Under the pieces are notes generated by a model. That model was not told the DNA's origin. It searched no databases and saw nothing but the letters and a program-made list of their open reading frames with translations. The position numbers and the translations under genes were made by a program. This document shows, in pieces, positions 1 to 64,000 of a DNA stretch of 64,000 nt. Numbering within the stretch: position 1 is the stretch's first letter; each line of letters begins with the position of its first letter. Source of the stretch: Levilactobacillus tongjiangensis (GTDB lineage Bacteria > Bacillota > Bacilli > Lactobacillales > Lactobacillaceae); the NCBI RefSeq assembly GCF_003946345.1, contig NZ_RHNY01000005.1, forward strand, positions 62,001 to 126,000, read 5' to 3'.

Positions 1-651
1 ACTGATCAGGACAATCATCATTTCATGACTGTAATAGCCCCGACGTACCATGATGTTCCGGATAACACCCTTGTCACTGATTTCATTGTAGGCAGGAATT
101 TCAAACTGACGAAGTAAGTCACGGACCTTAATGATGGCTTCATCGATAGCGGGATCCTGAATGTAGAAATCCGTTAATGGAATGAGGTCGTGACTGTGCT
201 GCCGGTAAAACCCGGTTTCCAGTTGACCTTTGATCATCCGCACGGGAACTTGTGCCTTGTTCCGGTACTGCGTCGGATTGTCCATCCCCAGCGTTGGCGC
301 AACTTCAACTTCCTGATGATTCTTCTTAAAGAGTTCTGCAATTTGATGTTGCTTGAACTTTAATTGGGCTGGGTAAGCCAAGTGTTGTAATGGCGCAATT
401 CCAGTCTGACGGTACGTCTTGTCAACGTCTGTAACCCGGTCAGCAGATTCGCTCTGCCATGAAAGGGCCCGGGCAAACCCGTAGCTCTTAGCGACCTTGG
501 TTACTAAGATCGTGATCTTTTCTCCTGGTAAGGCGTTTTCGATGAACAGTGGAAAGTCATCGACTTTGGCCACACCCATCCCCTGATAAGTCAGGTCGGT
601 AATGGTAACGTCAATGCGGTCATTCTTTGTTACTGGTGCTTTAATTTTCAT
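1..651 (-). CDS. rlmD: 23S rRNA (uracil-5-)-methyltransferase, RlmD/RumA family (3' end outside window)
   Basis: This is the first 217 codons of a class I SAM-dependent RNA methyltransferase; the catalytic C-terminal part lies beyond base 1. Residues about 1-60 read as a TRAM RNA-binding domain (MGVAKVDDFPLFIENALPGE). They are followed by the family segment NPTQYRNKAQVPVR and by NIMVRRGYYS. Family members methylate U1939, and in Bacillus (RlmCD) also U747, of 23S rRNA. The start ATG (649-651) follows GAGGTAG. A strong hairpin separates it from dagK upstream, so it may have its own promoter. RlmD versus RlmCD specificity cannot be read from this fragment. Confidence 0.9.
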   Translation of the reverse strand, partial: MKIKAPVTKNDRIDVTITDLTYQGMGVAKVDDFPLFIENALPGEKITILVTKVAKSYGFARALSWQSESADRVTDVDKTYRQTGIAPLQHLAYPAQLKFKQHQIAELFKKNHQEVEVAPTLGMDNPTQYRNKAQVPVRMIKGQLETGFYRQHSHDLIPLTDFYIQDPAIDEAIIKVRDLLRQFEIPAYNEISDKGVIRNIMVRRGYYSHEMMIVLIS

Positions 652-679
652 AACTACCTCAATTTCCTTTAATGAGAAA

Positions 680-713
680 GGGATTTTGCCGAAATCAGTT
701 CGCGCAAAATCCC
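680..713 (-). terminator. Intrinsic terminator after dagK
   Basis: Arms GGGATTTTGC and GCAAAATCCC form a perfect 10-bp stem, extendable by a GCGAA/TTCG inner part. On the minus strand the stem is followed by TTTCTC. It sits 9 bp past the dagK stop and before rlmD. Confidence 0.7.
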
Positions 714-722
714 TCCAGTTTC

Positions 723-1739
723 TTAATCTTCCTTTGCATTATCCGCTATCTCAGGTAATTCTTCAACCTGTTTCACGAAATTCTGCTCAGCTTCCAAGAA
801 TTCTTCAGTTTCATGAGTCACTGCAGAATCTGGAATAGCATCTAGGTTGGCGTACATTTCAATGTGTTGCCGCAGGTTCCGGAACTTCATCGGTGCATCA
901 CCACCATATTCCCCATCCAGATTGATCATCATTCGGTCGTCTACCGGCCGGGCAATCACCTTGCTGGTCTTCTTGTAAATGATATGGGAATCATTAATGT
1001 GCTTACCCCCGTTAAGGACCAAGCCCATCAACCGTAAAATCTCGGGCATGCTGGCCGTCTTGACAATGATCATGGTGAATTTCCCATCATCCAACGCTGC
1101 ATCGGGCACAATTTGCTCAAAGCCCCCGATTGAGTTGGTCAGGGCCAACAAGAACATTGACGCCTTCCCCCGGAAGTGACCATCATCGTACGTCAGATCC
1201 ATATCAATGGGTTTGATGCGTGGCAGCAACTCGGCCCCCTTCATCAGGTAAGCCAAGTAACCAAAAATTGATTTCAAGTTAGACGGAACGTCATAGGTTA
1301 GCTCAGTCAGAAGTCCCCCACCAGCAATGTTGATGAAGTACGTCGATCCAGCTTCCCCAATATCCATCTTGATGGTCTGATCCTTCAGAACCACCTTGGC
1401 CGCCGCCAACGGGTCTTCACGGGGAATGTGAAGTGCCCGGGCATAATCATTCGTGGTCCCGGCAGGAATGATCGCCATCTTTGGCCGATGCGGTAGGCCG
1501 GCAATTCCGTTAACAACTTGGTTAATGGTGCCGTCGCCCCCAGCAGCCACGATGAGTTCGAAGCCGGCCTTAGCAGCCCGTGTCGCCTCATTTTGAGCAG
1601 AATTGGGAGCCGGTGTCGTGGCGTAGGCACTCGTCTCGTACCCCGCCTGCTCGAACACCGCTAGAATATCGATCAAGTCCTTCTTCAACGCTTCGCGTCC
1701 TGAAGTTGGATTATAAATGACCCGTGCCCGTTTACGCAT
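723..1739 (-). CDS. dagK: Diacylglycerol kinase family lipid kinase
   Basis: A 338-residue DagK/YegS-type lipid kinase that would phosphorylate diacylglycerol with ATP, recycling DAG released during lipoteichoic acid synthesis. The catalytic domain begins with NPTSG (residues 10-14) and carries the nucleotide-binding GGDG loop at 67-70 (AAGGDGTINQVVNG). IPAGTTNDYARAL follows at about 92-104, then the C-terminal beta-sandwich region. The acidic tail of about 40 residues is longer than in short family members. It starts 17 bp after gatB, so it is probably co-transcribed with gatCAB, and it is followed by a terminator. The substrate is inferred from the family; sphingosine-kinase-like annotations of the same fold are less likely in lactobacilli. 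Confidence 0.9.
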   Translation of the reverse strand: MRKRARVIYNPTSGREALKKDLIDILAVFEQAGYETSAYATTPAPNSAQNEATRAAKAGFELIVAAGGDGTINQVVNGIAGLPHRPKMAIIPAGTTNDYARALHIPREDPLAAAKVVLKDQTIKMDIGEAGSTYFINIAGGGLLTELTYDVPSNLKSIFGYLAYLMKGAELLPRIKPIDMDLTYDDGHFRGKASMFLLALTNSIGGFEQIVPDAALDDGKFTMIIVKTASMPEILRLMGLVLNGGKHINDSHIIYKKTSKVIARPVDDRMMINLDGEYGGDAPMKFRNLRQHIEMYANLDAIPDSAVTHETEEFLEAEQNFVKQVEELPEIADNAKED

Positions 1740-1756
1740 GATGTGCCTCCATTGTC

Positions 1757-3178
1757 CTAGTGCTTTAATGCAGTCATCAATAATTTATTGACAACTTGCG
1801 GGTTAGCTTGTCCGTGTGTCTGCTTCATGATTTGACCAACCAAGAAACCAACGGCCCGCTTTTTCCCATTGTTGAAGTCTTCGATGGATTGCGGATTAGC
1901 TTGCAAAACATCGTCGATAATTGGTTGCAGCTTAGCTGGGTCTGACAGTTGAACTAATCCGTGCGCTTCCACGTAAGCCTTAGGTTCTTCACCATTTGTG
2001 ATGGCCTTGAAGACCTTCTTGGCCATCTTGCTAGAAATCGTCCCGTCAGAAACCAGGTTGATCATTCCAGCCAAGTTAGCAGGCGTTAATTTTGTGGCTT
2101 GTAAGTCCACGTGGTTGTCGTTCAAGTAGGCGTTAACGTCCCCTTGCAGGTAGTTGGCTGCCATCTTAGAATCAGCCTTCAGTGCGACCGTCGCGTCAAA
2201 GAAGTCAGACATTTCCTTGGTCTGCGTGATAACCATGGCGTCGTAATCCGTCAACCCAAGGTCGTTCACGTAACGTTCACGCCGCTTGGTAGGCATTTCT
2301 GGCATAGCATCGCCGAGTTCCTTGATCCAGTCGTCACTGATGTTTAAGGCTGGTAAGTCTGGTTCTGGGAAGTAACGGTAATCATCTGAGCCTTCCTTAA
2401 CCCGCATCAGAATCGTTTCGCCGGTCTTTTCATCAAACCGCCGCGTTTCTTGACGGACAGAGCCACCGGACATCAGGACTTGTTGTTGGCGCTTTTCCTC
2501 GTATTCCAACCCACGTTGCACGTAGTTGAAGGAGTTCAAGTTCTTTAACTCGGTCTTGGTCCCAAACTTCTTTTGGCCTACGGGACGAACGGAGATGTTA
2601 ACGTCGACCCGCATGGAGCCTTCTTCCATCTTCACATCAGAGATCCCAGTAAATTGAATTCGTTGACGCAGAGCTTCCAGGTAGGCATACGCTTCAGCAG
2701 GTGAAGCAATGTCTGGCTTAGATACGATTTCAATCAGCGGCGTCCCTTGCCGGTTCAAATCGACGTAGGAGTAATCGCGTTCATGTGTGTTCTTCCCGGC
2801 ATCTTCTTCAATATGCATTTCTTCGATACCGATTTTCTTCTTCACACCGTCAACGTCGACTTCCACCCAGCCGTCATGGGCGATGGGCTTGTCAGCCTGC
2901 GTGATTTGGTAAGCCTTAGGATTATCGGGATAGAAGTAGTTCTTCCGGTCAAAGTGTGTGTGTTGTTCAACATCAGCGTGTAACGCCAGAGCGGCAATAA
3001 TACCGTCGGCAACAACGCCCTTGTTGGTCGTTGGCAAAACCCCAGGGTATCCCCAATCGATAACGTTGGTGTTGGCGTTAGGGTCGACCCCGAATTCAAC
3101 GGGTGATGGGCTAAAGATCTTCGAATGCGTCTTCAACTCCACGTGGACTTCTAGTCCAATGGTTGTTTCAAAGTTCAT
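1757..3178 (-). CDS. gatB: Asp-tRNA(Asn)/Glu-tRNA(Gln) amidotransferase subunit B
   Basis: The 473-residue GatB subunit binds mischarged tRNA and activates Glu-tRNA(Gln) or Asp-tRNA(Asn) for amidation. Visible are the N-terminal cradle-domain signature [15 protein letters not shown] (residues 8-22), [20 protein letters not shown] in the middle, and a helical YqeY-like tail domain ending [10 protein letters not shown]. Length is typical. Its ATG overlaps the gatA stop by one base (TAATG), which implies translational coupling. The gene order gatC-gatA-gatB is the standard Firmicute operon. The organism also carries asnA at 39.9 kb, so it has a second route to asparagine. Confidence 0.97.
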
Positions 3179-4647
3179 TAGTTTTGGCCTCCTAACGTGG
3201 GTACTTGTAAATGAAAGTCAGTGTTCTGTTCGAAGGCGTACCCTGCTTTGTACAAAGTGCTTTCGTCAAATGGCCGGCCAATCAGTTGCATGCCGACTGG
3301 TAGATTGTTACTGAACCCAGCTGGCAATGATAACCCTGGTAACCCAGCTAAGTTCACTGGAATCGTCAAGACATCGTTCATGTACATGGTCAGTGGATCC
3401 TTAATTTCAGCACCGATACCAAAGGCAGGTGTTGGAGCAACTGGGCCCATGATGAAGTCGTGGTCCTTTAAAACGGCCTTGAAATCATTCATGATAACGG
3501 TCCGAACCTTGGCAGCCTTCAAGAAGTAAGCGTCATAGAATCCAGCAGATAAGGAGAACGTCCCTAACATGATCCGCCGTTTAACTTCGTCGCCGAATCC
3601 TTCAGAACGAGATTTTACGTAAACATCTTCCAAATTCTGTACGTCCTGTGCCCGGTAACCGTAGCGAATCCCATCGAATCGTTGCAGGTTAGATGAGGCT
3701 TCGGAGGACGCGATGATGTAGTAAGCTGCAACCCCGTACTTGTTGTGTGGCAAGGAAACCTCATCCACCGTGGCACCCAGCTTCCGGTAAGTGTCGGCAG
3801 CGGCTAAAATGGCCGCCTTAACGTCGTCACTGACCCCTTCAGCCAAGAATTCCTTAGGCAGCCCAATACGCATGCCTTTAACGCTAGTTGCTTCATTCAA
3901 TTCAGCAGCAAAGTCAGGGACGGCCTGCGTTGAACTCGTTAAGTCATGGTCATCGTGACCAGAAATTGCGCTCAATACTGAGGCGTTATCCTTCACGCCG
4001 TGAGTCAACGGACCGATTTGATCCAAGCTAGACCCAAAGGCAATCAGGCCCCACCGAGAAACCCGGCCGTACGTTGGCTTGATCCCAACGATACCGTTAA
4101 AGGAAGCCGGTTGCCGAATAGAACCACCGGTATCGGACCCCAAAGCTGCGGGAACTTGACCAGAGGCAACGGCAGTAGCGGAACCACCTGAAGATCCGCC
4201 AGGGACCTTAGTTTGGTCCCAAGCATTCTTAGTCGTCTTGAACGCAGAATTTTCGGTTGAACCACCCATGGCAAACTCATCCATGTTGGTCTTCCCAACC
4301 GTGATCATCTGTGCTTGGGCCAATTTTTCAGTCACCGTAGCATCGTAGACTGGCGTAAAGTCTGCCAACATTTTAGAAGCAGCCGTCGTCTTCATACCCT
4401 TGGTGACAATGTTGTCCTTTAAAGCCACTGGAATCCCAGCTAACGGTTGGTCAGCGGAAATCCCTTGGGCATCAATTTCAGCCGCCTGTTTGAGGGCAGC
4501 TTCTTCGTTAAGATTTAAGAAGGCATCGACCTTAGGGTCGGTTGCCTTAATGTTGTCGAAAGTGGCTTGGGTCAATTCCTTAGAACTGATCTTCTTGGCC
4601 ACCAAGTCGGCGTGGAGACTGGCGAGATCTGTTTTGAAATAATTCAT
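3178..4647 (-). CDS. gatA: Asp-tRNA(Asn)/Glu-tRNA(Gln) amidotransferase subunit A
   Basis: This 489-residue amidase-signature enzyme hydrolyses glutamine and passes ammonia to GatB. The Ser-cisSer-Lys triad is intact: Lys77 in VALKDN, Ser152 in GGSSGGS and Ser176 in [10 protein letters not shown]. The segment [17 protein letters not shown] follows as expected. It starts 3 bp after the gatC stop and overlaps gatB by one base, so the three subunits are made from one mRNA. Nothing is missing or unusual in length. Confidence 0.97.
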
Positions 4648-4650
4648 CTG

Positions 4651-4959
4651 TTAGTTGTCCTCGCTTTCATCAATGATGGCCGGCACTTTAATAAAGCCAC
4701 GTGCGGCATCCGGAGCGTTCTTCAGTAATGCTTGACTCTGACCCCAGTTATCCGCTACGTCTTCACGCATGACGTTCAGTTGATCAGAAACGCTGCTAGT
4801 TGCTTCAACGCCCTCCGTATCCACTTCACTCAGCGTTTCAAACAGGCCAATAATGTCGTCAAGTTGGGGCGTAAAGGCGTCCAACTGGGCATCCGTAAAT
4901 TCAAGTTTTGCCAGACCGGCAACGTGTTGAACTTGTTCTCGATTAATTCGATTAGCCAT
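4651..4959 (-). CDS. gatC: Asp-tRNA(Asn)/Glu-tRNA(Gln) amidotransferase subunit C
   Basis: This 102-residue GatC wraps around GatA and stabilises the complex. It shows the usual QVQHVAGLAKLEFTD start and a C-terminal FIKVPAIID strand. An in-frame start exists 22 codons upstream, but I chose the ATG at 4957-4959. It has a GAGGG ribosome site 6 bp away, and the encoded protein then begins at the family's normal N-terminus (MANRINREQV). It is the first gene of gatCAB, with an extended -10 promoter about 75 bp upstream. Confidence 0.95.
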   Translation of the reverse strand: MANRINREQVQHVAGLAKLEFTDAQLDAFTPQLDDIIGLFETLSEVDTEGVEATSSVSDQLNVMREDVADNWGQSQALLKNAPDAARGFIKVPAIIDESEDN

Positions 4960-5033
4960 CAATATCCCTCTTTCTGATTTATCCGCGATTCTCGATTTAT
5001 TCCACACGTATTGCAGAATAAACATACATTGTC

Positions 5034-5039
5034 ATTTTA
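5034..5039 (-). promoter_or_regulatory. Extended -10 promoter for gatCAB
   Basis: On the minus strand TGGTAAAAT gives an extended -10 (TGn plus TAAAAT); the -35 region is weak. The inferred transcript begins near 5027, about 68 nt before the gatC ATG. Confidence 0.45.
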
Positions 5040-5158
5040 CCATATATCCGTGTCAGGCCAAAGATTCTGACAAAATAAGCTACCAGCATTTTAGTCCTCG
5101 CGTGGTAACGACTTGCACTACTTTCTCTTTTCATGAACTGACTAGCTATTTAGAACAG

Positions 5159-5224
5159 AAAAGGAGCCTGGGACAAACGCCCCCGACTCCCTCTTTAGCA
5201 AATAAAAGCACTCGCTTCTGCTTT
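5159..5224 (-). terminator. Tandem terminator hairpins after camS
   Basis: Two hairpins lie just past the camS stop on the minus strand. The first (5205-5224) pairs AAAGCA with TGCTTT and runs into TTTATTT. The second (5159-5190) pairs GGAGTCGGGGG with TCCCAGGCTCC around CGTTTG and ends in TTTT. The second shares the GGGACAAACG core with the hairpin at 11064-11099. Confidence 0.65.
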
Positions 5225-5232
5225 CCTAAAGT

Positions 5233-6378
5233 TTAATAACTGTTAAATACATGACTACTAAATTTCTTTTCACCACTGGCCCGGTTCAAGAAGCTTTGAA
5301 CCCCATCGGTGGAAGAAACCGTGATGTCGATTGGTACACTCGATGGCAGATACTTCTGTGCCGTGGTCTGCAAGTACTGCGTGAAGCTGATGATTTCCGT
5401 TTGACTGTAGAATTGCGTCGTAATATTGACGTGCATTCCAGTCAACGTGTTCCCACTGTAGTGTGCCTGAGCAGTAACACCGCTCAAGTTGGGGAAGAAG
5501 TTTTCAACCTCACTCTTAAAGTTGGAGAACGAACTTGCATCGTTGCTGTTCGGACTGCTAGAACCACTTTGAACGGGGAAGGTCACACTCTTCTCGCCCA
5601 ACGCGTTCCACTTGTTGACCTTGGCGGTGCCAGCCTTGTTTTCAGAGTAGGCAATGAAGTTCCCACCAACCAGGCTATCGTTGGAAGCCTGACGGTAGAT
5701 GGCAATTACGATTGGAATATTCTTTAAGCCCGACTTCTTACGCATCCGCGCTAGAACCGTATCCGCCGCCTTCTTGGCATAAGCCTCACCTTCAGCCTTG
5801 GTGATCTTCGTCTCAAACGTGGCCCCGTACTGGGTCTTCTTGTAGTAATCAACCGAGTTCACGGCAATCCCAATGGTCATCCCGCTTAACGTCAGTTTGT
5901 TATTCTTTTGCGTCATGTAATCTTGTTCCTCAAGCGCCTGAATGTAGATAGGATTCCGCTTGGTGGCTGAAGTCGACCCATTACTCTTAGGGTTCAAGCC
6001 CGTGGTGTTCGACTTTGACTGCCGATCCAGCCAATTCTGAACGGTCGAGGTGCTTAGGTGTTGGCCTTCTTCAAAGACGTATTTCTTGGTTGAGAAGATC
6101 TTCTTTGAGACCGTCAACATCCCGTTTTCAAAGCTCTTCAGGTTGTAAGTATTCCCGGAGTCTTGACTGTTCGTCACCCCTCGCGACTTACTCGTCTGAT
6201 AGTGGCCACTCTTAATGACCCCTTCGTAATCCCCATCATTGCTTTGCCCCGTCAGTTGAGTGCCACCGGACTTACTACCTCCGGAAGTTCCCGACATACT
6301 AGAACTACTTAAATTACCACACGCGGCTAAAAATAATGGCACTGCCGCCAATGCAATAAATGTTCGTAACCGTTTCAC
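5233..6378 (-). CDS. camS: CamS family sex pheromone precursor lipoprotein
   Basis: This 381-residue secreted lipoprotein has a basic N-terminus, a hydrophobic stretch and the lipobox LAAC (Cys20), followed by a Ser/Gly-rich linker. The rest matches the CamS family (NPIYIQALEEQDYMTQ near residue 145, then DYYKKTQYGATFETKI). In enterococci and staphylococci the cleaved signal peptide of a CamS protein yields the cAM373 peptide pheromone; the role of the mature protein is unknown. Conservation next to gatCAB-ligA-pcrA is typical of lactobacilli and suggests a housekeeping role rather than pheromone production. The start at 6378 lies 22 bp after ligA. Confidence 0.9.
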   Translation of the reverse strand: MKRLRTFIALAAVPLFLAACGNLSSSSMSGTSGGSKSGGTQLTGQSNDGDYEGVIKSGHYQTSKSRGVTNSQDSGNTYNLKSFENGMLTVSKKIFSTKKYVFEEGQHLSTSTVQNWLDRQSKSNTTGLNPKSNGSTSATKRNPIYIQALEEQDYMTQKNNKLTLSGMTIGIAVNSVDYYKKTQYGATFETKITKAEGEAYAKKAADTVLARMRKKSGLKNIPIVIAIYRQASNDSLVGGNFIAYSENKAGTAKVNKWNALGEKSVTFPVQSGSSSPNSNDASSFSNFKSEVENFFPNLSGVTAQAHYSGNTLTGMHVNITTQFYSQTEIISFTQYLQTTAQKYLPSSVPIDITVSSTDGVQSFLNRASGEKKFSSHVFNSY

Positions 6379-6400
6379 GACTTGTTTCCTCCTAAAGTCA

Positions 6401-8449
<2,049 letters not shown>

Positions 8450-8457
8450 TTAACTTA

Positions 8458-10719
8458 TTATTCAACTCGTTTGATTGGTGCAAACGCTGCTAATAGCCGC
8501 TTCACACCTTGTTCTGGAAAGGCGATGTCAAGTTCGGCATCTTCACCGGTACCGTTAACTTTAACCACGGTCCCAATGCCCCACTTCTTGTGGCTTGCCT
8601 TGTCGCCAACGGACCAGCTGAGCTTACCCGCACCGGTACCGGCCGGTTCACTGACCCGACCGGTCTTCCCGTGATAAGGGGTAGCAACGGCACTAGCCGT
8701 CCGTCGCGCAAATGGCACATCTTGCCGGCTCGGCGCGAGTCCTGACTTGGTTTCGCTGTAGTCCAAGTGCAGCAGTTCTGGCGCAATTTCCGTAATAAAA
8801 CGGGACTGCGGGTTGTTTTGCCGCCGACCATACAACATCCGTGAGTAAGCGTTGGTCAGATAGAGCTTCTTCTGAGCCCGCGTGATTCCCACGTACGCCA
8901 GCCGCCGTTCTTCTTCCAGTTCGTCGTCCTCTAACAATGCCCGTGATAACGGGAAGATTCCTTCTTCCAACCCCATTAAGAAAATAACGGGAAATTCGAG
9001 TCCCTTAGCCGCATGAAGCGTCATCAGGGTAACTTCAGCAGGTTCTTCCTCAACATCGTCCTGAGCGGATACCAGGGCCAAATCAGCGAGGAATTCAACC
9101 AACCGCTCTTCATCTTCATCGTGATCAGCCTGATCCCAATCCGCATCAAATTTTTGCGTCACGGACAGAAATTCCTCGATGTTTTCGATACGCGTCTCAG
9201 CTTCCAAGTTCTTCGAAGCCTTTAAGGCCGCCATATACCCCGTCTGGTCCAAAATAGCGTTAGTGATGTCGGACACACTCATAGTCGCCGCATCATCTTG
9301 AATCGCTTTGATAGTCAGCCCAAATTTCTCCATGGCATTACGAATGCGCGCACCGAGATTATTGGCCAGGCTGACGTTACGCGTAGCTTCTAACTCGGTC
9401 CAGTCGTTCATTTCCGCAAAGTCTCGTAACTTTTCAAGACTAGTTGCCCCAATTCCCCGCTTAGGTTCGTTGATAATCCGTTCCAAACTCATGGAATCAG
9501 CTGGATTGGCAATTAGCGTCAGGTAAGCCAAAACGTCCCGAATTTCCTTACGATCATAGAACTTGTGCCCCCCGACCATAGTATAAGGAATGTTGGCCTT
9601 GACCAAGGTTTCTTCAATGACCCGAGACTGCGCGTTGGTCCGATATAGGATTGCAAAATCCCCGTAATCATGATGGTTTTGTTCGCGTTCCTCCTGAATC
9701 TTAGCCACCACATAATGGGCCTCATCGTTTTCATTTTGACCCCGATAATACGAAATCTTATCCCCTTCAGGATTCTCCGTCCATAGATCTTTTTTCTTCC
9801 GGTTCACATTTTGTTGGATCACATCGTTAGCCGCCTGCAAAATCGTCTTGGTTGAACGGTAATTTTGTTCCAGTAATGTCACGTGAGCATCTGGATAATC
9901 GTGCTCAAAATTCAAGATATTTTCCATGTTGGCGCCCCGCCAACCATAAATACTCTGGTCACCATCCCCAACCACACAAAGGTTACCGTGCTTTTTGGCT
10001 AACATGTTGACCAACATGTACTGAGCATCATTGGTATCTTGATATTCATCAACGTGAATGTAACGGAATTTATCCTGGTAGTAGCCTAAAACTTCTTGGT
10101 CCTGCTTAAACAGTTTGATAGTCAGCATGATCAAATCGTCAAAGTCCATCGCTTGGTTCGCCTGAAGCTCCCGTTGATAATTTTCATAAACGTTCGACAC
10201 CGTTTCTTCAAACGGATTGCCAGCAGCTTCCCGCATCATTGCTGGTGTCTGAAGCGCGTTCTTAGCGTTGGAAATGGCTCCTAAGACCGAACGGGGGTCA
10301 AACTTCTTAACGTCTAAATTGAGTTGTTGTAAAACCCGCTTGATCAGCGTCCGTTGCTCACCCGTATCGGCAATGGTGAAAGCTCGGTTATAGCCCAATT
10401 TATCAGCATCTCGCCGTAAGATTCGGACACATAACGCATGGAACGTGGAAACCCACACGTCACTGCCGTCAGGTCCCAACAGCTTGATGACCCGTTCACG
10501 CATTTCCTTGGCTGCCTTGTTGGTAAAGGTAATGGCCAAGATCCGCCACGGCATCACATTTTCGTGTTCAATCAAGTAAGCTACCCGGTGCGTTAAGACC
10601 CGGGTCTTTCCACTACCGGCACCCGCCAATACTAACAGTGGTCCCTCCGTTTGAAGGACGGCCTCCGTTTGCTTATCGTTCATGCCAGTTAACAATTCTT
10701 CTCCTGCCACCGTGAACAC
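8458..10719 (-). CDS. pcrA: ATP-dependent DNA helicase PcrA/UvrD
   Basis: A superfamily 1A helicase of about 753 residues for rolling-circle replication, repair and removal of RecA. Motifs seen: Q motif MNDKQTEAV, Walker A AGAGSGKTR, motif II VDEYQDTN, motif III GDGDQSIYGWRGA, motif IV QNYRSTKTI and motif VI AYVGITRAQKKLYL. A PcrA-type RNAP-interacting tail follows (KWGIGTVVKVNG). The frame is open to 10755, but a -10 sequence at 10746-10751 lies inside that extension, so translation must begin later. I chose GTG 10719, although its AGAGAGG site is only 3 bp away; GTG 10710 (12 bp away) is the alternative. Confidence 0.95.
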   Translation of the reverse strand: MFTVAGEELLTGMNDKQTEAVLQTEGPLLVLAGAGSGKTRVLTHRVAYLIEHENVMPWRILAITFTNKAAKEMRERVIKLLGPDGSDVWVSTFHALCVRILRRDADKLGYNRAFTIADTGEQRTLIKRVLQQLNLDVKKFDPRSVLGAISNAKNALQTPAMMREAAGNPFEETVSNVYENYQRELQANQAMDFDDLIMLTIKLFKQDQEVLGYYQDKFRYIHVDEYQDTNDAQYMLVNMLAKKHGNLCVVGDGDQSIYGWRGANMENILNFEHDYPDAHVTLLEQNYRSTKTILQAANDVIQQNVNRKKKDLWTENPEGDKISYYRGQNENDEAHYVVAKIQEEREQNHHDYGDFAILYRTNAQSRVIEETLVKANIPYTMVGGHKFYDRKEIRDVLAYLTLIANPADSMSLERIINEPKRGIGATSLEKLRDFAEMNDWTELEATRNVSLANNLGARIRNAMEKFGLTIKAIQDDAATMSVSDITNAILDQTGYMAALKASKNLEAETRIENIEEFLSVTQKFDADWDQADHDEDEERLVEFLADLALVSAQDDVEEEPAEVTLMTLHAAKGLEFPVIFLMGLEEGIFPLSRALLEDDELEEERRLAYVGITRAQKKLYLTNAYSRMLYGRRQNNPQSRFITEIAPELLHLDYSETKSGLAPSRQDVPFARRTASAVATPYHGKTGRVSEPAGTGAGKLSWSVGDKASHKKWGIGTVVKVNGTGEDAELDIAFPEQGVKRLLAAFAPIKRVE

Positions 10720-10745
10720 AATCCTCTCTGTAATTAGTCTTGAAT

Positions 10746-10751
10746 AGTATA
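10746..10751 (-). promoter_or_regulatory. Extended -10 promoter of pcrA-ligA-camS
   Basis: Minus-strand TGGTATACT is an extended -10 with a 5/6 TATACT hexamer and no convincing -35. It places the transcript start near 10739, about 20 nt before the chosen pcrA start, and argues against the longer reading frame. Confidence 0.5.
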
Positions 10752-11063
10752 CCAAAAAAACATACGTTCCGCTGGTTGTCGGGCCGATTCTTTCAAATTT
10801 ATTTACCTTGGTAGCCGAGATAATTCAACTTGTCATCCAGCGCAAATAACCGGTGACTTAACCACTTCTAACACCTGTCATTTCTGCCGGAAACAGTTCT
10901 TGAGATGGCTTCATTAACATTATTTCAACTTTCAACTACTCTGCTACGCGACTAGCAACCTGATATGTCACGCAATTGAGCTCAGTCACTCTCACAACTC
11001 ATGCCACATATGAATTGTAATTTTCACATCTGTGTAACCGCAGGCAGCGAACACCAACCAAAT
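10752..11063. other. Intergenic stretch, nothing recognised
   Basis: Between the pcrA promoter and the terminator of the PurK-like gene I see no coding frame, RNA gene or repeat that I can support. Confidence 0.5.
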
Positions 11064-11099
11064 AAAAAAGGTTTGGGACAAACGTCTCAAACCCTTTTT
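11064..11099. terminator. Bidirectional terminator after the PurK-like gene
   Basis: GGTTTGGGAC and GTCTCAAACC pair around AAAC, with an A-run on one side and a T-run on the other. It is 87 bp past the stop of the minus-strand PurK-like gene. Confidence 0.75.
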
Positions 11100-11185
11100 G
11101 TGCTCCGAAGGTAATTAGTCGAAACGTGCGACAACAGGCAATCAATGAGCACTAACCGCCCTTTGTCTCACTCTCTCGTGGGAAA

Positions 11186-12337
11186 CTATGCTTGCGTCGG
11201 CGTATCATCGGCCGCCGTCCAAATTCCCGTATCATCGAGTTGATCTAAAATTAATTTAACGGCACTGCCCTGAACAGCAATGTGCCCCATCACGTCATCG
11301 TCTTCTTGGTGACGCAAGTGGTAGAACGTAAAGTGCCAGTTAGGCTTCAACTGCCACTGCGTCCGAACCGCAGACAACTGAGCGGCCGTAAAAGCAACCG
11401 TCACTGCTGGTGTCAAAACTTGTGGTTCCGCCAACGGTAAACCAGCGATTGCCCGCAGGTGTTGGCTGAACTCATTGACCGTGGCTGAAACCTCGAAGAC
11501 GTACCCGGCATCACTTGGTGCTGGTACAATCTTTTTCACGTAAATGGCGCCACTGTTAGTCAGGTAGAAGGAGACTTCAAAGACCCCTACGTAGTTCACG
11601 TTCTTAGCAACTTCACCGGCAATACGATGAATTTCACTTGCAACCGCTTGGTCAACTTGCGCTGGCATCCACGTCTTGGACGTCCGGTCGCCATCAGATT
11701 GGACCTCAGTGATCGGGAACGCCTGCTGGTTACCAGCTTGATCACGCGCCACCATGATGGAATACTCACGGTCGTATGCGATTTGGGATTCCAAAATATA
11801 GGTGCCCCAATCCAACAATCCCGCTGCTTTGGCAATATCTGTCTGCGTTTTGATGACAAGTTCCCGGCCACGTGACCATTCCTTTTGGATGGGTTTCAAC
11901 ACACATGGGTACCCAATGGAGTTGATGGATTGATAAACATCATCCAAGTTAATAATGGTCGCGTACGGGGCAATATTGACGTTGAGCTGTTCGAAGAAGG
12001 CCCGCTCTAGTAACCGGTCTTGCATCATCTCCAGCATATCGCTCCCCTGTGGGATTCGCGTATACTGCGCCAAGAACTTAATAACATTCGTGCTGACCCG
12101 ATCAGAGTCGTAGACAATGGCAGCACAACTCTCCGCAAAGTGTTGTAACTTATCCTGGTCCTTGGTAGTCCCGACAGCCTTAAAATCCGCCAGCTGCAAG
12201 GCCTCACTCGTTTCATCAGCACCGTATGCGCCTACGCGTAGTCCCATTTTACGAGCCGTTGTTACTAACATGGCGGCGTTGGCACTGTCGCCAATCACCC
12301 CAATCGTATCTCCAGGATACAAGACCGTGTTCGTCAA
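11186..12337 (-). CDS. PurK-like ATP-grasp protein with altered catalytic motifs
   Basis: This 383-residue protein has the full PurK layout: a Rossmann-like preATP-grasp domain (DTIGVIGDSANAAMLVTTAR), ATP-grasp core (YPCVLKPIQKEWSRGRELVI, then ILESQIAYDREYSIMVARD) and a C-terminal barrel. PurK makes N5-carboxyaminoimidazole ribonucleotide from AIR, bicarbonate and ATP. However, the PurK glycine loop GGGQLG reads IGDSANA, and the C-terminal EIAPRPHNSGH block reads VKKIVPAPSDAGY, so substrate residues are not conserved. No purE or other de novo purine gene is nearby; xpt is the upstream neighbour, 106 bp away. A changed substrate or a non-catalytic role is possible. It may carry a purK annotation in databases, which I would not trust. 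Confidence 0.75.
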   Translation of the reverse strand: MTNTVLYPGDTIGVIGDSANAAMLVTTARKMGLRVGAYGADETSEALQLADFKAVGTTKDQDKLQHFAESCAAIVYDSDRVSTNVIKFLAQYTRIPQGSDMLEMMQDRLLERAFFEQLNVNIAPYATIINLDDVYQSINSIGYPCVLKPIQKEWSRGRELVIKTQTDIAKAAGLLDWGTYILESQIAYDREYSIMVARDQAGNQQAFPITEVQSDGDRTSKTWMPAQVDQAVASEIHRIAGEVAKNVNYVGVFEVSFYLTNSGAIYVKKIVPAPSDAGYVFEVSATVNEFSQHLRAIAGLPLAEPQVLTPAVTVAFTAAQLSAVRTQWQLKPNWHFTFYHLRHQEDDDVMGHIAVQGSAVKLILDQLDDTGIWTAADDTPTQA

Positions 12338-12404
12338 TTTACTCCCTACTTTCTTACCTATAATTTCATTTTTAATTATTAAATACTGAGTCAGTTCACT
12401 ATCA

Positions 12405-12430
12405 GTTTAATGGCTCCGAAACAATTAAAC
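12405..12430. promoter_or_regulatory. Inverted repeat in the xpt/PurK-like spacer
   Basis: GTTTAAT and ATTAAAC form a perfect 7-bp inverted repeat with a 12-bp centre, 14 bp past the xpt stop. There is no T-run, so it looks more like an operator or weak processing hairpin than a terminator. Confidence 0.3.
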
Positions 12431-12443
12431 AAGCCACCCGTTG

Positions 12444-13019
12444 CTAATCCTGGGCAAAGACCACCTGGCCATCTTCAAATGCTGCGATACTGGCCAAAGC
12501 CTCTAATTGAATGCCAGCGTCTTCAACCAGTTGATGCCCCTTCTGAAAACGTTTCTCAATGACAACCCCCACACCAGCAACCTTGATCTGCGCCGTCTGG
12601 GCGATGTCCAAAAGCCCCTGAACGGCCTGCCCATTGGCTAAGAAGTCGTCAACAATCAACACGCGGTCTTCCTTATCCAAGAAGCGCCGATCGATTGAAA
12701 TGTCATTGTTGACCCGCTTGGTATATGAATACACCTTTGCCGTGTACAAATTATCGGTCAGTGTCAGGCTCTTATGCTTCCGCGCAAAGATTACTGGAAC
12801 GCCCATGTGAAGCCCTGCCATAACGGCGGGGGCAATGCCGGAAGACTCAACCGTCAAGATTTTTGTGATGCCAGCGTCCTTAAACTGGTGTGCAAATTCA
12901 GCACCTATCTGGTCCATCAGTTGGGGATCGATTTGATGATTCAGGAAGTTGTCTACTTTTAACACGTTTCCTGCCAAAACCGTGCCATCTCGGCGAATGC
13001 GATCTTCTAAGATTTTCAT
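12444..13019 (-). CDS. xpt: Xanthine phosphoribosyltransferase
   Basis: This 191-residue enzyme converts xanthine plus PRPP to XMP for purine salvage. The PRPP loop is [14 protein letters not shown] (about residues 119-132), and the N-terminus [20 protein letters not shown] is typical of Xpt. [12 protein letters not shown] corresponds to the purine-site strand. Length matches the family. The ATG is preceded by GGAGG 10 bp away. A promoter sits in the 89-bp gap to menA. That gap is too short and lacks the conserved joining regions for a purine riboswitch, unlike Bacillus xpt. Confidence 0.95.
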
Positions 13020-13052
13020 AGTGTAGCCCGACCTCCATAAAGTGTTTCTTCC

Positions 13053-13082
13053 ATTCTACCTGAACCGACCTTAAAATGGCAA
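13053..13082 (-). promoter_or_regulatory. Promoter of xpt
   Basis: Minus strand TTGCCA (13077-13082), 18-bp spacer, TAGAAT (13053-13058). It lies between menA and xpt, about 33 bp upstream of the xpt ATG. Confidence 0.55.
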
Positions 13083-13108
13083 CGCGACAGCCCGACATTT
13101 AGAAATGC

Positions 13109-14017
13109 TTAACCCAGCCACAGGCCCAAGCTCTCGGCCAAAGTCGTGGTCAATGCTAAAATTGCTAGGTTGCGGACGGCTAGGATGAAGGTTTCCTTCT
13201 TAACTTGGATCCGAAATAAGCCGCGAACATTCTTCACGACGAGTGGGATGCTGATTAGCGCTAACAATGACCAAACTGGTAGGTCGCCCAACCAGACGCT
13301 CGCAATCAAGCTCAGGTAACCAACAACGTAGAAGCCAGCAAACAACCATAGTGCGCCCCGTACGCCGAGGTAGTAGACGATGGTCTTCCGGTTCAAGGCC
13401 AAGTCTTCCTGAGCGTCACAAATGTTATTAGCCAACAATAACGCCGCAATCGCCATAATAGCAATGCCTGAAGTTAAGAGTACCCGCCCCATGAGCATCC
13501 AGGAAAAATACGGGGTGTTATAGAGATTTAAGTAAACAGTGATTAACATAATCATGTAGCCCATGGTAAATCCCGCAAAAAACTCGCCAGTTGGCGTCCC
13601 TGAGAGTGGTCGGGGCCCACCGGCATAGACGTACCCCACCAAAAAGCAGAAAACGCCCATCAGTAGTAAGGGCCAACCAGTTCGCCAAACCAAGTAAAGT
13701 CCAATCACGCCCGCAACCACCGCTAGGCCAGCCATCAGCAGAAATATCCGCCGCACGGACAGCCGATGTACCCCGATGATGTTCGTGTGTTTCTTCCACT
13801 CAGCCGCCTGATTACCAGCCTTGGTATAGTCCTGATAATTATCATTGATGTCCACGGCCATATTGAAAAGCAACATGGCAATAAAAAACAGCGCGGTCAC
13901 TCCCCAATTAAGATGTTGGTAATTCGCCTGTACAAAGATCATGCCCAATAAAAAAGGCCAAATTGACGCAATTTTCGCTTTGATTTCAACTAGTTCTAAA
14001 AAGATTCCCAGTGTCAT
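13109..14017 (-). CDS. menA: 1,4-dihydroxy-2-naphthoate polyprenyltransferase (UbiA family)
   Basis: A 302-residue membrane prenyltransferase with about eight hydrophobic segments. It would attach a polyprenyl chain to dihydroxynaphthoate to form demethylmenaquinone. Both Asp-rich Mg-diphosphate motifs are present: NMAVDINDNYQD near residue 69 and NNICDAQEDLALNR near residue 197. It is transcribed divergently from a polyprenyl diphosphate synthase at 14123 that would make its side-chain substrate, and the cydABCD genes follow. No other men genes are in the window, so the naphthoate precursor may be imported, as known for several lactobacilli. Confidence 0.88.
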   Translation of the reverse strand: MTLGIFLELVEIKAKIASIWPFLLGMIFVQANYQHLNWGVTALFFIAMLLFNMAVDINDNYQDYTKAGNQAAEWKKHTNIIGVHRLSVRRIFLLMAGLAVVAGVIGLYLVWRTGWPLLLMGVFCFLVGYVYAGGPRPLSGTPTGEFFAGFTMGYMIMLITVYLNLYNTPYFSWMLMGRVLLTSGIAIMAIAALLLANNICDAQEDLALNRKTIVYYLGVRGALWLFAGFYVVGYLSLIASVWLGDLPVWSLLALISIPLVVKNVRGLFRIQVKKETFILAVRNLAILALTTTLAESLGLWLG

Positions 14018-14062
14018 ACCGTTCCCCCCGTTGTCGATTTCTAAATTGATGATAACCTTTAT

Positions 14063-14091
14063 TTGACAACGTTTCCACTAGTCGGTAAGAT
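14063..14091 (+). promoter_or_regulatory. Promoter of the polyprenyl synthase gene
   Basis: Consensus TTGACA (14063-14068), 17-bp spacer, TAAGAT (14086-14091). Transcription would start near 14098, about 25 nt before the ATG at 14123, which excludes the longer in-frame start at 14063. Confidence 0.8.
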
Positions 14092-14122
14092 AAAATTTAA
14101 CGCGTACATAGTGAGGTGCAGT

Positions 14123-15100
14123 ATGGATCGACAACTTTGGCGGCAATTCCCACAAGTGGAACCGCAATTAAATGCGCTACAAGATTACTTATTAAAAGCC
14201 GTACAACTGGATAATCAACCGATTCATAGCAAGATACTTTCGTTGCTACAATCCGGCGGCAAGTTGTTGCGTCCCGGGTATTTTTACCTATTTTCACAGT
14301 TTGGTGACGCTGCCACCCCTGCTGAGTTACAGGCGGGGGCAGCCGCTCTCGAAATCTTACACGTCGGAACTTTGATCCACGACGACGTTATTGATGAGTC
14401 CCCGACCCGCCGTGGCGTGCGCACGATTCAGATGAAGTATGGGCAACGTAACGCCATCTACGCGGGCGACTTTATGTTTACCGTCTACTTCAATCAAGTC
14501 CTTAAGTCAACCGCTGACCGGACTTTAGTTCAGAGTCATATCGACTCAATGCACCGGATTCTACAGGGCGAACTCCATCAGATGGATTTAAACTACCGTG
14601 AGGATATTACGGTGGCCAAATATCTGGAAGAGGTCGCTGGCAAGACCGCAGAACTCTTTGCGCTGAGCTGTTACCAAGGGGCCAAGCTCACTGGGGCCCC
14701 AAGTTCTGTCACTAGCGTCGCCCGGGAAATCGGCATTAAGATTGGCTGTGCTTACCAAATGCTCGATGATATTCTCGATTACGCTGGTGACCCAAATAAG
14801 ACCCGAAAACCCATCCTAGAGGATCTCCGTTCGGGTGTCTATTCATTACCTTTAATTTTGGCAATTCCTCAGGCTCCTCGTGATTTCCATCGTCTGCTAA
14901 AGAAAAAACACGACATGACTGCTGCCGATATCACCGCGGTTCAAACGTTAGTCGCCCAACACGGTGGCGTCGATGCTGCCCGAGCCCTAGCCAGTGATCA
15001 CACGGCGCAAGCTTTGGCTTTGATTCAACAATTACCAGCTGGCGATTCTCAAGCCAACTTGGAAAAGCTCACGACCATGTTATTACGCCGAGATCACTAA
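14123..15100 (+). CDS. hepT: Polyprenyl diphosphate synthase, heptaprenyl synthase component II-like
   Basis: A 325-residue trans-isoprenyl diphosphate synthase that elongates an allylic diphosphate with isopentenyl diphosphate. The first Asp-rich motif is HDDVIDESPTRRG and the second is YQMLDDILDYAG; GGKLLRPG near residue 46 binds diphosphate. The start at 14123 follows GAGGTG and fits the promoter upstream. Head-to-head arrangement with menA indicates that the product is the quinone side chain. No component I (hepS) gene is adjacent; it may lie elsewhere or the enzyme may act alone. The stop is followed 13 bp later by repeat copy 1. Confidence 0.88.
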   Translation: MDRQLWRQFPQVEPQLNALQDYLLKAVQLDNQPIHSKILSLLQSGGKLLRPGYFYLFSQFGDAATPAELQAGAAALEILHVGTLIHDDVIDESPTRRGVRTIQMKYGQRNAIYAGDFMFTVYFNQVLKSTADRTLVQSHIDSMHRILQGELHQMDLNYREDITVAKYLEEVAGKTAELFALSCYQGAKLTGAPSSVTSVAREIGIKIGCAYQMLDDILDYAGDPNKTRKPILEDLRSGVYSLPLILAIPQAPRDFHRLLKKKHDMTAADITAVQTLVAQHGGVDAARALASDHTAQALALIQQLPAGDSQANLEKLTTMLLRRDH

Positions 15101-15113
15101 TCAGTCAAACAGC

Positions 15114-15608
15114 CTAAAAATTGAAAGTTCGAAAACTGTTATCAAACGAATAATAGCATGGTATTATACACTTGAAATTAGTCTCACCCAGCCACCTGCG
15201 GCGGTCAGAGATTCCGCCTGCTGTGGGGAACGCCTCCGGCCTGAAAAACGGTCCTCCGGCTCGGTTTGAAGTCTGGAAAACCACCAGTCTCCAAACACGT
15301 CCCACGCTGTAAGCCGAAAATCGGCTAACACCGTCGACACAACTGGCTCCACCTCTGACCCCCTCCGGTTAAACGAGTTCTTGGAAACTAAGCTAGTTTA
15401 AATCCCTGGATGACAGCACTTACGTAATATTATTGGCGCACCACTAGGTAGCCGAGGGAGCTTCAAGCGAGGGGCAAGACCACCCTTCCCACCACGTTCC
15501 GGTCCAAATTTGGCGAACGGTAAGGCACCAACTTTCCACTATGTCTGACTAACCTCAGCCTCTTGCTATATCAGTCATATTGGGTGTTTCAGTGTTTTCA
15601 ACCTTTAG
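15114..15608 (-). repeat. Dispersed non-coding repeat, copy 1 (complete, 495 bp)
   Basis: This is the reverse complement of the element at 34549-35122. Ends are CTAAAAATTGAAAG on the left and the complement of CTAAAGGTTGAAAAC on the right. Flanking 9-mers TCAAACAGC (15105-15113) and TCAAACAAC (15609-15617) differ at one base and look like a target-site duplication. The core holds the hairpin AGCCGA-AAA-TCGGCT and outer arms GGTCAGAGAT (15203-15212) and ACCTCTGACC (15351-15360). It sits between the stop of the polyprenyl synthase gene and that gene's terminator at 15633. No transposase; I do not recognise the family. Confidence 0.85.
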
Positions 15609-15632
15609 TCAAACAACTTATTTAGCGATAGC

Positions 15633-15667
15633 AATCCCCTAGCAGCCACGGCCACTGGGGATTTTTT
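15633..15667 (+). terminator. Terminator of the polyprenyl synthase gene, beyond repeat copy 1
   Basis: AATCCCC pairs with GGGGATT and is followed by a run of six T. It lies 24 bp past the repeat, which separates it from its gene. Confidence 0.8.
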
Positions 15668-16057
15668 GGACCGCATTTTCTTTTAGATGTCTAGACAAAA
15701 ACCTAGGCTTATTTTGGTGTACCCAGTTATCTGGTAGTAACGTGCGACAAAAGAATTCACGCTCAAATAGAACAATTGCTAAATAAATAAACCACCAATC
15801 TTGTTGTTGAGACATTTAGTAGTGTTTCTGAGGTCCATCCGCTATTATAACGGTGAAAGGATACTGAACATTCCAACTCCCAACACTGACCTTTCAGTAT
15901 GATCGACACCTCATTCTTCAAGTGATAGACGACTAAACACAAACACATCTTCCTATGCCACAATTGGCATGAGGCTTCCATTCATTAATGTATCCAAACT
16001 CTTCATGTTTCAAAACCCATTGGTACGATGTTCAGTATCATTTCACTTTGGCATGTT
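15668..16057. other. Non-coding stretch with repeated GATACTGAA words
   Basis: No coding frame of convincing composition is visible. GATACTGAA (near 15859), TTCAGTAT (near 15892) and TTCAGTATC (near 16031) are copies of one 8-9 bp word in both orientations. The first two form an inverted repeat with a loop of about 25 bp. The significance is unknown; decayed mobile DNA is one possibility. Confidence 0.35.
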
Positions 16058-16094
16058 GCTCCTAATGGTCATCGCCGTTGGGAGCTATTTTTTT
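16058..16094 (+). terminator. Strong intrinsic terminator without an assigned gene
   Basis: GCTCCTAATGG pairs with CCGTTGGGAGC (11 bp, two G-U pairs) around TCATCG and is followed by a run of T. No plus-strand gene is recognised upstream of it after 15667. Confidence 0.65.
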
Positions 16095-16180
16095 GAAAAA
16101 ATTTAGCCAATAATTAATCGACCAACGGACTAGATCACCTTTAAAATCAGTCAGCCGACCACTGGTTGCTGGCAAGCACT

Positions 16181-16203
16181 AATCGCGGTGTAAAGCGATT
16201 TTT
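16181..16203 (+). terminator. Short hairpin with T-run upstream of the small RNA candidate
   Basis: AATCGC pairs with GCGATT around GGTGTAAA, followed by TTT. It insulates the promoter at 16215 from upstream reading. Confidence 0.4.
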
Positions 16204-16214
16204 AAGCAATTTAA

Positions 16215-16243
16215 TTGTCTTTTCGACAGTGCTTCAGTAACAT
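16215..16243 (+). promoter_or_regulatory. Promoter candidate of the small RNA
   Basis: TTGTCT (16215-16220), exactly 17 bp, TAACAT (16238-16243). Each hexamer matches consensus at four of six positions. Confidence 0.45.
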
Positions 16244-16248
16244 AAAAG

Positions 16249-16366
16249 TATGGATGAGTTTGAGGTGATTCATTCATACTAACCAATCCGCTGTCCTGTG
16301 CGGGACAGCAAAAGAAACAGCGAGTATCGTCGGTTTGGAAACGCCGGCGAGCCTCGCTGTTTTTTT
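16249..16366 (+). ncRNA. Three-hairpin small RNA candidate
   Basis: From the inferred start a transcript of about 118 nt would form three consecutive stems. Hairpin 1 (16247-16280) pairs AGTATGGATGA with TCATTCATACT and exposes GAGGTGAT in its loop. Hairpin 2 (16290-16309) pairs GCTGTCC with GGACAGC. Hairpin 3 (16316-16361) is a long stem, AACAGCGAG with CTCGCTGTT plus an inner TCGTCGGT/GCCGGCGA stem, and ends in a run of T. No open frame or downstream plus-strand gene exists. Alternative: hairpin 3 alone is a terminator for the converging cydC, and the rest is coincidence. Confidence 0.5.
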
Positions 16367-16541
16367 AGAATTTTGTGTTTATTTGCGTTGCGGATCGCTA
16401 CATGCTTGCTACTACGTGGAACCAACACCACTGAAGGCAATCAAAAACCAACTAGAATGTGACATCTTCTAAACATTTAGCGGTAAACATCCACAGTTTG
16501 CGCCGGAGCGCCAATTCATACAAGTATGATATTTAATCTGT

Positions 16542-18278
16542 CTAACGACCACGGTCCAAATCATACAGCGCTCTGAACCGAGCATTCTTCTGATAGAGGT
16601 CCGCAGGCGTCCCCTGCATATCAAAGTGGCCATCTTCAATGAACCGCACCTGGTCAACGTGGTTGATACCCGCCAGATGGTGGGTCACCCAAATAATCGT
16701 CTTATCTTTCAAAACGCTGAACACCGTATCCAGCAAGTGTTGTTCAGTGATCGGGTCCAAACTGACCGTGGGTTCATCCAAGATAATAATGGGCGCATCC
16801 TGTAGTAGAATGCGAGCCAACGATAACCGTTGGCGTTCCCCACCGGAGAACCGACTACCGGCCTCTTGCACCTGGGTCTGATAACCCAATGGTAACCGTG
16901 AAATTAAGTCATCCAGTTCCACGGCTTTGACTGCCTGACGTACTTCTTCATCCGTGGCATTCAGGTTGCCTAGTCGCACGTTGTTCATCACCGTCGTGTT
17001 AAACAAGTAAGGTTGCTGGTCTAAAACGCCAAACAATTGTGCCCGCTGTTCCTGCAGTTTTTCAATGGGCTCCCCATTCAAGGTAATGGTGCCACTGGTC
17101 GGTTGCTCATCGCCCAGAATCAATTTAAGCAACGTACTCTTACCAGTCCCACTGGGACCTAAGAGGGCTAATTTTTCACCTGGGTGGAGCGCCAATGACA
17201 AATCATCGATCACTTGTCGCTCGGCGCCAGGATAGGTAAATTTTACGTGATCCAGCGTCAGGTCTGTTAACGTCCCAATTTCCGTCTGGGCAACCTGTTC
17301 CGGAACATTCTCATCCAACCTGTTGACCCGTTTGATGGAGTCCTGGTAGACGGGCCATTCGCTGACTCCCTGGCTCATGTTAGAGAAGGGTTCCACCGTC
17401 GGAAATAAGGCTAATCCAAACGCAGCGACCCAGTTAGCCTCTGACTGATTATGGGTAAACATGACGCCCGCCCACCAAACAATCAGAATAACCGCGGCAC
17501 CAAAGATGAATTGAATCGCAAAATTACGCCACCACTGGAAATGGTGATCTGCCCGCCGCAACGTGGCAATCTCGTCGATGGGTTGATCCTGCTGTTCCAA
17601 GAAATCTCCCCGCCGACCAGAAATGAGCCAGTCACCTAAGCCTAAGACCGCATCGGTCAGTTGCGTGTAGAAGGTCCGTTGAACCTGCCGCGCTTGGAAC
17701 TCTCGCCGGCCATTGACCGCAACGGAAAGTAGCGGCATCACCAAAACGATGACGCCCAGCAACACCAACATGAGTAGTCCAAAGGCCCAGTTGAAGTAAC
17801 CAATACCAATGACCACGAATAGATACAACAGCCACCCAATTACGAGCGGAAAGACTGTCCGCAGGTAGAGATTTTCAATGTGATCAATGTCTTCAGCTAG
17901 AATACTCAAGACATCCCCCGTTTGGTGTGTTTGCCGAATCGCAACGGCTTGCTTTTCAACAGCCTGATACAGTCGCTTCCGAAAGTCAGAAACAATTCGT
18001 AAGACCCAGTTGTGACTGGTTAGCCGTTCGGCATACCGAAACGCCGGCCGCCCAATCCCGAAAGCCCGGGCCAAAACGATGGGCACATAAATCATCAAAA
18101 TGTTGTAAGGATGCGTCGCCGCCCGTGAAATCAGGTAGCCTGAGTTAAACATCAACGCGCCTCCACAGAAGAACGTCATGAATCCCAGAAATAGAACCAG
18201 TGCCAATAGCTTCCGGTAACGGCGCAGGTACGGCATGACCCAGTGATCATTTTTAAAAGTTGCAAAGAATCCCTTCAT
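16542..18278 (-). CDS. cydC: Thiol reductant ABC exporter subunit CydC
   Basis: This 578-residue half-transporter (six-helix membrane domain plus ATPase) is the second half of the CydDC heterodimer needed to assemble cytochrome bd. In E. coli the dimer exports cysteine and glutathione and binds haem. The ATPase has Walker A GPSGTGKSTLL, signature FSGGERQRLSLARI, Walker B IIILDEPTVSLD and the switch-histidine region VTHHLAG. Its ATG overlaps the cydD stop by four bases (ATGA), so the pair is translationally coupled. Downstream is non-coding; no dedicated terminator is obvious apart from the hairpin at 16316-16361. Confidence 0.93.
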   Translation of the reverse strand: MKGFFATFKNDHWVMPYLRRYRKLLALVLFLGFMTFFCGGALMFNSGYLISRAATHPYNILMIYVPIVLARAFGIGRPAFRYAERLTSHNWVLRIVSDFRKRLYQAVEKQAVAIRQTHQTGDVLSILAEDIDHIENLYLRTVFPLVIGWLLYLFVVIGIGYFNWAFGLLMLVLLGVIVLVMPLLSVAVNGRREFQARQVQRTFYTQLTDAVLGLGDWLISGRRGDFLEQQDQPIDEIATLRRADHHFQWWRNFAIQFIFGAAVILIVWWAGVMFTHNQSEANWVAAFGLALFPTVEPFSNMSQGVSEWPVYQDSIKRVNRLDENVPEQVAQTEIGTLTDLTLDHVKFTYPGAERQVIDDLSLALHPGEKLALLGPSGTGKSTLLKLILGDEQPTSGTITLNGEPIEKLQEQRAQLFGVLDQQPYLFNTTVMNNVRLGNLNATDEEVRQAVKAVELDDLISRLPLGYQTQVQEAGSRFSGGERQRLSLARILLQDAPIIILDEPTVSLDPITEQHLLDTVFSVLKDKTIIWVTHHLAGINHVDQVRFIEDGHFDMQGTPADLYQKNARFRALYDLDRGR

Positions 18279-20008
18279 CGTGTCGTCGCCCCTTCCATTT
18301 CTGACCGTAAACGTACGTACGCGCCATTTAATTGTTGTAGCTCAGCTGGCGTTCCTTGTTCAACGATTTGACCATGATCCATGACCAAAATGTAATCCAT
18401 TTCGTTCATCCAATGTAACCGGTGGGTCGCAAAGAAAACCAAGTGGTCCTTAAAGACCGGCATCATCGTCTTTTTTAAGTCAACTTCCGTCTCAATATCC
18501 AAGTGCGCCGTGGGTTCGTCAAATAACAATACCCGCCGCGAATCATCCAAGAAGGCCCGGGCCAGTGCAATTCGCTGTGCCTGTCCCCCACTGACGCCGC
18601 GAGCACCTTCACCAATTTGGGTAGCCAACCCGTCTGGCAACGTGGCAACCCAATCCGTCAGGCCGGCCCGCGCAACCGCCGCATTAACGGCCTCGTCACT
18701 CGCATCCGGCGTATAAAAGGCCAGGTTCTCCCGCAAACTCGCGTGGAACAAATAGGGCGCCTGTGGAATATAGACAAAACTCCGCTGCCAGGCCTTCTGA
18801 TCTAAATGGGGCACCGCAGTCCCCCGGACACTGATTTGGCCCTCAGCTGGGCTAAGAAAGCCTCCTAAGGTATTAATCAGCGTCGACTTACCAGAACCCG
18901 AGGCCCCGATGATGCCGACCTTTTTAAAACCGTGCACGTCAAAGTTAATGTCCTTCAACGTTGCCGCATCATCCCCGTAAGCCACGTTCACGTGACTGAA
19001 GTTAACGGTATCATCTGCTTGCCAAACGGGCTCACGAACCGGTAATAGCTCCCGGTCGGTCGGCGTTTCCCGTTGCAAGATATCTAACACGGCCGTCAAC
19101 GCATTCTTCCCGTTCAACGTCGCGTGATAGTCGTTAGCGAAGTTTCGAATCGGCGCAAAATAATCTGGCGCCAACGTCAAAATAACCAACGCTGGCAACA
19201 ATTGAATGGTATTATTCATCAATCCAAAACCTAGGAAAACGGCAATAATCGCAATCGACAGGGTCGTGAAGAAGTCGAGCGCAAAGGTCGACGTCATGGC
19301 AATCGTCAACGTGGCCATCGTCTTCTTCCGGTAGTCTTCACTCACCTGATAAACGTTATCCGCGTACTGTTCATTTAATCCCAACTGTTTTAGAGTTGGC
19401 AGGCCCCGCAACGTATCCACGAAGTGATTGGATAGTCGTTGATAACCAGCGTACTGCCGGTCGGCCTTAGTCTGCGCCGCAAGCCCTAGAATAATCATAA
19501 ATAAGATAATCAATGGATAAATGGCTAGTAGGAAAAGTGCTTCCTTCCACTGGATGAAAGCTATGTAAATCAATACTAACCACGGCGTAATCGACAAATC
19601 CAGGACCTTGCCAATGATCATCATAAGATAGGTCTGAATCTTATCAATTCCTTCAAGCCCCATGGTCACAACGTTCCCCGTTCCTTCCTGAGCAACCACA
19701 CTCGGTCCCAGGTCGAACAATTTCGCCATAAACTGCTTACGCAATTTTTTGGTCGTCTTTTCCACGAACGGATAGAACAACCAATCCTTCAATAGTGTCA
19801 ATAAATGCCGAGCTAAAAAGGCCACAGCAAACACCGCTAATGGGAAAACAATTGTTTCCAGCGGTTGTTGCTTCCAGAGCTGAACAATGGCCGTTGCTAG
19901 GTACTGCGCTTGAATAATAATCATAATTGCTTGAATCAGCGTTAGGATACCCACCATTAGGGCGGCCGGTTTTACACCTGGAAATTTAAAAACCCGTTGA
20001 TCAATCAC
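18275..20008 (-). CDS. cydD: Thiol reductant ABC exporter subunit CydD
   Basis: The partner half-transporter of CydC, about 577 residues. The ATPase shows Walker A GASGSGKSTLI, signature VSGGQAQRIALARAF, Walker B VLLFDEPTAHLD and FATHRLH. The frame stays open to an ATG at 20101, but that codon has no ribosome site and lies only about 7 nt from the inferred transcript start. GTG 20008 follows GAGGGGG by 7 bp and gives the usual CydD N-terminus (VIDQRVFKFPGVK). It is separated from cydB by a terminator and has its own extended -10 promoter, so cydDC can be expressed apart from cydAB. Confidence 0.92.
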   Translation of the reverse strand: MIDQRVFKFPGVKPAALMVGILTLIQAIMIIIQAQYLATAIVQLWKQQPLETIVFPLAVFAVAFLARHLLTLLKDWLFYPFVEKTTKKLRKQFMAKLFDLGPSVVAQEGTGNVVTMGLEGIDKIQTYLMMIIGKVLDLSITPWLVLIYIAFIQWKEALFLLAIYPLIILFMIILGLAAQTKADRQYAGYQRLSNHFVDTLRGLPTLKQLGLNEQYADNVYQVSEDYRKKTMATLTIAMTSTFALDFFTTLSIAIIAVFLGFGLMNNTIQLLPALVILTLAPDYFAPIRNFANDYHATLNGKNALTAVLDILQRETPTDRELLPVREPVWQADDTVNFSHVNVAYGDDAATLKDINFDVHGFKKVGIIGASGSGKSTLINTLGGFLSPAEGQISVRGTAVPHLDQKAWQRSFVYIPQAPYLFHASLRENLAFYTPDASDEAVNAAVARAGLTDWVATLPDGLATQIGEGARGVSGGQAQRIALARAFLDDSRRVLLFDEPTAHLDIETEVDLKKTMMPVFKDHLVFFATHRLHWMNEMDYILVMDHGQIVEQGTPAELQQLNGAYVRLRSEMEGATTR

Positions 20009-20114
20009 AAAGAAGCCCCCTCGTAACAAGTGATAAAACGCGATTACCTTGATTAACACAACCGGCTGAACACCGGACTCTGCTAACTTAAAATAACCCA
20101 TAACTCATACTGTA

Positions 20115-20120
20115 ATGATA
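20115..20120 (-). promoter_or_regulatory. Extended -10 promoter of cydDC
   Basis: Minus-strand TGCTATCAT is an extended -10; no good -35 is seen. It lies between the cydB terminator and cydD and gives a leader of about 100 nt to GTG 20008. Confidence 0.4.
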
Positions 20121-20227
20121 GCATTTTTACCGTTTCTAAGCGCTACCAAACTGCTGATTTACGAAAATGTTTTTGCCAATTAGATAGCTCACGACAGAAC
20201 CAATGAACCGGCCCTACCCGTAATTAT

Positions 20228-20263
20228 AAAAATCCCCACCACTCCGAAAAGCGGTGAGGATTT
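20228..20263 (-). terminator. Terminator of cydAB
   Basis: On the minus strand AATCCTCACC pairs with GGTGGGGATT and is followed by TTTTAT. It is 28 bp past the cydB stop. Confidence 0.75.
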
Positions 20264-20290
20264 GTTAGCTCAAATTTTAACTCACGGTAC

Positions 20291-21301
20291 CTAGGCGTTC
20301 TGCTTTGGTGAAGACAAGCGCTTGTAGAAGACCCAGTAGCTCCAAACAAAGTAGATCAACACAATTGGTAAAATACTAAACGTGAGAATCGTCATCAGAT
20401 GTAGCGTGTACGGTGAACTTGATGAGTTCTTAATCAGTAACGAGTTGGCCGGATTGTTGGCAATCATGACCCGTGGGAACAGACCATTGAAAATCAAGAC
20501 GACCACACTGATTAGCGATAACCCGCTTCCAATGAATGAAAGCCACTCGTGGTTACCTAATACCCCCCAGTAAGCCAGGCAAGTGAAGATTACCAGCGCA
20601 ACGACGATTGCCGTCGTACTCAATGGCTTCTTGTCGAAGAAATCAGTTGAGAAATATAGCAATACAGCGAACAAAACTTCACCAGCAAAGAGGATTGGGT
20701 AAACGACTTTGTTCCAAGCCAAGGCCCGATCACGTAAGCTACCTTCCGTCTTTAAACGAATGTAGTTCAACCCGTGGACCAGGCACAGAACAGTTACGGC
20801 AACCCCGCCGACTAAGGAGAACAAGTTCACGTAGTCGAAGAAATGGGCGCTCATGTCCCCGTTCTTATCAATTGGCATCCCAGCGATCATCGCAGTGAAC
20901 AGCATCCCAAACAGGAAGGCCGCACAGAAGCTCCCAATCGTTGAAGCCCATTCCCAGAAGCTCCGCCAAGTTTCCGTCCGCATGTTGGCCCGGAACTCAA
21001 AGGAAACACCCCGGAAAATCAAGGCTGCTAAAATCAGGAATAGAATCAAGTAGAACCCTGAGAAGAGGGTTGCATACCACATTGGGAATGAGGCAAACAT
21101 GGCACCACCAGCAGTGATCAACCATACTTCGTTACCATCCCAGTGTGGTCCAATCGAACGAATCACAACGTCACGTTCGGCATCAGTTTTGGCGAAACTC
21201 TTGACGAGCATCCCCACCCCAAAGTCGAATCCATCAAGGAAGAAGAACCCGCTGAACAAGACCCCAATTAAGATAAACCAGATGAATTGCAGACTAGTCA
21301 T
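20291..21301 (-). CDS. cydB: Cytochrome bd ubiquinol/menaquinol oxidase subunit II
   Basis: This 336-residue membrane subunit of cytochrome bd stabilises the haem-bearing CydA. The family N-terminus FSGFFFLDGFDFGVGML is clear, followed by about nine hydrophobic helices; GPHWDGNEVWLITAGGAMFA is the other hallmark. The frame is open further upstream, but the ATG at 21301 with AAAGGGGGCG before it gives the normal start (MTSLQFIWF). It overlaps the end of cydA by 8 bp, so translation is coupled. Confidence 0.95.
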   Translation of the reverse strand: MTSLQFIWFILIGVLFSGFFFLDGFDFGVGMLVKSFAKTDAERDVVIRSIGPHWDGNEVWLITAGGAMFASFPMWYATLFSGFYLILFLILAALIFRGVSFEFRANMRTETWRSFWEWASTIGSFCAAFLFGMLFTAMIAGMPIDKNGDMSAHFFDYVNLFSLVGGVAVTVLCLVHGLNYIRLKTEGSLRDRALAWNKVVYPILFAGEVLFAVLLYFSTDFFDKKPLSTTAIVVALVIFTCLAYWGVLGNHEWLSFIGSGLSLISVVVLIFNGLFPRVMIANNPANSLLIKNSSSSPYTLHLMTILTFSILPIVLIYFVWSYWVFYKRLSSPKQNA

Positions 21302-22748
21302 GGTTGAACGCCCCCTTTGAGTAAGGATCCAGGTCAGTATCACTGGCTGCGTACCCATCAGTATTTTCATCGTTGTCAGGACCGGCCTTCAAAGTCCGGT
21401 GGCAGAGGACGATCATGACGACCCCCATCCCAGCAAACATCAGGAAGTAGATGATGTTTGACGTCAACAGCGACGCAACGGAGACATTAGGCGATACCGC
21501 ATCGGCAATCGTCAACAGACCATAAACAACCCATGGGTAACGGCCAAATTCAGTGATGAACCAACCAGCCGTGTTGACAATAAATGGCAGCCACAGGCAC
21601 AGTCCCATAATGTAAAGGAACCAACGTTGCTTCATAATTGCTTGCGACTTCTTACGGTTGAAGAACAGCCCGACAATTGCTAGTAACGCAAACAGTGCAC
21701 CGGCACCCGACATAATCCGGAAGCTCCAGAACAACGTGTTCGTTGGAACGTAGTAATTAATATCGCTACCGTACTTTTTATCGTACTTCGCGTGCATTTC
21801 TTTGTTAATGGTATTCATACCTTTAACCGTCCCAGTTGTCTTATGGTAGCTCAACAGGTTGAGGACGTAAGGCACGTCAACTGACCAAGTCGTCTTATGG
21901 TTCTTTGTATCAAATCCAGAAACAGCCGCCCATTCACCTTTGTTGGTCGAGTCCTTGTAGAGCCCTTCCATTGCGGCAAACTTCATTGGCTGGTTGTTAA
22001 TTAAGTAACGACTTTGGATATCCCCACTGGCAATTGAACCCAGCGAGAAGATCAAGCCAATAACTAAGGCAACGTTCAATGACTTCCGATAGAATGTCAC
22101 GTGATCCTTCTTGAGTAACCGCCAAGCAGCACAACCAGCGATGACGAAGGAAGCGGTAACAAATGCGCCGAAAATAACATGTGGGAACTCACTCCACAAC
22201 TGGGGGTTACTCAGGACAGCCCCAAAACTGACCATTTGTACGTGACCCGTTTGTTGATTGATGATGTAACCCAGTGGGTTTTGCATGAAACTGTTGGCTG
22301 CCAGAATCCACAGTGCAGAAAGTGAAGACCCGAACATTACCAGCCAAATAAAGAGCGTGTGGACCCATTTATTGAAGCGATCCCAGGTAAACATCCACAT
22401 TCCGATAAAGGTGGATTCCATGAAGAAGGCTGCCAGAGCTTCGATGGCCAATGGCGCACCGAAGATATCGCCCATGAACCGTGAGTATTCCGACCAGTTC
22501 ATCCCGAATTGGAATTCTTGAATGATCCCGGTAACCACCCCAACGGCGAAGCTATACAGGAACATTTTGCCCCAGAACTGGGCCATCTTCTTGTAATCCT
22601 CATCACCCTTGATGGCGTACATAGTTTCCATGACGGCAACAACGAAGGCTAACCCAATTGAAAATGGAACGAAGAAGAAGTGAAACACAGTCGTCATTCC
22701 AAATTGAAATCGAGCTAGGCCTAGGATATCCAGACCAAGATTTAACAT
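21294..22748 (-). CDS. cydA: Cytochrome bd oxidase subunit I
   Basis: This 484-residue haem-carrying subunit oxidises quinol and reduces oxygen to water. The N-terminal ARFQFGMTTVFHFFFVPFSI contains His23, the axial ligand of the high-spin haem. GRYPWVVYGLLTIADAVSPN near residue 400 is the conserved C-terminal signature. The quinol-binding Q loop is of the short (Firmicute) type, judged from total length. Lactobacilli generally lack haem synthesis, so activity would need external haem. The upstream promoter has consensus spacing and overlaps an inverted repeat. Confidence 0.96.
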   Translation of the reverse strand: MLNLGLDILGLARFQFGMTTVFHFFFVPFSIGLAFVVAVMETMYAIKGDEDYKKMAQFWGKMFLYSFAVGVVTGIIQEFQFGMNWSEYSRFMGDIFGAPLAIEALAAFFMESTFIGMWMFTWDRFNKWVHTLFIWLVMFGSSLSALWILAANSFMQNPLGYIINQQTGHVQMVSFGAVLSNPQLWSEFPHVIFGAFVTASFVIAGCAAWRLLKKDHVTFYRKSLNVALVIGLIFSLGSIASGDIQSRYLINNQPMKFAAMEGLYKDSTNKGEWAAVSGFDTKNHKTTWSVDVPYVLNLLSYHKTTGTVKGMNTINKEMHAKYDKKYGSDINYYVPTNTLFWSFRIMSGAGALFALLAIVGLFFNRKKSQAIMKQRWFLYIMGLCLWLPFIVNTAGWFITEFGRYPWVVYGLLTIADAVSPNVSVASLLTSNIIYFLMFAGMGVVMIVLCHRTLKAGPDNDENTDGYAASDTDLDPYSKGAFNHD

Positions 22749-22804
22749 TTTTCTAACCTCCCCAAACGTTATTAGTATAAATAAATAATTGCTATCCTGA
22801 ACCT

Positions 22805-22833
22805 ATTATATCGAGTGATAAGTCAATTATCAA
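22805..22833 (-). promoter_or_regulatory. cydAB promoter with overlapping operator-like palindrome
   Basis: Minus strand TTGATA (22828-22833), 17-bp spacer, TATAAT (22805-22810). The palindrome TGATAA-GTCAA-TTATCA (22816-22832) covers the -35 and spacer, where a repressor would block polymerase. The binding protein is unknown; the sequence does not match the Rex consensus. Confidence 0.6.
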
Positions 22834-22910
22834 TGGTTAGGCGCCAATCTCCATAAAGTTAATAGAATATATTAGTAATTTGTGTGCAACTTGGTTGTTG
22901 ACGTTGGTAA

Positions 22911-22928
22911 CACATTCGTTAATGTGTG
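22911..22928. promoter_or_regulatory. Inverted repeat between cydA and the dehydrogenase gene
   Basis: ACACATT-CGTT-AATGTGT, a perfect 7-bp inverted repeat. It lies about 80 bp upstream of the cydA -35 and about 65 bp upstream of the divergent dehydrogenase -10, and so could serve either gene. Confidence 0.35.
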
Positions 22929-22993
22929 CTACTCAAGTAAGCGATTTCTGCCGTTCTGATAAGGTTTTTAGGAAAAAATGCACAAACTCGTGC

Positions 22994-22999
22994 TAAAAT
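22994..22999 (+). promoter_or_regulatory. Extended -10 promoter of the hydroxyacid dehydrogenase gene
   Basis: TGCTAAAAT (22991-22999), an extended -10 without a clear -35, 36 bp upstream of the ATG at 23036. Confidence 0.45.
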
Positions 23000-23035
23000 A
23001 AAGGAGACGCAGAACGTCTAAGGAGGTTTTTGATC

Positions 23036-23986
23036 ATGAAAGAACGGATACTTGCCTTTCAACATTTATCACCAGAACAAACGGAACAGCTGACTAGCAT
23101 GGGGGTTGATGTCATACCCGCCGACCAGTGGGACACTGCTAGGGACATCAGCATCGTCTTTGGTTGGAGCACGGAACACGGCCTCGCCGTCTTACAAGAT
23201 CCGCACAACAACGTGCACTGGATTCAAACTGTCAGTGCCGGGGTAGACTACCTTCCTTTGGACTGGATCACCGCGCACGACATCCAATTGACGAATGCCA
23301 GTGGTGCCTTCTCAGCGGCGATTGCGGAATCAACGATTGGGTACCTGCTCTACTTCCTGCGGGACTTCAACGAAGCCGTCAAGAACCAAGCCGGTCACTT
23401 CTGGCAACGGCCACTGCGTAGTGAAATGGCGACGTTAGCGTCCCAAAAAGTAGTTATCTACGGGACCGGAAGCATTGGTCAACACATCGCTGAACTGCTA
23501 AATGGTTTCGGAAATTACCCATTTGGCGTTAACCGGTCGGGCCATGGCGTTTCTGGTTTCCAAGGAACTGTAGCGATGAAGGATGACGCGGACCTTGTTA
23601 AAGACGCCGACATTATTATCAACGCGATGCCAGCCACACCTAGCACTGTCCACTACTTCAATACGGACTTCTTTGATAAGCTAAATGGCACCCGGGTCTT
23701 TGTCAACGTTGGTCGTGGTAAATCCGTCGACGAACAGGCCCTGATGCACGCCCTACTCTACCAAAAGGTGTTGAACGCTGGCCTCGATGTCTTTGAAACT
23801 GAACCGCTCCCAAAGGATTCCAAGTTGTGGGACTACCCGAACGTCTTGATTACGCCCCATCAAACCGGCTTTGCTGGCGCGGAAAATATTCGGGCCATCT
23901 TTGGTTACTTCAAAGACAACTTAGCCAGTTGGACACAAGATGGAAAACTCACCGTCAACCTGACCGACCCTAGCCGCGGCTACTAA
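23036..23986 (+). CDS. D-isomer-specific 2-hydroxyacid dehydrogenase
   Basis: A 316-residue NAD(P)-dependent dehydrogenase that would interconvert a 2-ketoacid and a D-2-hydroxyacid. The Rossmann motif is VVIYGTGSIGQHIAELL (about residue 138). Catalytic residues fit the family: Arg in VNVGRGKSVD, Glu in VFETEPLP and His in ITPHQTG. The N-terminal catalytic segment (VHWIQTVSAGVDYLPLD) resembles the group annotated as phosphoglycerate dehydrogenase or hydroxypyruvate reductase, not D-lactate dehydrogenase, so the substrate is undetermined. The ATG at 23036 is 9 bp after AGGAGG; TTG 23030 is too close to it. It stands alone, with a promoter before it and a terminator after it. Confidence 0.88.
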   Translation: MKERILAFQHLSPEQTEQLTSMGVDVIPADQWDTARDISIVFGWSTEHGLAVLQDPHNNVHWIQTVSAGVDYLPLDWITAHDIQLTNASGAFSAAIAESTIGYLLYFLRDFNEAVKNQAGHFWQRPLRSEMATLASQKVVIYGTGSIGQHIAELLNGFGNYPFGVNRSGHGVSGFQGTVAMKDDADLVKDADIIINAMPATPSTVHYFNTDFFDKLNGTRVFVNVGRGKSVDEQALMHALLYQKVLNAGLDVFETEPLPKDSKLWDYPNVLITPHQTGFAGAENIRAIFGYFKDNLASWTQDGKLTVNLTDPSRGY

Positions 23987-24016
23987 TTGGTCAGCAACTT
24001 AATTTAACTAAACGGC

Positions 24017-24050
24017 AAAACCCCCGCGACGATTTGGTCGCGAGGGTTTT
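24017..24050. terminator. Bidirectional terminator between the dehydrogenase gene and wzx
   Basis: AAAACCC-CGCGAC pairs with GTCGCG-GGGTTTT around GATTTG. The A/T flanks make it usable from both strands, ending the dehydrogenase transcript and, beyond repeat copy 2, the exopolysaccharide transcript. Confidence 0.85.
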
Positions 24051-24061
24051 AATTATCTCTG

Positions 24062-24415
24062 CTAAAGATTGAAAGCACTGAAACACCCACTATGCCTGAT
24101 ACACCCCGGCTTGGAGCAAACATAGTGGGAATTTGGCTCACTCTCGGCTACCTAGTTGCGCTCCAATAATATTGCGTCAGTGAGGTCATGTAGGTATTTA
24201 AGCTAGCTTAGTTTCCAAGAACCCATTTAACCGGAGGTGGTCAGAGGTGGCGCCAGCTGTATCGACGGTGTTAGCCGATTTTCGGCTTACAGCGTGGGAC
24301 GTGTTTGAAGACTGGTGGTTTTTCCAGGCTTCAAACCGAGCCGGAGGACCGCTTCTCAGACCGCAGGCGTTCCCCACAGCAGGCGGAACCTCTGACCGCC
24401 GCAGATGGCTGACGG
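24062..24415 (+). repeat. Dispersed non-coding repeat, copy 2 (right end lost)
   Basis: It begins CTAAAGATTGAAAGCACTG and matches copy 3 through CCCACTATG, the CTCGGCTACCTAG block and the core, then homology stops near 24415 without the right terminal repeat. The middle block found in copies 1 and 3 is also missing. Core arms GGTCAGAGGT (24239-24248) and ACCTCTGACC (24388-24397) are perfectly complementary, and AGCCGA-TTT-TCGGCT is present. It lies between the wzx stop and the shared terminator, 11 bp from the hairpin. Confidence 0.85.
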
Positions 24416-24459
24416 ACACAAACCACTGACGTTTTTTAAAATACACTGAATTGAATTCT

Positions 24460-25923
24460 TCACTCCGCCGTTTCATCCCCTTGTCTCACCGCAATCAGGT
24501 CACGAACCGTCGTCACCAACCGACGCCGGGTTAAGAAGAGCGCCAGAATGCCAACACCAATCAACCCGTACCGAATCAACGGCCAGTGATAGCTAGCTAG
24601 AAATAGCAGCCCAATGCTCATAAAAATGCCAATGATCCCTAATAGCCGTCGCGGCCGATAGACCCGCACGCCCGACAGTCGCTCACGACAGATACGCTGC
24701 ATTAGTAGATAGTGGCCTAGCGCGTACGCGACGTAGCAGATTAAAGTCGTGTAACCCGCCGCATAGAACCCTAGCCGTGGAATCAACCAAAAGTTTAGGC
24801 CCAGGTTCAACCCGGCACCAGCAATGGTAGCTACCGTCACGAATAACGTTTTCTCGTAGTACAGTTCAAACACCACGAAAAAATTATAGAGAAAAGCGAA
24901 AAACACACTCATCGTAATCGGTGGCATGACCCAGATTGCTTGTAGATAAGATGCTGGCGCAAAAATAGCCACTAGTTCCGGCGCAAAAGCAATGAACCCA
25001 ATGTTAATTGCCGCAATCATCCCCAACGCAGGCAAAGCAACTCGTGAAATATCCCCCGCTCGTCCCGCTTTTATCTTCTGATACATCCAGGGCTCCAACG
25101 TCTGTAGCAGCACATCGTTAAAAAGGGTCGTTAACATCGAGATTGCACTGGCTAGTGTGTAAATCCCCGCTACCCCGGCACCCAACATCTTATCGATCAT
25201 GATGCGGTCCGAACTAAACAACACTGCCTGTGAGAGAAAATGTGGCAGTAACGGTACATTGAAGCAGATGGCGTACTTCCAAAATCTAGCGGAGAAGAAC
25301 CGCCGTCCTCGACTCATTTGAACGAAGAAGAAGCCCACGTACGCAATCAGTTGGACCAAAGCCAACCCCACGATTCGCGCTGTCACCTTGTCCTGAGCGT
25401 GGACCACTAACCAGATACCCACCACTGGCTGGCTAACGGTCACCAGCAGCGTCATCGCCACCAATCGTCGGTAGCGGTAGGCCACGCGTTGCGCTACCGA
25501 CCAAAAGTTAAACGCCGCGCCAGCCCAGATAATCACCAACATGGCCAACACTTGCACCGTCGGCAGACCGAGCAGTTGATTCACCTGCGTCCTGAATAGC
25601 AGATAGCCAGCGGTCCACCCGCCGGCCAAAACGACCGTCAATCCCTGCATGGAAGAGGAAAAAGTCGCTTGTTCTCGGTCAAATTTCACTAACCCCTGCA
25701 TATACACACCGGCATAGAGGTTCAGTGATACCAGGATAGTCACCACATTTAACCAGGAATTGAAGACACTAAATTGCCCGTACTCTTGCGGGGTCAGCAG
25801 GCGCGTAAAGATGGGGGTCGTCAGGACTGACAACCCCCGCTGAACAAACGCACAAATCAGAAACCAAAAGGAGGCCCGCACCTGGACTGGTAGCTGCTTA
25901 TATTTTGTCATCAACTTTCTCAT
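24460..25923 (-). CDS. Polysaccharide flippase, Wzx/RfbX family
   Basis: A 487-residue protein, hydrophobic almost throughout, with about 12-14 membrane helices. It would flip undecaprenyl-linked repeat units to the outer face. The N-terminus AFVQRGLSVLTTPIFTRLLT is the hallmark of the polysaccharide biosynthesis/MATE-like flippase family. I chose ATG 25923, which has GGGG about 7 bp upstream, over the ATG at 25950, which has none. It is the last gene of the exopolysaccharide cluster, 39 bp after the GT2 gene. Specificity cannot be read from sequence. Confidence 0.9.
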   Translation of the reverse strand: MRKLMTKYKQLPVQVRASFWFLICAFVQRGLSVLTTPIFTRLLTPQEYGQFSVFNSWLNVVTILVSLNLYAGVYMQGLVKFDREQATFSSSMQGLTVVLAGGWTAGYLLFRTQVNQLLGLPTVQVLAMLVIIWAGAAFNFWSVAQRVAYRYRRLVAMTLLVTVSQPVVGIWLVVHAQDKVTARIVGLALVQLIAYVGFFFVQMSRGRRFFSARFWKYAICFNVPLLPHFLSQAVLFSSDRIMIDKMLGAGVAGIYTLASAISMLTTLFNDVLLQTLEPWMYQKIKAGRAGDISRVALPALGMIAAINIGFIAFAPELVAIFAPASYLQAIWVMPPITMSVFFAFLYNFFVVFELYYEKTLFVTVATIAGAGLNLGLNFWLIPRLGFYAAGYTTLICYVAYALGHYLLMQRICRERLSGVRVYRPRRLLGIIGIFMSIGLLFLASYHWPLIRYGLIGVGILALFLTRRRLVTTVRDLIAVRQGDETAE

Positions 25924-25962
25924 ATAATTTCCCCGAACCTCTTCATTCATGCGAGCAACCGG

Positions 25963-26964
25963 CTACGGCCTAGCCAACCGGCAACGCAACCAGTAGAACA
26001 GGCGACTCTTCACTAGTGACTCTTTCACACAGAAGAGTCGTGCTGCTCCCTCAAAATGCCAGTTGGCCACCCGGAGAATCGTCCGATTAGCTGGTCCATA
26101 CACCCAATGCTGGCAGCGTGGTGATAACCGACAATACATAGCGCGCAGTTGTTTAAACTCCTGCCGATGACTTCTTAAGGCACTACTAGCCAGTTCTATA
26201 ATCAACCGATTCCGACGGACCTCGAGATCCGTTTGAAACGCTGTCGGGACACTGGTCAGCATCCGATTGACCGCTTGAATCGCCGTGATTTTCTTAGGAT
26301 TAAAGCCTGAATTCACTAGCGACTCGGCGTGTTGCCAATACACGTACAATGGCTCCGGCAGACACAGAATCGTCGTCACCCGTTGGATTAATTGGACATT
26401 AAACAATTCATCCTCCAAATAAGCCACGTGTTCATCAAAATACATTCCCTGAATGGCAGCCCTACGATAAGCCTTGTTACAAGCATAGCCGCGAAAGCCA
26501 CCCTGGGTGAAAATTACTTCTAGGAAACTGGGGGCTGCAAAAAGCTGTGGCCGAGCAAATCTCTCGTTCAGTGCCATAGCGTACGTCCGATTATAACTTG
26601 CCAACAAGACGTTGAAACAAGCAATATCTGGTCGACTCACCAGCTGCTTTTTCAAAATCGCCAGTGCATCTGCCGCTAGATAGTCATCCGGGTCTAGGAA
26701 TAACACGTACTGTCCCCGTGCTACTTTTAACCCAGCATTCCTCGCGGCCGAGACGCCCGCGTTGGCTTGAGAAAGCACCTGCAGTGTCGTTGTCTTCACT
26801 GTAAATTGTTGGAGCACCGCCAACGAAGCATCCGTTGAGCCGTCGTCCACCGCCAAGATTTCAAAATCTGTGAATGTCTGGCTTAACACGGATGTCAGGC
26901 AGCGCTCCAGAAAATGGGCGGCATTGTACACCGGAATAATGATTGAAAAGTATGGGGACTTCAT
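25963..26964 (-). CDS. Glycosyltransferase family 2
   Basis: A 333-residue inverting GT-A transferase that adds a sugar to the lipid-linked repeat unit. It begins YFSIIIPVYNAAHFLERCL, with VDDGSTDAS near residue 40 and the metal/nucleotide motif FLDPDDY near residue 85. EDELFNVQLIQ holds the likely catalytic acid region. The start at 26964 follows GGAGAGGAG and overlaps the wzy stop by four bases. The C-terminal 100 residues are basic, which suggests membrane association. Donor sugar unknown. Confidence 0.9.
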   Translation of the reverse strand: MKSPYFSIIIPVYNAAHFLERCLTSVLSQTFTDFEILAVDDGSTDASLAVLQQFTVKTTTLQVLSQANAGVSAARNAGLKVARGQYVLFLDPDDYLAADALAILKKQLVSRPDIACFNVLLASYNRTYAMALNERFARPQLFAAPSFLEVIFTQGGFRGYACNKAYRRAAIQGMYFDEHVAYLEDELFNVQLIQRVTTILCLPEPLYVYWQHAESLVNSGFNPKKITAIQAVNRMLTSVPTAFQTDLEVRRNRLIIELASSALRSHRQEFKQLRAMYCRLSPRCQHWVYGPANRTILRVANWHFEGAARLFCVKESLVKSRLFYWLRCRLARP

Positions 26965-28415
26965 GGGGACTCCTCTCCTGCCGGGCGACGAAAAACTGGT
27001 CCCATCGCAAGTAACATCATATAGATTGCAATACATTGTGGGGTAAATGTATTGTCTTGAAAAATACTCATGATAATCAAAATTACTGGTAGATACGCCA
27101 ACCGCAGACAACTAGCCTGGACTCGTCGCGTCAAAGAATTTAAACGAACCAGATGTTGACGCCCCAGCTGAACAAAAATCAGGCTCAAGATGCCAATTCC
27201 CACTAAACCAATCTGATACCCAAACGACAGGAGAGCAGTTTCACCGCCCGTGCTCAACCAGGTGGCATCATCACTCTCCCCAACGTTCAGCACTGCGGCA
27301 GCGTTGCCCCCAGTGCCTAGACCATGTCCTAGCGGTCGGGCTAAGATATTGCGCCACGTTTCCGTAATAGCAGTAAAGTGGTTGCCCACTGCCCCACCGA
27401 ACGTTTGGTAGTAAAAATTACTGTACAGGTAAACCAAGCCAGCAACGAGTAGCAGCACGCCCAGATAAATGGCCCGATCATTTAGAAAATGAAGACACCA
27501 TTTCAGGCTCCGGTGAATTCCTGGGGCCAGCAATGCTAAACCCAGCACCATGAGTGCCCCCTTCCCGAAGGTTAGGAACACCCCTACCAGGACGATGGTG
27601 TCACTGACCACCCGGACCACCCAACTCTGCGTCCAGCGGAACATCAACAAAAACAGGAGGATTCCCACCAACAGATAGCCGAGGTTGACGGGCTCGTAGT
27701 ACAACGATCCCATCCGCGTCACAGCGTGACCAAAGGCATCTGAGTAAAACCGACCGTCTAGTCCCGCCTGCGCAACAGCGGTGGCCCCCTTAGCACGATA
27801 AACTTCATCAATACCAATAGTAGCGTACGCACGATATCCGCCCAGCAGAAAAATCACGCCGACGCCAATAATCAGCAAGGCCAGGTGGCACAATCGTCGA
27901 CAAAGAGCCGCGACATCAAAAGATGCCAGCCGACTATTTTGCCAAGCTATCTGGTAGACCATGAAAAAGAACGTCAAATTTCTAAGATTGGCAATAATCG
28001 CCCCCAGCGACCCGTGCCCGAACGCTAGCGAACCCAGTGTGATCGCCAGTAGCCCGAGAAAAAGTCGCGTCACCCAATCCCAACGGATGGTTTTGAGCGG
28101 ACCGCCAACGAAGAGCCCCACCGTGAAGAGCAATGGCACCTGTGTCAAAAAAGTCAATCCCTGGTCATTTCCCGCTAGGTGAGCGCCCACGCCAATCAAG
28201 AAATTTTGAAAAACCAGTAACACCACGATGGCCAGCAAAATTAGCTCGCGCTGTTGCCGTAACTGATTGAGGAACCACCCAGCAACGACGGCAACTAACC
28301 AAGCGACAGGAAAACCACCGGTGACGGCCGCCAAAAAAGTTGCCGTAAAAGTCGTTAACAACGCAACGATATATTTAACCGGTAACCCCGGCGTTTGGGA
28401 AATAGTTGTCTTCAA
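26961..28415 (-). CDS. O-antigen ligase/polymerase-like membrane protein (Wzy)
   Basis: A 484-residue protein with about 11-12 membrane helices and one long extracytoplasmic loop (about residues 330-400) that holds GRPLGHGLGTGGNAA. The long loop is typical of Wzy polymerases, which join repeat units on the outer face. Position between glycosyltransferases and wzx supports this. Start and stop overlap the neighbouring genes by four bases each. Family sequence identity is low, so the call rests on topology and context. Confidence 0.8.
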   Translation of the reverse strand: MKTTISQTPGLPVKYIVALLTTFTATFLAAVTGGFPVAWLVAVVAGWFLNQLRQQRELILLAIVVLLVFQNFLIGVGAHLAGNDQGLTFLTQVPLLFTVGLFVGGPLKTIRWDWVTRLFLGLLAITLGSLAFGHGSLGAIIANLRNLTFFFMVYQIAWQNSRLASFDVAALCRRLCHLALLIIGVGVIFLLGGYRAYATIGIDEVYRAKGATAVAQAGLDGRFYSDAFGHAVTRMGSLYYEPVNLGYLLVGILLFLLMFRWTQSWVVRVVSDTIVLVGVFLTFGKGALMVLGLALLAPGIHRSLKWCLHFLNDRAIYLGVLLLVAGLVYLYSNFYYQTFGGAVGNHFTAITETWRNILARPLGHGLGTGGNAAAVLNVGESDDATWLSTGGETALLSFGYQIGLVGIGILSLIFVQLGRQHLVRLNSLTRRVQASCLRLAYLPVILIIMSIFQDNTFTPQCIAIYMMLLAMGPVFRRPAGEESP

Positions 28416-29164
28416 ATCTTGCTCCTTACCGTGTTGTACCAGCTCTTCAGTCGTGCATAACTCCCTTCCCCACCAACGGCATCAATGATACGACGGCTCC
28501 TGATTTTCCACCGGGTAACGGTTAGCGAGGTAGCGGGCTTCCAGGTGACCGCGTAATGGTGAATAGCGACGCTTTGCGCCGTAAGTCGTAACTTGCCAGA
28601 GGCGAGATCCTCCGGACAAAAATAGGTTGGTGGCAAGATGACGACGCGCTTATCCTGTAAATATTGGATTTGCTGATTTCGTTGGACCCCCCACTCCTTG
28701 AATAACGGGGCCGCAATCGTGACGCAGGTGGTTAGATCCGGTCGATTGCGACACATGAACTTACGCTGTTGATACTGGGCCAATAGGTCTTCTACCATGG
28801 CATGCTTACTGATTGCCCCAAACCCGACACCAGTATTCACGCGGCCCGGCTCCTCCATGCCAAAGAACGCATCGTATGTTAAAAACGCATCTAACGGCTC
28901 GAGAAGTTCCACGTCCGTGTCTAAATAAATACCACCGTGCCGGGCAATTACGTCTAGACGAGCAACGTCGGCAACAAAGGCAAACTTCTTTTGCGCGTAC
29001 GCCTGCCGCACATAAGGCATTTGCGTCACATCCCAGTTTGATTCATCCCAGCGTTTAACTTGATAATCCGGACAGACGCGCCGCCAGGACGCCAAGCAAC
29101 GTGTCACACTGTCAGGTAGTGGTTGACCACCAAACCAGCAGTAATGGATTACTTTAGGAATCAT
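28412..29164 (-). CDS. Glycosyltransferase, GT32/TcdA-TcdB-like sugar-binding family
   Basis: A 250-residue GT-A enzyme of the capsular polysaccharide/Och1-like group. The N-terminus IPKVIHYCWFGGQPLPDS is diagnostic. The DXD motif is in GGIYLDTDVELLEPLD (about residue 98), and FAFVADVARLDVIARHGG precedes it. It would transfer one sugar within the repeat unit; donor unknown. It overlaps the flanking genes by four bases on both sides (ATGA), as expected in a tightly coupled operon. Confidence 0.88.
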   Translation of the reverse strand: MIPKVIHYCWFGGQPLPDSVTRCLASWRRVCPDYQVKRWDESNWDVTQMPYVRQAYAQKKFAFVADVARLDVIARHGGIYLDTDVELLEPLDAFLTYDAFFGMEEPGRVNTGVGFGAISKHAMVEDLLAQYQQRKFMCRNRPDLTTCVTIAAPLFKEWGVQRNQQIQYLQDKRVVILPPTYFCPEDLASGKLRLTAQSVAIHHYAVTWKPATSLTVTRWKIRSRRIIDAVGGEGSYARLKSWYNTVRSKI

Positions 29165-29652
29165 GACGACACTCCCATCCGCTGAATTGCCGTCGTCAAC
29201 TGCTGGTTAAATTGGTGCGTGTGTGAGGGCAACTGGTGCGGCACGGCACAGGCAGCCGTAAAGATTGCCGCCAACTCGGCCACGTCGTCAACTACGGTCA
29301 ACGGGTACCCCTGCTGCTCTACCTGTCTGGCGAACGTCAACTGGTGATTGTTCACGTGCTCCCGAAATGCCATTTGACGGGGCACCACAATGCTTCGTTT
29401 GCCCAACGCCAGGGCCTGCATAAAGGTGGCCGGTCCCCCGTGACAGACAATGGTGGTCGCCGACTGCATCGCTTGCTGCATACCCTGATTACTCAAAAAA
29501 TCGGTCACCTCACAGTGGGGAGCTACCGCGGTCGCGTACCCCGACTGAATCACGACCCGGTCTGTAATGATCCCCCGCACAACTAAATCTTCCATGGCCA
29601 CTAACAGGCGGTTAAAGGGTTGTTCATGAGTGCCTACCGTCACAAAGATCAT
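29161..29652 (-). CDS. Glycosyltransferase catalytic subunit, Alg13/EpsF-like
   Basis: This 163-residue protein equals the C-terminal half of GT28 enzymes. It begins MIFVTVGTHEQPFNRLLVAM and carries the nucleotide-sugar loop VCHGGPATFMQAL. It would act with the preceding Alg14-like protein, which supplies the acceptor half and membrane anchor, as in pneumococcal Cps14F/Cps14G. The ATG at 29652 overlaps the partner stop (TAATG) and follows GGGAGG; the longer frame would run inside the partner gene. In known pairs the activity is beta-galactosyl transfer, which is inference here. Confidence 0.9.
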   Translation of the reverse strand: MIFVTVGTHEQPFNRLLVAMEDLVVRGIITDRVVIQSGYATAVAPHCEVTDFLSNQGMQQAMQSATTIVCHGGPATFMQALALGKRSIVVPRQMAFREHVNNHQLTFARQVEQQGYPLTVVDDVAELAAIFTAACAVPHQLPSHTHQFNQQLTTAIQRMGVSS

Positions 29653-30101
29653 TAGAAAATCCTCCCGAGATTCACTGCCTTGGGGTACACCTTCCGCATT
29701 TCTGGCCACTGAACCACGAAGAGGTCCGTGACTGGGTAAACGAGCTTGCCCGTTAAAGTGGGCGCATCAATCCGGTCAAAGACTTCGATGTAGACCGTCT
29801 TGATACGTAAGAGCTTGCTGACGTAGAAAAATGGCACGGCCACCGCGGCGCCCGACGAGATAACCACGTCGGGACGTTCCCGCCGTAATACCTTGAATGC
29901 TAACCACGTATTCTTAACCAGGTTTTTCAAGTTGCGATTGGTCGGAAAAAAACAATTGATTCGACGCTCACCCTTGAGCAGACTCCGCGCATCCGGCTTG
30001 TCAAAGGTGACCCAGAACCGCTGCTCGTCCGCCCAGAATTCTCGGAGTAGCCGCAGATGTGCTAAGTGACCACCACTGGATCCAACCAAGCATACCTTCA
30101 T
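29652..30101 (-). CDS. Glycosyltransferase accessory subunit, Alg14/EpsE-like
   Basis: A 149-residue protein matching Alg14: MKVCLVGSSGGHLAHLRLL at the N-terminus, a hydrophobic VVISSGAAVAVPFFYVSKLL segment, then VYIEVFDRIDAPTLTGKLVYP. It recruits the catalytic subunit at 29161-29652 to the membrane-bound acceptor. The two together count as a single glycosyltransferase. It begins 23 bp after the priming transferase. Confidence 0.9.
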   Translation of the reverse strand: MKVCLVGSSGGHLAHLRLLREFWADEQRFWVTFDKPDARSLLKGERRINCFFPTNRNLKNLVKNTWLAFKVLRRERPDVVISSGAAVAVPFFYVSKLLRIKTVYIEVFDRIDAPTLTGKLVYPVTDLFVVQWPEMRKVYPKAVNLGRIF

Positions 30102-30124
30102 TCAGTCATCTCCTTTCTTAACGA

Positions 30125-30793
30125 CTAGTAAGCCCCGTTAGGTTTCACAAAAACACGAATTGTTAAAAGTAACACATACAGGTCCAGCAGAAAACTCCGG
30201 CGCGCAATATACTGAAGGTCCAGCAACACCATTTCGGCAAAACTCACCTCATTGCGGACCGTTGCTTGCCACAACCCCGTACACCCGGGTTTCACCGTCA
30301 GGCGCTGTAAATCGTGAGACGTGTAGGTAGCCACCTCCCGTGGCAATGGTGGCCGCGGACCAACTAGACTCATCTGACCCAACAAAACGTTCAACAGTTG
30401 CGGCAATTCATCCACGCTGTATTTACGAATAACCCGACCAATTTTGGTGATTCGGAGATCTTGCTTCATTTTGAACATGGCCCCGGCCACGTCACTTCGT
30501 TGTAGCAACTGATTGAGCTGATGGTCAGCATCGGCCACCATTGAACGGAACTTAAACATCCGAAAGGGCCGTTGGTTCACGCCTACCCTAGTTTGTGAAT
30601 AAAACACAGGTCCCCGTGGGTCTTCCAACTTGATCAAGAGGGCAACCACAATGAATACCGGCATCAGGAGCAACAATCCTAAGAGACTCATCATCATATC
30701 AAATACCCGTTTACTCGTTCGGTATAAATACCGGCGTCGTTGTCTGGCCTGGTCAAGCGAGCTACTCTGATAGTTTGTGTCACGATAATCCAT
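30125..30793 (-). CDS. Undecaprenyl-phosphate sugar phosphotransferase (priming transferase)
   Basis: A 222-residue polyprenyl-phosphate hexose-1-phosphate transferase that puts the first sugar on undecaprenyl phosphate. It has one membrane helix (SLLGLLLLMPVFIVVALLI) and then the catalytic domain KFRSMV, VDELPQLLNVLLGQMSLVGP (Asp-Glu catalytic pair) and VKPGCTGLWQA. This is the short, C-terminal-domain-only form without the N-terminal helices of WbaP. The first sugar is often glucose or galactose phosphate; it cannot be decided here. Confidence 0.92.
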   Translation of the reverse strand: MDYRDTNYQSSSLDQARQRRRYLYRTSKRVFDMMMSLLGLLLLMPVFIVVALLIKLEDPRGPVFYSQTRVGVNQRPFRMFKFRSMVADADHQLNQLLQRSDVAGAMFKMKQDLRITKIGRVIRKYSVDELPQLLNVLLGQMSLVGPRPPLPREVATYTSHDLQRLTVKPGCTGLWQATVRNEVSFAEMVLLDLQYIARRSFLLDLYVLLLTIRVFVKPNGAY

Positions 30794-30832
30794 TAAAAGT
30801 CCCTAACCCTTTCTTCTGAGTGGCAAAAGTGT

Positions 30833-31567
30833 TTAGCCGCCCGTAAGTAGGGATTCCCCGTTGACTACGGCGACGGCATTATCATTGATTTTTCGACAAC
30901 GGTCTAACCCTACTTCACTCGCTAATTGCTGAAAAGCCTGCGCCATGACGCAAGGGCGCCGCAAGTGGTTATGGGCATCGGAAGCTAGTAGAACCCCCGG
31001 TACACTCGCCAACAAGCGAGTGGCTAATTTCTGAGCAGCGCGACCGAACATCCCCAGATAACTTCCCGCCGTCACCTGGAGTAGACATCCCAGTCGCATC
31101 AATCCTTCTAAGCGGTCCGGTTCCCGTTGCAGCACCGGATGTCGTTCTGGGTGAGCTAAGACGGGGATGATTCCCCGCAATGTCAACTGAAATAATAGGT
31201 CTTCGGTATACAGGGGCACGTGTGTGGCTGGCAGTTCCAGCAACAAGTAAGTCCCCACCCCGTCTAAAAATAACAGGTCATCGGCTGCCAAATGATTTAA
31301 CAGGTCCCCGGTCATATGAACCTCCTGCCCGGGGAATACCGTCAGTGGAATACCTGCCAACTGCAACGCAGATTGAAAGGCAACCACGCGCTCCTGTACA
31401 GCCCATTTAGGGTTGACGTAATCAGCCAGCAAATGATGCGGTGTCAATACGGCGTGGGTCACGCCTTGGGCAACCATCATCTCTGCTAGTCGCAACGCTA
31501 AGTCACGGTTTTGCGGTCCATCGTCCATTGCTGGTAAAAGATGGGTATGAATATCAATTAACCCCAT
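30833..31567 (-). CDS. cpsB: Tyrosine-protein phosphatase CpsB/Wzb-like (PHP family)
   Basis: A 244-residue manganese-dependent PHP phosphatase that dephosphorylates the CpsD autokinase. Metal ligands are spread through DIHTHLLPAMDDGP (residues 4-17), LTPHH, PGQEVHM, LAHPERHP and LASDAHNH. It starts one base after the cpsD stop. CpsB-CpsC-CpsD form the phosphoregulatory loop that controls chain length and export in Gram-positive capsules. Confidence 0.93.
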   Translation of the reverse strand: MGLIDIHTHLLPAMDDGPQNRDLALRLAEMMVAQGVTHAVLTPHHLLADYVNPKWAVQERVVAFQSALQLAGIPLTVFPGQEVHMTGDLLNHLAADDLLFLDGVGTYLLLELPATHVPLYTEDLLFQLTLRGIIPVLAHPERHPVLQREPDRLEGLMRLGCLLQVTAGSYLGMFGRAAQKLATRLLASVPGVLLASDAHNHLRRPCVMAQAFQQLASEVGLDRCRKINDNAVAVVNGESLLTGG

Positions 31568-32302
31568 CTAATTATCCGTTCGACCATAGTAACCCTGGTA
31601 CGCCTGTCCGTAGTAACCATCCGATTTCAAATCAGTGACACGGTTCATCACCGCCCCCAAAACATTGGCATGCACGGCCTGCAAGAGTTGCTGAGCTCGT
31701 CGGACACCATTCTTAGTGGCAATTCCTTGCGGCACCACCAAGATGGTCCCGTCCACCTCTGCCGCCAATAGCTGACTATCCGTCACTGTATTGACTGGAG
31801 GTGCATCCACAATTATCAAGTCATAACTGGCCTGTAACTCCTGTAACAGTCGCTTTAACCGCGAACTTCCCAGCAATTCTGCTGGATTGGGCGGCATAGG
31901 TCCACTGGTCACCACCGACAAATTGGTGATTGTTGTTGCCTGCACCACCTCTGCCAGGGTTGCCACACCGGATAAGAAATTAGTCATGCCCAAACGATTG
32001 GTTACGTCAAAAGTCTGGTGAACCGTCGGACGCCGTAAATCTGCATCCACCAGGACCACCCGTGCCCCCTGACTAGCCCACGTGACGGCCAAATTGTTAC
32101 TCATAGTCGACTTGCCCTCTGAGGGCGCAGAGGAAGTAAACAGAATCGACTTAACTGGGTGATTCACTGAGGAAAACTGAATGTTCGTTCGCACCGTGCG
32201 AAACTGCTCAGCAATCTGATGCCCCGGTGCCGTAGCGGTAATCAACCCCACGCCATTTTTATGACTGGCATCACTTAACGTCTTGTGCTTGAACCATCGC
32301 AT
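31568..32302 (-). CDS. cpsD: Tyrosine-protein kinase CpsD/EpsD (BY-kinase)
   Basis: A 244-residue cytoplasmic BY-kinase. Walker A is SSAPSEGKSTMSNNL, Walker A' is VVLVDADLRRP and Walker B is LIIVDAPPV. The C-terminus carries the autophosphorylated tyrosine cluster GYYGQAYQGYYGR, with five tyrosines. It needs the CpsC membrane adaptor encoded 10 bp upstream for activity. Length and domain order are normal. Confidence 0.95.
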   Translation of the reverse strand: MRWFKHKTLSDASHKNGVGLITATAPGHQIAEQFRTVRTNIQFSSVNHPVKSILFTSSAPSEGKSTMSNNLAVTWASQGARVVLVDADLRRPTVHQTFDVTNRLGMTNFLSGVATLAEVVQATTITNLSVVTSGPMPPNPAELLGSSRLKRLLQELQASYDLIIVDAPPVNTVTDSQLLAAEVDGTILVVPQGIATKNGVRRAQQLLQAVHANVLGAVMNRVTDLKSDGYYGQAYQGYYGRTDN

Positions 32303-32312
32303 ACTCTTCCAC

Positions 32313-33080
32313 CTAAACCCTTCTTTGAACGCGTCGTACCTGAGTGTTAGTCTGACCAGTCAACGTTGACTCAGATGACCGGCGCCCCTGTGCTTGTTCC
32401 TGCGGAATCTCGCTAAGAATTCCGAGACTGGTTATGCCCAGGTCTTCGGTCAAGAACTTTTCCGATGTCACCGTTCTATCCGTTGCTTCTCGAATGAAGG
32501 CTAAACTCATCCCCATCAAGAGACCCGCCACCACGCCTAGTAGAATGTTAATCGCCTTCTTGGGACTGACGGCCCCACCACTAGCGGTTGCTGGTGAAAC
32601 AATGGACACATTATCAATGCGCATAATTTTACCGATTTTATCCTTGAATGACTGGGCTGTTTTGTTGGCAATTGCCGCGGCAGTTTGCGGATTGGTCGCC
32701 GTCGCCGTTACCGAAAACACCTGTGAATTAGGTTCATTCTCAATCTGCAATGCCTGCTTCAAGCCATCTGGATGGCCAGGTAAGTCACGAACCTCCCGGC
32801 TGACTGGTTCCAAAACCGTTGGGCTAGTGATGATATCCTTGTACGTGCTGATCATTTGGACATCGGCCTGCACCTGTTGTAGTTGACCGCCCTGTTCCGT
32901 CGCCGTCACCCGGCGATTTACGAGAATGTTGGTCGTTGCCTGATACTTGGGTGTCATGATCCAAAAGGTCGCCACCACGGCTAAGACCGTGACTAATAGG
33001 GTGGTTAGACTGATCAATCTGACGTGCTTCCGTAGAATGTTGGCAACTTGTGCCAAGTTTATTGTTTGTTCTGACTCCAT
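32313..33080 (-). CDS. cpsC: Chain-length regulator/kinase adaptor CpsC (Wzz family)
   Basis: A 255-residue polysaccharide co-polymerase. Two membrane helices flank an extracellular domain: one near residues 20-40 (ISLTTLLVTVLAVVATFWI), one near 170-190 (INILLGVVAGLLMGMSLAFI). The cytoplasmic tail contacts CpsD. I chose ATG 33080, which follows GGAGGAG closely. The frame is open to 33197 but that part lies in the leader, downstream of a promoter at 33177-33206. First gene of the exopolysaccharide operon proper. Confidence 0.92.
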   Translation of the reverse strand: MESEQTINLAQVANILRKHVRLISLTTLLVTVLAVVATFWIMTPKYQATTNILVNRRVTATEQGGQLQQVQADVQMISTYKDIITSPTVLEPVSREVRDLPGHPDGLKQALQIENEPNSQVFSVTATATNPQTAAAIANKTAQSFKDKIGKIMRIDNVSIVSPATASGGAVSPKKAINILLGVVAGLLMGMSLAFIREATDRTVTSEKFLTEDLGITSLGILSEIPQEQAQGRRSSESTLTGQTNTQVRRVQRRV

Positions 33081-33176
33081 ACTCTCCTCCGTGTAGGTCC
33101 TGGTGACTAACGTGAGCGACCACCACTTGTTCAAACGCGCGCTAGCTTTTACAACAACTTTTATATTTGTTACCAT

Positions 33177-33206
33177 ACTATAAACCATTTTTCGCAATCA
33201 AGTCAA
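33177..33206 (-). promoter_or_regulatory. Promoter of the exopolysaccharide operon
   Basis: Minus strand TTGACT (33201-33206), 18-bp spacer, TATAGT (33177-33182). The transcript would start near 33170 with a leader of about 90 nt before cpsC. Confidence 0.7.
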
Positions 33207-33310
33207 TCCTATTGCGTTTTTTCGTTTTAGCTATTAAAAGGAATCTCAGCCAACTCATTTACATATAATGCTACTAACGGATGGTTATAATTGACAATTA
33301 AATTAATGGT

Positions 33311-33334
33311 AAAAAAAACGAGACCACCGCCTCG
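33311..33334 (-). terminator. Weak terminator after rmlB
   Basis: On the minus strand CGAG pairs with CTCG around GCGGTGGT and runs into eight T. The stem is short but placed 8 bp past the rmlB stop, which separates rmlB from cpsC transcription. Confidence 0.5.
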
Positions 33335-33342
33335 CCCTCACT

Positions 33343-34428
<1,086 letters not shown>

Positions 34429-34492
34429 CTACAACGAACTAGCGGGTGGAAGCAACTCATCAAGGATCACCCACCTAGTATGATACCTATAG

Positions 34493-34529
34493 AAAAAGCG
34501 CCCAGACCTCAGTCTGCAGCGCTCTTTCT
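34493..34529. terminator. Terminator beyond repeat copy 3, probably that of the LCP gene
   Basis: AAAAAGCGC pairs with GCGCTCTTT, with an inner AGAC/GTCT stem, and A/T runs make it bidirectional. The nearest minus-strand gene ending upstream of it is the LCP gene at 35191; repeat copy 3 lies in between. Confidence 0.7.
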
Positions 34530-34548
34530 TATCACAATCAATTCATTC

Positions 34549-35122
34549 CAAAAGGTTGAAAATACTGAAACGCCCACTATGCTTGATACAACAAGGATTG
34601 GGTATTGGTGTTTAGTCAGACATAGTTGGAAATTGCCACCTTACCGTTCGCCAAATTTGGACTGGAACGCGGTGGGAAGGACGGGACAAGCCAAAGAGCG
34701 GTCTTGTCCCTCGCTTGAAGCCGCAAAACACGTCTTCAAGTCGCCATTTTCAAGAAAATCACTTGAAAATCCCACGACTGAGTCCAAATTTGACTCACTC
34801 TCGGCTACCTAGTGGCACGCCAATAATATTTCATTCAGCCATTTAAGATAGCTTAGAACCCGTTTAACCGGAGGGGGGCAGAGGTGGCGCCAGCTGTGTC
34901 GACGGTGTTAGCCGATTTTCGGCTTACAGCGTGAAACGCGTTTGAAGACTGGTGGTTTTTCAGGCTTCAAACCGAGCCGCAGGACCGTTTTTCAGGCCGT
35001 AGGCGTTCCCCACAGCAGGCGGAATCTCTGACCGCCGCAGGTGGCTGGGCAAGACTAATTTCAAGTCGATAACGCCTGATTATTCTTGGTTTAATAACGA
35101 TTTTCGAACTTTCAACCTTTAG
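34549..35122 (+). repeat. Dispersed non-coding repeat, copy 3 (complete, 574 bp)
   Basis: Ends are CAAAAGGTTGAAAAT on the left and the complement of CTAAAGGTTGAAAGT on the right. The exact 7-mer TTCATTC abuts both ends (34542-34548 and 35123-35129), as expected for a target-site duplication. Compared with copy 1 it has an extra block of about 80 bp (34720-34800). Core arms are GGGCAGAGGT (34876-34885) and ATCTCTGACC (35024-35033), with one mismatch and one G-U. The AGCCGA-TTT-TCGGCT hairpin is kept. No coding capacity is shared between copies. Confidence 0.88.
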
Positions 35123-35130
35123 TTCATTCA

Positions 35131-35177
35131 CTAAAGGTTGAAGCATCCCCACAGTAGGCAGAATCCTTGCCCTCCGG
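35131..35177 (+). repeat. Remnant of the same repeat family
   Basis: Directly after the copy 3 duplication comes CTAAAGGTTGAA joined to CCCCACAGTAGGCAGAATC. The first is the terminal word and the second a core word, with the middle deleted. It appears to be an older, internally deleted copy in the same orientation. Confidence 0.6.
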
Positions 35178-35190
35178 AGTGTAACGACTC

Positions 35191-36264
35191 TTAGTAACCG
35201 CCACCAGGGCCACCATTATTGCCGTTATCAGTGATCCCCGTGCTGCTCGTCGCGTCACTCGAACCAGCCTCGCCAGTCGATGCGTCAACCTGAGCAATGG
35301 TCCCCGTTGACTTATGAGCTAAGCCTAAGCCGGTCCGAATATAATTCGTAACCCGTTGTAACTCAGTCTTTGAGGCAACTTCCATGCTCTGACTGTTAAG
35401 CGTCTCACTAGTCCCCTGCAAGTGGGTCGTCTTAATACTCTTCGTGGCACGACGATAATTCGTAGCCAGCGCCGTCAAGTCGTTAAATGTTAGGTCAGTC
35501 TGCGTCTGCTTGGTCAGTGAACTAATGAAACTTTCGTTCAACAATGACGTGACCGAACCAGACTTGTTCAACAAGGCCATGATGACCTTCCGTTGCCGCG
35601 TCTGCCGACCATAGTCTCCTTGGGGATCGTCGTCACGCATCCGGGAGTAGGCCAACGCCCGTTTCCCATTCATGTGCGTTTTCACGCCCTTCTTGAAGGT
35701 GTACCCGCCATAACTAAAGCTCAACGTTGGCGTCAGGTCCACACCACCGACCTCGTCGATGATCTTTTCCATCCCCCCCATGTTGATGATGGCGTAGAAG
35801 TCAATTGGGATGTTTAACATATCTTGGACGGTCGTGATGGCCGTCTTTGACTTCCCATAAGCGTACGCAGCATTAATCTTAACCGTGCCGTAATCTTCAT
35901 ACCCGGGGATTGAAACCGCCGTATCCCGCGGAATACTGGTAATGGTCGTCTTCTCCGTTTCCGGATTGATCGTCACGACCATCATACTGTCAGTCCGTCC
36001 CTGAAATGTCCGACCAAGGGCCCCCGTGTCGGTCCCCATTAGCAGAATCGAAATTGGCTTCTTCTGCTTAAGGACTGCGTTGACGTTCCGGAGTTTCTTA
36101 GCACCAGATGCTTGGTACGTGGTATCAACGGACTTCTTGATACTTTGATACTTCTGATAGCCGTACGCCACGCCTCCCACTAATAGTGCCAGAATCAGCA
36201 CCAGAATTGTGTTCCGGACTGGATGTCGTTTTCTTCTTGGTCGTTGTCGTTTTTCCATTTCCAT
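35191..36264 (-). CDS. LytR-CpsA-Psr (LCP) family protein
   Basis: A 357-residue membrane-anchored phosphotransferase that ligates undecaprenyl-linked glycopolymers (teichoic acid or polysaccharide) to peptidoglycan. A basic cytoplasmic N-terminus (RQRPRRKRHP) precedes one helix (TILVLILALLVGGVAYGY). The LCP domain follows: SILLMGTDTGA, GRTDSMMVV, TITSIPRDT and MRDDDPQGDYGRQTRQR, all with the conserved Arg/Asp residues. The tail is Ser/Gly-rich. I chose ATG 36264 over an in-frame TTG at 36297, with moderate certainty. Its closeness to the exopolysaccharide operon suggests it may anchor that polymer. Confidence 0.9.
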   Translation of the reverse strand: MEMEKRQRPRRKRHPVRNTILVLILALLVGGVAYGYQKYQSIKKSVDTTYQASGAKKLRNVNAVLKQKKPISILLMGTDTGALGRTFQGRTDSMMVVTINPETEKTTITSIPRDTAVSIPGYEDYGTVKINAAYAYGKSKTAITTVQDMLNIPIDFYAIINMGGMEKIIDEVGGVDLTPTLSFSYGGYTFKKGVKTHMNGKRALAYSRMRDDDPQGDYGRQTRQRKVIMALLNKSGSVTSLLNESFISSLTKQTQTDLTFNDLTALATNYRRATKSIKTTHLQGTSETLNSQSMEVASKTELQRVTNYIRTGLGLAHKSTGTIAQVDASTGEAGSSDATSSTGITDNGNNGGPGGGY

Positions 36265-36345
36265 GGTTTGGTTAGCCACCCTTTCACCCACCCGCAAACT
36301 GCCAGGTGGTCGTTCTTAAAATTAATCATATGAATCAACTTGTCC

Positions 36346-36393
36346 ATTATAGGGGTAATTCCTTAAGGTTACCTGATTGCCAGGCAACCTTAA
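36346..36393 (-). promoter_or_regulatory. LCP gene promoter with a 31-bp palindrome over the -35
   Basis: Perfect -10 TATAAT (36346-36351) but no -35 hexamer. Instead the palindrome with arms TTAAGGTT-A-CCTG and CAGG-C-AACCTTAA (36363-36393) begins 11 bp upstream of the -10. This arrangement suits a protein-controlled promoter. Confidence 0.5.
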
Positions 36394-36430
36394 TAAAAAA
36401 CAAAGCGTTACCGTCTCTGCAGCAACGCTT
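36394..36430 (-). terminator. Terminator of the lipoate ligase gene
   Basis: AAGCGTT pairs with AACGCTT around a 14-nt loop; on the minus strand it is followed by TGTTTTTTATT. 32 bp past the gene stop. Confidence 0.75.
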
Positions 36431-36462
36431 CGACTAATCAAGTTCTACGAACCAGTCTCGTC

Positions 36463-37485
36463 CTATTCAGTGGCTGGCTGCTTAGTCAGCAGGTCAACCA
36501 ATTCATTTTTGGTGATTTTACCAAAGTAACTCGGAACATCCAGTGTGTCAAAGACGGCAGCAACGGCAGCTGGCGTGTAGGTCACTCCAGTCAATTTAGC
36601 CGTCACCTCGTCAATTGGTAATTGGCCAAAGAAGTCGCCGTGAATCTGAATGGCTTGGATCTTACCACCTGCCACATCCAGGTCAAACTCAACCGTTCCT
36701 GCAGTAAAGTGCTGACGACGCGTCAGCGAATAGGCCGGATCGTTGCCATAAATCCAATCCCAGTTGTTGAAATACTGGTCGGCTTGCTGCTTGATACCCG
36801 CCTGATCCGCCGCCGTCAACTGGTAAGTCTGGGCATCCTTAAGATCCGATACCGCTAAAATCTCCTTGGCCAAGGTATCCCGAAATTCTTCAATGGTCAG
36901 ATGCTGATAGGCCTCAGCGAAATACGGTTTTAGGTTCGTCACCCGACTCTTCACCGACTTGACCCCTTTGGAAGCCAACTTGTCGGCTGGTACCTGCAAG
37001 GATTTGGCAATCTGCGTCTGATCCACATCATACATCAACGTTCCGTGGGAGAACATCCGTCCATTTTCGACGTGCATGGCGTTACCAGAGAACTTCTTGC
37101 CGGCAATGGTCAAATCATTACGACCCGTCATGGCGGCACCGGTCGCCCCCATCTGATGGAGTGCTTTGATTACCGGGTCTGTGAAGCGTTTGAAATTGCC
37201 CACGGCATCCCCATCATCCTGGGTAATAAAGCTAAAGCTCACGTTACCAAGGTCGTCGTACACGGCACCCCCACCAGAGGTCCGCCGCGTCAAGATAATG
37301 TTGTGGTCTTTAACGTACTGCTGATTGATTTCAGCCAACACGTTTTGGTAGCGGCCAACGATAATGCACGGTGAATTGATATAAAAATACAGGATGGGCT
37401 CCGACAGATCGGCGTGCTCCATCAAATACGTTTCAATTGCTAAATTTTGGCGAATATCTAAGCTTGAACTTGCTAGGTAACGCAT
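36463..37485 (-). CDS. lplA: Lipoate--protein ligase
   Basis: This 340-residue enzyme activates lipoate with ATP and attaches it to E2 or GcvH lipoyl domains. It shows RRTSGGGAVYDDLGNVSFSF (lipoate loop) and KKFSGNAMHVENGRMFSHG, with the catalytic lysine, plus a C-terminal accessory domain. That is the two-domain form able to perform both half-reactions. The ATG follows GAGAGGG. It stands alone between a terminator and the permease gene; no dehydrogenase complex genes are nearby, so the target protein is elsewhere. Confidence 0.92.
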   Translation of the reverse strand: MRYLASSSLDIRQNLAIETYLMEHADLSEPILYFYINSPCIIVGRYQNVLAEINQQYVKDHNIILTRRTSGGGAVYDDLGNVSFSFITQDDGDAVGNFKRFTDPVIKALHQMGATGAAMTGRNDLTIAGKKFSGNAMHVENGRMFSHGTLMYDVDQTQIAKSLQVPADKLASKGVKSVKSRVTNLKPYFAEAYQHLTIEEFRDTLAKEILAVSDLKDAQTYQLTAADQAGIKQQADQYFNNWDWIYGNDPAYSLTRRQHFTAGTVEFDLDVAGGKIQAIQIHGDFFGQLPIDEVTAKLTGVTYTPAAVAAVFDTLDVPSYFGKITKNELVDLLTKQPATE

Positions 37486-37536
37486 CCAGTCATCCCTCTC
37501 GGTAATCTAGGACTATTTTAGCACGAAATGAAAGCG

Positions 37537-38949
37537 TTAACCTTCAACTTGCTGGCGCACCACACTGTGATGGTAACCGTAGCTCATGTAGACAATCAGT
37601 CCCAGGACGACCCAGACGGCAAATGCGAGCCAGGTGAAGGCCTGTAGCTGTGTCATGAGGTAGAGACAAGCTAAGAACGATGCGATTGGTAAAAAGGGAT
37701 ACCAGGGCACTTTAAACGAGGTGTCCAAATTTTTAAACCGTTCGTCATGCCGTAAGAAGACGATTCCGAGTGAAACCATGGCAAAGGCCGATAACGTCCC
37801 AATGTTGACCAGCTCGGCAATCTTATCAATGGGAATCACCGCCGCAAATAAGCTGGCCAGGACCCCAAAGATCCAGGTATTCGCCACAGGAACGTGAGTC
37901 TTAGGATTCAACTTCTTCAATCTGGCCGGCAACAAACCGTCCCGACTAATGGCAAATAACAAGCGGGTTCCTCCGTAAGACATGACGATCAATACGGTCG
38001 TCATCCCCACGATGGCCCCAAACGAAACCACCCCGGACGCCCAGTTCTGGTGAATGAGGCTCAAGGCCAAGGCCACGGGATCGGCCACACTCAACTTGGT
38101 GTAGTGGACCACGCCAACCAGTACGGCGGACAAACCAATGTACAGAACAGCAGCCACTAACAGGGATGAGATAATCCCAATTGGCATATTCCGCTTGGGA
38201 TTCTTGACCTCTTCACTGGCCGTCGAAACAGCGTCAAACCCAATGTAGGCGTAGAAGGCCACCGCGGCTCCCTTAAAGATACCTGCCGTGCCAAATGGCA
38301 AAAACGGGTTATAGTTCGCTGGCTTAACGTAGAAAACAGCGATTCCAATAAATAGCAAAATGACTAAAATTTTGACGATAACCATGATGTTGTTGATCTT
38401 AGCGGACTCGCGAATCCCCTTAGACAGGAGCCAGGCTACCAACATGGTGATCACTAAGGCAACCAGGTCAATGCCCCCACCCTTCACGCCAGCGGTGCCA
38501 GCTGCTGCGCGAAAGAAAGCCGGGAGTTTGAAACCAAAACCCGCTAATAAGTTCTGAAAATACGAGGACCAACTGACTGCTACGGATGACACGGCGAAGA
38601 GATATTCGGAAATTAACGCCCATCCCAAAATCCAGGCAGTAAATTCACCAAAGACGGCGTAGACGTAAGTGTAAGCACTCCCCGCCAGCGGAATCGTTGA
38701 CGAAAACTCTGAATAACACAGGGCAGCCATCGCACAGACGACCACGGCAATCAGATACGACAACATCACACCGGGGCCGGCGTAGTTAGCGGCAATTAAG
38801 CCCGGAGTGATGAAAATTCCGGCACCGACAATTGCGCCGATACCCATAGTTGTTAGAGAAAACGCCGTTAACGTCTTTTCCAACCCAGTTTTCTTATAGA
38901 GATCCGTTTGCACCTGTTTTTTAATAAAGAGTTGATGAGGTCGTGCCAA
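37537..38949 (-). CDS. APC superfamily amino acid permease (YfnA/CAT-like)
   Basis: A 470-residue transporter with 12 predicted helices. The family start GLEKTLTAFSLTTMGIGAIVGAG matches the cationic amino acid transporter group, with GIFITPG in helix 1 and AFYAYIGFDAVSTASEEV in the middle. The start is TTG 38949, six bp after GGAGGAG. Substrate is undetermined; the CAT-like group includes permeases for branched-chain and basic amino acids. A consensus-spaced promoter lies 53 bp upstream. Confidence 0.9.
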   Translation of the reverse strand: MARPHQLFIKKQVQTDLYKKTGLEKTLTAFSLTTMGIGAIVGAGIFITPGLIAANYAGPGVMLSYLIAVVVCAMAALCYSEFSSTIPLAGSAYTYVYAVFGEFTAWILGWALISEYLFAVSSVAVSWSSYFQNLLAGFGFKLPAFFRAAAGTAGVKGGGIDLVALVITMLVAWLLSKGIRESAKINNIMVIVKILVILLFIGIAVFYVKPANYNPFLPFGTAGIFKGAAVAFYAYIGFDAVSTASEEVKNPKRNMPIGIISSLLVAAVLYIGLSAVLVGVVHYTKLSVADPVALALSLIHQNWASGVVSFGAIVGMTTVLIVMSYGGTRLLFAISRDGLLPARLKKLNPKTHVPVANTWIFGVLASLFAAVIPIDKIAELVNIGTLSAFAMVSLGIVFLRHDERFKNLDTSFKVPWYPFLPIASFLACLYLMTQLQAFTWLAFAVWVVLGLIVYMSYGYHHSVVRQQVEG

Positions 38950-39001
38950 GCCGACTCCTCCTTTTGTTTTTAAATGAGAATTTGATTAAACCAATTCTAA
39001 T

Positions 39002-39030
39002 AGTTTAATTTTTTTTGACCCAAATGTCAA
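39002..39030 (-). promoter_or_regulatory. Promoter of the amino acid permease gene
   Basis: Minus strand TTGACA (39025-39030), 17-bp spacer, TAAACT (39002-39007). Confidence 0.75.
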
Positions 39031-39051
39031 TAGAAAATTGTTATGAAAACG

Positions 39052-39057
39052 TATAAT
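39052..39057 (+). promoter_or_regulatory. Possible -10 of the DsrE-like gene
   Basis: A perfect TATAAT on the plus strand with no recognisable -35, about 115 bp upstream of the ATG at 39173. If used, the 39110-39138 palindrome is in the leader RNA. Confidence 0.3.
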
Positions 39058-39109
39058 AACAGGCTTATCAAGCAAAAAGTTGGCGAACAAACCTGACATT
39101 CAGGCGTAA

Positions 39110-39138
39110 GCATAAACCTGAATCTGACAGGTTTATGC
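39110..39138 (+). promoter_or_regulatory. 11-bp palindrome upstream of the DsrE-like gene
   Basis: GCATAAACCTG-AATCTGA-CAGGTTTATGC is perfect over 11 bp per arm, 35 bp before the ATG. A second smaller palindrome, CCTGA-CAT-TCAGG, lies just upstream near 39092 and reuses the CCTGA word. Operator or leader hairpin; there is no T-run. Confidence 0.5.
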
Positions 39139-39172
39139 TACGATGAACGAAACGTTCCGAGGAGGAATCTGC

Positions 39173-39493
39173 ATGCAATTGGGTGTGATTGTGAAAACAA
39201 ACGATCCAGAACAGGTCTGGAATGCCTTAAAATTCAGTGTGACTGCCCTTAAAAAAGGCCACGTTACCCGCCTGTTATTGATGGGAGCTGCCGTCGAGAT
39301 TACGACCATCGGCAACGCCCGCTATGACATTAGCGACGAGTTGACGGCATTTAGCGCTGCTGGTGGTGCCCTATTTATTTGTGAAACTGGGCCCCGAATT
39401 CACCGATTCAACCACCAAGTGCCCTACCCCCTCATCAGCATGCCCGACAGCGTCGATTTGATCGAATGGGCGGATAAAGTTGTCACTTTTTAA
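39173..39493 (+). CDS. DsrE/DsrF-like small protein
   Basis: A 106-residue protein with the alternating strand/helix pattern of the DsrE family (MQLGVIVKTNDPEQVWNAL, then TRLLLMGAAVEIT). DsrE-like proteins often act in sulfur transfer, but the active-site cysteine of DsrE/TusD is not at the usual place; the only cysteine is in FICETGP near residue 74. Function is therefore open. The ATG at 39173 follows GAGGAGG by 8 bp and is preferred to the one at 39143. It is monocistronic, with a palindrome before it and a terminator after it. Confidence 0.7.
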   Translation: MQLGVIVKTNDPEQVWNALKFSVTALKKGHVTRLLLMGAAVEITTIGNARYDISDELTAFSAAGGALFICETGPRIHRFNHQVPYPLISMPDSVDLIEWADKVVTF

Positions 39494-39502
39494 AAAAATT
39501 TT

Positions 39503-39538
39503 GACCCCGTAAAAACCGTGACGGGGCCGCCCTTTTTT
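39503..39538 (+). terminator. Terminator of the DsrE-like gene
   Basis: ACCCCGT pairs with ACGGGG around AAAAACCGTG, followed by CCGCCC and six T; 10 bp past the stop. Confidence 0.65.
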
Positions 39539-39582
39539 AAGGATTTTCGCCATTTAATTCTAGTCAAATTTTAATTTTTTAG

Positions 39583-39610
39583 TTTACAAACGCCAAAATC
39601 GTGCTAGGAT
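39583..39610 (+). promoter_or_regulatory. Promoter of the asnA T-box transcript
   Basis: TTTACA (39583-39588), 16 bp, TAGGAT (39605-39610), with TGC before the -10 (extended -10). Start near 39617. Confidence 0.65.
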
Positions 39611-39616
39611 TAATGC

Positions 39617-39905
39617 CATAAGATAAATAACGGAGGAAAGAGGAGTAAGTTAACGCAGCCTGCCAGTGAGTTGGGAGTTAGTGCAAACCCAATCAGTGTT
39701 CGCGTTTTCTGAAAAACACTTTCTTAGTTGCTACCTGAACTGCCCCGGGGCATAGTAGGTCTAGCCGTTAACCGGTACGTTACCATCGGTAGAGTATGTT
39801 TGTACTCTAATTGAGCTGGTTTATTTTTGATGATAAACAACTTGGGTGGTACTGCGAAAAGTCTTTTCGTCCCTTGATATAAGGGATGGAAGGACTTTTT
39901 CTTTT
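39617..39905 (+). ncRNA. T-box riboswitch of asnA, asparagine specifier
   Basis: The T-box core TGGGTGGTACTGCG is at 39844-39857 and a terminator follows (AGTCTTTTCGTCCCTT against AAGGGATGGAAGGACT, then T-run). In Stem I, GAAAG (39636-39640) pairs with CTTTC (39719-39723) and AACGC with GCGTT. The 5' loop strand holds AGTA and the 3' strand reads GAA-A-AAC-A, placing AAC (Asn) at 39715-39717 as specifier. The apical loop GTTAGTGCAAACCCAA is typical. Uncharged tRNA-Asn would prevent termination and switch on asnA. Confidence 0.9.
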
Positions 39906-39937
39906 ATCTAAATTTAAACCACGAAGGAGAAATTACT

Positions 39938-40945
39938 ATGCATTTAATCGTACCTAAGGATTACGATCCTAAGCTATCCGTTAAGGAAACGCAGGCCGCC
40001 ATTCGCTACATCCGTGAAACGTTCCAAGATGAATTTGGTGCCCAACTGAACCTTTCCCGGCTCTCTGCCCCCATGTTTGTCAACAAGGCTTCCGGGTTGA
40101 ATGACAACCTGAGTGGGGTCGAAAAACCCGTCTCCTTCACAATGAAGGACATGGGTGACGATACGATTGAAATCGTTCACTCCTTGGCTAAATGGAAACG
40201 ATTGGCCCTGAAACGTTACGGTTTCGGGATGCACGAAGGCCTCTACACCAACATGAATGCCATTCGGAAGGACGAAGACCTGGACAACTATCACTCCGCT
40301 TACGTGGACCAATGGGACTGGGAAAAAGTCATTGCCAAAGATGAACGGAACGAAGAAACTTTGAAGTCCACTGTTCGGACCATCTTCAAGGTCATTAAGC
40401 ATATGGAACACGAAGTTTGGTACAAGTTCCCTCAAGCCGTTCACCACTTACCAGATGAAATCCACTTCGTCACGACGCAAGAACTGGAAGACACCTACCC
40501 TGATATGACGCCTAAGGAACGTGAAGACGCCATTACCAAGAAACTGGGCTGTGTCTTTCTGATGAAGATCGGTGGCGCCTTGAAGAGTGGCAAGCGTCAT
40601 GATGGCCGGGCCCCTGACTACGACGACTGGGAATTAAACGGCGATATCTTGTTCTGGTACGAACCCCTGAACAAGGCCATTGAAATCTCCAGCATGGGTG
40701 TCCGGGTCGACGCCGACCGGATGATGAAGCAATTAAAGATTGCGCATGCTGAAGATCGTTTGATCTACCCTTACCACAAGATGGTCATGAGCGAAGACAT
40801 TCCGTTCACCATTGGTGGTGGAATCGGCCAATCACGGCTGTGCATGCTGCTGCTGGGTAAGGCACACGTTGGCGAAGTCCAAGCAGCCATCTGGCCACAA
40901 GAAATGATCGACAAGTGTGAAGCTGCCAACATTCATTTACTGTAA
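39938..40945 (+). CDS. asnA: Aspartate--ammonia ligase
   Basis: This 335-residue AsnA makes asparagine from aspartate, ammonia and ATP through a class II aminoacyl-tRNA-synthetase-like fold. Recognisable parts are [19 protein letters not shown] at the start, [20 protein letters not shown], and the C-terminal [20 protein letters not shown] (motif 3-like ATP site). Length fits the family. It is controlled by the asparagine T-box just upstream, so it responds to uncharged tRNA-Asn, and is followed by a perfect terminator. Monocistronic. Confidence 0.97.
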
Positions 40946-41006
40946 AGCTCTTGCGGGGCTCTTTACTAAATAAATAGGATCACTCATTTCAAATTTTCGA
41001 ATAGCC

Positions 41007-41052
41007 AAAAGCAGGTTCTCACCCCCATCAGGTGGAGAACCTGCTTTTTTTA
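41007..41052 (+). terminator. Terminator of asnA
   Basis: AGCAGGTTCTC pairs perfectly with GAGAACCTGCT (11 bp, also extended by ACC/GGT), followed by seven T. Confidence 0.9.
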
Positions 41053-41141
41053 TGACTAGATATGTGCGCGACACGCTCCGAAGGCTAGAGATTCTGCGCG
41101 TTGTGAGGACGCTTTAGACTGAGAAAATCACCAGCCAACCA

Positions 41142-41804
41142 TCACTTCTTCAAAGCCTCATCCAACTTTTCAACGTTTTCAATTGGCCCCACTACCGTCA
41201 GCACGTCATGCAACTGAACAGCATCCGTCGGGTTGGGTGAGATGTTGATTTTACGGCCGTGTTGAATGGCAATGACCGTCAAATCAAACCGTTCCCGCAG
41301 ATTTAGCTGAATCAAATTCTGGTTCACAAAATTGGGGTCAGTAATCACGATTTCGGCTAACGTATACTCGTCGCTGAGATCAATGAAGTTCAGAATGTGA
41401 TTGGACAACAGTTTACGGACGATACTGTGCCCCATGTCCCGCTCAGGAAAGACGACCTGATCCGCCCCGACCCGTTGAAGAACCCGGCCCTGATCGGCCG
41501 TCTCGGCCTTCGCAATGACCTTCTTGGCACCCAGCTCTTTAGCCAGCATGGTCGTCAAAATACTGGCTTCCATGTTATTCCCGATACCAACAATAACGTA
41601 GTCAAAAGTATCGATGTTAAGTCCCCGCAGGACTTCTTCATCCCGGGTATCCGCAATCAACGTCTGTGTAGCCACATCCATCATCTGATTGACGGGTGTC
41701 TCTTGAACGTCGACCGCGAGAACGTCCTGGTGAGTCTCGGCCAGGGTTTCAACCACGCTTTGACCAAACCGCCCAAGTTCCAGAACAGCAAAATTCTTTT
41801 TCAT
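41142..41804 (-). CDS. ktrA: Ktr potassium uptake regulatory subunit (KtrA/TrkA)
   Basis: This 220-residue cytoplasmic gating ring protein has an RCK_N Rossmann domain (FAVLELGRFGQSVVETL, acidic VLAVDVQE at the end of strand 2). An RCK_C domain follows from about residue 135 (YTLAEIVITDPNFVNQNL). RCK_N binds ATP/ADP and RCK_C of related proteins binds c-di-AMP. It starts 12 bp after ktrB and would form the KtrAB channel with it. ATG preceded by AGGAG. Confidence 0.92.
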   Translation of the reverse strand: MKKNFAVLELGRFGQSVVETLAETHQDVLAVDVQETPVNQMMDVATQTLIADTRDEEVLRGLNIDTFDYVIVGIGNNMEASILTTMLAKELGAKKVIAKAETADQGRVLQRVGADQVVFPERDMGHSIVRKLLSNHILNFIDLSDEYTLAEIVITDPNFVNQNLIQLNLRERFDLTVIAIQHGRKINISPNPTDAVQLHDVLTVVGPIENVEKLDEALKK

Positions 41805-41816
41805 TTATAAAACTCC

Positions 41817-43169
41817 TTAACCTATTAAGACATTTTCTTCTGGATACCGAATCTGGTTGACCTTGGTCTGCCGCTTTGAAAGTGAGTATAGCGAGGTGAA
41901 AATACCAACCCGTCCGATGAACATCAGCAGCATGATGACTAGCTTACCAATAACCGTTAAGTGCGGCGTCAAACCAAGACTCAGTCCCACCGTACCAAAT
42001 GCCGACAACACTTCAAAGACAATGTATTCCAGGCCGAACCCCTTGGGAATCCGTTCCGTCTGGGTCAGAATCAACGTCGCCACAACAATCACGATACTGG
42101 CCAGAAAGACCAGTAATAGCGCGCGACTGATGTTGGTTTGACTAAAGCGACGGTGACTGAATTCAACATCTTTTTTACCCCGGATTTGAGCAATACTTTG
42201 CAGCATCAATACCCCAAACGTGGTGGTCTTGATTCCCCCAGCGGTCGAACCAGGCGTCCCACCGACAAACATCAGGATCATTAAGATAAATACACTCCCA
42301 GATTGAAGCTGATGCGTTGGCAATGTGATCAACCCCGCAGTCCGTGGTGTAACACTCAGGAAGAGCGTATTGACGGTGCGGTTAAACCAGGAGGTATGGG
42401 TCGGCATCAGTGATAGGTCTCGCTCTGTAACCAAGAGGAGTAAGAAACCGACCACAAACAGTGTGCTGGTCGTCACCAACGTCAATTTAGAATTCAAGGT
42501 CAGCCGTTTCCGCTCATGGAACAGTAAGAGGTCCCGCCAAACCAGAAAACCCAGACCCCCTGCAATAATCAAAATAATCGTCACAATCAATAAGTACGAA
42601 TCATCCTGAAATCCTCTAAGGCTGTTGCCAAACACATCAAAGCCGGCGTTACAAAACGACATAACTGAATGATAGACGGACACGTACAAGCCCCGCTTCC
42701 AGCCAAAACGTGGGATAAAGTCGGCGCCTAATAGAATGGCGCCCCCAATCTGAAAGAGCGCTGAGAGACCAATTACATAGCGCATAACGCTCTTGGTATC
42801 ACTTAAGTTTTCCAGGTTCAATGATTCCTTAACCATCAGTTGTGTTGAGAGGTTGAGATGGCGCCGAATGATGTTGAATAGTAACACAGCAAAGGTCATA
42901 TAGCCCAACGCCCCGACTTCGGACAACGCCAAAATAACCACTTGACCAAAAAACGACCAATGCGTGGCCGTGTTGACCACTGTGAGTCCCGTAATGCAGG
43001 TCGCGCTGGTCGCCGTGAAGACGGTATCAATAAAGGTGGAACCGTGCATCCCCCGAGTTGCAATCGGCAGGCTCAGGAGAATCGTCCCCACCGTGATCAG
43101 GAGAATAAATCCCCAGACCATTTTCTTAGAAAGTGTATCAAATAGCTTTGAATTCTTAATTTTATCCAT
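41817..43169 (-). CDS. ktrB: Ktr potassium transporter membrane subunit (KtrB/TrkH)
   Basis: A 450-residue membrane subunit with four M1-P-M2 repeats. The first pore loop reads ATSATCITGLTV and the third contains VTPRTAG; the last has FEVLSAFGTVGLSLGL. It takes up K+ in sodium-dependent fashion when gated by KtrA. The leader contains two direct 14-bp repeats (43215 and 43236) but no c-di-AMP riboswitch that I can recognise. The ribosome site (GGGACTGGAAATT) is weak. Confidence 0.93.
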   Translation of the reverse strand: MDKIKNSKLFDTLSKKMVWGFILLITVGTILLSLPIATRGMHGSTFIDTVFTATSATCITGLTVVNTATHWSFFGQVVILALSEVGALGYMTFAVLLFNIIRRHLNLSTQLMVKESLNLENLSDTKSVMRYVIGLSALFQIGGAILLGADFIPRFGWKRGLYVSVYHSVMSFCNAGFDVFGNSLRGFQDDSYLLIVTIILIIAGGLGFLVWRDLLLFHERKRLTLNSKLTLVTTSTLFVVGFLLLLVTERDLSLMPTHTSWFNRTVNTLFLSVTPRTAGLITLPTHQLQSGSVFILMILMFVGGTPGSTAGGIKTTTFGVLMLQSIAQIRGKKDVEFSHRRFSQTNISRALLLVFLASIVIVVATLILTQTERIPKGFGLEYIVFEVLSAFGTVGLSLGLTPHLTVIGKLVIMLLMFIGRVGIFTSLYSLSKRQTKVNQIRYPEENVLIG

Positions 43170-43214
43170 ATAATTTCCAGTCCCGTAATGTACTTCTCAT
43201 TCAGCTTAAGACAT

Positions 43215-43249
43215 TGGTTGCGGGAAAACAACACCTGGCTGCGGGAAAA
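43215..43249. repeat. Direct repeat of 14 bp in the ktrB leader
   Basis: TGGTTGCGGGAAAA (43215-43228) and TGGCTGCGGGAAAA (43236-43249) differ at one base and are spaced 21 bp start to start, two helical turns. They lie 46-80 bp upstream of the ktrB ATG, which suggests paired binding sites. Confidence 0.5.
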
Positions 43250-43373
43250 ACTGGAAAACACGATTTTTTTGATAACGGGTGACCGACGTACAAGTCCGAG
43301 TGACCCGAAACCAGCCTGGAAATTCTGCATTTAGCTGTCAAAATAACACCAGGAAAAATAAATATTTTTGTTG

Positions 43374-43395
43374 ACCCCCAGCGCGGTCAACGTCA
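43374..43395. promoter_or_regulatory. Inverted repeat after the Rossmann-protein gene
   Basis: GTTGACC and GGTCAAC, perfect 7-bp arms around an 8-bp centre, directly after the stop at 43397. On the minus strand it is followed by an A/T-rich stretch rather than a pure T-run, so it is a possible weak terminator or an operator for ktrBA. Confidence 0.35.
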
Positions 43396-43396
43396 C

Positions 43397-44038
43397 CTAC
43401 TTGCGCGTTAAAATGCTGCTGAAATTCGATTTGGCCTTCCGATGACACCACCCACGCCACCGAGTTAGCCAGCCAGAATTCTGAGTCGCCGAAACCGTCA
43501 GTGTGGCGACCCGTTCATGAACTTCCTTGAAAATGGTGGTTAGAAACACATAACTGGTCGGACTCACACCTACGCGCCGGTAACGAACCGTTGTCTGCTT
43601 CAAACCAATGGCCAATTGGCCTGGGGCCAACATAGCAACACTCAGCGGTAATGATGGCACCTGGCCAACCGTCAAAAGATGTTCCCTAATGAGGCCTGTT
43701 CCCAAAGCTTTTAAATCCAAGCCATCAACACCGGCCCAGTTCAGTAACAGAATGGACTGCCCTGGCGTCACCGTTACCCGTAGCTGCTCTAGCACATCTG
43801 GCTGAGCATCGGCCGTCACCACAATTAAATCCGCCCAGTCACTTAAAGCCTGATAGTCGGTGCCAATCTGAATTTTGAAATGACTCTCAAAAATGCCGGT
43901 GATGATCAACGCGTGTTGCCGATAAAAAGTTGACTGCACGACGTCGTTCGTCAATATCCGGACACAGTCCCCCTGTGCTTGTGCCAGTCCCGCTAACGCT
44001 AATCCTGTATTACCTGCACCAATAATAAATAAATTCAT
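43397..44038 (-). CDS. NAD(P)-binding Rossmann protein, short opine-dehydrogenase-like, T-box controlled
   Basis: A 213-residue protein starting MNLFIIGAGNTGLALAGLAQ (GxGxxG, residues 7-12), then an alternating strand/helix Rossmann domain (LIVVTADAQPDVLEQL, ILLLNWAGVDGLDL). The pattern resembles the N-terminal domain of opine/octopine or ketopantoate-type dehydrogenases. The helical C-terminal substrate domain (another 150 or so residues in opine dehydrogenases) is missing; the last 30 residues are basic and unlike the family. Either a truncated gene or a stand-alone domain. The start at 44038 follows GGGAGG. It is the only gene behind a T-box whose specifier reads AUG, which links it to methionine supply. 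Confidence 0.6.
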   Translation of the reverse strand: MNLFIIGAGNTGLALAGLAQAQGDCVRILTNDVVQSTFYRQHALIITGIFESHFKIQIGTDYQALSDWADLIVVTADAQPDVLEQLRVTVTPGQSILLLNWAGVDGLDLKALGTGLIREHLLTVGQVPSLPLSVAMLAPGQLAIGLKQTTVRYRRVGVSPTSYVFLTTIFKEVHERVATLTVSATQNSGWLTRWRGWCHRKAKSNFSSILTRK

Positions 44039-44056
44039 TCTATTTCCTCCCAACAA

Positions 44057-44338
44057 AAAAAGTCCCAGAACCTACAAACTGTAGATTCTGGGACGACGTA
44101 TCGTGGTACCACCCATTTTTGGTAATCAAAAAGACTACCCTTCGTTTCATGTCATTTAATAACACTAGTAATATATCGGTTACAACCGTTCAAATAGCCC
44201 CTGACACGAACCACTAGAAAGACTCCAGGCTCATCTTCATGATGCTCACCAGGCCGCTTTACACTAAACACGGCTCACTTGACTGGCGGTAATCATTACT
44301 CTTCCCTTCGATGTCTCATTGATATTTAATCAATCTTT
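44057..44338 (-). ncRNA. T-box riboswitch, apparent methionine (AUG) specifier
   Basis: On the minus strand ATGGGTGGTACCACG (near 44116-44101) is the T-box/antiterminator core. It is followed by a perfect terminator, GTCCCAGAATCTAC against GTAGGTTCTGGGAC plus seven T (44058-44095). In Stem I, ATGAT pairs with ATCAT. The 5' loop strand is AAGAGTA, and the 3' strand reads GAA-G-ATG-A, parallel to GAA-A-AAC-A in the asnA T-box. This puts ATG at 44234-44232. A GAU (Asp) reading one base earlier is the alternative. It controls the 43397-44038 gene. Confidence 0.85.
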
Positions 44339-44344
44339 AATAAG

Positions 44345-44372
44345 ATATTAACACAATCTCGTTATGAGTCAA
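44345..44372 (-). promoter_or_regulatory. Promoter of the second T-box transcript
   Basis: Minus strand TTGACT (44367-44372), 16 bp, TAATAT (44345-44350); start near 44338. Confidence 0.6.
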
Positions 44373-44459
44373 TTCATTTTCATTTAATTAATCGGAAAGT
44401 TCCAACTTTTCTAAAGTCGCTCATTGCTAACGCTGTGTGACCAGTCGAAACACTACAAC

Positions 44460-44489
44460 AAAAAAGCCCCCACCGTAAACGGTGAGAGC
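44460..44489 (-). terminator. Terminator of the rplM-rpsI operon
   Basis: On the minus strand GCTCTCACCG pairs with CGGTGGGGGC around TTTA and is followed by six T; 26 bp past the rpsI stop. Confidence 0.85.
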
Positions 44490-44514
44490 TTTCCCAATTG
44501 ATAATATCGAAATA

Positions 44515-44907
44515 TTAACGCTTGGAGAATTGTGAAGCCTTACGTGCCTTCTTCAGACCTGGCTTCTTACGTTCCTTCATCCGGGCGTCACGAGTCAAGA
44601 GACCCGCACGCTTCAGCGGACCACGGAAGTCTGGGTCAACTTCGAGCAATGCCCGAGCGATCCCATGACGAGTTGCACCGGCTTGACCGGAGAAACCGCC
44701 ACCGCGCACAGTAACTAATGCATCATAGTTACCAAGCGTTTCCGTAACGTTGAATGGTTGTAAGACAACTTCACGAATACTTGCAAATGGAATGTAGTCT
44801 TCGATTGCCTTCTTGTTCATAACGATCTTACCTGAGCCGGGTACTAAACGTACACGAGCAGAGGAGTTTTTACGACGGCCAGTGCCGCGATATTGAACTT
44901 GTGCCAA
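44515..44907 (-). CDS. rpsI: 30S ribosomal protein S9
   Basis: This 130-residue S9 binds the 16S rRNA head, with its C-terminal tail reaching the P-site tRNA. The start [20 protein letters not shown] and the invariant end [12 protein letters not shown] are intact. It lies 13 bp after rplM in the usual two-gene operon and is followed by a terminator. Confidence 0.98.
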
Positions 44908-44920
44908 TTTGGTTTCCTCC

Positions 44921-45364
44921 TTAGATTAGGTTAGTAATGTCTAATACTTCTGGCTTTTGTGCTTCGTGCTTGTGGTCTGCACCAGCATACACATGAAGCT
45001 TCAATGCCATTTGGTGACCTAAGGAGTTCTTAGGAAGCATACCTTGAACAGAAGTTTCGATCAATTTTTCTGGGTTTTCATCCCGGAAGTTACCAGCAGT
45101 CCGTGACTTCAAACCACCAGCGAAACCAGTATGGTGGTAGTAAATCTTACCGGTTGCTTTACGGCCAGTTAAGGCGACATTTGCAGCGTTGATGACGATT
45201 ACGTTATCACCAGTATCCACGTTAGGCGTGAAAGTTGGCTTGTTCTTACCACGTAATACAGAAGCAACGACTGAAGCAAGCCGACCTAAACTAACATCGG
45301 TTGCGTCGACGATGTACCATTTGCGGTCCACGTCGTTAGGTTTTGCCATATAAGTTGTACGCAC
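44921..45364 (-). CDS. rplM: 50S ribosomal protein L13
   Basis: This 147-residue L13 is an early assembly protein of the large subunit. It carries [18 protein letters not shown] and the signature [11 protein letters not shown]-like [16 protein letters not shown]. The frame is open 35 codons further, but the start is GTG 45364, five to six bp after GGAGGA, giving the standard N-terminus ([12 protein letters not shown]). The extra upstream part is the leader RNA. It has its own promoter between truA and rplM. Confidence 0.97.
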
Positions 45365-45442
45365 GTTAAATTCCTCCATAAATCTGTGTTTGTCTGACAC
45401 CAAGTAAACTTTCCGGGGCTTATCGTGGGGCAAACAATACCA
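45365..45442 (-). ncRNA. L13 leader-like RNA element
   Basis: The leader between the promoter and rplM contains GTTTG and CAAAC arms enclosing a segment with CACGATAAGCCCCGG and GGTGTCAGA. This resembles the L13 leader of Firmicutes, where excess L13 is thought to reduce rplM-rpsI expression. Assignment is from memory of the motif. Confidence 0.5.
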
Positions 45443-45448
45443 ACAACC

Positions 45449-45477
45449 ATGATACAAAGTTTTACTCATAAAGTCAA
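45449..45477 (-). promoter_or_regulatory. Promoter of rplM-rpsI
   Basis: Minus strand TTGACT (45472-45477), 17 bp, TATCAT (45449-45454); start near 45442. Confidence 0.75.
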
Positions 45478-45502
45478 TGATTGTTTGTCCCCCTAACGAA
45501 AA

Positions 45503-46300
45503 TTAACGCTGATGTTGCGGTAATTTTGTTGGGTGTTCCGGATCTTCACCCATATAATACACGTGTTTCAGATATAAGCCAGCCGCTGGCACTGTTCGCC
45601 GTGCTTGCTTACGGTCCTTGACTTCGTACAGTCTGGGAATGTCGTGCACTGGTCTGGTCCCGGAACCGATTTCTACCAAGACCCCCACCATAATTCGCAC
45701 TTGGTTATACATAAACCCATTTCCATAAAAATCAAAAACCAATTCATGATTGGCCTCATCAACATGACAACTGGCTTCGTAGATTGTTCGGACGAACGTC
45801 CGTGTCTGCGCACCAGACGCCACGAAGCTGGTAAAATCGTGTTCTCCGACCAAGTCGGCACAGGCCTGATTAATCTTATTCAAATCAACTGGAAACTTCC
45901 AGTGGCCCGTATAATTGCGTTTAAATGGATTTCGAAATTCGCCCATGTCCATTCGGTACTGATAGCGCTTGCCGGAGACATCATACCGCGCGTGGAACGT
46001 ATCGGCGACCTCCTCGACCTTCAGGACCTCCATATCCATCGGTAACATGCTGTTTAAGCCCTTGCGCATGTTCTCCGCGGGAATCAGGAAGGGAAAGTCA
46101 AAATGGACCACCTGGGCCAGCGCATGGACACCAGCGTCGGTCCGGCCAGAACCGTAGACCACAATCGCGGGTTGCGGTTGCTTAGCCATCTTATTAACAA
46201 CAGCTGTCAGGGTGCTTTCCACGGTCCGTTTATTTGGTTGCCGTTGAAAGCCGGCAAAGTTCGTGCCGTCATACATTAAAGTTACTTTGTAACGTTGCAT
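45503..46300 (-). CDS. truA: tRNA pseudouridine(38-40) synthase
   Basis: This 265-residue enzyme makes pseudouridine at positions 38, 39 and 40 of the tRNA anticodon arm. The catalytic aspartate is in GSGRTDAGVHALAQV (about residue 55). YDGTNFAGFQRQP near the start and GNGFMYNQVRIMVG near residue 200 are the other hallmarks. It begins 9 bp after ecfT and probably shares its mRNA. Confidence 0.97.
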   Translation of the reverse strand: MQRYKVTLMYDGTNFAGFQRQPNKRTVESTLTAVVNKMAKQPQPAIVVYGSGRTDAGVHALAQVVHFDFPFLIPAENMRKGLNSMLPMDMEVLKVEEVADTFHARYDVSGKRYQYRMDMGEFRNPFKRNYTGHWKFPVDLNKINQACADLVGEHDFTSFVASGAQTRTFVRTIYEASCHVDEANHELVFDFYGNGFMYNQVRIMVGVLVEIGSGTRPVHDIPRLYEVKDRKQARRTVPAAGLYLKHVYYMGEDPEHPTKLPQHQR

Positions 46301-46309
46301 CAGGTCCTC

Positions 46310-47110
46310 CTACCAACGACGAAAAGCAAGAATCGCCGCAAATCCAATTATAAATATGATCCAGGTCACCGTATCTCGTTTTTGCCAGGTGAGAATCCGG
46401 TACTGACTCCGGTGCTCACTGTCCTGGTACCCCCGCGCTTCCATGGCCGTTGAGAGGTCCTCCGCTCGGTTAAAGGCACTCATGAATAGCGGTACCATCA
46501 AAGGAATCAGTGATTTGGCCTGTTTGAAGAGACCCCCTTCACCGAAATCGACCCCACGAGCGCGTTGCGCGTTCATGATCTTGGTGGCTTCATCCATCAA
46601 GGTTGGCACGAACCGTAACGCGATCGACAGCATCATGGCCAACGTATCCACGGGAACGTGGACCCACCGCAGCGGTTTCATCAGCGATGACAGCCCGGTA
46701 GCAATGTCCAACGGCTGGGTCGACAGCGTCAACAGGGTCGACATCATGATGATCAGTAAGAACCGAATAAAGATATATCCGGAGTTCACGACGCCGTACT
46801 GGGTAATGTTGATAAACGCCCAGTGAAAGTACACGTGCCCGCCAGCTGGACTAAAGAGCAACTGTAAAACCACCGTGAAGACAATCAACCAAAGTAAGGG
46901 GCGAATCCCCTTTAAGAAGAAGCCCAGGCTAATCTTCGAGGCAAAAATTGCAGCTAGCGTGAACACAATCAAGATCCCGTAGGTTACCAGATTGTTGGCC
47001 ATAAATACCAGCACGATGTAGAAGAAGCTCAACATGAGCTTGGCCCGCGGATCTAACCGGTGCACTACGGAATTCAACGGTAAGTACCGACCAAAAATAA
47101 AGTTAGACAT
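46310..47110 (-). CDS. ecfT: ECF transporter transmembrane subunit EcfT
   Basis: This 266-residue T component couples the two ATPases to exchangeable S components that bind vitamins. It has about five to six helices. The two coupling-helix motifs are ARG in [14 protein letters not shown] and ARG in [14 protein letters not shown] chose ATG 47110, preceded by GGGGGACGG, which overlaps the end of ecfA2 by 8 bp. No S component is in the window, consistent with a group II (shared) energising module. Confidence 0.95.
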
Positions 47111-47975
47111 GGTCCGTCCCCCGTTTCTGCCACTGCTCTGCAATCTGCTCTGCTAGCTGATCAGCGGTCAACGGTAAAGGCTGCCACTGGAATCCCCGTT
47201 TTGCTAATTGCTGCGCAAACTGTGCTGCCCGAGGGACGTCTAGTTGGTTGGCTAACAGCCAGTCAGGGTCACCAAATGCCTCCTGAACATCGCCAAACTT
47301 GACCAACCGTCCCTCACGCATAATCGCAACTTGTTCAGCGTACTCAGCCACATCCTCCATTTGATGGGTGACCAAAACAATCGTCAGTCCTTGCTCTCTA
47401 TGGAGTTGTTCAAATAAGTCCATCATTTCCTGACGTCCCTGCGGATCCAGCCCCGCCGTGGGTTCGTCCAGAATCAAAACTTGTGGCCGCATAGCCAGTA
47501 CACCCGCAATGGCGACACGCCGCATCTGACCGCCGGATAATTCGAACGGTGAGCGCTCAGCGTAACTGATATCTAAACCAACCGTGGTCAACATTTGATC
47601 AGCCAGTTCGTTGGCATCCTCCGGGGACATACCAAAGTTTTGTGGCCCAAACGCAATGTCCTTGCGAATCGTTTCCTCAAACAATTGGCTCTCTGGAAAC
47701 TGGAAAACCATACCTACGTGTTGCCGCAGCGGTTTCAGGTCCGCATTGGTCGTATTCGGCGTGATGGTAAAATCATCAATCTTAATTGTGCCGGATGTCG
47801 GCTTCAACAAAGCGTTGATTTGTTGAACGAGCGTCGATTTACCGCTCCCCGTGTGACCGATGATGGCTAAATAGCCGTGGTCAGGCAGGTTGAAGGAAAC
47901 GTCTTCCAAAGCCGTCTGCGCCATGGGCGTGCCAGCTTGGTACGTAAAGGTTACGTGTTCGAAAGAGATTGCCAC
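47103..47975 (-). CDS. ecfA2: ECF transporter ATPase EcfA2
   Basis: A 290-residue ATPase with Walker [11 protein letters not shown], signature [13 protein letters not shown], Walker [13 protein letters not shown] and switch His in VTHQMEDV. The start is GTG 47975, seven bp after GGAGG, not the ATG two codons earlier, which is too near that site. It overlaps ecfA1 by 25 bp. It forms the EcfA1-EcfA2-EcfT energising unit. Confidence 0.95.
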
Positions 47976-48787
47976 AACCATTCCTCCATTTCCGCCATCG
48001 TTTGATAATTTGTGGGAGGCTCAATGCCCCGTTTCTTTAGTGCCGCCTTGAGCTTAGCCGTGAAAGGTAAATCTAAGCCTAAGTCCACCAGCTTTTCACC
48101 CAACGCAAATATTTCCGCAGGCGAGGCCTCTTGAACCAGCTGACCATCATCAATCACCAAAATTCGGTCAGCATTCGCTGCCTCATCAATGTCATGAGTG
48201 ATTGAGATAACTGTTAGCTTCTGATCCCGCCGTAGCTTACTGACCAACTCAAGCATGTCGTGCCGTCCTAAGGGGTCCAACATACTAGTGGCTTCATCCA
48301 AAATTAAGATGCTGGGGGTAATCGCCACAATACCGGCCAACGCCACCCGTTGTTTCTGACCACCAGATAACGAACTTGGTTCACGCTGCGCAAAGTCATG
48401 CATGCCGACTTCTTCGATAGCCGCCTTGACCCGCGGAATCATGTCCTCGCGGGTAACCTGCCGATTCTCCAAACCAAAAGCAACATCATCCTCCACGGTT
48501 GCCCCAACAAACTGGTTGTCGGGGTTCTGAAAGATCATGCCAATTTTTTCGCGGACCTGCCAGACGGTCGCTGGCGAAAGTTCCAGGCCATCAACGGTGA
48601 CTGTCCCCTCGGTAAATGGCAATAGCCCATCCAAAGACTTAGCCAGTGTGGATTTTCCACTCCCGTTATGGCCAACAATGGCCAACCACTCGCCACGGTG
48701 AACGTCAAAACTGACATCGTTTAATGCCGGCCGTTGCTCCTTGCCGTAACGGTATGAAAGATGTTTAACTTCAATGATATTTTCCAT
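47951..48787 (-). CDS. ecfA1: ECF transporter ATPase EcfA1
   Basis: A 278-residue ATPase with Walker [15 protein letters not shown], signature [13 protein letters not shown], Walker [13 protein letters not shown] and ITHDIDEA. The non-identical Walker B context (EATSMLD here, EPTAGLD in ecfA2) is the usual asymmetry of the pair. The GGGAGA ribosome site is rather far from the ATG (about 14 bp). An extended -10 promoter lies about 40 bp upstream, separate from the ribosomal operon. Confidence 0.95.
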
Positions 48788-48825
48788 CAGCGTTTTTTAA
48801 TTCTCCCATGTAAAAGTCACCAGTA

Positions 48826-48831
48826 ATTATA
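48826..48831 (-). promoter_or_regulatory. Extended -10 promoter of ecfA1-ecfA2-ecfT-truA
   Basis: Minus-strand TGGTATAAT, a perfect -10 with TG extension; the -35 is poor. Confidence 0.55.
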
Positions 48832-49204
48832 CCAAATGTTGATGAGATAACGTAGTGGTTCACCAATATTCACCGGAATCCCCCGCATTTCTGGCCAACG
48901 ACTGCCAACTACCAGTTGTTGCGTGGTCAACACACTCCCACAGCTACTGACCAATCCAATTGCGCCGCAACTGTCAAATTCGTGGCCACCCATCGCTACT
49001 AGCCATTGCCCACAACGCTTATATAAAAATATGTACAAAAAAAATCACTAACAAACCAGCGGCGCTGAGGCGTTCGCCCCCATTCAAGCTAGACTCGGGG
49101 AAAACCCATCATCATAACGCTCTATACCACATGGTCCTAGTGATTAATTTGAAACCTAATTGCCACGTTTAGGGAAGTGACAAACTCCCTGAATCCGAAA
49201 CTAA
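48832..49204. other. Intergenic region between rplQ and ecfA1
   Basis: No gene seen. A weak inverted repeat AGGGA/TCCCT (49171-49193) lies 12 bp past the rplQ stop but lacks a T-run, so a clear terminator for the alpha operon is not visible. Confidence 0.4.
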
Positions 49205-49588
49205 TTAGTCAACGAATTCCAAGATAGCCATAGCAGCGCCATCACCACGACGAGGCATCGTCTTCATGATACGCGTGTAACCACCCTTACGATCAGCATA
49301 CTTAGGTGCTAAATCGCTAAATACCTTTTGCAATGCGCTGGTAACAACGACATCGTCGCCATCTTCCTTAACATCAGCAACCACGTTGCGGATGAAAGCA
49401 GCGGCTTGACGACGTGCGTGTAAGTCGCCTTGCTTACCCAAGGTAATCATTTGGTCAGCCGTCTTGCGAACTTCCTTAGCACGTGCTTCAGTCGTTTCGA
49501 TGCGGCCGTTCAAGATTAAACTAGTGGTCAAATCGCGTAACAAGGCACGACGTTGAGAACTAGTCCGTTGTAATTTACGGTAACTCAT
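49205..49588 (-). CDS. rplQ: 50S ribosomal protein L17
   Basis: 127 residues; [20 protein letters not shown] and [20 protein letters not shown] are the family blocks. L17 sits near the exit tunnel. It follows rpoA by 30 bp and ends the alpha operon. Confidence 0.98.
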
Positions 49589-49618
49589 AACCAGAAACCC
49601 TCCTTTGAGTGTCTAAAA

Positions 49619-50569
49619 TTAGTCTTCCTTCCGAAGTGACAAACCTAAGTCAGCTAACTTAGCCTTAACTTCTTCAAGGGACTTGCGACCCAAGTTACGA
49701 ACCTTCATCATGTCTGCTTCAGTCTTGTTGTTCAATTCTTGGACCGTGTTGATACCAGCACGCTTCAAGCAGTTGTAAGAACGAACGGACAAGTCGAGCT
49801 CTTCGATGGTCATCTCAAGCATCTTTTCCTTGTGAGTTTCTTCCTTTTCAACCATGATTTCCGCATTCTTAGCTTCGTCAGTCAGGTCGACAAACATAGC
49901 CAGATGTTCGGTCAAGATCTTTGCAGCCAGAGCAATGGCTTCGCTTGGATTAATTGAACCGTTTGTCCAAACATCCAGGGTCAATTTATCATAGTCAGCC
50001 CGTTGGCCAACCCGTGCATTCTCTACTTGGTAGTTAACCCGTTCGATTGGGGTGTAAATAGAATCCACAGCTAAGACACCGATAGGCATGTCCGTGTTGC
50101 GAGTCTTGTTCTCGTCAGCAGAAACATAACCCCGGCCCTTGTCAGCCGTCATCCGCATATGGAACGTTGCACCATCGGCAACCGTTGCAATATACAGATC
50201 TGGGTTCAAAACGTCAACGTCGGCACCAGCCACAATATCACCAGCGGTGATTTGGGCAGGTCCCTTAACGTTGATCTCCATGGTTTCTTCCTGATCATCA
50301 GAACCGTTTAACTTCAATGCAATCTTCTTAACATTTAAGATGATTTGCGTGACGTCTTCAACGACCCCTTCGACAGTAGAGAATTCATGCAGAACCCCGT
50401 CGATTTGAATGCTGGTAACAGCTGCACCAGGTAATGATGAAAGCAGAATCCGACGCAGAGAGTTACCAAGCGTTGTTCCGTAACCACGTTCCAACGGTTC
50501 GACAACAAACTTGCCGTAGTTACTGCTTTCGTCAATTTTATGAATGTTAGGCTTTTCAAATTCAATCAT
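49619..50569 (-). CDS. rpoA: DNA-directed RNA polymerase subunit alpha
   Basis: The 316-residue alpha subunit nucleates RNA polymerase assembly. The N-terminal dimerisation domain has [20 protein letters not shown]; after a linker near residue 235 comes the C-terminal DNA-binding domain ([20 protein letters not shown], then [16 protein letters not shown]). All parts are present. It lies 87 bp after rpsK. Confidence 0.98.
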
Positions 50570-50656
50570 TCTTATCGTTTACCCCTTTCAAACCGCGTTG
50601 AGCTCCTATAAGTCAATCCCATCATGAAGGTTGCCCTCATTAATGAAACGCTCACG

Positions 50657-51046
50657 TTAAACCCGACGGCGCTTTGGAGGACGAGTACCATTATGAGGCA
50701 CTGGCGTAACGTCACGAATAGCCGTAACTTCGATACCAGCAGCTTGGATTGCCCGAATAGCAGCTTCACGTCCTGAACCAGGACCCTTGACAGCAACTTC
50801 AACGGACTTAACACCATGTTCTTGTGATGCTTTAGCAGCGGCTTCAGCGGCCATTTGTGCAGCAAATGGCGTTGACTTCCGACTACCCTTGAAACCTAAG
50901 GCACCAGCTGATGACCAAGCAATAGCGTTCCCTTGAACGTCTGTGATCATAACTAATGTGTTGTTAAACGTAGCGTGAATGTGTGCAACACCGGCTTCAA
51001 TATTCTTCTTGACCCGACGCTTGCGACTAGTTCTTCTAGTAGCCAT
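50657..51046 (-). CDS. rpsK: 30S ribosomal protein S11
   Basis: 129 residues; [19 protein letters not shown] and the C-terminal [18 protein letters not shown] are invariant S11 parts. It lies on the platform near the mRNA exit and starts 17 bp after rpsM. Confidence 0.98.
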
Positions 51047-51063
51047 AAAGTGATAAACCTCCC

Positions 51064-51429
51064 TTACTTCTTCTTACCGGCAACGGAAACGGCTTTACCC
51101 TTCCGAGTGCGGGCATTGTTTTTGGTGTGTTGGCCGCGAACAGGCAGTCCACGACGGTGACGCATACCGCGGTAAGAACCCATTTCTTGCAAGTTCTTGA
51201 TGTTCAAGCTAACTTCACGACGTAAGTCACCTTCAACTTTGTACTTGTCTACTTCGGCACGAATCTTGTCTTCTTGATCAGGCGTCATATCGCGAACCCG
51301 AACGTCTTCTGCGACACCAGCATCCGCAACAATCTTGTGTGCGGTGTTGATCCCGATTCCAAAAATGTAAGTCAAACCGTAAGCGATTCGCTTATCACGT
51401 GGTAAATCCACTCCAGCAATACGTGGCAT
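51064..51429 (-). CDS. rpsM: 30S ribosomal protein S13
   Basis: 121 residues; [20 protein letters not shown]-like start ([18 protein letters not shown]) and the basic tail [20 protein letters not shown]. It contacts the P-site tRNA and the B1 bridges. It follows rpmJ by 25 bp. Confidence 0.98.
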
Positions 51430-51454
51430 TTAAGTGCACCTCCTATAAATTGAA

Positions 51455-51574
51455 TTACTTACCCTGGCGTTGTTTGTGCTTAGGGTTAGCTGAGCAAATG
51501 ATCATTACTCGGCCTTTACGCTTGATAACCTTGCAGTGTTCGCACATTGGCTTAACTGATGGTCTTACTTTCAT
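51455..51574 (-). CDS. rpmJ: 50S ribosomal protein L36
   Basis: A 39-residue protein starting [20 protein letters not shown]. The zinc ligands are C11, C14, C27 and H33 ([13 protein letters not shown]), so this is the zinc-binding form. The ATG follows GGAGGG. It sits between infA and rpsM in the conserved order. Confidence 0.95.
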
Positions 51575-51602
51575 GAATATCCCTCCTACATCTGTCTAAC
51601 CG

Positions 51603-51821
51603 TTACTTAAAGCGATAAGTAATCCGGCCTTTAGACAAGTCATACGGTGACATTTCAACAGTTACTCGGTCACCAGGCAAAATCCGGATGTAATGCATCC
51701 GAATCTTACCGGAAACGTGAGCGAGAATCTCATGACCGTTTTCTAATTCGACCCGAAACATCGCATTTGGTAATGTTTCGGTAACTTTACCTTCGACTTC
51801 GATGACATCGCTTTTCGCCAC
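51603..51821 (-). CDS. infA: Translation initiation factor IF-1
   Basis: A 72-residue S1-type OB-fold protein that blocks the A site during initiation. The full family pattern is present ([20 protein letters not shown], then [19 protein letters not shown]). GTG start after GGGAGG. The 163-bp spacer to adk holds a possible promoter and hairpins. Confidence 0.97.
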
Positions 51822-51984
51822 GAAAGTACCTCCCTTTTAATTGCGTGTAAATACACGTAAAAGCGGCAAGGACAACGAGTTGCCCCCACCTAGCACCTGT
51901 GAATCGCGTCAGCGCGCCATTTACAGGCTAAACCTGAATAAGCTTACCATAATTCTTCCAGTTAAGCAAGAACTAAGCCACTTC
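51822..51984 (-). promoter_or_regulatory. infA leader: possible promoter and structured leader
   Basis: On the minus strand TTGCTT, 17 bp, TAAGCT could be a promoter about 110 bp before infA. Downstream, CCTGT/ACAGG encloses CGCG-CTGA-CGCG, and near the gene CGTGT-ATTT-ACACG forms a third stem. This is the second-longest spacer in the ribosomal block that I see. Confidence 0.35.
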
Positions 51985-52644
51985 CTAGAGGTTCTTCAGG
52001 ATCTTTTCGATGTCGACGTAAACATCATCGATGTCACGGTCACCATCAACGGTAAACAACAAGTTCTTCTTGGTGTAGTAATCAACCAGCGGTGTATTTG
52101 CTTTCAAATTCACTGCCAAACGATTCTTCACCGTTTCAGGCTTGTCGTCTTCACGTTGATAGAAGTCATGACTACCACAGACGTCACACGTACCCTCAAC
52201 CTTAGGCTGTTTGTACAGCTTGTGGTAAGTTGCACCACAGTTGCGGCAAATGTAACGACCGGAAAGGCGTTCAACCAAAACATCTGGTTCAACGTGAATA
52301 TTAATCACGGCGTTGATGGTCCGATCAAGTTCAGGGCCAAACGTGTTTAACGCTTCGGCTTGAACAATAGAACGGGGAAACCCATCCAACATGAACCCGT
52401 TTTTGGTATCATCCTGAGCTAACCGGTCGCGAACGATGCCGTTCGTGACTTCATCCGGCACAAGTTCACCTTTGTCGATGAACTTCTTCGCTGCCAATCC
52501 CATTTCAGTTTCGTTCTTCATCGCATCACGGAAGATATCTCCCGTGGAAATATGCGGCAAGTTGAACTCCTTGATAATCTTTTCGGCTTGCGTACCTTTA
52601 CCGGCACCTGGTAAACCCATGAGGATCAAATTCATTGCTGTCAT
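51985..52644 (-). CDS. adk: Adenylate kinase
   Basis: A 219-residue kinase interconverting ATP + AMP and 2 ADP. The P-loop is [14 protein letters not shown] and the AMP site is STGDIFRDA. The LID domain carries a zinc site ([11 protein letters not shown] and CDVCGSHDF), the long Gram-positive form. The first ATG (52644) is chosen because AAAGGAG is 8 bp upstream. An attenuator-like hairpin separates it from secY. Confidence 0.97.
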
Positions 52645-52673
52645 GTTCGTTCTCCTTTAACTCGAAATTTACC

Positions 52674-52715
52674 CGAAAAACACAAGCAGGTGTGCTAAAA
52701 GATCAACACACCCGC
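52674..52715 (-). terminator. Intra-operon hairpin between secY and adk
   Basis: Minus strand GCGGGTGTG pairs with CACACCTGC (9 bp, one G-U) around a 12-nt loop, followed by TTGTGTTTTT. It resembles a partial terminator that would reduce adk-infA-rpmJ-rpsM-rpsK-rpoA-rplQ expression from upstream. Confidence 0.55.
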
Positions 52716-52725
52716 TGGAAACTCA

Positions 52726-54036
52726 TTAAGCTGGTTCTGGACCTTGGATAAAGCCAACGTATTCGCGCTTCATCATTAATCCGTCGATTTGCCGCATGGT
52801 TTCAATAGCAACCCCAACCACGATTAAGAGGCTGGTACCACCTAAACCAATTGACTCATCTAAGTTCCACAGGTTCTGGGCAACTAACGGAATCAAAGAA
52901 ATGAATCCAAGGAAGAGCGCCCCAACAGTGCTAAGACGCATCAACAGACTGGAAACATAAGATTGTGTTTCGTGACCAGGCCAAACTCCAGGAATGTAGC
53001 TCCCCTGCTTTTGCAGGTTCTCAGCTAACTTTTCTGGGTTGACTTGAACGAACGCATAGAAGAACGTGAACACAACGATCAGAACAGTGTACAATACGGC
53101 ACCATCCGGCGTTTGCATATTAAAGACGTCTGTTAAAGTTTGGTACCAAGCATCTTGAGAGTGCGTGTTTTGGAACGCCATCAGAATAGTCTGTGGCGTC
53201 GCAATGAACGAACTCGCGAAGATGACGGGGATAACCCCGGCAACGTTGACCTTTAATGGGAGGTAGCTGCTATCTGGCGAACCAGATACTCGCCGAGTGT
53301 ATTGAATAGGTACTCGCCGCTCTGCTTGTTGAACCCAAGTCGTAAAGGTCACAATAATCAGAACTAAGACGATCAACCCAATAATGAACAAGACACTCTT
53401 CCATAAGGTCCCTTTGTCAGCGTCAATGAAGTAAGTTTGGAAAAGTTGATAGACGGAATTAGGTGTCCGAGCAATGATACCCGCAAAGATAATCATTGAG
53501 ATCCCGTTACCCAAACCACGATCGGTAATCATATCACCCATCCAAGTCGTCAACATCGTCCCACCAGTCAGGATCAACCCGATGGCAAGATAAGTCGTGA
53601 CGCTAGGATTTTCAACCAATTTCAATGAACTTAAGGCACTGAAACCAGCGGTGATACCGATAGACTGAACGAATGCCAAGGCAATCGCTAAGTACCGAGT
53701 CGCTTGGTTTAACTTCCGACGACCAACGTCCCCTTGCTTGCTCCATTCAACGAAGCGCGGAACGATGTCCATTTGTAGCAATTGAATAACGATTTGTGCA
53801 GTGATGTAAGGTGAAACCCCCATCGCGAAGATGGAATAGTTTTGTAACCCACCACCACTGAAGGTATCTAAAATACTAACCAATCCAGAAGACGCAACGC
53901 TTTGAAGTGCCTTTGCGTTAATGCCGGGGACGGTAATATAAGTACCCAACCGAAAGACAATCAAAACCAATAGAGTAAAGAATATCTTTTTACGAATGTC
54001 TTTAATCTTAAAGGCGTTTTTCAAGCTTGATAGCAT
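52726..54036 (-). CDS. secY: Preprotein translocase subunit SecY
   Basis: A 436-residue channel protein with ten helices. FRLGTYITVPGIN in helix 1, DTFSGGGLQNYSIFAMGVSP (plug region) and GLGNGISMIIFAGI are hallmark segments. It exports unfolded proteins with SecA, SecE and SecG. The ATG overlaps the rplO stop by one base. Confidence 0.98.
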   Translation of the reverse strand: MLSSLKNAFKIKDIRKKIFFTLLVLIVFRLGTYITVPGINAKALQSVASSGLVSILDTFSGGGLQNYSIFAMGVSPYITAQIVIQLLQMDIVPRFVEWSKQGDVGRRKLNQATRYLAIALAFVQSIGITAGFSALSSLKLVENPSVTTYLAIGLILTGGTMLTTWMGDMITDRGLGNGISMIIFAGIIARTPNSVYQLFQTYFIDADKGTLWKSVLFIIGLIVLVLIIVTFTTWVQQAERRVPIQYTRRVSGSPDSSYLPLKVNVAGVIPVIFASSFIATPQTILMAFQNTHSQDAWYQTLTDVFNMQTPDGAVLYTVLIVVFTFFYAFVQVNPEKLAENLQKQGSYIPGVWPGHETQSYVSSLLMRLSTVGALFLGFISLIPLVAQNLWNLDESIGLGGTSLLIVVGVAIETMRQIDGLMMKREYVGFIQGPEPA

Positions 54037-54470
54037 TAAATCACCTCAGTTTTACCACCAGCAGCTTCGATAGCTTCGGCAGCTGACTTAGAGAACTTAG
54101 CGGCTTTAACCGTCAACTTCTTTGACAACTCGCCGTTACCCAAAACTTTGACACCGGCTTTTTCGTTTTTAACGATGCCAGCTTCAACCAAGGCAGCTGG
54201 AGTAACTTCAGCACCATCGTCGAAGACGTTCAAAGCAGCTAAGTTTACGACAGCAAATTCCTTGCGGTTAATGTTGGTAAACCCACGCTTTGGGATTCGA
54301 CGGTACAATGGCATTTGGCCACCTTCAAAACCCAAACGAGTCTTGCTACGAGCCTTTTGACCTTTTTGGCCACGACCGGCAGTCTTACCATTACCAGATG
54401 AATCACCACGGCCAACCCGGTTACGAACCTTCCGTGAGCCTTCAGCAGGTTTTAATTCATTCAACTTCAT
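54036..54470 (-). CDS. rplO: 50S ribosomal protein L15
   Basis: 144 residues; [20 protein letters not shown] and [17 protein letters not shown]. The ATG at 54470 is used, with AGGAGG 11 bp upstream; the GTG at 54482 abuts that site and cannot use it. Confidence 0.97.
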
Positions 54471-54505
54471 GCTATTGCGCACCTCCTTATTTAATGATAT
54501 GAAAA

Positions 54506-54688
54506 CTACTTAACTTCTTCAACCTTAATTAAATGTGCGATTTGGAAAAGCGCACCACGAGTAGCTTCGTTATCTGGTTGGATAACGGTGCTGTTTACTC
54601 GGTGTAAGCCCATAGCTTCCACAATCTTACGCTGTTTAGGGAGGCGGTGAGCAACACTATGAATTAAAGTAACTTTTAATTGAGCCAT
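54506..54688 (-). CDS. rpmD: 50S ribosomal protein L30
   Basis: 60 residues, complete short bacterial L30 ([20 protein letters not shown]). It lies between rpsE and rplO with spacers of 14 and 35 bp. Confidence 0.96.
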
Positions 54689-54702
54689 TTTAATACCCCT
54701 CC

Positions 54703-55206
54703 TTATTCAGCTAAGTGTTGAAGAGAGACACCACGGAGAGCGGCAACTTCTTCAGCACGCTTCAACTGAGCCAAGCCATCAAACGTGGCCCGAACTGCGT
54801 TGACTGGCGTGTTAGAACCTAAACGCTTTGAAGTAACGTCAGCAACACCAGCTAATTCCATGACGGAACGAACTGAGCCACCAGCGGTAACCCCAGAACC
54901 TTCAGCAGCGGGCTTGAGCATGATCTTACCCCCACCAAATGAACCAAGGACTTCGTGAGGAATGGTAGTTCCCACGATAGGTACTTCGATCAAGTTCTTA
55001 CGAGCAGCTTCAACGGCCTTACGGATAGCTTCTGGAACTTCTTGAGCTTTACCAGTACCGAAGCCAACGTGACCCTTCTTGTCGCCGACAATTACAAGTG
55101 CAGCGAACCGAAGACGACGGCCACCTTTAACAACTTTGGTGATCCGGTTGATAGCAACAACGTTATCTTCAAGTTCTAACTTGTCGGGATCAATAAATTT
55201 TGCCAT
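54703..55206 (-). CDS. rpsE: 30S ribosomal protein S5
   Basis: 167 residues; the double-stranded-RNA-binding half includes [20 protein letters not shown], and the C-terminal fold has [21 protein letters not shown]5 takes part in decoding accuracy and mRNA unwinding at the entry tunnel. Confidence 0.98.
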
Positions 55207-55228
55207 GTGTGGTTATTCCTCCTTACTG

Positions 55229-55585
55229 TTAAAATTTAAGCCCGTTTTCGCGAGCAGCTTCTGCCAATGCTTGAACACGGCCGTGGTATAAGTAACCGCC
55301 ACGATCAAACACAACATTGCTAATCTTCTTTTCGACAGCGCGCTTAGCAACTAATTCACCAACAGCCTTAGCTTGGTCGGTCTTGTTGTCGCCATTTGCA
55401 TCACTATCTAACGTCGAGGCACTAACAAGCGTGACACCCGCTACGTCATCAATGACTTGAGCGTAGATGTTTTTGTTAGAGCGGAAAACGTTTAAGCGTG
55501 GGCGTTCTGCAGTTCCAGAAATTTTGTTGCGGACACGCATATGACGCTTTTGACGTGTCTTGTTCTTATCTGGTTTCGTAATCAA
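55229..55585 (-). CDS. rplR: 50S ribosomal protein L18
   Basis: 118 residues; binds 5S rRNA. The frame extends to a GTG at 55594 that overlaps the ribosome site itself. TTG 55585, eight bp after GAGG, gives the normal N-terminus ([19 protein letters not shown]) and length. Confidence 0.95.
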
Positions 55586-55626
55586 AATAGTCACCTCTTT
55601 GTAGAATTATCAGCGTTTAAGCTGCT

Positions 55627-56163
55627 TTACTTACCAGTCTTACCTTCACGAATCCGAACGTATTCGTTTTCGTAACGGATACCCTTACCTTTGTAAGGTT
55701 CTGGTGAACGAACGGCACGAACTTCAGCAGCGAAGTCACCGACTTCTTGCTTGCTAATGCCGGCGATGTTGATGGTGGTGTTATCTGGAACCTTGACATC
55801 CAAGGATTCAGGAATAGCCATCTCAACAGGGTTGGAGTAACCAACGCTCAATACTAAAGTCTTACCCTTAGCTTGAACACGGTAACCAACACCGACCAAC
55901 TTCAAAGTCTTAGCGAAACCACTAACAACACCTTCAACCATGTTGTTTAAGTTAGCACGCTGAGTACCGTGAAGGGCACGCGTCTTGTTGTTATCATCTG
56001 GACGGTCGAAATCAACCGCACCGTCACTAATTTTCATGGTGATGATGTCTGAGAAAGTCCGAGTTAATTCACCCTTTGGACCCTTGACAGTCACTTGATC
56101 ACCATCGCGTTTTACTTCAACGCCGGCTGGGACGTTGACAGTTTTATAACCAATACGACTCAC
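55627..56163 (-). CDS. rplF: 50S ribosomal protein L6
   Basis: 178 residues with two repeated domains; ends with the signature [20 protein letters not shown]. It lies near the sarcin-ricin loop. Confidence 0.98.
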
Positions 56164-56193
56164 TGAAAGGCACCTCCTATCTTTTTAAAAGTT

Positions 56194-56592
56194 TTACCAA
56201 ACGTAGGCGAGAACTTCGCCACCGATTTTCTTAGCACGCGCTTCTTTATCTGTAACGACCCCTTCAGAGGTGGAGATAATAGCGATACCTAAACCGTTTA
56301 ATACCTTTGGCACAGCGTCAGCTTTAACGTATGAACGTAAACCTGGCTTGGAAATACGCTTTAAACCACTGATGACACGTTGGTTGTCTTTGCCGTACTT
56401 GAGGAATACGCGGATGATGCCTTGCTTGTCATCATCGATGTATTCAACATTGCGGATGAAACCTTCGCGCTTCAGGATTTCAGCGATGTCGCGTTTAATT
56501 TTAGATGCAGGTACTTCGAGTGATTCGTGACGAACCATGTTGGCGTTACGAATACGCGTCAAGAAGTCTGCAATAGGATCAGTCATGGACAT
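56194..56592 (-). CDS. rpsH: 30S ribosomal protein S8
   Basis: 132 residues; [20 protein letters not shown] and the C-terminal [20 protein letters not shown]. In E. coli S8 is the spc operon autoregulator; whether that applies here is unknown. The first of two close ATGs is used (GGGAGGG 9 bp before). Confidence 0.98.
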
Positions 56593-56626
56593 TAACGTTT
56601 ACCCTCCCTTTGTTTAAAATTCCGTT

Positions 56627-56812
56627 TTACCAACTAGCCTTCTTCATGCCAGGAATTTGACCCTTGTGAGCCAATTCCCGCATGCAAATACGGCAAAGAT
56701 GGAACTTTTGATAAACAGAGTGTGGACGTCCACAACGTTCGCAACGAGTATAATTCTGAGTAGAGAACTTCGCAGGACGCTTGTTCTTAGCAATTTGAGA
56801 TTTCTTAGCCAA
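56627..56812 (-). CDS. rpsN: 30S ribosomal protein S14 type Z
   Basis: 61 residues with the zinc knuckle [20 protein letters not shown], the zinc-dependent form. A second, zinc-free rpsN may exist elsewhere, as in many Firmicutes. Confidence 0.97.
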
Positions 56813-56832
56813 TTTGTGTGAACCTCCTTTTA

Positions 56833-57375
56833 TTAGTGTGCAAACGGCATGCCGAATTGAGTCAGTAATTCACGTGACTCTTCATCAGTATTTGCCGTCG
56901 TAACGATAACGATGTCCAAACCACGAACACGGTTAACGTTATCAAAGTTAATTTCTGGGAAAATCAATTGTTCCTTAACACCCAGAGTGTAGTTCCCACG
57001 ACCATCAAAGGCACGGGAGCTAACACCATGGAAGTCACGAACACGTGGCAATGACACGTTGATCAATTTGTCCAGGAATTCGTACATCCGGTCACCGCGG
57101 AGGGTAACCTTTGCACCGATTGACATGCCTTCACGAAGACGGAAGGTGGCGATTGACTTCTTGGCCTTAGTAACCAATGGCTTTTGACCAGAAATCAAAC
57201 CCAATTCTTCAACGGCTTCGTCCAGGTTCTTGGCGTTGGAAACAGCATCACCAACACCCATGTTCAAAACGATCTTGTCGATCTTCGGCGTTTGCATAAC
57301 AGAACTGTAGCTGAACTTTTCCACCAATGATGGGGTAATTTCATTTACGTACTTTTCTTTTAAACGAGCTGACAT
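56833..57375 (-). CDS. rplE: 50S ribosomal protein L5
   Basis: 180 residues; binds 5S rRNA and the P-site t[23 protein letters not shown] and [20 protein letters not shown] are diagnostic. Confidence 0.98.
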
Positions 57376-57400
57376 GAAATTATGTTCCTCCTTTCAGTGA

Positions 57401-57712
57401 TTATTTGTCGATGGTTTCGCCGGACTTCTTAGCGAACCGGACTTTGTGACCATCTTCTACTCGAACGCCAAGCCGGGTTGGTTCGTTGTTCGAAGGATCG
57501 ATGAGCATTACGTTGGATGCGTGAATTGGTGCTTCAATATCAATAATTCCGCCTTGGGGATTAGTTTGAGAAGCTTTTTGGTGCTTCTTAATCATATTGA
57601 CGCCTTTGACGATCACGCGGTTCTTGGCGTTCAGGACTTTAGAAACAGTTCCTTCTTTGCCTTTGTCTTTGCCAGCGATCACGCGGACCTTGTCACCAGT
57701 TTTAATAAGCAT
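57401..57712 (-). CDS. rplX: 50S ribosomal protein L24
   Basis: 103 residues with the KOW motif ([18 protein letters not shown]). I chose the ATG at 57712, which has AGGAGG 11 bp before it, over the frame extension to 57739. Confidence 0.96.
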
Positions 57713-57748
57713 TCCTGTGGGCACCTCCTTGTTTAACACAATTCTTAA

Positions 57749-58117
57749 TTACAGTACTTCAGGTGCTAATGAGACAATCTTCATGAAGTCGTTGTCACGC
57801 AATTCACGTGCAACTGGTCCGAAGATACGAGTCCCTTGTGGGCTCTTGTCGTCTTTGATCAGCACTGCGGCATTTTCATCAAAGCTGATGTATGAACCGT
57901 CGTTACGACGTACACGAGACTTCGTACGTACGACAACAGCCTTAACGACATCACCCTTTTTGACAACGCCACCTGGTGTTGCTTGTTTGATAGTAGCGAC
58001 AATAACATCACCAATTCCGGCGTAGCGACGCTTGGAGCCACCCAGAACCTTAATGGTCAGAATTTCCCGGGCGCCAGAGTTGTCGGCAACCTTTAAACGG
58101 CTTTCTTGTTGGATCAC
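57749..58117 (-). CDS. rplN: 50S ribosomal protein L14
   Basis: 122 residues; [20 protein letters not shown] and [20 protein letters not shown] are complete L14 signatures. Confidence 0.98.
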
Positions 58118-58167
58118 AGCTAGTGTCCTCCCTTCAGTTCTAGTTCAGAATACGATAAAAACGACAC

Positions 58168-58434
58168 CTAAATGATTACTGCTTTTTCAACAATGTCGAC
58201 TAAGCGGAACCGCTTGGTAGCAGACAATGGACGAGTTTCCATGATTTCGACGATGTCGCCTGTGTGGGCTTCATTGTTTTCATCATGTGCCTTGTACTTC
58301 TTGGAGTACTTGACGCGCTTGCCATATCTTGCATCCGTCTTTGTCGTTTCAACAACGACAGTGATCGTCTTTTCCATTTTGTCGGAAACGACACGACCAC
58401 GGTAAACCTTGCGGTTATTACGTGCATCACTCAT
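58168..58434 (-). CDS. rpsQ: 30S ribosomal protein S17
   Basis: 88 residues, OB fold; [19 protein letters not shown] and [20 protein letters not shown]. Confidence 0.98.
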
Positions 58435-58462
58435 GTATTAGTGACCTCCTTCTTATCGTATT

Positions 58463-58657
58463 CTACTTGTTCAGTTCTTGTTGGCGAAGAGCGGTTTTAA
58501 TCCGCGCAATGTTCTTACGAACCTGCTTCAATCGTGCGGTGTTTTCCAATTGACCAGTAGCTAATTGGAAACGCAAGTTGAATAATTCGTCCTTGTAGCT
58601 CTTTTCTTTATCGAGCATTTCAGCAGTGGTTAATTCGTTGATTTCTTTAGTCTTCAT
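58463..58657 (-). CDS. rpmC: 50S ribosomal protein L29
   Basis: 64 residues, a two-helix protein at the tunnel exit. I chose ATG 58657 ([14 protein letters not shown]); the upstream in-frame GTG would be unusual for L29. It overlaps the end of rplP by 11 bp, which indicates coupling. Confidence 0.95.
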
Positions 58658-59081
58658 TAGATTCGCCACCTACTTCCTCTCGTGATAAAACCTTGGTACG
58701 AACGGGAAGCTTCATGGCAGCCAAACGTAAGGCTTCGCGAGCGACTTCTTCAGAGACGCCACCCACTTCAAACAATACCTTACCGCGCTTAACTGGGGCT
58801 ACCCAGCCATCAGGCGTACCTTTACCATTACCCATCCGGACCCCAACACCTTTAGCGGTGTAGGATTTGTGAGGGAAAATCTTGATCCAAACTTTCCCAC
58901 CACGCTTCATGTAACGTGTAATTGCAACACGTGCAGCTTCGATTTGACGGTTGGAGATCCACTTGGAATCCAACGATTGCAAACCGTAGTCACCAAAAGC
59001 AACGCTCTTGCCACCCTTGGCTTCGCCACGAAGCTTACCACGGTGGACACGACGGAACTTTACTCGCTTAGGTACCAGCAT
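58647..59081 (-). CDS. rplP: 50S ribosomal protein L16
   Basis: 144 residues; [19 protein letters not shown] and RVGMGKGKG-like [19 protein letters not shown]. It helps position A-site tRNA. Confidence 0.98.
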
Positions 59082-59083
59082 GT

Positions 59084-59743
59084 TTATTTCCCTCCTTGTC
59101 CGTTAGTTTGCTTTTTTTCTGGCAAAATCTCACCACGGTAGATCCAGGTCTTAACACCTAAAGAACCGTAAGTTGTGTGAGCTTCAACCCATGCATAATC
59201 AATGTCTGCACGTAACGTGTGCAGAGGAACCGTACCTTCAGCATAGCTTTCGACACGGGACATATCAGCACCGTTTAAACGACCAGCGACTTGCGTCTTA
59301 ACACCCTTGGCGCCAGAACGCATAGTCCGTTGCATCGTACCACGCATAGCCCGACGGAAAGCAACACGGCCTTCCAATTGACGGGCGATGTTTTCGCCGA
59401 CCAACTTGGCGTCCAAATCTGGCTTTTTGATTTCCACGATGTTGATGTGAACACGTTTGCCAGTTAAGTCGTTCAATTCCTTACGGAGATTTTCGACTTC
59501 GGAACCACCCTTACCAATAACCATACCTGGCTTGGCAGTGTGAATTGAGATGTTGACGCGGTTTGCAGCCCGTTCAATCTCAACAGTTGATACAGATGCA
59601 TCTACAAGACGCTTTTCAATAAACTTACGGATTTGAAGGTCTTCCTTCAGGTAAGCAGCGAAATCCTTTTCAGCATACCACTTTGCTTCCCAGTCGCGAA
59701 TGATACCGACCCGTAATCCAGTTGGATTTACTTTTTGACCCAC
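59084..59743 (-). CDS. rpsC: 30S ribosomal protein S3
   Basis: 219 residues; GTG start ([19 protein letters not shown]). The KH domain has [18 protein letters not shown]; the C-terminal half has [15 protein letters not shown]. It forms part of the mRNA entry helicase. Confidence 0.98.
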
Positions 59744-59746
59744 GCG

Positions 59747-60103
59747 TTATCCCTCCTTTTTTTCAGATACAACAACCGTAATGTGACTCGTACGCTTGTT
59801 AATTGGTGAAGCAGAACCTTTGGCACGAGGACGGAACCGCTTAAGGGTTGGTCCTTCATTCACAAAGGCTTCGCTAACGATTAGATCTTGACGATCTAAG
59901 TCAAAATTGTTTTCTGCGTTAGCAATTGCTGAGTTTAAAACTTTTTCCACAACGGGTGATGCTCCACGCGGTGTGAACTTTAAAATAGCGATTGCTTCAG
60001 CGACGCTCTTGCCGCGGATAAGATCGATGACAAGGCGGACTTTGCGAGCAGCAATCCGAACCGTCTTAGCAGTCGCTTGCGCTGATGTAACTTGTTCAGC
60101 CAT
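59747..60103 (-). CDS. rplV: 50S ribosomal protein L22
   Basis: 118 residues; the tunnel-lining hairpin near residues 80-95 ([20 protein letters not shown]) is intact, without the deletions linked to macrolide resistance. Confidence 0.98.
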
Positions 60104-60119
60104 TAGTTAATCCTCCTTA

Positions 60120-60395
60120 TCAACGAGTTTTCTTGTCGTCGCCACCATGACCACGGAATGTCCGGGTTGGTACGAATTCGCCAAGTTTGTGGCCTACCAT
60201 GTCTTCTTGAACGTAAACTGGTACGTGCTTCCGTCCATCATAAACAGCGATAGTGTAACCTACAAAGCTTGGGAAAATAGTAGACCGACGGGACCAGGTC
60301 TTGATGACGGCCTTCTTTTCTGAATCCTTTTGCGCATCAATCTTCTTTAATAAGTGCGCATCGGCGAAAGGTCCTTTTTTCAAACTACGACCCAT
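60120..60395 (-). CDS. rpsS: 30S ribosomal protein S19
   Basis: 91 residues; [19 protein letters not shown] and [20 protein letters not shown]. Separated from rplB by a 78-bp spacer with two hairpins. Confidence 0.98.
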
Positions 60396-60473
60396 TATGA
60401 AACCTCCTCTACTTGTGGCGCATCGGTTAAGCCGATGACAACCAGGTCTCTTGACATCCGGTAAACCGGATTA
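60396..60473 (-). promoter_or_regulatory. Two tandem hairpins in the rplB-rpsS spacer
   Basis: ATCCGGT-AA-ACCGGAT (60456-60471) and CATCGG-TTAAG-CCGATG (60421-60437) are both perfect stems, 18 bp apart, between the rplB stop and the rpsS ribosome site. No T-run follows. They could be a processing or protein-binding site. Confidence 0.5.
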
Positions 60474-61322
60474 TTACATCTTAGAACCTTTACGATGACG
60501 AACAATGAACTTCTCAGTCTTGTTCTTCTTCGAACGCGTCTTCTTACCAACGGTCTTCTTACCCCATGGAGAAAGAGGAGATGGTAAACCAACAGGAGCC
60601 TTACCTTCACCACCACCATGTGGGTGATCGTTAGGGTTCATAACTGAACCACGAACGTGAGGACGTTGACCAGCCCAACGGTTACGGCCGGCTTTACCAA
60701 CGTTGATCAGTTCATGTTCTTCGTTACCTACGGCACCGATAGTTGCACGGTTAACGTTCAAAATCATCCGAACTTCACCAGATGAAAGACGAACTAACAC
60801 GTACTTGTCGTCGTTAGCTTTACCTAACAATTGAGCTGAAGTACCTGCAGAACGGACCAATTGGCCACCCTTACCAGGCTTCAATTCGATGTTGTGAATA
60901 ACAGTCCCGAAAGGAATGTTCTTCAATGGTAATGCGTTACCGACTTTGATATCAGCATCTGGACCAGATTGTACTTGCATACCAACCTTTAAGCCCTTAG
61001 GTGCAATGATGTATGACTTAACACCATCAGCGTAAACTAACAATGCAATGTTAGCGGTACGGTTAGGGTCATATTCAATAGCCTTAACAGTAGCAGTAAC
61101 ATCATCCTTAATCCGCTTGAAGTCGATGATCCGGTATTGGCGTTTGTTACCACCGCCACGATGACGGACAGTCATTTTACCAGCGTTGTTACGGCCAGCA
61201 GAATGACTTTGTGAATCAAGCAATGACTTTTCAGGAGTCGTCTTAGTGATGACGTCTTTGTAAACCAAGCTCGTCATGTTACGACGACCATTGCTTGTTG
61301 GTTTGTATTTCTTAATCGCCAC
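60474..61322 (-). CDS. rplB: 50S ribosomal protein L2
   Basis: 282 residues; GTG start ([20 protein letters not shown]). The peptidyl-transferase proximal segment [20 protein letters not shown] is intact, including the conserved histidine. Length is slightly above the usual 275-279. Confidence 0.98.
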
Positions 61323-61348
61323 GTTATTTCCCTCCTATATTTGAAATT

Positions 61349-61636
61349 TTATTCTTCGTTGAATAATTTAATTTCTTTTGAGTCGGCAGATAAGCTGACA
61401 ATAGCCTTACGACGCTTCTTAGTGTAGCCTTCGTAACGACCTTGACGCTTTAACTTACCTTTTAAGTTCATGATGTTGACCTTAACAACCTTAACGTCAA
61501 AAATGTCTTCAATAGCATGCTTGACTTGTGTCTTGGTTGCTCGTACGTCAACGTCAAAGGTGTAACGCTTGTCGTCCATAGTTGCCATCGTTGCTTCGGT
61601 AACAACTGGGCGTAAAATAATGTCACGTGATTCCAT
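61349..61636 (-). CDS. rplW: 50S ribosomal protein L23
   Basis: 95 residues; [20 protein letters not shown]. It is the docking site for trigger factor and SRP at the tunnel exit. The ATG overlaps the rplD stop by one base. Confidence 0.98.
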
Positions 61637-62259
61637 TATGCGAGCACCTCCTCTACTTGAGAAAGAGCTGGTTGGGTAATCACTAACTTGTCCGCACCGG
61701 CAATATCGAGGACATTCAAGCTCTTGGCTGGAATTACCTTAACATTGGATAAGTTGCGGGCTGCTAAAGCAGCAGTAACGTTGTCGTCTTCAAGGACAAC
61801 CAACGTCTTAGTCGTGACGTTCAAACCAGCCAGCACTGCGGCGAATTCTTTCGTCTTAGGTGCGTCGAATGCTAATGCGTCAAGAACGTATAAGCTTTCG
61901 TCAAGAACCTTTTGTGAAAGAACTGACTTAAGTGCTAAACGGCCAACCTTCTTAGGAAGGCGGTAACTGTATGAGCGTGGGGTTGGTCCAAAGACCACAC
62001 CACCACCGACCCATTGTGGTGAACGGATGGAACCTTGACGGGCACGACCAGTACCCTTTTGACGCCATGGCTTCTTACCACCACCACGAACGGCACTCCG
62101 GTTTTTAACGGCGTGGGTTCCTTGGCGTAAGGAAGCTCGTTGCATCAGGATTGTGTCAAATACGACGTTTTCGTTAGGTTCGATACCGAAGATATCAGCG
62201 TTCAAATCAACGTTGCCGTTTTGGCTACCATCTTGCTTGTATAATGCTACGCTTGTCAT
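61636..62259 (-). CDS. rplD: 50S ribosomal protein L4
   Basis: 207 residues; the extended loop reads [20 protein letters not shown], intact at the tunnel constriction. In enterobacteria L4 represses its operon; Firmicute S10 operons are not known to use that mechanism. Confidence 0.98.
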
Positions 62260-62280
62260 TTAATTATCCTCCCTTCCTAT

Positions 62281-62931
62281 TTATTTTTCAGATTGCTTAG
62301 GACGTGGTGGGCGAACAGCACTCTTAACGGAAACGAGTGACTTGTTAGCACCAGGCACGTTACCCTTGATCAACAGAACGTTGTTATCAACGTCAGCCTT
62401 AACGATCACGAGGTTTTGGATAGTAACAGTCTTGTTACCCATCCGGCCTGGAAGCTTCATACCAGGGAATACCCGGTTAATGATAGCACCCAGAGAACCT
62501 GGACGACGGTGGTAACGAGAACCATGGGCCATAGGGCCACGGCTTTGACCATCTTTATGAATGTTACCTTGGTATCCATGACCTTTAGTGACACCTGTGA
62601 CATCCACGATGTCTCCTGCTTGGAAGGTATCAACTTTAACTTCGTCTGCTACCTTGTAATCTCCCAGCTCAACATCTCTGAATTCACGAATGAAGCGCTT
62701 AGGAGTCGTGTTTGCTTTTGCTACATGACCTTGTTCGGGCTTGTTGCTGAGTACTTCACGCTTGTCTTGGTAACCAAGTTGAATGGCTTCGTAACCGTCG
62801 TTTTCCATCGTCTTAACTTGTAGCACAACGTTTGGCGTTGCTTCGACAACAGTAACGGGGATTAATTCACCAGCATCAGTGAAGACTTGCGTCATCCCGA
62901 CCTTTTTCCCTAAGATTCCTTTAGTGGTCAT
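62281..62931 (-). CDS. rplC: 50S ribosomal protein L3
   Basis: 216 residues; [20 protein letters not shown] and the loop [20 protein letters not shown] near the peptidyl transferase centre. Confidence 0.98.
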
Positions 62932-62975
62932 GAGTACACCTCCGATTATATTGTATTAGTTTAGTACCTTGAAAA

Positions 62976-63284
62976 TTATAACTTGATTTCGATGTCAACA
63001 CCGCTAGGCAGATCAAGCTTCATTAATGAGTCGACCGTCTTTGGCGTTGGGTTAACGATATCAATCAAACGCTTATGCGTCCGCATTTCGAATTGTTCAC
63101 GTGAGTCCTTAAACTTATGTGGTGAACGTAATACGGTGTAGATTGTCCGTTCAGTTGGCAATGGGATTGGACCTGAGATGCCGGCACCAGTTCTCTTTGC
63201 TGTTTCAACAATCTTTTCCGCTGATTGGTCGAGGATGCGATGTTCGTATGCCTTCAACCGAATCCGAATTTTTTGTTTTGCCAT
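62976..63284 (-). CDS. rpsJ: 30S ribosomal protein S10
   Basis: 102 residues; [20 protein letters not shown] and [21 protein letters not shown]10 is also the NusG partner (NusE) in transcription-translation coupling. First gene of the S10 operon; GGAGGG upstream. Confidence 0.98.
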
Positions 63285-63449
63285 TGTGTTCCCTCCTTCG
63301 TCTATTTTAAAAATAAGACTAACTCCGTGGAAATTCCCGCCACACCCTCATGGCAAAGCGGCCGGGTGTGTCGCAATCTCCCACATCATCGCTTAAGCTT
63401 TTGAACCGCTACCCCCAGGGCACAAAAATGTCCCGGGGAAATACAGCAC
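63285..63449 (-). ncRNA. Structured leader of the S10 operon
   Basis: The inferred 165-nt leader contains two stable stems: CCCCGGG-ACA against TG-CCCTGGGG (about 63410-63440) and CACACCC against GGGTGTG (about 63338-63370). A regulatory role is inferred only from their position. Confidence 0.45.
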
Positions 63450-63455
63450 TTGACT

Positions 63456-63484
63456 ATCATACTAAATAAAACGCCGTCTGGCAA
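63456..63484 (-). promoter_or_regulatory. Promoter of the S10-spc ribosomal operon
   Basis: Minus strand TTGCCA (63479-63484), 17 bp, TATGAT (63456-63461); start near 63449. Confidence 0.75.
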
Positions 63485-63726
63485 GGGTTTTCGCTGAATT
63501 TCTCAAATCTTTTTGTGAAATCGCTGACCGAATTGACCTCGATCAAGGTACGAAAATCAGTGAAAATTATTTTAAATTGTCTGATAATGCTAAGCTAATC
63601 CCGTATTTAGATTAAAGTGGAAGTGTTCTGCCCTACTGGACAACTATTCCCAAATTAACCACCCATGACGATTAGCTCTCGCAAGCCGTTGTCTATATTA
63701 GCACGTCTGGCCGCCAGATACAAAAG
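63485..63726. other. Intergenic region upstream of the S10 promoter
   Basis: AT-rich, no coding frame or RNA gene recognised. Confidence 0.5.
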
Positions 63727-63773
63727 AAAATAGAGAGAATCGCCAGTATAATGGTAGATTCTCTCTATTTTTT
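63727..63773. terminator. Bidirectional terminator between the MATE gene and the S10 operon
   Basis: AAATAGAGAGAATC pairs perfectly with GATTCTCTCTATTT, A-run on one side and T-run on the other; 37 bp past the MATE gene stop. Confidence 0.9.
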
Positions 63774-63810
63774 CACGCTTTCAATCTCTTTAATCCCTAT
63801 CGTATCAGGC

Positions 63811-64000
63811 TTAACGGGCCGATTTAGTCTGTTTAAAAATTCCTCGAGCTAGTAGCCACCCTAAGCCACAGGTCAAGACGTCTGCAGCGGGTTGCGCCCA
63901 GATAATTCCGTGATACCCCAAAAATGCCGCACCAACGACAATCATTACGTAAAAAACCACGCCTTGCCGCGCAATCGACATGATCAAAGCGCCCCCTGCC
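63811..64000 (-). CDS. MATE family efflux transporter (C-terminal fragment, 5' end outside window)
   Basis: The last 63 codons run from the window edge to TAA at 63811. The translation includes MSIARQGVVFYVMIVVGAAF and GIIWAQPAADVLTCGLGWLL, the typical final helices of MATE multidrug/Na+ antiporters (the RQG and WAQPxADxLT words). Substrate cannot be inferred. It is followed by the bidirectional terminator at 63727-63773. Confidence 0.8.
   Translation of the reverse strand, partial: AGGALIMSIARQGVVFYVMIVVGAAFLGYHGIIWAQPAADVLTCGLGWLLARGIFKQTKSAR

Follow-up and report, generated by a model that had tools for sequence, protein, structure and literature searches.

A methionine-type T-box upstream of a putative reduced, NAD(P)-binding derivative of opine dehydrogenases in Levilactobacillus

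The specificity of a T-box is a strong clue to the function of the gene behind it. What is controlled, then, by a T-box that appears to respond to methionine and precedes a gene resembling only one half of an enzyme? Such a pair is found in the 64,000-nucleotide stretch of Levilactobacillus tongjiangensis DNA analyzed here (the window), which belongs to a genome of 2.72 Mb in 43 contigs (G000). The order on the minus strand is truA, rplM, rpsI, T-box, ORF, ktrB, and ktrA, where the gene names are readings of the translations. The closest relative among the genus genomes examined is Levilactobacillus yonginensis (G031). The answer favored here, and considered probable, is that the T-box responds to methionine and drives a gene for what is left of a methionine-linked opine dehydrogenase, a reduced protein that binds NAD(P) and is probably not catalytic. 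The locus has the following features.

44345..44372, minus strand: promoter-like site (TTGACT, 16 nt, TG before TAATAT) directly upstream of the T-box, from a pattern scan.
44086..44320, minus strand: T-box leader, Stem I through antiterminator (RF00230, full model 1-219).
44232..44234, minus strand: specifier codon, read as AUG (Met) within GAA-G-AUG-A from the RF00230 model column; coordinates counted on the sequence.
44102..44114, minus strand: T-box core GGGUGGUACCACG, including the UGGU bulge, from the RF00230 alignment; coordinates counted on the sequence.
44062..44094, minus strand: intrinsic terminator hairpin, then a U-run at 44055-44061.
44045..44051, minus strand: Shine-Dalgarno sequence GGGAGGA, read from the sequence, 6 nt ahead of the ATG at 44038.
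43397-44056, minus strand: ORF, 219 aa if counted from the first TTG.
43397..44038, minus strand: gene of the 213-aa protein, starting with the ATG at 44038; predicted to match an opine dehydrogenase of the CENDH type (N-(1-D-carboxyethyl)-L-norvaline dehydrogenase) in its NAD(P)-binding half only, with a short tail.

The leader was recognized through cmscan of positions 43900-44480 as a match to RF00230 with 87.4 bits (E 1.2e-19). It is missing from a whole-window scan at the gathering score because the Rfam gathering score for RF00230 is 93. Scores below 93 bits are also seen for 21 of the 26 T-box matches in the genome, including those ahead of trpS and asnA. The asnA T-box lies in the same window (39624-39877, plus strand) with the specifier AAC and 83.2 bits, and a default Rfam scan lists neither of the two because both are under the gathering score. 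The leader in question belongs to the T-box class by its parts: a Stem I with the AGUA/GAA specifier loop, the core, and an antiterminator exclusive with the terminator. In the core, the UGGU bulge is expected to pair with the tRNA end. The terminator hairpin consists of 15 pairs followed by seven U (−24.8 kcal/mol, z −8.1), and its 5′ arm overlaps the antiterminator, this arm being common to both structures. The antiterminator stretch by itself folds no better than shuffles (z −0.14). The promoter-like site is weak; it matches at 9 of 12 positions, and 3 such sites were found against 2.4 expected in shuffles. At the other end of the locus, a near-direct repeat TTTTCCCGCArCCA lies upstream of ktrB (window 43200-43265, minus strand). 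It is largely kept in G000, G031, and a sister species, G032, and may serve in the control of the K+ uptake operon.

The covariance-model alignment places AUG in the specifier column. The model column gives the expected codon in nine T-boxes (valS, tyrS, leuS, trpS, asnA, asnS, ileS, argS, and alaS), while in the pheS, thrS, and glyQ T-boxes of G000 the expected codon lies one base 5′ of it. The same shift in the window T-box would give GAU and make it an aspartate T-box. Methionine is chosen over the shifted GAU because of the gene context of T-boxes with the identical string. The T-box of a MetQ-like gene in G000 (L062) shares GAA-G-AUG and has AUG in the model column. The string GAA-G-AUG-A is also found ahead of methionine synthase genes (L071; L014 and L015 in G022 and G027) and an OppA-like gene (L065); in these T-boxes the model inserts one base, and the column reads UGA, which is not an amino acid codon. 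The methionine synthases behind the L071 and L015 T-boxes are of the B12-independent type. The window T-box is most similar to the methionine synthase T-boxes (blastn over ~140 nt, 65-68% identity, E 9.7e-9 to 1.8e-13), and it clusters with them in a T-box tree (support 89/77). An NCBIfam run covered ten proteins downstream of T-boxes, nine of them from G000, and the remaining genes were named by eye. Eight of the ten are above the curated cut-off (methionine synthase twice, pheS, glyQ, thrS, valS, asnA, and trpS). The best models for the MetQ-like and OppA-like proteins are MetQ (205.8 of 374 bits) and OppA (220.9 of 947 bits), both under the cut-off. Judged by this context, the specifier is almost certainly that of methionine. 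The aspartate reading has the precedent of pheS, thrS, and glyQ, but it is highly improbable in view of the shared string, the methionine synthase T-boxes as nearest neighbors, and the nine T-boxes with a testable gene in which the model column is correct.

Two further observations concern the T-boxes of this genome. In the hisS T-box (L064; hisS by eye), the loop is GACAC, in which GAC (Asp) overlaps CAC (His), and the model column reads GAC. Four oligopeptide-binding-like genes on contigs C43 and C23 (L054, L055, L057, and L065) have their own T-box each, with the readings AUC, CGC, unclear, and AUG, respectively; among these, NCBIfam was run on L065 only. The pattern looks as if separate amino acid shortages summon separate peptide binders. 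As for the remaining T-boxes of G000, that of serS is unreadable, and the others precede transporters, methionine genes, or unclear genes.

The 219-aa ORF was used as the query against a family sample of 397 Lactobacillaceae genomes. Nine of them contain matches at E ≤ 1e-3: G000, G031, and seven with weak matches. The best matches outside its own clade are opine dehydrogenase-like genes of G279 (E 4.8e-9) and G257 (E 1.7e-8). In profile-profile comparison, residues 1-144 of the window protein match opine dehydrogenase with a probability of 97.6% and E 2.6e-12. The Rossmann GxGxxG motif is present as G7-A-G-N-T-G12, and A16 is kept, while L19 is not. The identity to full-length enzymes is 23-24%. 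The Octopine_DH domain (PF02317) starts at residue 183-186 in two full-length relatives, which is where the window protein diverges, and no Pfam match to this domain was found in the window protein. Six residues past the NAD domain are invariant in 11 full-length relatives (H198, E236, P282, R288, E292, and D293 in the numbering of L003). All six fall beyond the homologous part of the window protein, and none is found in it. No resemblance to anything was found for its C-terminal tail.

On its own, the window protein is below every Pfam and NCBIfam cut-off, and its best PDB sequence match has an E-value of only 0.42; the assignment to opine dehydrogenases therefore rests on intermediate relatives. 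The closest solved structure to the profiles that include full-length relatives is 1BG6, the CENDH of Arthrobacter. When the window protein is combined with its orthologue and two full-length relatives into one profile, this matches the NAD domain of 1BG6 with E 7.7e-10. The fold of the window protein is thus predicted from sequence to be the Rossmann/NAD domain of CENDH-type opine dehydrogenases. By membership, the protein is not an opine dehydrogenase, the second domain being missing. The original prediction had described a complete T-box with terminator ahead of a 213-residue protein, an AUG specifier, and a resemblance to only the NAD-binding half of opine dehydrogenases, and the computation agrees on all of these, with the frame intact. 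The structural check that it proposed did not help; the AlphaFold model from the window and L. yonginensis proteins (two sequences) has a pLDDT of 32.8, and Foldseek on that model gave no match under E 2.1. Its suggestion of an unrecognized enzyme of methionine or its keto acid survives in the pairing of a methionine T-box with an opine-type Rossmann domain, but not as an enzyme by itself, since the second domain and the six invariant residues are missing.

The missing half was not recovered elsewhere. Between the end of the ORF and ktrB, none of three frames gives the opine dehydrogenase profile a better match than shuffled controls do. A frameshift in the tail was considered, as the frame-2 peptide resembled the start of the opine domain by eye, and was rejected. 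The profile score is −5.4 bits versus +1.1 for the best control (1500 frames from 500 shuffled sequences), and all five interspecies changes past codon 186 are non-synonymous in frame 2, one of them a stop. A PF02317 gene as a complementing partner was found in none of 35 genus genomes, in a search that also gave none in control genomes. No relatives of the window protein were found on phages and plasmids at E 0.01. A class-wide search of 398 genomes with the two orthologues as queries returned only G000 and one full-length enzyme (G889) at E ≤ 1e-5. With a profile, 185 of 395 genomes of the order gave matches at E ≤ 1e-3; because many of these reflected the general NAD motif, the best rows alone were used. 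Two short homologues from other genomes of the order (L078 in G645 and L080 in G577) were set aside as interrupted full-length opine dehydrogenases by eye; the interruption would be either a pseudogene or an assembly error.

The full-length relatives in G257 and G279 suggest a connection of this type of enzyme to methionine. No other match to that enzyme reaches E ≤ 1e-10 in the 397 Lactobacillaceae genomes. The two come from two other genera of the family, in each of which they are single cases among the genomes examined (1/30 and 1/14), and they are 46% identical to each other. Their genes are located in the following operons.

L107 475-4813, minus strand: five-gene ABC importer plus opine dehydrogenase operon of G257, behind a T-box reading AUG.
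L108 626-4958, minus strand: five-gene ABC importer plus opine dehydrogenase operon of G279, behind a T-box reading AUG.

The order in both is T-box, permease, permease, binding protein, ATPase, and the dehydrogenase last. The T-boxes contain GAA-G-AUG-A and score 86.5 and 90.2 bits. The binding protein, one permease, and the ATPase of G257 are nearest to cystine-importer models, under the cut-offs, while the G279 set was named by eye. From the position of the full-length relatives in importer operons under AUG-reading T-boxes, the CENDH-type enzyme in this family is predicted to be methionine-linked, and the operons are candidates for methionine-opine salvage. The two operon T-boxes cluster with each other (93/89), and the G257 and G279 lineages may share one origin. 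The window T-box has nearer kin than these two T-boxes, and for this reason the T-box and the gene may have been joined independently, and the methionine link of the enzyme type may have arisen more than once.

No T-box was found near 15 other opine dehydrogenase loci within 1.5 kb upstream, a reach that would miss the T-boxes of G257 and G279. Upstream regions of 11 further loci were examined, of which ten belong to other families of the order and the last (G889) to another part of the class. A T-box core was found in one of the 11, where it is weak and lies ~6 kb away. Among the ten core-free regions, two extend no further than ~2.6 and 2.2 kb, one of the eleven was read incompletely, and the core pattern finds 23 of 28 known T-box loci. 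The opine dehydrogenase gene of G889 adjoins an amino acid ABC ATPase gene.

The gene of the window is maintained in two species. The L. yonginensis orthologue is 96% identical over 213 residues, and the T-boxes of the two species are 97.0% identical. Both proteins end at the identical codon, and the truncation therefore predates the split of the two species. The 219 codons contain 28 synonymous and 9 non-synonymous changes (dN/dS 0.097), without a stop or gap in either species; 9 of 37 non-synonymous changes compare with a neutral expectation of 75% (p 1.7e-10). For comparison, dN/dS over the main part is 1.5 and 1.9 in the two alternative frames of this strand. The tail past codon 186 has 4 synonymous changes and 1 non-synonymous change by hand count on the alignment (p 0.016). 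The ORF is under purifying selection in both species and does not behave as a pseudogene. Selection is weaker in the first 60 codons (dN/dS 0.30), and on the ORF it is weaker than on ktrB (dN/dS 0.009; Fisher p 0.0015). In the T-box, 8 of 265 positions are changed versus 22 of 371 in two spacers, a difference that is not significant (p 0.13).

Outside these two species the gene was not found. In the sister species G032, 104 nt at the same place match the 3′ part of the T-box at 80% identity (E 1.5e-22), the gene is absent, and no T-box match in the relic reaches E 0.5. The clade of the three species has a support of 100/100. Thirty rpsI loci from the 35 genus genomes were examined, and at the 27 besides the three sister species no such T-box was found up to ~1.5 kb behind rpsI, one locus being shorter (blastn 27/27, cmscan 19/27); the best chance blastn match has E 0.003. 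The five genus genomes without an rpsI locus in the set gave no DNA match to the T-box and no protein match to the ORF. The simplest account would be that the T-box and the gene were joined once, in the ancestor of the three species, between rpsI and ktrB, and then decayed in one of them. The original prediction had offered as an alternative a decayed gene that kept its switch. This does not apply to the window species and L. yonginensis, where selection is purifying, and comes close to the state of G032, where a piece of the T-box is left and the gene is gone. The proposed conservation of gene plus T-box is likewise seen in L. yonginensis, and not in G032 or at the other rpsI loci. A longer gene behind the T-box in relatives, broken in the window, had been named as contrary evidence. 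Two distant longer relatives do stand behind an AUG T-box, but in both cases the gene closes an ABC operon, and that of the window is short without being visibly broken.

Other explanations of the locus can be weighed on this evidence. The protein could do nothing and be a recently truncated pseudogene behind a still-working T-box, as the loss of the catalytic half, the tail without resemblance, the constraint weaker than that of ktrB, and the loss of the gene and most of the T-box in G032 would suggest. The shared last codon makes the truncation older than the split, after which synonymous changes still prevailed, in the tail as well; together with the open frame in both species and the high ratios in the other frames, this makes a pseudogene unlikely. 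Less likely still is a free-standing active oxidoreductase, ketopantoate reductase-like or other, that needs no opine-type second domain. Weak resemblance to ApbA/PanE was found (Pfam E 0.067, NCBIfam E 0.0021), but it is below the curated cut-offs (13.3 of 22.2 bits in Pfam and 17.4 of 141.35 in NCBIfam), and the best matches are opine dehydrogenases. Ketopantoate reductases (ApbA/PanE) also use their C-terminal domain in catalysis, which counts against this explanation. The real target could instead be ktrB-ktrA, with antitermination extending into the operon and K+ uptake rising on methionine shortage. These genes are on the same strand as the ORF, and the scan found no terminator in between. 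However, the 227-bp spacer, with the stretch before ktrB conserved in all three species, suggests that the operon has its own control. Moreover, ktrB lies within reach behind rpsI at 10 of 27 other loci where no T-box was found, and the ORF itself is under selection. This target is very improbable.

The reduced opine dehydrogenase derivative under methionine control is thus preferred, and we infer the following mechanism. With charged tRNA(Met), the terminator would form and transcription would stop before the gene. When methionine is short, uncharged tRNA(Met) would base-pair both to the AUG of Stem I and to the UGGU of the antiterminator, so that the gene would be transcribed. The product would be a CENDH-type opine dehydrogenase derivative that kept the NAD(P)-binding half and lost the catalytic half. 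It most likely binds NAD(P)(H) but would be unable to perform opine chemistry by itself; its role would be that of an accessory or sensor domain, or it would work together with a partner protein.

Methionine T-boxes have been reported from other lactobacilli. As given in the main text of PMC6004538, the L. paracasei regulon consists of metQ1, metQ2, metQ3NP, metE-metF, yxjH-luxS, and yckJK-metC, and the main text of PMC2494555 describes such a regulon in L. plantarum. Like the T-box of the window, these have an ATG specifier; their targets in these texts are methionine transport and synthesis genes. The L. paracasei yckJ-yckK-metC operon, which combines a cystine-type ABC importer with a downstream enzyme gene under a methionine T-box (main text of PMC6004538), is comparable to the G257 and G279 operons. 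Unlike in the window, no opine dehydrogenase or part of it is among these targets, and the two main texts contain no word starting with "dehydrogenase" (PMC6004538, PMC2494555). No paper linking a methionine T-box with an opine dehydrogenase was found among those listed by the literature searches. CENDH has the homologous NAD domain and, according to a review, accepts L-methionine (PMC6033044), but it is a full-length two-domain enzyme, while the window protein is without the second domain. The G257 and G279 operons share with the window the AUG-reading T-box and the homologous NAD domain. They differ in having the full-length enzyme as the last of five genes, whereas the gene of the window stands by itself, is short, and has a T-box that belongs to a different branch.

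Taken more broadly, some lactobacilli may possess a methionine-starvation opine pathway, a tentative proposal. An AUG T-box would control an importer together with a CENDH-type dehydrogenase, and this dehydrogenase would either release methionine from an N-(1-carboxyethyl)-type derivative or store it in that form. In the window lineage, only the NAD half of such an enzyme would have been kept, controlled by a second methionine T-box and dedicated to NAD(P) binding. The proposal predicts methionine as the amino substrate of the full-length enzymes. The locus is a hint that methionine and opine chemistry are connected in a way not yet described, and proteins of the opine dehydrogenase type would take part in the methionine-shortage response in three lineages of one family. 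In one of these lineages, a half-enzyme appears to have been retained under selection, and a decayed stage of the same locus is visible in the sister species G032.
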